Virus record (IMG/VR): IMGVR_UViG_3300030450_000604
Coordinates: 1 to 29,531 of that record
DNA length: 29,531 nt
From: a virus
Reading direction: 5' to 3' (one strand)
Positions 1 through 29,531 of this stretch are shown piece by piece; position 1 is the first letter of the stretch, and every line of letters starts with the position of its first letter. The translations under genes were made by a program, and so were the position numbers. Below the pieces are notes generated by a model. That model was not told the origin of the DNA and did no database searches. It worked only from the letters and a program-made list of their open reading frames with translations.

Positions 1-570
1 AAAGTAAAAATAAACGACATACAACCTAATTTAAAAAATCCTAGAATAATTAAAGACAGTAAGTTTAAAAAACTAGTAAAGTCAATAAAAGAATTTCCTG
101 AGATGTTAGAATTGCGACCTATTGTTGTTGATGAAAACAATTTAATACTTGGTGGTAATATGAGACACAAAGCCTGTATTGAAGCAGGACTAAAAGAAGT
201 GCCTGTTAAAATAGCAAAAGGTTTAACTGAGGAACAAAAGAAAGAATTTATAGTAAAAGATAATGTAGGTTTTGGGCAGTGGGAATGGGATATGCTTGCT
301 AATGAATGGGATAATATTAAGCTAGGGGAATGGGGTTTAGATGTATGGCAGCCAGAGGAAAGCATAAGTAATGAAAGGGATTATAGTATAAATAGTTTAG
401 ATGAAAAGCTAGGTAGGTTTTTAGACGCTAAAATTAAGAATATTACTATACCATTTGAAACTGAGGAATTTAGTAAGGTAGTAGAAAAATTAGAAATACT
501 TTTAGATAGGTATAAGTGCCAAGATTATAGGGCTTTAATATATAAAATAATAGAAAATGAAAAGGTATAA
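1..570 (+). CDS. ParB-like N-terminal domain protein, 5'-partial (version A)
   Basis: The frame is open from base 1 and starts at what is codon 2 in the second copy at 28113, so only the start codon is missing. The N-terminal two thirds look like the ParB/Srx fold seen in phage and methyltransferase-linked ParB proteins: a VDENNLILGG segment, then GGNMRHKAC, which sits where ParB proteins have the GERRxRA nucleotide-binding box, then an LTEEQKKEFIVKDN helix. A WEWDML...WGLDVWQ stretch follows, as in ParB domains fused to DNA methylases. The C-terminal 70 residues are unlike the second copy. The gene overlaps the dioxygenase by 14 bp, so the two are probably translationally coupled. Nucleotide binding or DNA targeting is inferred from the family. 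A role as a true partition protein is unlikely next to a terminase. Confidence 0.75.
   Translation, partial: KVKINDIQPNLKNPRIIKDSKFKKLVKSIKEFPEMLELRPIVVDENNLILGGNMRHKACIEAGLKEVPVKIAKGLTEEQKKEFIVKDNVGFGQWEWDMLANEWDNIKLGEWGLDVWQPEESISNERDYSINSLDEKLGRFLDAKIKNITIPFETEEFSKVVEKLEILLDRYKCQDYRALIYKIIENEKV
74..149 (+). repeat. 76-bp exact direct repeat, copy 1 (ParB coding)
   Basis: Bases 74-149 match 28189-28264 with no mismatch. The repeat lies in the ParB N-terminal domain. The sequence around it is only partly identical, with many synonymous differences, so this is the longest perfect block of a diverged duplicate. It could serve as a recombination point for swapping the cassette downstream. Confidence 0.9.
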
Positions 571-1390
571 TTTAACAAAGCACCAAGATAGCACCAAGCT
601 TTTAAAAACCACCCCACTTAAAGAACACTATGATATAGTAATAAGTGATGATACTGCTTTTTACTTAGATGATATATGTATAGGTATATATGTAAATGTA
701 GCTAAAGAACTTTTAACCTATGTAAGGGAAGCTGTAAAAGATACTAAATATGTAGAAACTTATAGGGCTAATACCCTGCCTACTAAAAGTAGTGTCTTTG
801 GTGCACTACCAAGAGTAGCACTAAGGAATGACTTTTGTAGGTTTAGTAATAAAACAAGTGAGGAAAAACAAAACACTAATAAGCTTTTTACTTTTCAAAA
901 AACATTATGCGATATATATAAAAAACACTTACCAGAACTTTACGAATATGATTTACATAAAGCAAGGGAAACCGTAAATGATGACTATAGGTTAATTGAT
1001 ACACCTTATACTACTGCTAATATAAATGTAAACCACGCTATAAAATACCATAAGGATAGTGGTAATATAAAAGAAAGCTTTAGTAATGTACTAATACTTA
1101 AAGAGCACTGCACTGGTGGTGAGTTAGTATTACCAGATTATAGAATAGCTTTAAAGCAAAGTGATGGGGCACTATGTATTTTTAGTGGGCAAAAAGAAAT
1201 ACACGGGGTAATGCCTATAAAGCCATACAAAGAGGACTTTTATAGGGCAAGCATAGTTTATTATACCTTAGCCCAGTTAGAACACTGCTACCCATATAAA
1301 CAAGAAGTAACACGCCTTAACCTTAAAAAAAGGGAAAGGGCACTTAAAAGAAAAGATAATATAGACCCTAGAACAAATGGACAAAAGTAG
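557..1390 (+). CDS. 2-oxoglutarate/Fe(II) dioxygenase, TET/JBP-like candidate
   Basis: 277 residues. The Fe(II) facial triad is visible as H165-x-D167 (YHKDSGN) and H216 (EIHGVMP). R230, 14 residues after the distal histidine, is the likely 2-oxoglutarate ligand, followed by S232. Between them lies GGELVLPDY (187-195), like the GGxLxLP segment of TET/JBP enzymes. The D-to-H spacing (49) and H-to-R spacing (14) are close to what I recall for trypanosome JBP1 and differ from prolyl hydroxylases, where the basic residue comes about 10 after the histidine. TET/JBP enzymes oxidise 5-methylcytosine or thymine in DNA. Here the gene lies between a ParB-like gene and terS, overlapping both by 14 bp. 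I see no cytosine methylase or glycosyltransferase nearby, so the substrate is open. A generic 2OG oxygenase is the alternative. Confidence 0.65.
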   Translation: MKRYNLTKHQDSTKLLKTTPLKEHYDIVISDDTAFYLDDICIGIYVNVAKELLTYVREAVKDTKYVETYRANTLPTKSSVFGALPRVALRNDFCRFSNKTSEEKQNTNKLFTFQKTLCDIYKKHLPELYEYDLHKARETVNDDYRLIDTPYTTANINVNHAIKYHKDSGNIKESFSNVLILKEHCTGGELVLPDYRIALKQSDGALCIFSGQKEIHGVMPIKPYKEDFYRASIVYYTLAQLEHCYPYKQEVTRLNLKKRERALKRKDNIDPRTNGQK

Positions 1391-1721
1391 ACACATAAAA
1401 AAGGAAGCCCTATTACAAGCTTTAGAAAAGAGTTTAGGTGTTGTAACTGTAGCATGTAAACAAGCAGACATACCACGAAGCACATATTATAAATGGTTAA
1501 AAGAAGATGAAGAATTTGCAAAGGCAGTTAAAGAAATAGAAAACATTGCATTAGATTTTGCAGAAAGTCAATTACATACACAAATGAAAGATGGTAGCAC
1601 ATCAGCTACAATATTCTATTTAAAAACAAAAGGCAAGAAACGTGGCTATGTTGAACGTAGTGAATTAGATGTAACTTCAAATAACGAAAGGATTAAAATA
1701 AATATAAACCTTGACGATTAA
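1377..1721 (+). CDS. terS: Terminase small subunit
   Basis: 114 residues. The N-terminal half is a helix-turn-helix DNA-binding domain (VVTVACKQADIPRSTYYKWL, roughly residues 22-41), followed by acidic helices (EIENIALDFAESQL) and the ATIFYLKTKGKKRGY segment common at the end of phage small terminases. TerS recognises the packaging site on phage DNA and regulates the large subunit. The start overlaps the dioxygenase by 14 bp and the end overlaps terL by 11 bp, which places it firmly in the packaging operon. A second, 5' partial copy with 6 differences in 67 residues begins at 29331. Confidence 0.85.
   Translation: MDKSRHIKKEALLQALEKSLGVVTVACKQADIPRSTYYKWLKEDEEFAKAVKEIENIALDFAESQLHTQMKDGSTSATIFYLKTKGKKRGYVERSELDVTSNNERIKININLDD
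1515..1577 (+). repeat. 63-bp exact direct repeat, copy 1 (terS coding)
   Basis: Bases 1515-1577 are identical to 29469-29531, the last 63 bases of the window. The match ends only because the window ends. This fits a contig that stops inside a repeat or at the closure point of a circular map. Confidence 0.9.
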
Positions 1722-3030
1722 AGAAATCAATGCTGAATTTACTAAAACACAAAAGGAGTGTTTAAAGTATTTGTTTGATACAAAAACAAAAGAAGTATTA
1801 TTTGGTGGTGCAGCAGGTGGTGGCAAGTCATGGGTAGGTTGTAGTTGGTTAATATTAATGTGTCTTAAATATCCAAAGACAAGGTACTTGATGGGTAGGT
1901 CAAAACTCGATAGTTTAAAAAAGACTACATTTAATTCATTTCTAGAGGTTTGTGAAACTTGGAATTTAAAAGCAGGTAAACATTATACCTTTAATGGTAG
2001 TTCTAATATGGTTACCTTTTACAATAAATCAGAAATAATACTAAAAGATTTGTTTTTATATCCATCAGACAGAAACTTTGATAACTTAGGATCTTTGGAA
2101 ATAACAGGAGCGTTCATAGACGAAGCAAATCAAATAACAGAAAAAGCTAAAAACATAGTAGCATCAAGGATGCGTTATAAATTAGATGAATTTAATATAA
2201 TACCAAAATTGTTAATGACCTGCAACCCTGCAAAGAACTGGGTGTATTCAGAATATTACAGGCCAGCAAAAGATAATACAATAAAACCCTACAGAAAGTT
2301 TATTCAAAGTTTAGTAGGGGATAACACCTACATATCAAAGCATTATGAGAAACAACTGTTTGAACTTGATGAATTAAGCAAACAAAGATTATTATATGGA
2401 AACTGGGAATATGATGCAACCAATGATAGTCTAGTAGAATATGATGCAATTCTAAATATGTTTTCACAAAAAGGAATTGAGGGGGATAAATACATAACAT
2501 GTGATGTGGCTCGTTTTGGAAGCGATAGAACGGTTATAATGCTTTGGCAAGGGTTACATATTACTTATATAAGAACGTTGCTTAAATCGGCTATAAATGA
2601 TGTTGTGGATGAAGTTAAGAGATTACAACAAGAAAATGCAGTTAATTTAAGAAATATAATTGTGGATGAAGATGGAGTGGGTGGCGGTGTTAAAGATTAT
2701 TTAAGATGTCAGGGTTTTGTAAATAATGCAAGGGCTTTGAAAAATGAGAACTATCAAAATTTAAAAACGCAATGCTATTATAAATTAGCAGAATTAATAA
2801 ACAAAGGCCAAGTGGGGATTAACTGTACTGATGTAAATGTAAAAAATTACATAATAGAAGAATGTGAACAGATAAGAATGAAAGATGCAGACAAAGATAA
2901 TAAGTTACAAATAATACCAAAGGATAATGTAAAAGCTATATTAGGTAGGTCACCTGATTACTCTGATGCTTTAGCAATGAGAATGTACTATGAAATTGAT
3001 AGTAATTTTGGTAGATATTATGTGCAATAA
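1711..3030 (+). CDS. terL: Terminase large subunit (ATPase-nuclease)
   Basis: 439 residues, normal for the family. The N-terminal ATPase domain shows Walker A GGAAGGGKS (32-40), Walker B FIDE (135-138) and a coupling motif TCNP (170-173). The C-terminal RNase H-like nuclease domain shows CDVARFGSDRT with D265, VDEDGVGGG with D319/D321, and YSDALAM with D419 as likely metal ligands. The protein powers DNA translocation into the prohead and cuts the concatemer. The start used is TTG, overlapping terS by 11 bp; the first ATG lies after Walker A, so a non-ATG start is required. A terminator-like hairpin follows the stop codon. Confidence 0.95.
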   Translation: MTIKEINAEFTKTQKECLKYLFDTKTKEVLFGGAAGGGKSWVGCSWLILMCLKYPKTRYLMGRSKLDSLKKTTFNSFLEVCETWNLKAGKHYTFNGSSNMVTFYNKSEIILKDLFLYPSDRNFDNLGSLEITGAFIDEANQITEKAKNIVASRMRYKLDEFNIIPKLLMTCNPAKNWVYSEYYRPAKDNTIKPYRKFIQSLVGDNTYISKHYEKQLFELDELSKQRLLYGNWEYDATNDSLVEYDAILNMFSQKGIEGDKYITCDVARFGSDRTVIMLWQGLHITYIRTLLKSAINDVVDEVKRLQQENAVNLRNIIVDEDGVGGGVKDYLRCQGFVNNARALKNENYQNLKTQCYYKLAELINKGQVGINCTDVNVKNYIIEECEQIRMKDADKDNKLQIIPKDNVKAILGRSPDYSDALAMRMYYEIDSNFGRYYVQ

Positions 3031-3033
3031 AGA

Positions 3034-3062
3034 AGGGGCAACATAAAGCCGCCCCCTCATTT
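3034..3062 (+). terminator. Terminator-like hairpin after terL
   Basis: A GGGGC/GCCCC stem (3035-3039 with 3051-3055) around an 11-nt loop, followed by CTCATTTT. The T-tract is short, so strength is uncertain. It lies 4 bp after the terL stop and before the late element upstream of 3151. Confidence 0.5.
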
Positions 3063-3122
3063 TAACCAATACATTAACTAAAAACAGCCGCAAATATAAA
3101 CGTTTAAACTAAATATTAAACT

Positions 3123-3150
3123 AAATAACCAAATTTTCTATATATATATT
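3123..3150 (+). promoter_or_regulatory. Late-unit start element A (TTCTATATATATA)
   Basis: An A-rich block (AAATAACCAAA) is followed by TTCTATATATATATT, with TTCTA beginning 15 bp before the ATG at 3151. The same arrangement occurs before 16045 and 28113, with a looser form before 12609. It is either a phage promoter giving a leaderless or near-leaderless mRNA, or a translation-start element. The 120-bp gap from 3031 holds only this and the hairpin. Confidence 0.45.
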
Positions 3151-3786
3151 ATGAAGGTAAAAATCAAAAAGAACGGCAAATCTAAAACTTACAATGTTGT
3201 TGAAAGCTGGGAAGAGGTTACTCTTGAAAAATTCATGGAGTTAGCTGTAGGAAAAAAAGAAAGTAAAACAAAAGAAGCATTAGAAACTATTAGAATTTTA
3301 TCAGATTTACCTGAGAGAATCATCAATCAATTAGCATTAAGAGATGTATGTAATTTATTTGAGAAACTTTCAGAACTTGCAATACAAGAGGTACTTACAA
3401 AAATAATAGAGATAGACGGTGTTGAATATGGAATGCACCCAGACCTTTCAAGAATAACTTTAGGTGAGTATGCAGACTTAGAAACATTTATGGGGGAGGA
3501 TGTACAAAAAAACTTGCCTGAAATTATGGCGGTATTATTTAGACCTATAACTGCAAAGGAGGGCGATGTATATACGATTGAAGCCTATGATGGAGAAATT
3601 ACTATGAGGGCAGAGAAAATGAGAAAAATGAAAGCAGATCAAGTGCAAAGTGCACTGGTTTTTTTTTGGACTTTCGCAAGGATATTTATCGCGATTTTGC
3701 CGTTGTCTTTAATACAGGGGATGAAGGAGAAAGCGACAGCACACCAGCAGGATCTTTTGCAAAAAAGTGGGGATGGTTCGGAGTGA
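3151..3786 (+). CDS. Tail assembly chaperone, gpG-like (frame 0 product)
   Basis: 211 residues, acidic to neutral, helical, with no enzyme motifs. It starts MKVKIKKNGKSKTYNV and has the general features of the small tail assembly chaperones of long-tailed phages, which bind the tape measure protein. The decisive feature is near the 3' end: a T-run carrying a T_TTT_TTT slippery site in frame, with a -1 frame beyond it that encodes a gpT-like domain. Translation without slippage reads through a hydrophobic stretch (FFWTFARIFIAILPLSLI) that may be an accidental consequence of the frame. The gene opens the unit after the terL hairpin, far from the tape measure gene, which is unusual. Confidence 0.6.
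   Translation: MKVKIKKNGKSKTYNVVESWEEVTLEKFMELAVGKKESKTKEALETIRILSDLPERIINQLALRDVCNLFEKLSELAIQEVLTKIIEIDGVEYGMHPDLSRITLGEYADLETFMGEDVQKNLPEIMAVLFRPITAKEGDVYTIEAYDGEITMRAEKMRKMKADQVQSALVFFWTFARIFIAILPLSLIQGMKEKATAHQQDLLQKSGDGSE
3660..3666 (+). promoter_or_regulatory. Slippery heptamer T_TTT_TTT for -1 frameshift
   Basis: A run of nine T (3659-3667) contains T TTT TTT in the correct phase for the gpG-like frame. A -1 slip moves reading to the codon at 3666-3668 and continues to 3929. I see no strong downstream stem; ATCGCGAT at 3688-3695 is only a short palindrome. Position near the end of the upstream gene matches the classic G/GT arrangement. Confidence 0.65.
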
Positions 3787-3929
3787 TGCACAGATTGTGT
3801 AATCAAGATATTAGTAATTTAGAAAGAATTACAAAATTAAATTTATTAGAGTGTTTAACATGGCTCACTTATGAAACTGATTTAAACGCACAAACTAAAA
3901 TAAACTATGGTAGCAAACAAGACATATAA
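3666..3929 (+). CDS. gpT-like extension, expressed as -1 frameshift fusion (3151-3929)
   Basis: 87 residues read in the -1 frame after the slippery site. The fused product would be 172 + 87 = 259 residues. The tail contains KKWGWFGVMHRLCNQDISN and NLLECLTWLTYETDLNAQ, matching the WGW ... leading-to-LTxLxY pattern typical of gpT domains that bind the tape measure protein. The apparent TTG start at 3666 is the first post-slip codon and probably not a real initiation site. It overlaps the next gene by 23 bp. Independent translation of this segment is the alternative but has no good start. Confidence 0.6.
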   Translation: MDFRKDIYRDFAVVFNTGDEGESDSTPAGSFAKKWGWFGVMHRLCNQDISNLERITKLNLLECLTWLTYETDLNAQTKINYGSKQDI

Positions 3930-4452
3930 CAATGTAACTAACTTCCTGTGTAGATTAGGACAGTATCATGAACAGATTTCAAGTGTTTCAGTTGGAGACA
4001 TATTTACTTTGAATTTAGAGAAAATGCAGAAACTCCCTTTGATGCATGTAAACCCAACAAACGTAACAACAGGAGATACTACACTTACTTATAACTTTCA
4101 AATATTCATTTGCGACTTAGCAGATAATGATATGGGTTCTCAAACAAAACAACAATCTGATTTAAGTAAATTAATAAATCAAAAAAATAACGAGCAAGAA
4201 ATTTGGAATCAAACATTAGATATTGCTACAGATATAATAGGAATGCTAAGGCATTCATCAAGGCAGTCTTTAGCAGGGGTAGATGATATAAACTCACCAG
4301 TATATTTCACAACAGGGCAATATACATTAGAGCCGTTTCAGGAAAGGTTTGACAATATGCTTTGTGGGTGGACATTCAATGTAGGAGTACAAGTGTTAAA
4401 TAATTTTGATACTTGCACAATTCCAGTAACAGATGAAGGAGCAGGGTACTAA
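3907..4452 (+). CDS. Putative tail terminator/minor tail protein
   Basis: 181 residues with no recognisable enzyme motif. It has a mixed alpha/beta look, with helices around residues 70-115 (SDLSKLINQKNNEQEIWNQT) and beta strands near the end (WTFNVGVQVLNNFDTC). Size and position between the chaperone pair and further tail genes would suit a tail terminator or tail completion protein, but this is inference from context. Its start lies inside the gpT-like extension and its stop overlaps the next small frame as TAATG. Confidence 0.45.
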   Translation: MVANKTYNNVTNFLCRLGQYHEQISSVSVGDIFTLNLEKMQKLPLMHVNPTNVTTGDTTLTYNFQIFICDLADNDMGSQTKQQSDLSKLINQKNNEQEIWNQTLDIATDIIGMLRHSSRQSLAGVDDINSPVYFTTGQYTLEPFQERFDNMLCGWTFNVGVQVLNNFDTCTIPVTDEGAGY

Positions 4453-4517
4453 TGAAATTTAAAATAGGAAAATATACAATAGAGATAGGATTTTTTAAAA
4501 TAACAATAAAATTATAA
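4452..4517 (+). CDS. Small basic hypothetical peptide (21 aa)
   Basis: ATG overlaps the preceding stop (TAATG), as at many junctions here. The 21-residue product, MKFKIGKYTIEIGFFKITIK plus L, is made of short alternating hydrophobic and lysine residues. It fills an otherwise empty 84-bp gap. Nothing else supports expression. Confidence 0.3.
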   Translation: MKFKIGKYTIEIGFFKITIKL

Positions 4518-4536
4518 ATAAAAACAAAAAATAATT

Positions 4537-4986
4537 ATGGGAGACTTAGTCACAACAATTAGCGAAAGTGTTTCGTTAAATGGAGCATTGCGTGGTTCTA
4601 CTAACACAGTAACAACAGCAAATATTGTAGATGTATTTGAACGTATATTAACTTGTACGCATTCTGCAACTACAACTGTAGCAGTTTTCGCTTCAACACC
4701 ACACGCTTCAGCAGGTGCTTTAGATGTAGAGAATTGTAAATATTTCAGAATCACCAATTTAAGTACCGATCAAGATATGATGCTAGCTTTTGTAACTTCA
4801 GGAACTAATTATCAGGTAACAGTAAGAGCAGGGGGTTCACATGTTTTATATCAAACAGAGGATGGTGTATTAGGGGCTGGTTCAGCAAGCCCATCTTTTA
4901 GTGGATTAGCAGATGTAGTAACTGTTCAGGTTAGACCTTCAGCAACAACTGATGTTCAGGTAGAAATCTTTGCAGGGCTTGTATAA
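4537..4986 (+). CDS. Hypothetical virion structural protein
   Basis: 149 residues, rich in Thr, Ala, Val and Ser, predicted mostly beta (VSLNGALRGSTNTVT, YQVTVRAGGSHVLY, VQVRPSATTDVQVEIFAG). Such small beta proteins with few charged residues are common as decoration, tail-tube-like or baseplate components. The A-rich leader AAATAAAAACAAAA lies just upstream of the ATG. It stops one base into the next gene. I do not recognise the family. Confidence 0.5.
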   Translation: MGDLVTTISESVSLNGALRGSTNTVTTANIVDVFERILTCTHSATTTVAVFASTPHASAGALDVENCKYFRITNLSTDQDMMLAFVTSGTNYQVTVRAGGSHVLYQTEDGVLGAGSASPSFSGLADVVTVQVRPSATTDVQVEIFAGLV

Positions 4987-5582
4987 TGAATCAAGAGGCA
5001 CTAGACTCATTGACACGTTATTTCCAGGATTTTGCAAATAAAGTAGTTGATCGTTCAAAAGGGATTTTAAACTCAGCTAAAGGCACTACAAAATTAGAGG
5101 AAAGTATTAGGGCAGAAGTTACTTATGATGAAAGTAGTCAAATAATTTCTACTAAATTTTATATGCTTAACTATGGTACGTATGTCAATCAAGGTGTTTC
5201 AGGTGATCATGGCAAGAATGCAAAAACATATACAGACTGGAGGGGTGATACAGTACAGAGTGATTTCACTTATAGAGACAAAATGCCGCCACCTAGTATA
5301 ATAGAAGAATGGATAAAAAAGAAAGGAATAAAGGGGCGTAAGTCTTTAATAAAATATAGAAAAGATGAGGATAAAAAATCTACAATAAAAGGAGCAGGAC
5401 AATTTATAAAAAACAGGTCATTAGCTTTTGCTATTGCCAAGTCAATAAAGATAAAAGGAATAGAAGGCCTAAGTTTTTTTACACAACCTTTTGGGGAGGA
5501 GTTTAAAACAATGAAAGAAAATATGTTGCCCGTACTTGCAAGACAAATAACAGATATGTATTTAACAACACTTACAAAATAA
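4986..5582 (+). CDS. Head-tail joining / HK97 gp10-like tail completion candidate
   Basis: 198 residues. The segments YGTYVNQGVSGDH, MPPPSIIEEWIKKKGIKGR and LAFAIAKSIKIKGIEG, followed by FFTQPF, follow the order typical of HK97 gp10-type neck or tail-completion proteins: a fit-to-rim strand, a helix with MPP..I..W, then A.AIA..I...G. The protein probably completes the tail end or joins head and tail. It is next to a possible tail terminator, which fits. Start overlaps the previous stop by 1 bp. Confidence 0.5.
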   Translation: MNQEALDSLTRYFQDFANKVVDRSKGILNSAKGTTKLEESIRAEVTYDESSQIISTKFYMLNYGTYVNQGVSGDHGKNAKTYTDWRGDTVQSDFTYRDKMPPPSIIEEWIKKKGIKGRKSLIKYRKDEDKKSTIKGAGQFIKNRSLAFAIAKSIKIKGIEGLSFFTQPFGEEFKTMKENMLPVLARQITDMYLTTLTK

Positions 5583-5588
5583 TAAAAG

Positions 5589-7025
5589 ATGGCAAATTCA
5601 ATAATACAACAGCAACCTGCATTTAGAAGATTACCAGTTGGTCAAGATGTAATCTTTGTAGTTTCAAATGATGATGCAGTTGGTTTTCAAAAAAGAGTAA
5701 AATTTGTAGCAGAGGTTCATATTAGCACAGGGTTCATAAATTTAAGTGATCCAGCCACAGTTATTGGAACCTTTAAAACAACACCAAATAATGCAGGTGT
5801 AGGCATATTTAATTTTAAAAATATAATAGAAAACTATGTTAAAGCTGATCATATTGCTGGTTCCAAAAGTAAATACAAAACGGTTGATTCAGATGGTAAA
5901 AGACACCCTATCCATTTAATAGATCAATTTTCATTACAAACAGATACTTTAAGATATTTTGGGGTACAATTTAAAGTTGAGTATTTAGGAGCAACAGACG
6001 CTTCAGGAAGCCAGGATGACAATGTGGTTCGTACTGCCACAGGAACAGCCGCAAATGCTGATATATTCACCATGTTTAATGCATATTTAAAACATACTGA
6101 TGTATTACAATTTAGTGATGATGCTGATAACTTAAATGGTTTTGGTTATAAAATGACAGATTTTGATCCTAAAAACACAACAAGGCAATTCCTCACAAAT
6201 CTACCAACATCTTTATATGCAAACATAGAGGATTACGGAACCATAGGAATATTAGGTACTAATCAGACTTCTTATGATAATGCAAGGCAAGTTACATTTA
6301 CTTATTATTCATCTGCTGGTGCTTCATTGGGTAGTGATACATATACAAAGACTGGTTCAACAGGAGCCTTGTTTACATGGTCAACAGATAGCCGTAAGCA
6401 AATTGTGTATCTAGGTATATACCCTGGCAATTTAAGGAACTGGTCAACTACATTTAACACACTTGTAACAGATGAAACAATACAAGATGGTTACTATACA
6501 GTGCAATTAAAAGATGCCACAGGAACAGTATCATCTAAATTATATACTGTTAACTTAAACTGCCCTGACCAAAGGCAATACGAAAGCATAAGGCTATGCT
6601 GGTTAAACCAGTGGGGTGTATGGGATTACTATACATTTACAAAAAAGTCTATCAAAAAAATAAATGCAAAAGAAACCACGTATACTCAATTAGAAGGAAC
6701 TTGGAATGAAAGGACTTACAGTATAGATGGTTTTAGGGGTGGCAAAAAGACATTCAGAAGGAATAGTACAGAAAGTATAAGCGTGAATACAGATTTTGTA
6801 AACGAAGAATACAATACTGTATTTGAAGAATTAATAAATAGCCCTGAAGTTTATTTACTTAAAGGGTTTCAAGATGATTTGTCTGATCCTGTTTTAAATC
6901 AATACGTTGTGCCTGTTAGGGTAACAACAAAATCATTTGTGTCAAAAACAGTAGCAAATGACAAGCTAATACAATATAAGTTTGATATAGAAAAAAGTTT
7001 GAATTTAAGAACACAAAGTATATAA
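5589..7025 (+). CDS. Large tail-tip structural protein
   Basis: 478 residues, beta-rich. The C-terminal third has LCWLNQWGVWDYYTFTKK, then a basic region and FVNEEYNTVFEELINSPEV, a pattern I associate with conserved structural proteins of flavobacterial phages that sit with the tape measure and baseplate genes. A distal tail or baseplate role is inferred from that context and from the overlap (ATG within the TAATG stop) with the 923-residue tail protein. No enzymatic motif seen. Confidence 0.5.
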   Translation: MANSIIQQQPAFRRLPVGQDVIFVVSNDDAVGFQKRVKFVAEVHISTGFINLSDPATVIGTFKTTPNNAGVGIFNFKNIIENYVKADHIAGSKSKYKTVDSDGKRHPIHLIDQFSLQTDTLRYFGVQFKVEYLGATDASGSQDDNVVRTATGTAANADIFTMFNAYLKHTDVLQFSDDADNLNGFGYKMTDFDPKNTTRQFLTNLPTSLYANIEDYGTIGILGTNQTSYDNARQVTFTYYSSAGASLGSDTYTKTGSTGALFTWSTDSRKQIVYLGIYPGNLRNWSTTFNTLVTDETIQDGYYTVQLKDATGTVSSKLYTVNLNCPDQRQYESIRLCWLNQWGVWDYYTFTKKSIKKINAKETTYTQLEGTWNERTYSIDGFRGGKKTFRRNSTESISVNTDFVNEEYNTVFEELINSPEVYLLKGFQDDLSDPVLNQYVVPVRVTTKSFVSKTVANDKLIQYKFDIEKSLNLRTQSI

Positions 7026-9796
7026 TGTCAGTACAGCTAATATTATACCCACAATTTTTTGATGGTTTAAATCCATTAAATAATTATCAGTTAGAATTTA
7101 TAATTGATGGTGCATCATTTTTAACTATAGATGGCTCTCCTTCAGTTACAGCAACACAATCAAATGCACTGCTAGATGCTCTAACTAATGCCCCGCCTGC
7201 AATACAAAACCAATGGTATAGGTTTAGAAGCTCTGATGCAGGAACTCCATCATTTCCTGAAAATTCAAGTAATAGATTAAAATTATATAAAGACACAACA
7301 GAAACAAAAAGTGGTGTATATCAAAGACTATCTAATTTAAACGTAGGGCAGGATTACACTTTAGAGGTTGTTATAAGCACAGGAACATCTGACTTCTTGG
7401 AATTAAGTGTCTATAATGGTACGACCGTGGTTCAGCAGGGTTCAGTTTCATCAGCAACTGGTACTGTTTCAATAACATTTACTGCTGCAAGCACCAATGA
7501 CATTATAGCTTTAACATATACAAATCCATCAGGAACAAGTAGTGGCCATATATTAATAGATAATATTTCAGTACAGCCAACGGGATCGCAGCCAAATTTA
7601 AATAATGGGCAGGTGTTGTTAGACGTTTATGAAGATGAAGATATTCCATTGACATTGAGTATTGATAATTTTAAAAATGTTGCAGAGAAAGTTCAATCAT
7701 ATTCAAAGGCATTTAAACTACCAGCCACTAAAAGAAACAACCAAATATTTGATAACATATTTGATATAATCAGAGCTGATGATGGTGTTGTATTTAACCC
7801 TTATAGAAAAACAAAATGTGAGGTAAAACAAAACGGGTTTATTTTAATAGAAGGTTATCTGAGATTAATAGATATAAACGAGAAAGATAATGAAACAAGT
7901 TACAATGTAAATATATATTCAGAAGTTATTGCTCTTGCAGATTTTTTAAAAGAAAAAACATTTAAAGACATAGATTTTACAGAACTAGAGCATGAGTATA
8001 CAAAAACAAATATAAAATATAGCTGGAATGATGCTACTACAGGAATAACATATTTAAACGCTAACACATCAGGCTTTAGAAATGCTTACGATACAGTTAA
8101 ATACCCTTTTGTAGACTGGGAACATAAATACTCAACCTCTTCAGCAGGCAACCCTGACATGGAAAGTTTAGGTGTGTTTTTTAGGCCGTGGCTACAAATA
8201 AAATATTTAATACAAAGGATTTTTGATGATAGCCCTTTCACATTTGAAAGTACATTTTTTGACACTACAGATTTTGAGCAGTTATATATGGATTTTAACT
8301 GGGGTGGAGAAGGGGAGCCGCATGATAATGAAGGGACAGGTACTGGAACTAATGAATCAACAACGGGTAATGTAGCAGGAACTTCATATTCTAGATTGAT
8401 ATTTGACACAGAAACATTTTCTGATGAAAGTTTAATAGGCTTTGATATTTCAAATAGTAGATTTACAGCACAATTTGATAATCAATACTATTCAGTAGAT
8501 TTTGGTTTTAGAGTTAGTTATAATGGGTTAAGTTCTCCATCAACAGCAGGGCAGACATACGGATCTGTAGTGTGGCGTGAGTTTGATAGTGGTGGTAACT
8601 TTGTTTCTGACCGTGCTTTAGTAAATCTAATTTCAACTGGGGATGGCAATACTTATGGAGGAAGGAATGTAACTGGGACTTTTTCAGCCACACTGCCAAG
8701 TGGTAATTATTTAATACCAATGTTTAAGCGTGAAAGTATAGTAACAGCACTTACACAGGTGCATGAAGGTGGTTATGGCCCTGGTATTCCTGACACAGTG
8801 GTAGTAGTAGGGCAAAAAAATATTCTAAACTCAACACTTGTAGATAATTTAAGAGGGGGGTTACAACAATGGGAATTTTTGAAAGGGATTATAAATATGT
8901 TTAATTTAGTTACAATCCCTGACAAAGACAGTCCTAATAATATTTTAATAGAACCCTATTCAGACGTATTTATTGAGCATACCAGTAGTGGCAACACATC
9001 AGATTTAACACTATCATCAAGAAGTATACAGCACGATTGGACAGAAAAAATAGATGCAAGTGAAATCAAATTGTCTCCATTAACAGATTTAAATAAAATA
9101 ACAAAATTTATATTTGCTGAAGATGAAGATGATTATGCATACTCTGTCTATAAAAGGGCTACAAGTGGTTATATGTATGGTAGTAAAGTTTTTGATGCAT
9201 CAGGATTTACTGTATTAGACGGAGACAAAGAAATAAGTGCAGAGCCATTTGCAGCAACAATACTTAAACCGCTTGAACCTCAGTATAATGATTTAATAAT
9301 ACCTACAATTTATTCTAAACAGGATGATGGATATACATCAGGGTTTGATAATAGCCCTAGAATATGTTATAATGTAGGTAAAAAAACATTGTCAAGTTGC
9401 ACCTATTCAATACCTGGCCAAAATGGCGACACAGGGAATGCAGCAGAAGATGAATTTTTGCAATTTGCACATTTAACAGATGTTCCTACAGTAATAAGTA
9501 ACCCTCCTGTGGCAACAGACACAAGAGATTTTCACTTTGGTGGGTGTCAATATTTTAAAGGTGTAGGAGAGACAGCAACAAAAAACTTATTTAATTTGTA
9601 TTGGTTGCCTTATTATGGTGAACTATACCATCCTGACACTAGAACAATGGAGGTTAAAGTTAATTTAACACCAGGAGACATAGGAACATTGAATTTGTAC
9701 GATACAGTATTTATTAAGAATAGACAATACAGAATAAACAAAATAGATTACAAGCCAAATGATTTGGCAAAAGTAGAATTTATATTAGTACCATAA
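7025..9796 (+). CDS. Baseplate/tail protein with N-terminal jelly-roll domain
   Basis: 923 residues, the longest protein in the window. Residues about 60-187 look like a carbohydrate-binding jelly roll: WYRFRSS, GVYQRLSNLNVGQDYTLEV, LELSVYNGTT, a Ser/Thr strand pair, then GHILIDNISV, the usual closing strand. After it, VYEDEDIPLTLSIDN and VQSYSKAFKLPATKRN (223-238) are characteristic of a conserved tail protein in Bacteroidota phages. The rest is long, beta-rich and contains acidic loops. It probably forms the tail tip and contacts host glycans through the N-terminal domain; the latter is inference. Confidence 0.55.
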   Translation: MSVQLILYPQFFDGLNPLNNYQLEFIIDGASFLTIDGSPSVTATQSNALLDALTNAPPAIQNQWYRFRSSDAGTPSFPENSSNRLKLYKDTTETKSGVYQRLSNLNVGQDYTLEVVISTGTSDFLELSVYNGTTVVQQGSVSSATGTVSITFTAASTNDIIALTYTNPSGTSSGHILIDNISVQPTGSQPNLNNGQVLLDVYEDEDIPLTLSIDNFKNVAEKVQSYSKAFKLPATKRNNQIFDNIFDIIRADDGVVFNPYRKTKCEVKQNGFILIEGYLRLIDINEKDNETSYNVNIYSEVIALADFLKEKTFKDIDFTELEHEYTKTNIKYSWNDATTGITYLNANTSGFRNAYDTVKYPFVDWEHKYSTSSAGNPDMESLGVFFRPWLQIKYLIQRIFDDSPFTFESTFFDTTDFEQLYMDFNWGGEGEPHDNEGTGTGTNESTTGNVAGTSYSRLIFDTETFSDESLIGFDISNSRFTAQFDNQYYSVDFGFRVSYNGLSSPSTAGQTYGSVVWREFDSGGNFVSDRALVNLISTGDGNTYGGRNVTGTFSATLPSGNYLIPMFKRESIVTALTQVHEGGYGPGIPDTVVVVGQKNILNSTLVDNLRGGLQQWEFLKGIINMFNLVTIPDKDSPNNILIEPYSDVFIEHTSSGNTSDLTLSSRSIQHDWTEKIDASEIKLSPLTDLNKITKFIFAEDEDDYAYSVYKRATSGYMYGSKVFDASGFTVLDGDKEISAEPFAATILKPLEPQYNDLIIPTIYSKQDDGYTSGFDNSPRICYNVGKKTLSSCTYSIPGQNGDTGNAAEDEFLQFAHLTDVPTVISNPPVATDTRDFHFGGCQYFKGVGETATKNLFNLYWLPYYGELYHPDTRTMEVKVNLTPGDIGTLNLYDTVFIKNRQYRINKIDYKPNDLAKVEFILVP

Positions 9797-10653
9797 TGGC
9801 AGATATACCATACATACAAGGGTTTGAAATAAAGCCCAATAAAATAAGTTCAGATGGCATTGTTACATTTACAGATGGCACAAATGCTATTACACCCAAC
9901 CAACGGCAATGTCAGGCATACGGATATACTTATGACGCAACAACTAGGACTTGTAGGGCTTTTAAATATACCACCGAAATTAGTTCGACTAGTGAACGTG
10001 TAAATAGTAATGTTCAAGGAAATGAAAATATTGTTGATACTGGCTCAAATAACACCTATGTTATGGGTGAAAAAAATCAGGTCGGATCATTAAGTCGTAA
10101 TAATATAGTTGTTGGTACTAATAATGTTATGAACTCTAAAATAACAAATAGCTCAATTTTTGGTATTGGAGGAAATGGTGTTATTGATGGAGCAATGGTA
10201 TTTGGAGGGAATGCACTTACAGATCGATTAGGAACAAGGCAGACAATTACACTAATGTATGGTGTTCAAACAACCAACAACTCAACTGTGGATAGTTTTC
10301 CGAACAATGCGGGTTCTTTAGTATTCTTTGAGCCTGAAGTCAATAGAGTTTATTATTTTCAATCAGAAACACTAGCAGTAAGGGTAGGAGGATCAAGTGG
10401 ATCAGGGGCAGTAGGAGACTTTAAAGCATGGGTAGAAAGAGGAGTTGTTGTATGTGATAATGCAGGAAATTTAAGCATAGAGAGGTCTAGGACAAGCCCA
10501 GCCGACAGTGGCACAACAAGTGGGTGGTCCCCTATTAATGCAGTAAATGCCTCTCAATTTAGGCAAACAGTAAAAGGAGCAAGTAATATGACTATTGACT
10601 GGGTGAGTACAATAAGATTTATGCAATTAAATACAGGGGTATCAATACCATAA
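9796..10653 (+). CDS. Tail fibre with GN-rich beta-helical repeats
   Basis: 285 residues. Residues about 70-140 hold short repeats with N-G/N-N turns (VQGNENIV, GSNNTYVMGEKNQVG, RNNIVVGTNNVMN, SSIFGIGGNGVI, GAMVFGGNAL), as in trimeric YadA-head or phage fibre beta-helices. A beta-rich C-terminal head follows with an SGWSPINA segment. The protein is likely a trimeric fibre for receptor contact. It overlaps the preceding tail-tip gene by 1 bp and precedes the tape measure gene. Confidence 0.55.
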   Translation: MADIPYIQGFEIKPNKISSDGIVTFTDGTNAITPNQRQCQAYGYTYDATTRTCRAFKYTTEISSTSERVNSNVQGNENIVDTGSNNTYVMGEKNQVGSLSRNNIVVGTNNVMNSKITNSSIFGIGGNGVIDGAMVFGGNALTDRLGTRQTITLMYGVQTTNNSTVDSFPNNAGSLVFFEPEVNRVYYFQSETLAVRVGGSSGSGAVGDFKAWVERGVVVCDNAGNLSIERSRTSPADSGTTSGWSPINAVNASQFRQTVKGASNMTIDWVSTIRFMQLNTGVSIP

Positions 10654-10664
10654 AATAAAAAGAT

Positions 10665-12572
10665 ATGGAAGAAATAGTAGAATTAGAAATTAAAGCGGAT
10701 GTATCAGGTGCAACGCAAAATGTAAAGGAGCTTAATCAAGAGCTAGAGCAAACAAAAGAAAACCTTGACAAAGTAAGAGATGCTGAAAAGCAAGTTAATA
10801 CTGAAACAGAAAAAACGTCTGGTATCTTGGTTAATGTTATAGAGAGATACACAATAGTTGGTACGCAATTAAGAAGAATAAGGGGAATCACAGGTGGTGT
10901 TATACCAGTATTTAAAAAATTCTTCAAAACCCTAAAGCTGGGAATTGCATCAACAGGTATTGGTTTACTTGTGATTGCCATTACATCTGTAGCGACTGCA
11001 ATGGGAAGAACGTCTAAGGGTGCGAAGGCATTTAAAGCTATACTAAATGGGATAGGGGAAATTGTTAAAGGTCTTTTAAAACCATTTGAATTAGTAGGTG
11101 ATGCGATATTAAAATTATTCGGTGTAAAGGAAAGTGGAGCAGTTGATACAGCACGTGAATTAGCTCAACAGATGGATAAAATTGATAGGACTTTAAATAA
11201 AATAAATAAAAAGAGGGTAACTGAAAGAGAACAGGTAAGACAGCTTGAGGCCACTATAAATGATGTGAATGCAGCAGAAGAAGATAGGTTGGCTGCTGCT
11301 GAAGAACTCAATACCTTGATGAATGTTAGGATAGGTGAGGATCTAGACGGGTTAAATAAAAGATTAAACAAACAAAGAGAAATATCAGAAGCAGCACATA
11401 GCACATATCAATGGCATGTTGACCAAGGGGCTTCTGCTGAAACACTACTTGATTTATACAATAGAATGACTACTCAGCGTAATAAATTTAACGCCATAGA
11501 GTTGGAAATTCTTAACAAGCAAGATGAATATAATACGCAAGAAGATAAACATGAAGTTACAATTTCTAAAGTTAGAGATACCAATACACAAAAAAGAATA
11601 GCTAATGATAATACAGTTGCAGAAAATAATAGAAAAAATGAAGAAGAACAGAAAAATGCAGAGAAAAAATTAGCTGGTATAATCTTAAAAATTGAACAGG
11701 ACTTACAATTAGAGTTGATAGAGTCAGAGAAAGAGAAAGAATTAAAAATATTAGAGTTTAAAAACATAGCAGCAATAAAAGATATTGAAGATTCTAAGGC
11801 AACTCGGGAAACTAAAGATAAGGCACTATTGTTATTAGATGAACAATACCTGATAGATCAAGAAGAAATCAAAGAAAAATACAGAAAGATAGATGAAGAA
11901 GGTGATCGAAAATTAAGAAGTCTTAGAGCTGAAAATCGAATTGATGAATTAGGCAGTGAAGAGTTGTTTGAACTTGAACAATTAGAATTAAAAAGAAAAG
12001 CTGATATTAAAGCTGTAGAAGATCTTGAAAACAGAAAAGAATTAGAAATTGAGATAAACAAAAAATATGCAAGGTTAGCAACTGAAATTGAGGAGGATGC
12101 AGCAGAGAAGAGAAAGCAGTTAGATCATGATGTATTAGATGCAAAACTAGGTGCTACTGCACAAGGGTTTGCTGTAATAGCAAGCATGTCTAAAGAAGGT
12201 TCAGCAATAGCAAAAAAAGCAGCCATTGCAGAAGCCCTGGTAACTGGCTCGCAGTCGGTGTTAAATGCATATACTAGTGCACAAAAAAGTCCAATTACAG
12301 CATTATTCCCTGCATACCCAGTAATACAAGCAGGATTGGCAGCAGCATTCTCGGCTGCACAAATTAAAAAAATATCAGCAGGTGAGGGGCCTGAAGGTAC
12401 CGTGCCTCAAACAGGAGGAACAGATACCACTCCATCACCACAAATGATGACTGGGGCATTTACTCTAGAAGGAGCAGAAGCCCCTGAACCTTTACGTGCT
12501 TACGTTGTTACGGATGAAATGACAAATAGCCAAAACCAATTAGCCAATATTAGAAGGAGGGCTACAATTTAA
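10665..12572 (+). CDS. Tape measure protein
   Basis: 635 residues. A coiled-coil N-terminus (KADVSGATQNVKELNQELEQ) leads to a hydrophobic segment around residues 92-110 (GIASTGIGLLVIAITSVATA). A very long charged coiled coil follows to about residue 490, then an alanine-rich hydrophobic C-terminal segment (AAIAEALVTGSQSVLNAY, AAAFSAAQIKKISA). This is the usual build of tape measure proteins in Bacteroidota phages. Tail length is set by helix length; at about 0.15 nm per residue it would give a tail near 95 nm (inference). The gene sits at the end of the tail module, far from its chaperones at 3151. Confidence 0.85.
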   Translation: MEEIVELEIKADVSGATQNVKELNQELEQTKENLDKVRDAEKQVNTETEKTSGILVNVIERYTIVGTQLRRIRGITGGVIPVFKKFFKTLKLGIASTGIGLLVIAITSVATAMGRTSKGAKAFKAILNGIGEIVKGLLKPFELVGDAILKLFGVKESGAVDTARELAQQMDKIDRTLNKINKKRVTEREQVRQLEATINDVNAAEEDRLAAAEELNTLMNVRIGEDLDGLNKRLNKQREISEAAHSTYQWHVDQGASAETLLDLYNRMTTQRNKFNAIELEILNKQDEYNTQEDKHEVTISKVRDTNTQKRIANDNTVAENNRKNEEEQKNAEKKLAGIILKIEQDLQLELIESEKEKELKILEFKNIAAIKDIEDSKATRETKDKALLLLDEQYLIDQEEIKEKYRKIDEEGDRKLRSLRAENRIDELGSEELFELEQLELKRKADIKAVEDLENRKELEIEINKKYARLATEIEEDAAEKRKQLDHDVLDAKLGATAQGFAVIASMSKEGSAIAKKAAIAEALVTGSQSVLNAYTSAQKSPITALFPAYPVIQAGLAAAFSAAQIKKISAGEGPEGTVPQTGGTDTTPSPQMMTGAFTLEGAEAPEPLRAYVVTDEMTNSQNQLANIRRRATI

Positions 12573-12577
12573 AAATC

Positions 12578-12608
12578 AAATGAATAACAAATTAATATAT
12601 ATTATAAT
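12578..12608 (+). promoter_or_regulatory. Late-unit start element B (looser)
   Basis: AAATGAATAACAAATTAATATATATTATAAT ends at the ATG of the protease gene (window 12609). It shares the A-rich block and the TATATA core of the other elements but has TTAAT rather than TTCTA, 17 bp before the ATG. The 36-bp gap after the tape measure gene contains little else. Confidence 0.35.
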
Positions 12609-13460
12609 ATGCCTTGTGAAGAATGTGAAAACGGAAAAGTAAAATGGGGTAAAACAGGAAGCTGTGAATATGATTCAATAGCTGAATGTGAAGCTGCCAA
12701 TAAAGACTATTACGAGAACTTAAAGACTACTCGTATAGTAGAATTAGTTATCGAAGATGATAATCAGGAATTAGCTATTGATGCAATATCACTCGTAAAC
12801 AGTCCAGCGATAGAACAGGACTTTGTTTTCTTTGGAAAAGAGAAAAACAACTTGACTTTTGCTAAAGTAGATGAAGAAAAAAGAATGTTGGTTAGTCCAG
12901 CACTTATCCCTAATAAGCAAATTTTCAGATACGATCCAAATACGGATTCAGAATACTATGTTTATTTTAGTCCTGATACTGTAAGAAAAGCTAGTGAGTT
13001 GTACTTAAAACATAACAACCACCACAAAGCTACATACGAACACCAAGACCGTGTAAGCGGCGTTTTAACGGTTGAATCTTGGGTAAAAGAAGGCGACCAA
13101 GATAAGTCTAAATTATACGGTTACGACCTGCCTAACGGCACATGGTTCGTCAAGATGAAGATAAATAATGACGAATTATGGTCTAAAATTAAAGATGGCG
13201 AGTTACGTGGATTAAGTATCGAGGGGTATTTTTGTGACCGCTTCGAGGCTATGCAACAAAAAAAGTTTAGTAAGAAAGAAATACTTATAGCTCTAGCTGA
13301 AATGCTAAATACAGATTTGGAGAAAATAGCAGAGGAGTTATCTAAGACTAAAAAATTAGCTGAATACCCTTGGGATGAATGTATAGCAGAGCAGACTGAA
13401 AGATACGGAAAAGAGGCAGCTCCTAAAATTTGTGGGTATATTAAAGAGAAATACGGATAA
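12609..13460 (+). CDS. Prohead protease, XkdF-like
   Basis: 283 residues. The core has AIDAISLVNSPAIEQDFVFF (57-75), a strand-rich region, then the catalytic candidates H145 (TYEHQDRVSGV) and S203 (GLSIEGYF), in the order known for XkdF/S78-type serine proteases that mature capsids. ESWVKEGDQDKSKLYGYDLP and GTWFVKMKINNDELW fit the same family. The N-terminus is a CEECENGKVKWG cysteine-rich extension. The C-terminal 31 residues (PWDECIAEQTERYG, then KICGYIKEKYG) form a small module seen in many phage proteases. It is followed by scaffold and capsid genes, as expected. Confidence 0.8.
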   Translation: MPCEECENGKVKWGKTGSCEYDSIAECEAANKDYYENLKTTRIVELVIEDDNQELAIDAISLVNSPAIEQDFVFFGKEKNNLTFAKVDEEKRMLVSPALIPNKQIFRYDPNTDSEYYVYFSPDTVRKASELYLKHNNHHKATYEHQDRVSGVLTVESWVKEGDQDKSKLYGYDLPNGTWFVKMKINNDELWSKIKDGELRGLSIEGYFCDRFEAMQQKKFSKKEILIALAEMLNTDLEKIAEELSKTKKLAEYPWDECIAEQTERYGKEAAPKICGYIKEKYG

Positions 13461-13510
13461 TCAAAAATCAAACAAACTTAAAATAAATCTATTTAATTAA
13501 AAAAGAAACT

Positions 13511-14344
13511 ATGGACATTAAAGAACAAATAAGAGTTGCTTTGGGATTGAGCAAAGCACAGAAATTCACTTGGCAGTCTAAGTCAGAGGATGGTACTATT
13601 TTTGTATCAACTGCTGATGAATTAGCTGCAGGTGTTGACGTGTCAGTTCTGACTGAAGACGGTACTACGATACCATTACCAATCGGAACTTACAAAACAG
13701 AAGCAGGCGTTACTTTTCGAGTAGAAGAGGAGGGCGTTGTAGCTGAAGTTATGGAAACTGAAACGGAAGAGGTTGTAACGGAAGAGGATATGGCTGAAGA
13801 GGACGAAAGTCCAGCTGAAAAAGCTGATTGGGCTAAGTCTTACGAAGAGCTAAAAGACAAAGTAGACAACTTAGAAGATGCTATTGCTGACATCAAAGCT
13901 AAAATTGGTGGTGATAGTGTTGAAATGGCAGACGAAGAGGCAACTGAGGAGGTTGTAACTGATGTTGTTGAGGAGGTAGAGAAAGCAGTTGAAGAAATTG
14001 CAGAAGCTATTGATGATGCAACTCCAGCAGAGGTAACTCCTGAATTAGCAGCTAAAGCAGCAGAAGTAGCTGTAGAAGTTATGCAAGAAAAAGCTGAGGA
14101 GGTTGCTGAAGCATCAGAAGGAAAGACTGAAGAGGATATGAAGAAAAAGAAAAGGGAATACAGCAAACTTTCTAAATTAGAAAAGGAAAATAAAGAGTTG
14201 AAAGAAAAATTAAACTCAACTCCAGCAGGTAGCCCAATAAACACTAATAAGTTTAGCTCTGACAAAAAAAGAGTATTAAGCAAAAAAGAATACAATAAAC
14301 TTTCTAAAACAGAAAGATTCTTATATAATTTAAATAAATATTAA
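13511..14344 (+). CDS. Capsid scaffold protein
   Basis: 277 residues, strongly acidic and repetitive in Glu, Ala, Val and Thr between residues about 75 and 210, with long helical and coiled-coil character (SYEELKDKVDNLEDAIADIK; EKENKELKEKLNS) and a basic C-terminus (KKRVLSKKEYNKLSKTERF). That composition and the place between protease and major capsid gene are typical of an internal scaffold, probably cleaved or expelled during maturation. The basic end may bind the capsid protein. No sequence family is claimed. Confidence 0.7.
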   Translation: MDIKEQIRVALGLSKAQKFTWQSKSEDGTIFVSTADELAAGVDVSVLTEDGTTIPLPIGTYKTEAGVTFRVEEEGVVAEVMETETEEVVTEEDMAEEDESPAEKADWAKSYEELKDKVDNLEDAIADIKAKIGGDSVEMADEEATEEVVTDVVEEVEKAVEEIAEAIDDATPAEVTPELAAKAAEVAVEVMQEKAEEVAEASEGKTEEDMKKKKREYSKLSKLEKENKELKEKLNSTPAGSPINTNKFSSDKKRVLSKKEYNKLSKTERFLYNLNKY

Positions 14345-14363
14345 CAAATAAAAATTAACAATT

Positions 14364-15296
14364 ATGGCAATAGCAGTAACGTCCAATTTTGCAGGGAAAG
14401 CAGCGGGAGGATATATCCACGCAGCCCTCAAGGAAGCAAAATCATTAGATTACTTAACGCAACTAAATAACGTTCGTTATAAGTCTAACATTCAATCAGC
14501 AGCAAACACAGGTTTCGTTAGAAACGCTACTTGTGATTTTACAGGAAACGGAACACTTACGCTTAGCGAAAAGGTACTTGAGGTAAAACCGTTACAAATT
14601 AACATTGACTTATGTAAGCAAACATTAGTATCATCTTGGGAATCGTTAGAGATGTCAGGAGCTTATGGAAATCCACCAGCATCATTTGAGGATTTCGTAA
14701 TCGCTTATATGGGTGAAATCATTGCAGACCAAGTAGAAACTGATATTTGGCAAGGTAATGATGGTAACGGAGAATTAAAAGCAGGATTTTTAGCAGCAAC
14801 AGTTGGTTTATTATTACCAGGGGTTGATGCAACTGTTATTCAATCATCTGCTTCAGGTGCTTATACAGCAGCTAACATTATAGCTAACTTACAAACTTTA
14901 ACTGCTGACATGGCAGCTAACGTACCAGCTATATTAGGAAAAGATGATTTACACATATACATGAATAACAAAACTTATGCTTTCTATATTTCTGCAGTTT
15001 CGACTTTAGGATATGTAAATGCATACAACATGAACGGAGATTATGAGCCAGTTTTTGAAGGTTACAAAATCGCTGTTTGTCCAGGTCTTAATGACAATGA
15101 GTTAGTTGCAGCACAAAAATCTAACATGTACTGGGGAACAGATTTAGTTTCTGATTTTGGAACAACTGGAACAGGCCCTAGAATAGCTATCATGGACATG
15201 TCTGCCCTTGACGGATCAGATAATTTGAGATGTGTAGCTAGATATTCAGGTGCAGTTCAAACAGGAGTAGGAGCTGATATCGTAAGACAATCGTAA
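14364..15296 (+). CDS. Major capsid protein
   Basis: 310 residues. Begins MAIAVTSNFAGKAAGGYIHA, then ASFEDFVIAYMGEIIADQVE (an acidic spine-like helix), DIWQGNDGNG, a long Ala/Thr-rich region, DDLHIYMNNKTYAFYISAV and YEPVFEGYKIAVCPG before a C-terminal strand region. This order (N-arm, helix, P-loop, then GYKI... strand) is compatible with the HK97 fold and resembles capsid proteins of flavobacterial phages. It follows scaffold and protease and is followed by a strong terminator hairpin, as is common for the most highly expressed gene. Confidence 0.8.
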   Translation: MAIAVTSNFAGKAAGGYIHAALKEAKSLDYLTQLNNVRYKSNIQSAANTGFVRNATCDFTGNGTLTLSEKVLEVKPLQINIDLCKQTLVSSWESLEMSGAYGNPPASFEDFVIAYMGEIIADQVETDIWQGNDGNGELKAGFLAATVGLLLPGVDATVIQSSASGAYTAANIIANLQTLTADMAANVPAILGKDDLHIYMNNKTYAFYISAVSTLGYVNAYNMNGDYEPVFEGYKIAVCPGLNDNELVAAQKSNMYWGTDLVSDFGTTGTGPRIAIMDMSALDGSDNLRCVARYSGAVQTGVGADIVRQS

Positions 15297-15313
15297 TAAA
15301 CAAATTTAACAGA

Positions 15314-15340
15314 AGCAGGGGTGTAAAAACCCTTGCTCCT
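15314..15340 (+). terminator. Terminator hairpin after the major capsid gene
   Basis: AGCAGGGGT (15314-15322) pairs with ACCCTTGCT (15329-15337) with one G-T pair and a 6-nt loop, followed by CCTTT. The 9-bp stem is the strongest in this region. Confidence 0.75.
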
Positions 15341-15363
15341 TTAACCTTAAAAAATAACAAACT

Positions 15364-15945
15364 ATGGCTTGTACGGCACTTACTAAGGGGAGGTCAGTCG
15401 ACTGTCAACGGATCGCTGGTGGCGTGAAATACGTTTATTTCTCTGTGTACTCTGATTTCGTAGATACAGATTGGGCATACGATTCAACACATCCACTAGA
15501 AATCGATACAATCGACTTCAACTCCAAAAAGATCTATAGATATACTATGCCTCTTGGCGTAGCATCTATAACTGATACTATCACAGGATCAACGGAAAAC
15601 GGCACAATATTCTACACTCCAACTGTAAATATTATGCTTAACCGACTAACTAAAGAAGATCAAAATCAAATAAAATTATTAGGACAAACAAAAGTTAGAT
15701 GTTTTGTTCAATTAAACCAAGACAATGGAAATGACCATGATGTTATCCTAGCGATGGGAATGCATAATGGTATGGACTTAAATACAGGTTCTATGGATTC
15801 TGGAGCTAGCTTCGGGGATCGTAACGGATACAGTCTCACCCTTACGGGTCTAGAGCCGTTACCAATGGCATTCTTAGAAGATTATACAACTAGTCCATTT
15901 GACAACTCAGGTTTCACGAATTTATCTGAAATCGTAAAAGAATAA
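15364..15945 (+). CDS. Major tail (tube) protein candidate
   Basis: 193 residues. The start MACTALTKGRSVDC followed by GGVKYVYFSVYSD, and an end NGYSLTLTGLEPLPMAFLED, match a pattern I associate with tail tube proteins of Bacteroidota phages (GG.K.VY.. near the start, GYxLTLTGxE near the end). The middle is beta-rich. It lies between two terminator hairpins, so it is a single-gene transcript unless read through, which suits a protein needed in many copies. A minor structural protein is the alternative. Confidence 0.6.
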   Translation: MACTALTKGRSVDCQRIAGGVKYVYFSVYSDFVDTDWAYDSTHPLEIDTIDFNSKKIYRYTMPLGVASITDTITGSTENGTIFYTPTVNIMLNRLTKEDQNQIKLLGQTKVRCFVQLNQDNGNDHDVILAMGMHNGMDLNTGSMDSGASFGDRNGYSLTLTGLEPLPMAFLEDYTTSPFDNSGFTNLSEIVKE

Positions 15946-15978
15946 CAATAATTAGTAGTTTTCATATATTTCTTGATT

Positions 15979-16004
15979 AGGGTGGCTTTTAGCCACTCTT
16001 TTCG
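15979..16004 (+). terminator. Terminator hairpin after the tail tube gene
   Basis: AGGGTGGCT (15979-15987) pairs with AGCCACTCT (15991-15999) with one G-T pair across a TTT loop, then TTTCGTTT. The second strong terminator in 700 bp. Confidence 0.8.
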
Positions 16005-16012
16005 TTTATAAG

Positions 16013-16044
16013 CAAATAAAAACAAAGTTTTTCTATTATATAGT
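16013..16044 (+). promoter_or_regulatory. Late-unit start element C (TTCTATTATATA)
   Basis: AAATAAAAACAAAG followed by TTTTTCTATTATATAGT, with TTCTA 14 bp before the ATG at 16045. Directly downstream of the terminator at 15979, so a new promoter is expected here. Confidence 0.5.
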
Positions 16045-16530
16045 ATGATACAAGCAATCACGGAAACTGATCTTACTACATACTTGCAGACAGAGGATAA
16101 TAGGATTGACACATCTGTTACTTCAGATATGATAAGATACTTAGTGAAATTTACTAATGATATGGATAAATCAGTTCAGTACGCTTATTCTACATCACAT
16201 CTAGTCTATGATAGATACACTAGGATGCAGTTTACTTATAATGCAACCCCTGATGTTTATACTGGTTATGTAGATTTTAAACCTTCAGGGTATTGGAAAT
16301 ATGAAGTGTTTGAAGTAGCATGGCCTTCAGGTGGGGCTGTTGCAATAAGTACAGGCAACGCACCTGTAAACGAAGATGATGTTTTACCTGCAGGGCCTAC
16401 TCATGGGGTAGTTCAAGGACTGGTAACAAAAGGAAAAATGTATGTCGCTGACAAATCGGGAACTGCTCAGGTACAATATACTCAGCACGAAGAAACAAGC
16501 GGCACAAATTATATATATTACGGACAATAA
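16045..16530 (+). CDS. Hypothetical structural protein
   Basis: 161 residues. The N-terminal half is helical (TDLTTYLQTEDNRIDTSVTS, then DMIRYLVKFTNDMDKSV). A tyrosine-rich strand region follows (YSTSHLVYDRYTRMQFTYN; GYWKYEVFEVAWP) with an Asp/Gly-rich tail. Context between the tail tube and portal genes suggests a head-tail or baseplate accessory protein. Family not recognised. Confidence 0.5.
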   Translation: MIQAITETDLTTYLQTEDNRIDTSVTSDMIRYLVKFTNDMDKSVQYAYSTSHLVYDRYTRMQFTYNATPDVYTGYVDFKPSGYWKYEVFEVAWPSGGAVAISTGNAPVNEDDVLPAGPTHGVVQGLVTKGKMYVADKSGTAQVQYTQHEETSGTNYIYYGQ

Positions 16531-16540
16531 AATTTAAAAA

Positions 16541-16825
16541 ATGGCAATCGAAAACGTACAACAATTATTAACAGAGCAGCTAGGAAAAAATAGATGTGAT
16601 GTTATAGCAACAACTGCAATGACTAGCAAAAAGTATTATGCAATTCACTTTCCAGTAGAAAGTGTTATTTCTGCTATTACAGCTACAAATGCAACAGCAG
16701 TAACAGGGAGTGCAATAGCAAACCTTCACACGACAATCCCTGCCGGAACGACTTTGTTTCTCCAAGTGACCGCAATCACTTTGACTAGTGGGGTGGCAAT
16801 CTGTTATTACGAAGACCCTGAATAA
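16541..16825 (+). CDS. Small hypothetical structural protein
   Basis: 94 residues, beginning MAIENVQQLLTEQLGKNRCD and continuing with Ala/Thr-rich strands. Similar in size and composition to small decoration or adaptor proteins. It overlaps the next gene by 1 bp (TAATG). No motif decides a function. Confidence 0.5.
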   Translation: MAIENVQQLLTEQLGKNRCDVIATTAMTSKKYYAIHFPVESVISAITATNATAVTGSAIANLHTTIPAGTTLFLQVTAITLTSGVAICYYEDPE

Positions 16826-17526
16826 TGTTAGCTATTAGACTAGGACAAAGTTTACCATCAAGCGAACCAACTAGATGGCTGCCTACTGACCAAGCACCCA
16901 GGCTAATTGCGTGGTATCGTAAAGGAACTGAGTTGAATTTAGTTGGTTCTAGCCCAGCTACTGTTTCTGCCTGGAGGGATCAGTCGGGTAACAACCATCA
17001 CATGACTCAAACAACAGCTACGGAACAGCCTACCTGGGAGCCGAGTAATGGTTCTCTTGAGTTTGATCCAAGTGCTGACAATAGTTTACAACTACCTAGC
17101 ACACAAATTAGTTTAACTGGGCAATTTACTATTGGTATAAGGTTAAATATTGATTCGACAGGCGGAGTAATATTAGGAGACAATACAACTACTGGTGAAT
17201 TTATAAAAGTGTTTTCTACTAACAAAATTAGAGTTAAAATAGACAATGCAACTGCTGTTGATTTGCAACTTAATAGTGGCTCTTTAACAGGGTCTTGGGC
17301 TAGTTTATTGCTATCTAGGGATGGGGATGATAAAATAACTATGTATTGGAATGGAGTAGCTCAAACAGATACAGAAACACTTTCAGGAACTGCTGATATT
17401 GATGCAATAGGAGTTAGGGCTACTGACACTAACCCTTTTGAGGGTGCAATAAAAGAGATACAAATATTTTCAGAGACTAGTGCTGCTTTAATCAATAATG
17501 TTAATACAAGATTAGCTACATTATAA
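16825..17526 (+). CDS. LamG/concanavalin-like domain structural protein
   Basis: 233 residues. Residues about 20-230 form a probable LamG-like jelly roll: LIAWYRKGTELNLVG, SAWRDQSGNNHHM, a QFTIGIRLNI strand, FSTNKIRVKIDN, DGDDKITMYWNGV and FEGAIKEIQIFS. These match the W-D-S-G-N-N-N start and the G.I.EI.I.. end of LamG domains. Such domains in phages often decorate the capsid or tail and bind glycans. It lies in the capsid/portal region, so a surface-exposed structural role is inferred. Confidence 0.6.
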   Translation: MLAIRLGQSLPSSEPTRWLPTDQAPRLIAWYRKGTELNLVGSSPATVSAWRDQSGNNHHMTQTTATEQPTWEPSNGSLEFDPSADNSLQLPSTQISLTGQFTIGIRLNIDSTGGVILGDNTTTGEFIKVFSTNKIRVKIDNATAVDLQLNSGSLTGSWASLLLSRDGDDKITMYWNGVAQTDTETLSGTADIDAIGVRATDTNPFEGAIKEIQIFSETSAALINNVNTRLATL

Positions 17527-17536
17527 AATAATAATT

Positions 17537-19690
17537 ATGAATGATAAAATACTTTCAATCAATTTAGAAACGCAAACTGCTCCAATAATACAAGAAGTAC
17601 GTGGAAAGGATTACGTGGAATACGGCACTGAGGAGTGGAAAAACCTCTATCCACAATTCTTAATTGACCTTTACTATAATAGCTCGACACATGCAGCGAT
17701 TATTAATTCTACCGCAGAAATGATTGCAGGGGAGGATATATTCATAGAGGAGGAGGATGATACTAATTTGGAAATGTATGTTAAATTAAAGAAGTTTTTT
17801 AGGCATGCAAATGGCAAAGAAAGTTTACATCAGATAATTAAAAAACTAGCTTTTGATTTTAAGCTACAAGGAGGTTACGCAATACATTGTATTTGGAATG
17901 TAGAAAAAACAGAAATCGCTGAGATATACCACGTTCCAGTCGAAAGGGTTCGTGCAGGGCGACCAAATGAAATGGGTGTTATTGATACTTACTATATTAG
18001 TGCAGACTGGAGTAATCCTAGAGAACATAAACCTTATCCTATTGCAGCATTCAATACAAAAGACAGAACGGCTGCAAGTCAATTATTATATACAGGTTCT
18101 TATAGCCCTAACATGGACGTTTACCACACACCTGATTACTTAGCTGGTTGTAACTGGGCTTTGGTAGATCAGAAGGTAGCAGAGTTCCATTTGTCGAATA
18201 TAGAAAATGGCTTCTCAGGGAGTTACTTCATATCCTTTGCGAATGGCGTCCCGACACAGGAGGAGCGTCAGCAAATCGAAAGAAGTTTAAAAGAGAAATT
18301 CACTGGGGCTAAGAACAGTGGTAAATTCATTCTTACGTTCAGTGACGACAAAACAAGAACTCCTGAAATAACACCAATTAGTGTAAGTGATGCAGACAAA
18401 CAATACTTAGCATTACAAGAACTTCTCGTGCAGAACATCCTCACAGCTCATAGGGTGACTTCTAAGACACTTATGGGTATTGACAGCACTAATGGGTTCA
18501 GTTCGAATACAGACGAGCTTATAAACGCTGCAAATTTTTATGTACAAACTGTTGTAAGACCATTCCAACTAAATATACTTGATACTTTACAAACTATATT
18601 CTCAGTAAATAATATAGATTTGGAGGTTGGATTTGTACAATTAAAACCAATCACAGTACAATTTGATTCTGTAACAGTGAGGGAAGTTATGACACAGGAT
18701 GAAATCCGTGAGGACTTAGGGTTACCTCCATTAGTAACAAAAGAGAAAAATGAAACGACTGATGCTCTTTCTACCATGTCTCCTTTACTTGCAAACAAAG
18801 TATTAAATAATTTAACACTAGATGAAACTAGAGACCTTATTGGTTTACCATCTATTGATCCTAGCGAGTTACCACAAGAAACAGAAGAAACAGGTGATGT
18901 TGCCATGTGCAGAACTGATGAACCAATACCTAGAAAAAAGAAGTTTAATAAGGTGGGTATGATTGATGGAAAACCTGTTTTTAGTACATCAGCAGAAGCT
19001 GAAGAGCATGCAAAAACTTTAGGATGCACAGGTTATCACGAACATGAATACGAAGGAGAAACTGTTTATATGGCATGTGAAGGCCATAGTGAAGCAACTG
19101 AATTATCTAAATTTATTGCAGAATTTGGAGAGGATGCACCACATGGTTATGTTTTACTAGACCAAGAAATGGTAGAAAATGAGGATGAAGATTTTGATTT
19201 TGAAGGCAGGTTAAATGATATTGTAAACAAAAAATATAATTTTATTTCTACAGGTAGGGCAAATCCAAATGCTAGAGATGATGAAGATGGATTAAATAAA
19301 AGTGAAACTGCTTTTTTTAAAGTAAGATACAGATACACACAAATATCAAAAAATCCAAAAGGGAGTTCAAGGGACTTTTGCAGGGCTATGATTTCAGCAG
19401 ATAAGCTGTATAGAAAACGTGATATTATAAATATGGGTAGTAAAGCGGTAAATCCAGGTTTCGGGCCTAGGGGTGCAGATACGTATTCAATTTGGGATTA
19501 CAAAGGAGGTGGAGCATGTTACCATTTTTGGTTGAGAGAGGTTTATCAGGCAGACCCTACAGATGATAATTTTGTTTACTACCCTGATAATATAGACACA
19601 GATAAATTAATAAAAGAAGTAAAGGCAGAGGGAGATGCTGGAACAGCTCCAATTAACATGCCTAATGAAGCATTTTTAGAACCAAGATAA
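17537..19690 (+). CDS. Portal protein with fused C-terminal domains
   Basis: 717 residues. Residues 20-400 look like a portal: TEEWKNLYPQFLIDLYYNSS, STHAAIINSTAEMIAG, LQGGYAIHCIW, IYHVPVERVRAG, LYTGSYSPNMDVYHTP and VTSKTLMGI with NGFSSNTDEL. The remainder is extra: a Cys/His segment at 468-518 (GCTGYHEHEYEGETVYMACEGH) and a terminal domain at 593-672 with SSRDFCRAMISADKLYRKRDI and a GGACYHFW motif. The family's usual length is 400-500, so about 250 residues are added. Internal head delivery or a maturation partner is possible; the function is unknown. Confidence 0.75.
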   Translation: MNDKILSINLETQTAPIIQEVRGKDYVEYGTEEWKNLYPQFLIDLYYNSSTHAAIINSTAEMIAGEDIFIEEEDDTNLEMYVKLKKFFRHANGKESLHQIIKKLAFDFKLQGGYAIHCIWNVEKTEIAEIYHVPVERVRAGRPNEMGVIDTYYISADWSNPREHKPYPIAAFNTKDRTAASQLLYTGSYSPNMDVYHTPDYLAGCNWALVDQKVAEFHLSNIENGFSGSYFISFANGVPTQEERQQIERSLKEKFTGAKNSGKFILTFSDDKTRTPEITPISVSDADKQYLALQELLVQNILTAHRVTSKTLMGIDSTNGFSSNTDELINAANFYVQTVVRPFQLNILDTLQTIFSVNNIDLEVGFVQLKPITVQFDSVTVREVMTQDEIREDLGLPPLVTKEKNETTDALSTMSPLLANKVLNNLTLDETRDLIGLPSIDPSELPQETEETGDVAMCRTDEPIPRKKKFNKVGMIDGKPVFSTSAEAEEHAKTLGCTGYHEHEYEGETVYMACEGHSEATELSKFIAEFGEDAPHGYVLLDQEMVENEDEDFDFEGRLNDIVNKKYNFISTGRANPNARDDEDGLNKSETAFFKVRYRYTQISKNPKGSSRDFCRAMISADKLYRKRDIINMGSKAVNPGFGPRGADTYSIWDYKGGGACYHFWLREVYQADPTDDNFVYYPDNIDTDKLIKEVKAEGDAGTAPINMPNEAFLEPR

Positions 19691-19711
19691 CTAATTGATA
19701 ATCAACAACTT

Positions 19712-20287
19712 ATGTCATACGTATTATTTATATCAGAGGCAAAGCTGAAAGAAAGCACAGCCATAAACTTGCAGGTCGATACGGACTTATTACTTCCGTA
19801 TGTAAGGCAAGCACAGAAACTTTATGTAGAACCGAAGCTAGGTACGGAATTAAATGACAAATTAAAAGATTTAATTAAAAATGGTACTATCGGTAATGTT
19901 GGTAATGAAGCGTATAAAACTTTATTGGATGATTATATAGGCGACATGTTACCAAACTGGGCTTTTTTTAATGCCGTTCCATTTTTAAGATTCAAAATCG
20001 AGAATGGCAATATTTTTTCTAAAACAAGTGAAAGTGGAACTTCATTAAGCACAGAGGAGGCACAACATTTAAGAGAGGAGGTTAGAAATACAGCAGAGTA
20101 TTATACGGAACGAATGATTGAGTATGTAACAAATAATCTTGGCAGCTTTCCTGAATATAGCACCAATAGTGGTGCAGATATATCTCCAGACCGAAATGCA
20201 TACTATGCAGGCATGAACCTTGAAAGACCAAAACAACAGGGAAGTAAATTAACTTTACGTAATTTTTTAACTCCTGATTTAACATAA
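19712..20287 (+). CDS. Head-tail connector / DUF6712-like protein
   Basis: 191 residues. LQVDTDLLLPYVRQAQKLYV, GTELNDKLKDLIKNG, YKTLLDDYIGDMLPNWAFFN and REEVRNTAEYYTERMIEYV follow the pattern of a small connector-type family I recall as DUF6712, usually found beside portal or capsid genes. An adaptor role at the portal is plausible. The stop overlaps the next small frame (TAATG). Confidence 0.6.
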   Translation: MSYVLFISEAKLKESTAINLQVDTDLLLPYVRQAQKLYVEPKLGTELNDKLKDLIKNGTIGNVGNEAYKTLLDDYIGDMLPNWAFFNAVPFLRFKIENGNIFSKTSESGTSLSTEEAQHLREEVRNTAEYYTERMIEYVTNNLGSFPEYSTNSGADISPDRNAYYAGMNLERPKQQGSKLTLRNFLTPDLT

Positions 20288-20409
20288 TGAAGAAACACTA
20301 CAGACCAAAAACAATTAATATAACTAAGTTGAAATCCTACTTGGATGGCAAGCAAAAAAATAAAAAAAATGAACGATCTAAAAGACACACTACAAGTAGG
20401 GTTAGCTAA
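20287..20409 (+). CDS. Small basic hypothetical protein (40 aa)
   Basis: ATG overlaps the preceding stop as TAATG. The 40-residue product begins MKKHYRPKTINITKLKSYLD and is very rich in Lys and Arg. It overlaps the holin-like gene at 20345 by 65 bp in another frame, so only one of the two starts may be used much. Confidence 0.35.
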   Translation: MKKHYRPKTINITKLKSYLDGKQKNKKNERSKRHTTSRVS

Positions 20410-20527
20410 CGGAAGTGCTATTGGCTTTTCATTAGCAGAGGCAAACGAGCTTTTAACTCTTGTATCTTTGGTACTAGCAATAGCTTTTACAGTATATAAA
20501 TTTGTAAAATTTGAAAAAAATAAATAA
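20345..20527 (+). CDS. Holin-like small membrane protein
   Basis: 60 residues with one clear hydrophobic segment at about 33-53 (NELLTLVSLVLAIAFTVYKF) and a lysine-rich C-terminus. The N-terminus is short and charged; ATG at 20369 (MNDLKD) is an alternative start. Single-TM proteins of this size directly before a lysin candidate are usual as holins of Bacteroidota phages. It overlaps the DUF5675 gene by 17 bp. Confidence 0.5.
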   Translation: MASKKIKKMNDLKDTLQVGLANGSAIGFSLAEANELLTLVSLVLAIAFTVYKFVKFEKNK

Positions 20528-21050
20528 ATGGCTAAAAAGTTTGGTGTCACTGCTTTTAAATCTGTTAGAAAAAAGCGAAAAGGAACACACTCCAAAAACG
20601 CAAGTAAAGGACAAAATGCCTTCAAAAAACAATACAGAGGTCAAGGGCGTTAATCTTTTAATCATTAGAGATACCTTTACAGATAAATCTACAATAGGTA
20701 AATTATATGTAAATGGTGAAATCTTTTGTGATACTTTAGAATTACCTTATAGAGATAATCAAAGAAGTATCTCTTGTATTCCTGATGGGCAGTACAAAGT
20801 AAGATTAAGACTAGCTAGAGAAAGTGCAACAAGAGATTATTTGCACCTTATGGTACTAGATGTACCGAACCGATCCTATATACTTTGGCACAGGGGTAAT
20901 AAACCATCACATACGCGTGGATGCATATTGGTCGGGCTAACTCGCCAACAGGACTTTGTTGGTAACTCAACATTGGCTATGGATTTGTTAATGAAAGAAA
21001 TAATAAATTTAGGCGGCGAAAACATTAAATTAATAATTAAAAATAGATAA
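20511..21050 (+). CDS. DUF5675-like protein, lysin candidate
   Basis: 179 residues. The domain spans about 48-178: LLIIRDTFTDKSTIGKLYVN, FCDTLELPYRDNQRSISCIP, GQYKVRLRLA and ILWHRGNKPSHTRGCILVG. H127, S133-H134 and G137-C138 resemble the H...S/T-H-G-C arrangement of YkuD L,D-transpeptidases, although that link is my inference. An amphipathic or signal-like N-terminus (WLKSLVSLLLNLL) precedes it. Its place after a holin-like gene makes it the best lysis enzyme candidate, because no lysozyme, amidase or CHAP domain is visible elsewhere. The catalytic reaction is not established. Confidence 0.6.
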   Translation: MKKINKWLKSLVSLLLNLLEKSEKEHTPKTQVKDKMPSKNNTEVKGVNLLIIRDTFTDKSTIGKLYVNGEIFCDTLELPYRDNQRSISCIPDGQYKVRLRLARESATRDYLHLMVLDVPNRSYILWHRGNKPSHTRGCILVGLTRQQDFVGNSTLAMDLLMKEIINLGGENIKLIIKNR

Positions 21051-21052
21051 CT

Positions 21053-21196
21053 ATGGAATGGACAGAAATTTTATTAGCAATTTTAGGTATTGCTGAAATC
21101 ATTGTTAGGTTAACACCAACAGAAGCAGACAACTCAATCTTAAATAAGATCATGTGGCTTGTTGACAAACTTATACCTAACAGAATTAAAAAATAA
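21053..21196 (+). CDS. Small membrane protein near lysis genes (47 aa)
   Basis: 47 residues, with hydrophobic N-terminal segment ILLAILGIAEIIVRL and a C-terminal NKIMWLVDKLIPNRIKK. The short TPTEADNSILNKI segment resembles small lysis-cassette proteins in flavobacterial phages. Overlaps the phosphoesterase ATG (TAATG). Probably an accessory holin-like or membrane-anchored factor. Confidence 0.5.
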   Translation: MEWTEILLAILGIAEIIVRLTPTEADNSILNKIMWLVDKLIPNRIKK

Positions 21197-21912
21197 TGAC
21201 TAACCGATTTAGGTTAAAAGAACACGAAATTAAAGCATTAAAAAAAATGAGGGAAACCGAGACTAGGAATGTCCTAGTCATCGGAGACCTTCATGAACCG
21301 TTTTGCCTTGACAGTTATTTACAATTCTGTATTGACAAATATTATGAATACAATTGCACAGAAGTGGTGTTCATTGGAGATGTAATCGATAACCATTTTT
21401 CCAGCTACCATGAGACCTCTGCGGATGGCATGGGGGGGCTTGATGAATTGGAATACGCAATCAAAAGGATAGCTAGATGGCGTAATGCTTTTCCTATGGC
21501 TACTGTCGTAATCGGCAACCATGATCGCATAATCATGAGGAAAGCACAGACATCTGCAATTCCTTCAAAATGGATTAAATCTTACAAGGAAGTATTAGAA
21601 ACACCTGACTGGGATTTTGTAGAAAGATATGAGCAGGATGATGTCCAATACATTCATGGGGAAGGCGGTACGGCTAGAACCAAATGTAGAGCAGACATGA
21701 TGAATACAGTACAAGGTCATTTACATACCCAGGCATACACTGAACACTACGTAGGTAAAAAATTTAGAGTTTATGGAACTCAGGTGGGGTGTGGAATTAA
21801 TCATAAAGCCTACGCAATGGCTTACGCTAAATATGGCAAACGTCCTGCTGTGGGTTGTGCTGTTGTAATGAATAATGGCAAAACCCCTTTAAACTTATTA
21901 ATGCCCCTGTAA
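21196..21912 (+). CDS. Calcineurin-like metallophosphoesterase
   Basis: 238 residues. All metal-binding motifs are present: GDLHEP (D31, H33), GDVID (D62), GNHD (107-110), H154 in YIHGEGG, and GHLH (174-177). The fold hydrolyses phosphoester bonds with two metal ions; substrates in phages are varied, including nucleotides and nucleic acid ends. It is encoded between the lysis-type genes and a small membrane protein, which is an unusual place for a nucleic acid enzyme, but the motif set leaves little doubt about the fold. Confidence 0.9.
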   Translation: MTNRFRLKEHEIKALKKMRETETRNVLVIGDLHEPFCLDSYLQFCIDKYYEYNCTEVVFIGDVIDNHFSSYHETSADGMGGLDELEYAIKRIARWRNAFPMATVVIGNHDRIIMRKAQTSAIPSKWIKSYKEVLETPDWDFVERYEQDDVQYIHGEGGTARTKCRADMMNTVQGHLHTQAYTEHYVGKKFRVYGTQVGCGINHKAYAMAYAKYGKRPAVGCAVVMNNGKTPLNLLMPL

Positions 21913-22049
21913 TGAAGCGTTTCATTATTCTACGAACATTCTTATTCACTACTGTTATAATCTTTTCACTTATATACGTTTTAATACTTACCCTTATGCT
22001 CTGTAAGGCATTTTTAGAACTTTTTGATACCTACATACTACACAGGTAG
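21912..22049 (+). CDS. Single-TM small protein (45 aa)
   Basis: 45 residues: MKRFIILRTF, then a long hydrophobic stretch (LFTTVIIFSLIYVLILTLML), ending CKAFLELFDTYILHR. TAATG overlap with the phosphoesterase stop. Probably the last gene of the late unit. Holin-like, spanin-like or unrelated; nothing decides. Confidence 0.5.
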   Translation: MKRFIILRTFLFTTVIIFSLIYVLILTLMLCKAFLELFDTYILHR

Positions 22050-22090
22050 TAAAACCTCTTATCTAGCACACACACATTTATTGACAAAAA

Positions 22091-22122
22091 TTTGTTTATA
22101 TCATTTATTTTGTTTACTTTTG
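22091..22122 (+). promoter_or_regulatory. Bacteroidota-type early promoter
   Basis: TTTG (22091-22094) and TACTTTTG (22115-22122) separated by 20 bp match the -33/-7 consensus TTTG-N(17-23)-TAnnTTTG of the Bacteroidota primary sigma factor. It lies in the 98-bp gap before 22148, the start of the early gene block. ACAAA-AA-TTTGT (22084-22095) makes a short inverted repeat across the -33 box and could be an operator. Confidence 0.7.
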
Positions 22123-22147
22123 TTGCATATTAACTAAAACAATAAAA

Positions 22148-22399
22148 ATGAAAACAACTTTTAAAATGAAAGAAGCAACTAATAAAGATGAAGCTATTGT
22201 GTCTATATTAGATGTATTAGAAGAAAACCCTGTATGGCTAAATAAATGCAAAAGTAGTTTGTTGGCTATACTTCAATCGCTAGGAATTAAGAGTAGAAAA
22301 TTTTTACTTAATAAATCAGTTGATGAACAGGTGATTGATTTATTTGTAGAATTAAAAACTCAATACTATCACTATCAAGATGTTACAAGATGGGCTTAG
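22148..22399 (+). CDS. Hypothetical early protein
   Basis: 83 residues, beginning MKTTFKMKEATNKDEAIVSI and rich in Leu and Lys with alternating helices. First gene behind the early promoter, preceded by an A-rich leader. It overlaps the next gene by 10 bp. Family not recognised. First-position early genes are often host takeover factors, but this is only a guess. Confidence 0.5.
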   Translation: MKTTFKMKEATNKDEAIVSILDVLEENPVWLNKCKSSLLAILQSLGIKSRKFLLNKSVDEQVIDLFVELKTQYYHYQDVTRWA

Positions 22400-22665
22400 A
22401 ATGTGTAGATTTTTATTTTTACCCAAATGGTATCTATGAAACATACAAACCGAATGGCTGTGATTATATTGATGTTAAAATAGTAGAGCCTAGAGTGAGA
22501 ATATTTGGAACAAAAGATCAGATAGATAAGGCTTTTAATAAATATATTGAAATTACTAAGCTGAATTTAGATGAGGCCTTTGACTTTGAAGGTGAAAATA
22601 AATTAAAAGAATATGAAAAACTATATAAAGAAAATGATTGTAAACCATTAATAATAAGACTATGA
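22390..22665 (+). CDS. Hypothetical early protein
   Basis: 91 residues starting MGLECVDFYFYPNGIYETYK, followed by a DIKVVEP-like strand and a helix with basic-acidic alternation (NKYIEITKLNLDEAFDFEGE). A small alpha/beta protein. It overlaps both neighbours by a few bases. Nothing identifiable. Confidence 0.45.
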   Translation: MGLECVDFYFYPNGIYETYKPNGCDYIDVKIVEPRVRIFGTKDQIDKAFNKYIEITKLNLDEAFDFEGENKLKEYEKLYKENDCKPLIIRL

Positions 22666-22904
22666 GACCAATAAATTTAGATGAAGAAAAAACAGAAGAA
22701 ACACATGTTGATTTAAGACAAGAAGATGCACATAAAAGATTAAACATACATACATTTATGGCACATGAAAATGAAGTTGCTATCGGAGGGACAGATGAAA
22801 ACGGAGAAGAATTATGTATGTGGTTTGATGCTTATGAATTTGTTCAATGGGTAGATATAAACTATATAAAAGAAAAACTAACTAAACACATTAATAAAAT
22901 ATGA
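22662..22904 (+). CDS. Hypothetical early protein
   Basis: 80 residues, acidic N-terminus (EEKTEETHVDLRQEDAHKRL) then AIGGTDENGEELCMWFDAYE. Overlaps the preceding gene by 4 bp. No family recognised. Confidence 0.45.
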   Translation: MRPINLDEEKTEETHVDLRQEDAHKRLNIHTFMAHENEVAIGGTDENGEELCMWFDAYEFVQWVDINYIKEKLTKHINKI

Positions 22905-22909
22905 AAATA

Positions 22910-22937
22910 TTGATTTAAAATAAATTTATTATTTTTA
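22910..22937 (+). promoter_or_regulatory. Weak promoter-like element before 22964
   Basis: TTG (22910-22912) and TATTTTTA (22930-22937), 17 bp apart, are a poor match to TTTG/TAnnTTTG. The stretch from there to the ATG, with ATTAACTAA, resembles the leader before 22148. Uncertain. Confidence 0.25.
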
Positions 22938-22963
22938 GCCAACATTAACTAATAAGAAATAAA

Positions 22964-23350
22964 ATGAATAAAGAAAAATTAAAAGAAAAATATCTAAAGT
23001 ATAACTTAACTAAAGATGATGTTTTTCGACACCAACATTATATTATCATCACTCGTAGCGGTATCGAGAAAATCCAAGCATTAGAGAATATTAAAATTTG
23101 GTACGAAGTTGTTAAATGTGAAAAGGATTTTGCAGGTGTAAAAGCTACTGCAACAAAAGATCAAAATACACTTGAGACATTTGGATCTGCTTTAAAAGGT
23201 TCATCATTTAAAGATGGTAACACTAACTCACATTATGTATTAGAAATGGCAGAAAAAAGAGCTATGTCAAGAGCGGTACTAAAAATGACGGGATTTTATG
23301 AATTAGGTGTTTTTGGTGAAGACGAAGCAGAAGATTTTAAAAGAAATTAA
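22964..23350 (+). CDS. Putative recombination/replication protein, family uncertain
   Basis: 128 residues. Begins MNKEKLKEKYLKYNLTKDDV, then a strand region (HYIIITRSGIEKIQALENI; IWYEVVKCEKDFAGVKATA). It ends with YVLEMAEKRAMSRAVLKMTG and GVFGEDEAEDFK. The helix MAEKRAMSRAVL with a following GxxxLGVFGEDE recalls single-strand annealing proteins of the ERF/Rad52-like sort, which have a similar A-x-R-A-x-x-R-A helix. It lies beside an OB-fold SSB-like gene, which fits. The family assignment is a guess; it may be a hypothetical early protein of another kind. Confidence 0.4.
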   Translation: MNKEKLKEKYLKYNLTKDDVFRHQHYIIITRSGIEKIQALENIKIWYEVVKCEKDFAGVKATATKDQNTLETFGSALKGSSFKDGNTNSHYVLEMAEKRAMSRAVLKMTGFYELGVFGEDEAEDFKRN

Positions 23351-23368
23351 TAATTAAAATAAATAAAT

Positions 23369-23587
23369 ATGTACAAAATTAAAGATTTAAAACAGCTAAA
23401 CACTGACAGCCCTTATTACACAGAATTAACAAAAGAGTTAAAACTAATTAAAAAGTGGAGTAAGAATGGTGTTGTTAAGTGTAAAGTAGAAAGTATCAGC
23501 GGCTATGAATATATTGTAGCAGAAGATAATTTAGAAAAAATTAAAACAAAGTCTAATAAAAAAACAAAGAAAGAAAATGGAAATTAA
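23369..23587 (+). CDS. Hypothetical small basic protein
   Basis: 72 residues, very lysine-rich, with a C-terminal tail KTKSNKKTKKENGN. The middle has KWSKNGVVKCKVESIS and YIVAEDNLEKI. Overlaps the OB-fold gene by 11 bp. Possibly a nucleic acid-binding partner, on charge and context only. Confidence 0.45.
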   Translation: MYKIKDLKQLNTDSPYYTELTKELKLIKKWSKNGVVKCKVESISGYEYIVAEDNLEKIKTKSNKKTKKENGN

Positions 23588-23906
23588 CGGAAAATTAATT
23601 AAGGTACTTGATGCTGAAGCTGGAACAAGTAAAAGTGGTAAGCCGTGGCAAAGACAATCAATAGTAATAGAAACTGATAATGAATTTAATAATCAGGTTT
23701 GCATAAGTGCTTTTGGTGAAGATAAAATAAATAACATGAACAAACTATCTGTTGGGGATAATGTTACTATTTTATGTAATGTTTATTCTAGGGAGTATAA
23801 GGGAAAGTATTATCATAATATAGATGGTTATTGGTTCTCTAAAAAAGGAGAAGATTCTAAAGCTACTGATTTTGTAACTACTGATGATAATGATATGCCA
23901 TTTTAA
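23577..23906 (+). CDS. OB-fold SSB-like protein (DUF3127-like)
   Basis: 109 residues. MEINGKLIKVLDAEAGTSKS, WQRQSIVIETDN, NQVCISAFGEDKI, VGDNVTILCNVYSREYKGK and YYHNIDGYWFSKK follow the strand order of the DUF3127 OB-fold. The acidic C-terminal tail DDNDMPF copies the DDDIPF-type tip of single-stranded DNA-binding proteins, which recruits partner proteins. A role in phage replication or recombination as an SSB-like protein is likely. It follows a possible annealing protein and precedes a DnaA-like gene. Confidence 0.75.
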   Translation: MEINGKLIKVLDAEAGTSKSGKPWQRQSIVIETDNEFNNQVCISAFGEDKINNMNKLSVGDNVTILCNVYSREYKGKYYHNIDGYWFSKKGEDSKATDFVTTDDNDMPF

Positions 23907-23908
23907 TT

Positions 23909-24418
23909 ATGACAGAACAATATAATTTCAAATCAATTTGTGATCTAACCACAAAGACTTTAGGTTTACCTAAAGATTCATTAGGATTAAAAAGCAGGAA
24001 AAAAAACCTACATATTGGTAGATGTGTTGCAGCAATTATAGCACGAAATGAAGAAGAAATACATTACGAGAATATAGGAAAGGTATTAAATAGAAGTAGA
24101 TGTGTTGTTTATCATTATGAGTATGTGCATGATGCAAACTTAAAAACCTATCCTATGTACGCAGAAGCCTACAACAAGGTTTACAATGCCTATAAAAAAT
24201 CCCAGTCTGACAAAATGGTTTTTGCAGAAGGTTCACAAATGAAAGATCATCTGTTAAAAAATGGAGTTAAAGAAACAAAAAAAAATGATGTCTTACTAAA
24301 GGTTATGAGTGGTAAATCATATTGTATTATAAAAACAACGTACTTTGATTTTTCTAATCAATTAAAAAATATTAAACTTGCAATGAAAAATTATCATTAT
24401 ACAGTAAATATTATTTAA
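23909..24418 (+). CDS. DnaA domain IV-like DNA-binding protein
   Basis: 169 residues. Residues about 8-75 carry KTLGLPKDSLGLKSRKKNLH, then GRCVAAIIARNEEEIHYENI and GKVLNRSRCVVYHYEYVHD. This copies the end of DnaA, where a basic loop is followed by R-x-x-A-x-x-L-A-R and IG..F..RDHSTV.., the DnaA-box binding helix. The AAA+ part is absent. The C-terminal half is unidentified. It could recognise the phage origin in place of a full initiator. It overlaps the next gene by 1 bp (the TAATG pattern). Confidence 0.6.
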   Translation: MTEQYNFKSICDLTTKTLGLPKDSLGLKSRKKNLHIGRCVAAIIARNEEEIHYENIGKVLNRSRCVVYHYEYVHDANLKTYPMYAEAYNKVYNAYKKSQSDKMVFAEGSQMKDHLLKNGVKETKKNDVLLKVMSGKSYCIIKTTYFDFSNQLKNIKLAMKNYHYTVNII

Positions 24419-25008
24419 TGGAGAAACCCAACTACTATGCAATTATTCCTGCTGAAGTAAGATACTCTAACTTAAAACCCAACGCAAAACTTCTGTATGG
24501 AGAAATAACTGCATTAAGTGGAAAGCTAGGTTACTGTTATGCAACAAATAATTATTTTGCAAAATTGTATGGTGTTAGTAAAAATACAGTTAGCAGGTGG
24601 ATTAGTGATTTGAATAAATTAGAATTTATAAATATAGAAGTAGAGCGTAATGAAAACAAACAGGTGATTAAAAGAAAGATAGGTATAATCAAAAAAGATA
24701 ATAGGGCTATCTACAAAATAATCAAAGAGAATACTACAAGTATTAATACTACAAGTAACATAACTATAACTAAAGAAAAATTTATTACTGAGGTCATGAC
24801 TTTTGATTATCCGAAAGATATGTTAGAAGATTTTATAAACTATTGGACAGAGGGAAAAAAGAAAATGAGATATCAAAAGCAAACTACATTTGAAATAAAA
24901 TTACGATTATTACGTTGGGCAAAGAATCAAAAGAACTGGGGAAAGACAACGACATCAAAATTGGATGCACAAATAAGTGCCTGGGAAGAAGCTAAAAAAT
25001 TAATATGA
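24418..25008 (+). CDS. HTH replication initiator-like protein
   Basis: 196 residues. The N-terminal domain has MEKPNYYAIIPAEVRYSNLK, GEITALSGKLGYCYATNNYF and KLYGVSKNTVSRWISDLNKL, a winged helix (HTH_36-type) domain common in phage replication initiators. The C-terminal part has a Lys/Arg-rich helix region ending FINYWTEGKKKMRYQKQTTF, like primosomal DnaD-type tails. Next to a DnaA-like gene and a possible loader, it probably opens or marks the origin. Exact role unknown. Confidence 0.65.
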   Translation: MEKPNYYAIIPAEVRYSNLKPNAKLLYGEITALSGKLGYCYATNNYFAKLYGVSKNTVSRWISDLNKLEFINIEVERNENKQVIKRKIGIIKKDNRAIYKIIKENTTSINTTSNITITKEKFITEVMTFDYPKDMLEDFINYWTEGKKKMRYQKQTTFEIKLRLLRWAKNQKNWGKTTTSKLDAQISAWEEAKKLI

Positions 25009-25367
25009 AAACAGTAAGTCAAGAAAACATACAAGAATTAACTGCAAAGGTTTTAGATTTAATTGCAAAGACATCAGTTGAAATAGGACAAAAGCCTGAT
25101 CCTCAAACAATGGCTACATTAAGTAAAATATTTGCAGAAGATTTGCAAAAAGAAAATAGATTTAAAAACCTGACATTCAATCAGATACAAGATGCTTTTC
25201 ATCAAGGAGTTCGTTTTGGTAAAGATGAACCCTTTTTAAATATCAGAACCTTTTTTAAATGGGTGTATAGTCATAAGAAAACAATATCAGAAGCTATATA
25301 TCAAACAGAGAAATTAAATCAAAAAAATATACCTTTTTATCAACCACCAATAAAACTATTAAAATGA
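25005..25367 (+). CDS. Hypothetical replication-associated protein
   Basis: 120 residues, helical: VSQENIQELTAKVLDLIAKT, a PDPQTMATLSKIFAEDLQ helix, then FNQIQDAFHQGVRFG and TFFKWVYSHKKTISEA. Its position overlapping the HTH protein suggests a partner such as a helicase loader, but no ATPase motif is present. It overlaps both neighbours by 4 bp. Confidence 0.4.
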   Translation: MKTVSQENIQELTAKVLDLIAKTSVEIGQKPDPQTMATLSKIFAEDLQKENRFKNLTFNQIQDAFHQGVRFGKDEPFLNIRTFFKWVYSHKKTISEAIYQTEKLNQKNIPFYQPPIKLLK

Positions 25368-25591
25368 AAACAATGAAACCATTAACACAAAAAGACAGAA
25401 TTATCAGACACTTAAAAGACAAAGGATCTATCACAGCACTAGAAGCCATGAAAGAATATGGCATCATGAGATTAACATCTAGGATTTGTGAATTAAAAGA
25501 TCAAGGATATAATATTAAAAGTGAATTTGTAAGCAGTAAAAATAGATATAATGAGTCAGTATCATTTAGTAAATATTCACTCACACATTAA
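25364..25591 (+). CDS. HTH_55-type winged helix protein
   Basis: 75 residues. LTQKDRIIRHLKDKGSITAL, EAMKEYGIMRLTSRICELKD and GYNIKSEFV match the HTH_55 pattern (short helix, GSITxxEAxxxxGxxRLxxRIxELxxxGYxI). These small proteins are common in phage early regions and bind DNA. It could be a transcriptional regulator or a packaging or replication accessory. Confidence 0.7.
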   Translation: MKTMKPLTQKDRIIRHLKDKGSITALEAMKEYGIMRLTSRICELKDQGYNIKSEFVSSKNRYNESVSFSKYSLTH

Positions 25592-25593
25592 TA

Positions 25594-25998
25594 TTGAAAT
25601 CCATAAGTAAATTAAAAAAAGAACTAGACAAATGGTTTAGTCTTTTTATTCGGCTTAGAGATTGTGATGATTTGGGGTTCGTAAAGTGTTTCACTTCAGG
25701 CAAATATTATCACTACAAGAGTATTCACGCAGGTCACTTCATGTCAAGAAAATGCCTATCAACTCGGTGGTGCGAGATCAACGTACAGGCACAATCAGTT
25801 GCAGATAATCTTTTTGCTCAGGGAAGGCAGTATCAATTCGGAATAAATTTAGATGCTCAATACGGAGAGGGAACTGCTGAAAAATTACAAATCAAATCCA
25901 AACAAACACAAAAGTTTACTAGAGCAGATTATGAAGAAAAAATCAGTTATTACAAATCGGCTGTTGAAAACTTAAAAAAAGAGAAAGGAATTGAATAA
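25594..25998 (+). CDS. NinG-like protein with lost zinc cysteines
   Basis: 134 residues, TTG start (no nearby ATG). The core WFSLFIRLRDCDD, C32 in KCFTSGK, HAGHFMSRK (H45, H48), STRWCEINVQAQSVADN is the lambda NinG/Rap order. In lambda NinG I recall CxxCG and QCxxCN at the two zinc-ligand places. Here the second cysteine of the first pair is S35, and the second pair is S68 and D71. The AGHF and N72 positions remain. NinG proteins act in recombination as junction-binding or endonuclease-like factors. Activity of this variant is uncertain. Confidence 0.6.
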   Translation: MKSISKLKKELDKWFSLFIRLRDCDDLGFVKCFTSGKYYHYKSIHAGHFMSRKCLSTRWCEINVQAQSVADNLFAQGRQYQFGINLDAQYGEGTAEKLQIKSKQTQKFTRADYEEKISYYKSAVENLKKEKGIE

Positions 25999-26002
25999 AT
26001 AA

Positions 26003-26020
26003 TTTTTATATACTTGCGTC
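26003..26020 (+). promoter_or_regulatory. TATATA leader element before 26021 (weak)
   Basis: TTTTTATATACTTGCGTC ends at the ATG of the gene at 26021. It resembles the TATATA elements before late units but lacks TTCTA at the common spacing. Confidence 0.25.
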
Positions 26021-26368
26021 ATGACAATTCCTATTTATGCAAGTCATGAACATAAATGCCTTATGGAACCGTATATTGAGGCATGTAAACAATTTGTAGA
26101 GGATGTTAGTACCAAAAGCAAATACAATAATTATTTAGATTTATTAGAAATCATAATGGAGTATCACAACAATTATAGAACAAATGGAAATTTCTATGAC
26201 TGGCTAATGGTGATACCAATAAATCTCTCTGTTGCCACTAATGGTTTTTTTGCAGCGATAGAAACAAAAAAAAATGCTGCTACAGTTAGGGCATATAAAT
26301 TAGTGCTGGATGGAATGTTGCAGGAAACAGTTATAAAGATAGGGGACTTAGATGTTGAAAATGAATAA
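26021..26368 (+). CDS. Hypothetical protein
   Basis: 115 residues, helical, with YIEACKQFVEDVSTKSKYNN and YHNNYRTNGNFYDWLMVIP. It begins 23 bp after the NinG-like gene and overlaps the sigma-like gene by 17 bp, so it is probably in the same early transcript. No recognised family. Confidence 0.45.
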   Translation: MTIPIYASHEHKCLMEPYIEACKQFVEDVSTKSKYNNYLDLLEIIMEYHNNYRTNGNFYDWLMVIPINLSVATNGFFAAIETKKNAATVRAYKLVLDGMLQETVIKIGDLDVENE

Positions 26369-26942
26369 AATATATAAAGAGTTAGCTGGTTTAACAGATA
26401 AGTTTAGAACAATGGCTTTTGGCATAACGAAAGACGAAAACAAAATACATAATGCCGTACAGGAGCTTATGTTATATTTTCTACAAATGAATCCCAAAAC
26501 ACTCAAAAATATATATGACAAAGATGGAATTGAAGGGGTTACAAAGTATGGAGCAGTTGCACTAAGAAGATTTTTAACAAGCAAAAAAAGTAGCTTTTAT
26601 TATAAATATGATAAGTATTACAGAAATTTAGCCACCCCTTATGTGTCAGATAGCACAATAGGTCGCTTCCAGTCTTATAACTTTAATGAAAGCATATATA
26701 ATTTAGCAGAAGATATACCAGACATAAACCAATGGGAAAAATTAGAAACAATAGATAATGAGCTTGACAAATTAAATTGGTATGATAGGGAATTATTTAA
26801 GCTATACTATTATGAAGGGAACACACTCGATAGTCTAGCAGATAAAACAAGAATAAGTCGTAATAGTTTATTTACAACCATAGACAAAGTTAGAACAATA
26901 TTAAAAAAAGAATGTAATGAAATTATACAACCCGAAGATTAA
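26352..26942 (+). CDS. Sigma-factor-like transcription regulator
   Basis: 196 residues. The N-terminal half has KIHNAVQELMLYFLQMNPKT, which resembles region 2 of ECF sigma factors in its alternation of helices and acidic residues. The C-terminal segment (roughly 136-185) reads ELDKLNWYDRELFKLYYYEG, then NTLDSLADKTRISRNSLFTT, a region 4-type helix-turn-helix (LxxL...F.L.y.eg.s...IA...gis...v...). No aromatic region 2.4 is clear. It may direct host polymerase to phage promoters, and the TATATA elements before late units are candidates. The ATG at 26361 is an alternative start. Confidence 0.6.
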   Translation: MLKMNKIYKELAGLTDKFRTMAFGITKDENKIHNAVQELMLYFLQMNPKTLKNIYDKDGIEGVTKYGAVALRRFLTSKKSSFYYKYDKYYRNLATPYVSDSTIGRFQSYNFNESIYNLAEDIPDINQWEKLETIDNELDKLNWYDRELFKLYYYEGNTLDSLADKTRISRNSLFTTIDKVRTILKKECNEIIQPED

Positions 26943-27002
26943 AGATAGTTTTAGAATGCAATTTGGTTTTGCAGCCCCTGATAAAGTTATCAGAAAAAGA
27001 AA

Positions 27003-27398
27003 ATGAAATTTTTTGTAGCAGACGAAATATATCAAGACAGGATAGAGATATGTAAGTCTTGTATTTATTATTTTAAACCAACGGGCACTTGTAAGGATTG
27101 CGGTTGTTTTATGAAAATCAAGGCACGTTTAGCACCAATGGGGTGTGGTCAAGGAAAATGGGAAAAAACCACAAAAACACATACACCTGATGATCTGCCA
27201 CAGGAAATAATAAATGAAATAATAGACCTATGGCCTGACTTAAAAACAGGTAGAGCAAAAAATCAAACAGCAAAAAAAAGGATGATTGAAACATACAACA
27301 CAATACATGGCACTGATTATTCAACAGGAACTAATTGCGGTTCTTGTATATCAACCTGCTTTGATGCAATAAAAAGATTATACGAAAAATACAAATAA
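27003..27398 (+). CDS. Zinc-ribbon hypothetical protein
   Basis: 131 residues. C17 and C20 (ICKSC) with C30 and C33 (CKDCGCF) form a zinc-ribbon-like pair, with C48 in MGCGQGKW. A second cysteine cluster NCGSCISTC lies near the C-terminus. Small Cys-rich proteins of this shape recur in flavobacterial phages; the function is unknown. Nucleic acid or protein binding is plausible. Confidence 0.5.
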   Translation: MKFFVADEIYQDRIEICKSCIYYFKPTGTCKDCGCFMKIKARLAPMGCGQGKWEKTTKTHTPDDLPQEIINEIIDLWPDLKTGRAKNQTAKKRMIETYNTIHGTDYSTGTNCGSCISTCFDAIKRLYEKYK

Positions 27399-27399
27399 T

Positions 27400-27606
27400 A
27401 TGAGTTACTTATCACACTTAAAAAGAAATAAGCACCACCACTCCAGCCGTTGGATTGTCAAATATAATGATGATGGATTAGTGAGGGAGGTTAAATTAAT
27501 ATATTCACCTGAAGAATATAGAACATTTAAAAGGCCAAGAAAATTAAATACAAAAGAAGGACTAATTAAAATACTAGAAAATGACAAAGAAAGAAGAAAC
27601 CCCTAG
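27400..27606 (+). CDS. Small basic hypothetical protein
   Basis: 68 residues, rich in Lys, Arg and His near the start (SHLKRNKHHHSSRWIVKYND). It overlaps the next gene by 26 bp. No family recognised. One base separates it from the zinc-ribbon gene. Confidence 0.45.
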   Translation: MSYLSHLKRNKHHHSSRWIVKYNDDGLVREVKLIYSPEEYRTFKRPRKLNTKEGLIKILENDKERRNP

Positions 27607-27832
27607 TTACTACATAGGAAAGAAATATAAAATAGAAGCTAGAAAAGTTGTAGAGGACTTTCAAGGAGATAGCTATAATTTAGGAACTGCTATTACTTAT
27701 CTGTTAAGAGCAGGTAAAAAAGAAGGAAATCCACCTGAGCAAGATATTAGGAAAGCTATAAACCATTTGCACTTTGAATTAGATAGGATAGTTAAAGAAA
27801 ATAAAATAACTACTGGAGCATTGGCAGAATGA
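27581..27832 (+). CDS. DUF3310-like small protein
   Basis: 83 residues. YYIGKKYKIEARKVVEDFQG, YNLGTAITYLLRAGKK and EQDIRKAINHLHFELDR match the DUF3310 (SaV-type) pattern of Y.iG.kYe.i.vv.df...yN.GtAikYl.RagKK..e..DirKai..L. Its biochemical role is unknown; it often travels with phage nucleotide metabolism or recombination genes. It overlaps both neighbours. Confidence 0.65.
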   Translation: MTKKEETPSYYIGKKYKIEARKVVEDFQGDSYNLGTAITYLLRAGKKEGNPPEQDIRKAINHLHFELDRIVKENKITTGALAE

Positions 27833-28086
27833 CACTATACATTTGTGAGTGTGGAAATACCAAGGAAATAGGTAGAGTTACTTTAAAATATATTCAAGGT
27901 AAGTTTAGGGCAGTACAGGCATTGTGTGAATGTGGCAAATATATGGATAGTGAACCAGCAGAAGGTATGCCTAAAATCAAAAGAACAGAAGCATCTTTAA
28001 GTAAGAAAAAAAAAGGAGACTACCTATGGGATAGCACAAAAGAAAAACTTATAGGAGAACGTGGTGTGCATGAGGACTTTAAATAA
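27829..28086 (+). CDS. Small zinc-binding-like protein
   Basis: 85 residues. Two CECG motifs (residues 6-9 and 33-36) in LYICECGNTKE and ALCECGKYMD look like a single zinc site. The C-terminus is basic (KKKKGDYLWDSTKEKLIGER). It ends 26 bp before the second ParB-like gene. Confidence 0.5.
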   Translation: MTLYICECGNTKEIGRVTLKYIQGKFRAVQALCECGKYMDSEPAEGMPKIKRTEASLSKKKKGDYLWDSTKEKLIGERGVHEDFK

Positions 28087-28112
28087 AAACAATTAAATTC
28101 TATATATATAAC
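28081..28112 (+). promoter_or_regulatory. Late-unit start element D (TTCTATATATATA)
   Basis: AAATAAAAACAATTAAATTC then TATATATATAAC, with TTCTA 15 bp before the ATG at 28113. It begins inside the last codons of the previous gene. It is the clearest match to element A, and opens the packaging unit. Confidence 0.5.
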
Positions 28113-28649
28113 ATGAAAGTAAAAATAAACTCAATACAATCTAATTTAAAAAATCCACGTATTATTAAGGATAATAAGTTTAAAAAATTAGTAAAGTCAA
28201 TAAAAGAATTTCCTGAGATGTTAGAATTGCGACCTATTGTTGTTGATGAAAACAATTTAATACTAGGTGGTAATATGAGGCATAAAGCATGTATAGAAGC
28301 AGGTTTAAAAGAAGTGCCAATAAAAATTGCAAAAGGGTTAACAATAGAACAAAAGCAAGAATTTATAATAAAAGATAATGTAGGATTTGGAGAATGGGAG
28401 TGGGATATTTTAAGTAATGAATGGAATAGTGTTCAGCTTTCTGAATGGGGTTTAGATGTTTGGCAAAATGAAGATGATTTAGAAGAACCTTTATTTGATG
28501 AATTAACTGAAGAAAATAAAAACAAACCATTTGTAATAAAAATAACATTTGCTAATATTAATGATTTGCAAAATGCAGAAAAAGAAATTGCACAAATAGT
28601 AAATAAATATAATAAAGCAATTTATTCAGTAAGTGCAGGTGAATTATGA
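28113..28649 (+). CDS. ParB-like N-terminal domain protein (version B)
   Basis: 178 residues, complete. Residues 2-118 differ from the version-A copy at 15 of 117 places (about 87% identical by eye). Nucleotide differences include many silent ones, so the two are diverged alleles rather than sequencing error. The C-terminal 60 residues (NEDDLEEPLFDELTE; KPFVIKITFANINDLQNAEK) have no visible similarity to version A. It overlaps the Mom-like gene by 4 bp. The ParB box is GGNMRHKAC as in version A. A shared nucleotide- or DNA-binding N-terminal part with a swappable C-terminal part is suggested. Confidence 0.75.
   Translation: MKVKINSIQSNLKNPRIIKDNKFKKLVKSIKEFPEMLELRPIVVDENNLILGGNMRHKACIEAGLKEVPIKIAKGLTIEQKQEFIIKDNVGFGEWEWDILSNEWNSVQLSEWGLDVWQNEDDLEEPLFDELTEENKNKPFVIKITFANINDLQNAEKEIAQIVNKYNKAIYSVSAGEL
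28189..28264 (+). repeat. 76-bp exact direct repeat, copy 2
   Basis: Identical to 74-149 within the ParB N-terminal domain. See the first copy. Confidence 0.9.
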
Positions 28650-29260
28650 TATTAAAAAAAGCATCATATAAAGCAATTAAATATGCTTGTATTAAATTTC
28701 ATTATGCGAAAAGTGTGCCTGTTAATGTATTTGGATATTCAGTATTTAATAAAAAAAATGAATGGTGTGGAGTTATTTTATATGGAACAGGTGCAAATTT
28801 AGAATTAGCTAAACCATATAATTTAAAACAAGGTCAAGCAATAGAATTAGTCAGAATGGCATTAAACGGAAAACAAGAAAGTACTAGCAAAGCACTTTCA
28901 TTAAGTTTAAAATTAATAAAAAAAAATTTACCTTTATGTAAAATTATAATCAGTTATGCTGATATTGACCAAGACCACGCAGGCATAATATATCAAGCAA
29001 CAAATTGGATATATGAAGGTGAATTTAACAAAGGAAGAGTTTCAGGTTTTTTAATAAAAGGAAAAAAAGTACATAACAAAACTATATATGGAAAAGGAGT
29101 AAAACAAAATTTAGAAAGTGTAAGAAAATATATTGATGCAAATGCAGAAAAATATATAACAAAAGGCAAAAGGAAATACGTATATCCTTTAACAAAAAAA
29201 TTAAAAGATATGTGTTTAGAATTTAAAAAACCTTACCCTAAAAATGCGAGTAAAGCATAA
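28646..29260 (+). CDS. mom: Mom-like DNA-modification protein
   Basis: 204 residues, close to phage Mu Mom (about 231). H19-Y20 (FHYAKSVP), a strand with WCGVILYGTGANLELAKPYN, ELVRMALNG (67-75), then SYADIDQDHAGIIYQATNW (103-121) with YEGE follow the Mom family pattern (GNAT-like fold with a conserved H-Y near the start and YAD...H.G.IYQAxN.xY.G near the middle). In Mu, Mom adds a carbamoylmethyl group to adenine N6 and protects DNA from restriction. I see no com gene or methylase nearby. It occupies the place that the dioxygenase has at the other end of the window, which is the striking point. Confidence 0.75.
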   Translation: MILKKASYKAIKYACIKFHYAKSVPVNVFGYSVFNKKNEWCGVILYGTGANLELAKPYNLKQGQAIELVRMALNGKQESTSKALSLSLKLIKKNLPLCKIIISYADIDQDHAGIIYQATNWIYEGEFNKGRVSGFLIKGKKVHNKTIYGKGVKQNLESVRKYIDANAEKYITKGKRKYVYPLTKKLKDMCLEFKKPYPKNASKA

Positions 29261-29317
29261 AGAGTAATGTGCTAGTCATTCCAGACTAGAGAAGGGGTGC
29301 AATTCCACCTACTCGCT
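29246..29317 (+). ncRNA. tRNA-like element (degenerate, Gly-like) between mom and terS
   Basis: Perfect 7-bp acceptor-type stem: GCGAGTA (29246-29252) with TACTCGC (29310-29316), then T. Inside: GCAT/ATGT (D-stem-like), CTAGTC/GACTAG (29272-29277 with 29284-29289) and GGTG/CACC (29296-29299 with 29306-29309). The total is 72 nt, the length of a tRNA. The loop ATTCCA holds TTCCA, like the tRNA-Gly(UCC) anticodon loop, but the loop is 6-8 nt, the D-loop lacks GG, and the T-loop is TGCAATT instead of TTCAATT. The 5' arm overlaps the end of the Mom-like gene. A compact alternative uses GAGTA (29262-29266) as the outer stem. Probably a degenerate or tRNA-like structured RNA; a working tRNA is doubtful. 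Confidence 0.4.
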
Positions 29318-29330
29318 CAAAATATAAATT

Positions 29331-29531
29331 ATGAACAAAAGTAGACACATAAAAAAAGAAACAATATTAAAAGCATTAGAGAACAGTTTAGGTGTTGTAA
29401 CTGTAGCATGCAAACAGGCAGACATACCAAGAAGCACATATTACAAGTGGTTAAAAGAAGATCAAGAGTTTGCAAAGGCAGTTAAAGAAATAGAAAACAT
29501 TGCATTAGATTTTGCAGAAAGTCAATTACAT
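29331..29531 (+). CDS. terS: Terminase small subunit, second copy, 3'-partial
   Basis: 67 residues reach the window edge. Compared with the copy at 1377 they differ at 6 of 67 positions (D/N2, A/T11, L/I12, Q/K14, K/N18 and E/Q45), all conservative or in variable positions, and the HTH is unchanged. It follows the tRNA-like element by 14 bp. The last 63 bases are identical to 1515-1577. Confidence 0.85.
   Translation, partial: MNKSRHIKKETILKALENSLGVVTVACKQADIPRSTYYKWLKEDQEFAKAVKEIENIALDFAESQLH
29469..29531 (+). repeat. 63-bp exact direct repeat, copy 2 (window end)
   Basis: Identical to 1515-1577. The match is open-ended at the window edge. Confidence 0.9.

Follow-up and report, generated by a model that had tools for sequence, protein, structure and literature searches.

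A putative interchangeable cassette of a ParB-like protein and a DNA-modifying enzyme upstream of the small terminase gene, mostly in Bacteroidota phages

Does a phage contig with two DNA-modifying enzymes come from a genome that makes two modifications, or from one locus present in two versions, and what is then exchanged between the versions? The question is raised by the virus record IMGVR_UViG_3300030450_000604, analysed here as a whole (29,531 bases, hereafter the window), in which a gene for a ParB-like protein, an enzyme gene and the gene for the small terminase subunit (TerS) follow one another at both ends, with a TET/JBP-like enzyme on the left and a Mom-like enzyme on the right (Table 1). 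The window amounts to approximately 1.05 genome lengths of a phage of about 28 kb and contains terminase, portal, protease and tail-type genes. Its large terminase subunit (TerL) is related to those of Cellulophaga phage phi10:1 (51.6% identity) and Flavobacterium phage 11b (52.5%), and most bacterial contigs that encode this ParB domain belong to Bacteroidota, which makes Flavobacteriia or close relatives of theirs the probable hosts. The explanation that best accounts for the whole, and that we regard as likely, is an interchangeable two-part modification cassette located directly upstream of TerS in a wide range of environmental phages, mostly those of Bacteroidota.

Table 1 Features at the two ends of the window
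Feature	Position	Strand	Basis and remarks
ParB-like protein, TET-type	1..570	+	ParB_N E=3.6e-07; first codon missing; 1-350 N-domain common to both alleles, 351-570 tail restricted to TET cassettes
TET/JBP family 2-oxoglutarate/Fe(II) dioxygenase	557..1390	+	PF12851 Tet_JBP E=1.8e-18
TerS, left copy	1377..1721	+	PHROG terminase small subunit E=2.6e-09; overlaps TET end by 14 nt
TerL	1711..3030	+	PF04466 E=3.9e-15; used as census anchor for the neighbouring slot
ParB-like protein, Mom-type	28113..28649	+	ParB_N E=8.7e-07; 28113-28465 N-domain common to both alleles, 28466-28649 tail restricted to Mom cassettes
Mom family DNA adenine modification enzyme, predicted	28646..29260	+	PF25680 E=3.6e-35; phrog_1384 E=1.4e-44
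TerS, right copy, first 67 codons	29331..29531	+	92% identity to 1377-1577; contig end cuts gene

The left enzyme product scores 66.8 bits against the Tet_JBP family (curated cut-off 34.9), and H165, D167, H216 and R230 of its HxD...H...R pattern, the iron and 2-oxoglutarate ligands, are invariant in 29 TET relatives, whose joint profile matches TET2, CMD1 and CcTET in the PDB. The right product reaches 121.9 bits against the Mom family (curated cut-off 27.1), and the Mom profile matches Mom itself in the PDB (8bv8, E=7e-30). Each enzyme gene starts inside its ParB-like gene, with an overlap of 14 nt for TET and of 4 nt (ATGA) for Mom. An earlier note on this DNA had the coordinates and gene identities right at both ends, as judged by Pfam, PHROG and end-to-end alignment, and its view of the left enzyme as a DNA-acting dioxygenase withstood the profile search it had named as a possible refutation. 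Given that Pfam, catalytic residues and PDB profile matches converge on TET, two PHROG labels for this gene, phrog_6059 ('queuine tRNA-ribosyltransferase') and phrog_2297 ('DNA endonuclease'), were dropped. NCBIfam and PADLOC searches of the slot enzymes gave nothing decisive. No C5-methyltransferase was found in the window record and few occur in other TET records, so the target of the window TET may be thymine, as for JBP or in the proposal for phage Tonitrus, or 5mC made by the host.

The two ends are 87% identical in the ParB N-domain (1-300 versus 28116-28415) and similarly close in TerS. By BLAST the left homology extends over 1-350 and 28116-28465, and none was found between the two enzyme regions of the window ends. 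The duplicated flanks are spaced 28,115 and 27,954 b, that is, one genome length for this type of phage, and relatives of 28-30 kb have a single ParB and a single TerS, save where contigs overlap at their ends or are over-long. Because of this spacing and the single copies in relatives, the window ends are most likely two alleles of one locus, from two strains (86-92% identical) that were co-assembled. The claim of 'same locus, two modification enzymes' in the earlier note therefore holds for the locus, with the qualification that the enzymes most likely belong to two strains joined in one contig.

The same arrangement, two alleles one genome length apart, recurs in two more contigs (G015 and G032), and each allele type also occurs singly, TET in L117, L164 and others and Mom in L073, L009 and others, which argues against a chance product in the window. 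G015 has two different TAGT-type glycosyltransferases as alleles. G032, with a TerL 26-31% similar to that of the window, is 52 kb long and passes 1.5 times round its map; the passes overlap for ~17 kb at 78-97% identity except in the slot, which holds ParB and TET at 7202-8600 versus ParB and a C5-methyltransferase at 42760-44323. This second pass shows that such contigs wrap round a circular or concatemeric map. In the window, G015 and G032 alike, homology ends at ParB codon 115-117. The two-allele contigs seem to join strains of a single sample in one assembly, and the safe wording is alleles in related coexisting phages. A further contig with ParB at both ends (G043) was left uncounted, since its 143-b overlap at 99.3% identity is an ordinary circular overlap.

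The ParB-like proteins of the window are 178-189 aa long and consist of the N-domain and a short tail, with no further domain matched. Both ORFs exceed the ParB_N cut-off and the GGNMR motif is invariant. A structure model of the Mom-type protein retrieves, by Foldseek, the CTP-binding N-domains of ParB (7bnr, 7bm8 and 6t1f) and next sulfiredoxin; the predicted fold and the GGxxR-type motif place the protein in the ParB/Srx superfamily. CTPase ParBs carry ENxxR at the box that follows this motif. Here the box reads KDN(V) instead, so CTPase activity may be lost. A partition function was rejected, given that the protein is an N-domain without the HTH and C-terminal dimerisation domains, and it falls far short of the cut-off for full-length partition models. 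Models of the tails have low to moderate confidence (block pLDDT 47-87).

To see what fills the slot between ParB and TerS, loci were gathered by scans with TerL, ParB (full length and N-domain) and TET, giving 170 ParB loci after deduplication, of which 167 were labelled. They were picked by similarity to the window proteins, and the counts that follow are not population frequencies: TET in 38 loci, Mom in 36, TET-associated glycosyltransferase (TAGT, PF20691) in 33, N6/N4-methyltransferase fused to ParB in 29 (all with the motif [DNS]PP[YFW]), ABC-ATPase plus GNAT in 13, a family designated fam310 in five, C5-methyltransferase in three, GT1 in two, D12 methyltransferase in one and a DpdA/QueC/QueD/QueE/FolE set in one, with one further such locus recognised by direct reading. 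Mom occurs in a short and a long form and TAGT in two forms, some slots have NAD epimerase or FkbM genes in addition, and TET was not found in the TAGT-only records examined. TerS marks the end of the slot also in loci that have a different type of TerS. Judged by their sequences, the fillers in these related loci are nearly always known or predicted DNA modifiers, which bears out the suggestion of a swappable slot for DNA modification beside the packaging gene and goes against the second refuting outcome named in the earlier note, unrelated genes in the slot. The 'hyper' of the hypermodification proposed in the earlier note is too strong, given that some fillers are plain methyltransferases, and a few (fam310, c39 and c55) show no recognisable function.

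The slot is not universal, since approximately 50 of the 80 closest TerL relatives have no ParB upstream in the fetched sequence, many with a 127-aa gene instead. The named phages nearest in TerL (phi10:1, 11b and P12002L) have no annotated ParB cassette by TerS/TerL. ParB stands beside a modification enzyme in the named phages BS-TP3 (of Bacteroides), LE3 (of Leptospira biflexa), Tonitrus and Serendipitous.

Several loci of the census merit separate mention. The fam310 proteins (307-310 aa; L062:6736-7668, also L065, L142, L145 and L146) have no Pfam, PHROG, NCBIfam or PDB profile match and show GT-B-like motifs by eye; their location makes them a candidate for a new DNA-modifying enzyme. The ABC-ATPase plus GNAT filler is a protein of 359 aa (L003:871-1950 and relatives), part of whose ATPase region matches the PADLOC model mads_3 (E=1e-10). 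Compact, nearly complete phage 7-deazaguanine pathways lie behind ParB and before TerS in L218 (contig G014, with its ParB in L217) and L261:5582-9083, with DpdA-like (phrog_887), QueC and FolE matches and a QueE-like radical SAM protein in both and a QueD-type PTPS in L218, where QueC carries a fused glutamine amidotransferase-like domain. In L151:6189-6716 a SET-domain protein (PF00856, E=4.7e-09) stands between TAGT and TerS; such domains mostly belong to protein methyltransferases. A contig from a Winogradskyella MAG (Bacteroidota, L305:1274-2109) encodes a 151-aa ParB and, directly behind it, an ORF the size of TerS; with no enzyme between the two, the slot is apparently empty.

The pairing of ParB and enzyme is near-obligate. 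A TET-anchored search found ParB directly upstream in all 45 cases with upstream sequence, usually with an overlap of 14 nt, and a Mom-anchored search found a ParB-like gene directly upstream in 75 of 76, in 67 of them a ParB_N-like gene (63 with an overlap of exactly 4 nt). In eight of the remaining nine, a more divergent ParB/Srx-like ORF precedes mom and overlaps its start by 4 nt, five of these ORFs having been scanned against PHROGs and the other three sharing the start sequence of a scanned one. Each enzyme type has its own typical ParB length and frame overlap.

Moreover, the ParB tail matches the enzyme. With the tail taken as residue 125 onward in pairwise comparison, similarity was seen in 1117 of the 1445 pairs that share an enzyme type and in 35 of the 7871 that do not (26 of these 35 pair a short with a long Mom), a contrast that does not depend on the selection of loci by similarity to the window. 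The nearest tail belongs to the same enzyme in 124 of 133 cases, compared with 57 of 137 for the nearest N-domain, and when close relatives are left out the N-domain figure is 28 of 137 versus 21 by shuffling. Identity per position in ParB is equal for same- and different-enzyme pairs through W112-D115, after which it is 5-8% in different-enzyme pairs. On these alignments, the exchanged unit is the ParB C-terminal tail (from codon ~116) together with the enzyme. The earlier note was right that the enzyme is swapped and that the ParB N-domain and TerS are shared between the alleles; it had the enzyme move by itself, and the tail changes with it.

Alternative alleles are found on closely related backbones, and one case suggests recent exchange. 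Compared with the window at the nucleotide level, L164 has 88-95% identity in ParB tail plus TET, 77-86% in the ParB N-domain and 59-86% in TerL, the flanks outside the 5' part of TerS also being at 59-86%; at the protein level, TET is 98% identical, TerS 79% and TerL 77%. Similar TET cassettes adjoin TerL proteins with little similarity (L152, L184 and L187). Nearest neighbours in TerS share the enzyme type in 14 of 37 cases versus 4.4 by shuffling, and this memory of enzyme type indicates that backbones and cassettes are partly linked. The idea that the 5' region of TerS is a pac site or recombination arm was dropped because there is no extra synonymous-site conservation, identity at fourfold sites being 36-60% there and, similarly, 45-60% in TerL.

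Two other readings of the locus need to be weighed. The presence of both alleles on a single contig could mean that one genome has a genuine second copy of the locus and that one phage makes both modifications. We consider this most improbable, because the copies lie exactly one genome length apart, near-complete relatives have one ParB and one TerS with exceptions that are end overlaps or over-long contigs, and G032 goes on to carry ~17 kb of a second genome pass. The locus could also be an ordinary hypervariable accessory hotspot, in which modification genes are one of many classes of cargo; terminase-adjacent genes are often variable, some fillers (fam310, c39 and c55) show no recognisable function, and one slot has an extra SET-domain gene and others have sugar-modifying genes. 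We nevertheless consider an ordinary hotspot very unlikely: nearly all of the 170 ParB-anchored loci hold known or predicted DNA modifiers, with a tail that matches the enzyme and a frame overlap fixed for each type, and searches with TET and Mom, which are not anchored on ParB, still retrieve ParB.

In the two-part cassette as we picture it, the first part would be a ParB/Srx-fold protein with a constant N-domain, likely nucleotide- and DNA-binding, and a partner-specific C-terminal tail, and the second the enzyme, TET on one allele and Mom on the other, with translation probably coupled through the overlapping frame. Docked to the tail, the enzyme would be loaded or positioned on phage DNA by the N-domain. 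Homologous recombination at the ParB N-domain and the TerS region would let related phages exchange tail and enzyme as a unit. The predicted products are modified bases, an N6-modified adenine for Mom and an oxidised pyrimidine for TET, which may shield phage DNA against nucleases. Many alleles could then persist under the pressure of diverse restriction or modification-dependent defences. Host restriction, invoked in the earlier note, is a plausible driver of the swapping, and cassette exchange probably lets these phages change their chemical camouflage against host defences. A more general reading, which we put forward tentatively and hold at somewhat less than even confidence, is that the ParB-fold protein serves as a general adaptor whose tail can be exchanged, bringing chemically unrelated modifying enzymes to phage DNA and permitting a change of chemistry through a single recombination step. 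With similar reserve, these enzymes would include oxygenase, acyltransferase, glycosyltransferase, methyltransferase and base exchanger, and delivery may perhaps be coupled to packaging, as the place before TerS hints.

The match of tail and enzyme might instead reflect linkage only, if each cassette descended once and spread, so that tails agree with enzymes without any functional matching. Every tail type could indeed go back to a single ancestral junction, and within a type tails diverge along with enzymes. We consider this unlikely, because N-domains have been reshuffled relative to tails to near randomness, which means that recombination could have parted tail from enzyme too and did not, and because homology falls at a domain edge, not at a gene edge. 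It is equally unlikely, in our judgement, that the ParB-like protein acts on the enzyme as a regulator or nuclease, limiting or triggering it in the way suggested for DndB, with the tail only tuning regulation. DndB, a ParB-superfamily protein encoded beside phosphorothioation genes, has been proposed to regulate negatively or to act as an effector that degrades nucleotides (PMC10853773, PMC12839542); the same two sources also cite nuclease and NTPase activities of ParB/Srx proteins. A regulator does not require fusion to the enzyme or an enzyme-matched tail, however, and the in-frame ParB-methyltransferase fusions at 29 of the 167 labelled loci favour a role as a subunit; the ParB-like DpdB is moreover described as an ATPase partner for base insertion (PMC12839542). 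Given that ParB occurs fused to methyltransferases and that DpdB is the partner of DpdA, the likeliest role is that of a partner that engages DNA and docks the enzyme through its tail.

Parts of this arrangement are already known, namely ParB-methyltransferase fusions, ParBc near CmoX and ParB-TET in actinophages. As in 29 loci here, ParB_N is attached to a modifying enzyme in the phage fusions of phrog_498, and it lies beside a DNA-modifying enzyme in the case of CmoX, where the function of ParBc is stated as unknown (PMC12783734). By comparison, the present loci combine one ParB N-domain with many unrelated chemistries, a fixed site before TerS and an enzyme-specific tail. The actinophage thymidine clusters (Tonitrus, for which thymidine hypermodification is proposed, PMC11955845, and mycobacteriophage Serendipitous) likewise have a ParB-like gene upstream of TET/JBP near the terminase end, but add a kinase and aGPT-Pplase, whereas the window cassette has TET alone, with Mom on the other allele. 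In Dpd, a ParB-like protein (DpdB) is the partner of the base-modifying DpdA, as DpdA-like and Que genes stand behind ParB at two loci here; Dpd, however, is a many-gene bacterial restriction-modification island, in contrast to a phage cassette with a short ParB, and the window itself has no Dpd genes. The Mom of the window is of the same family and fold as that of phage Mu (8bv8), but is coupled to a ParB-like gene and placed before TerS. A GNAT with an ABC-ATPase has been predicted as a DNA base acyl-modification system (Iyer et al. 2013, as cited in PMC7824862); here this architecture is one interchangeable filler, following a ParB with its own tail type. An interchangeable pre-TerS cassette with enzyme-matched ParB tails was not found in the papers searched; parts of the arrangement may be mentioned in Lee et al. 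2021 and in Iyer et al. 2013, from which earlier observations on TET and ABC-GNAT neighbourhoods probably stem.

A vague association of ParB with methyltransferases thus becomes a testable rule of constant ParB N-domain, enzyme-matched tail and interchangeable enzyme, and offers some insight into how phage DNA chemistry diversifies quickly. It can also guide the search for new phage DNA modifications, in that a gene between this ParB and TerS is probably a modifier, fam310 and ABC-GNAT included, and it supplies biochemists with a natural collection of tail-enzyme pairs, both matched and mismatched.

Elsewhere in the window, the portal gene (17537-19690) has a long C-terminal extension with a DUF3721 match at residues 482-517. 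The gene at 27003-27398 encodes a protein whose Cys-rich N-terminus is DUF6171-like and whose C-terminal half is different, and is kept upstream of ParB in three relatives (L214, L215 and L216).
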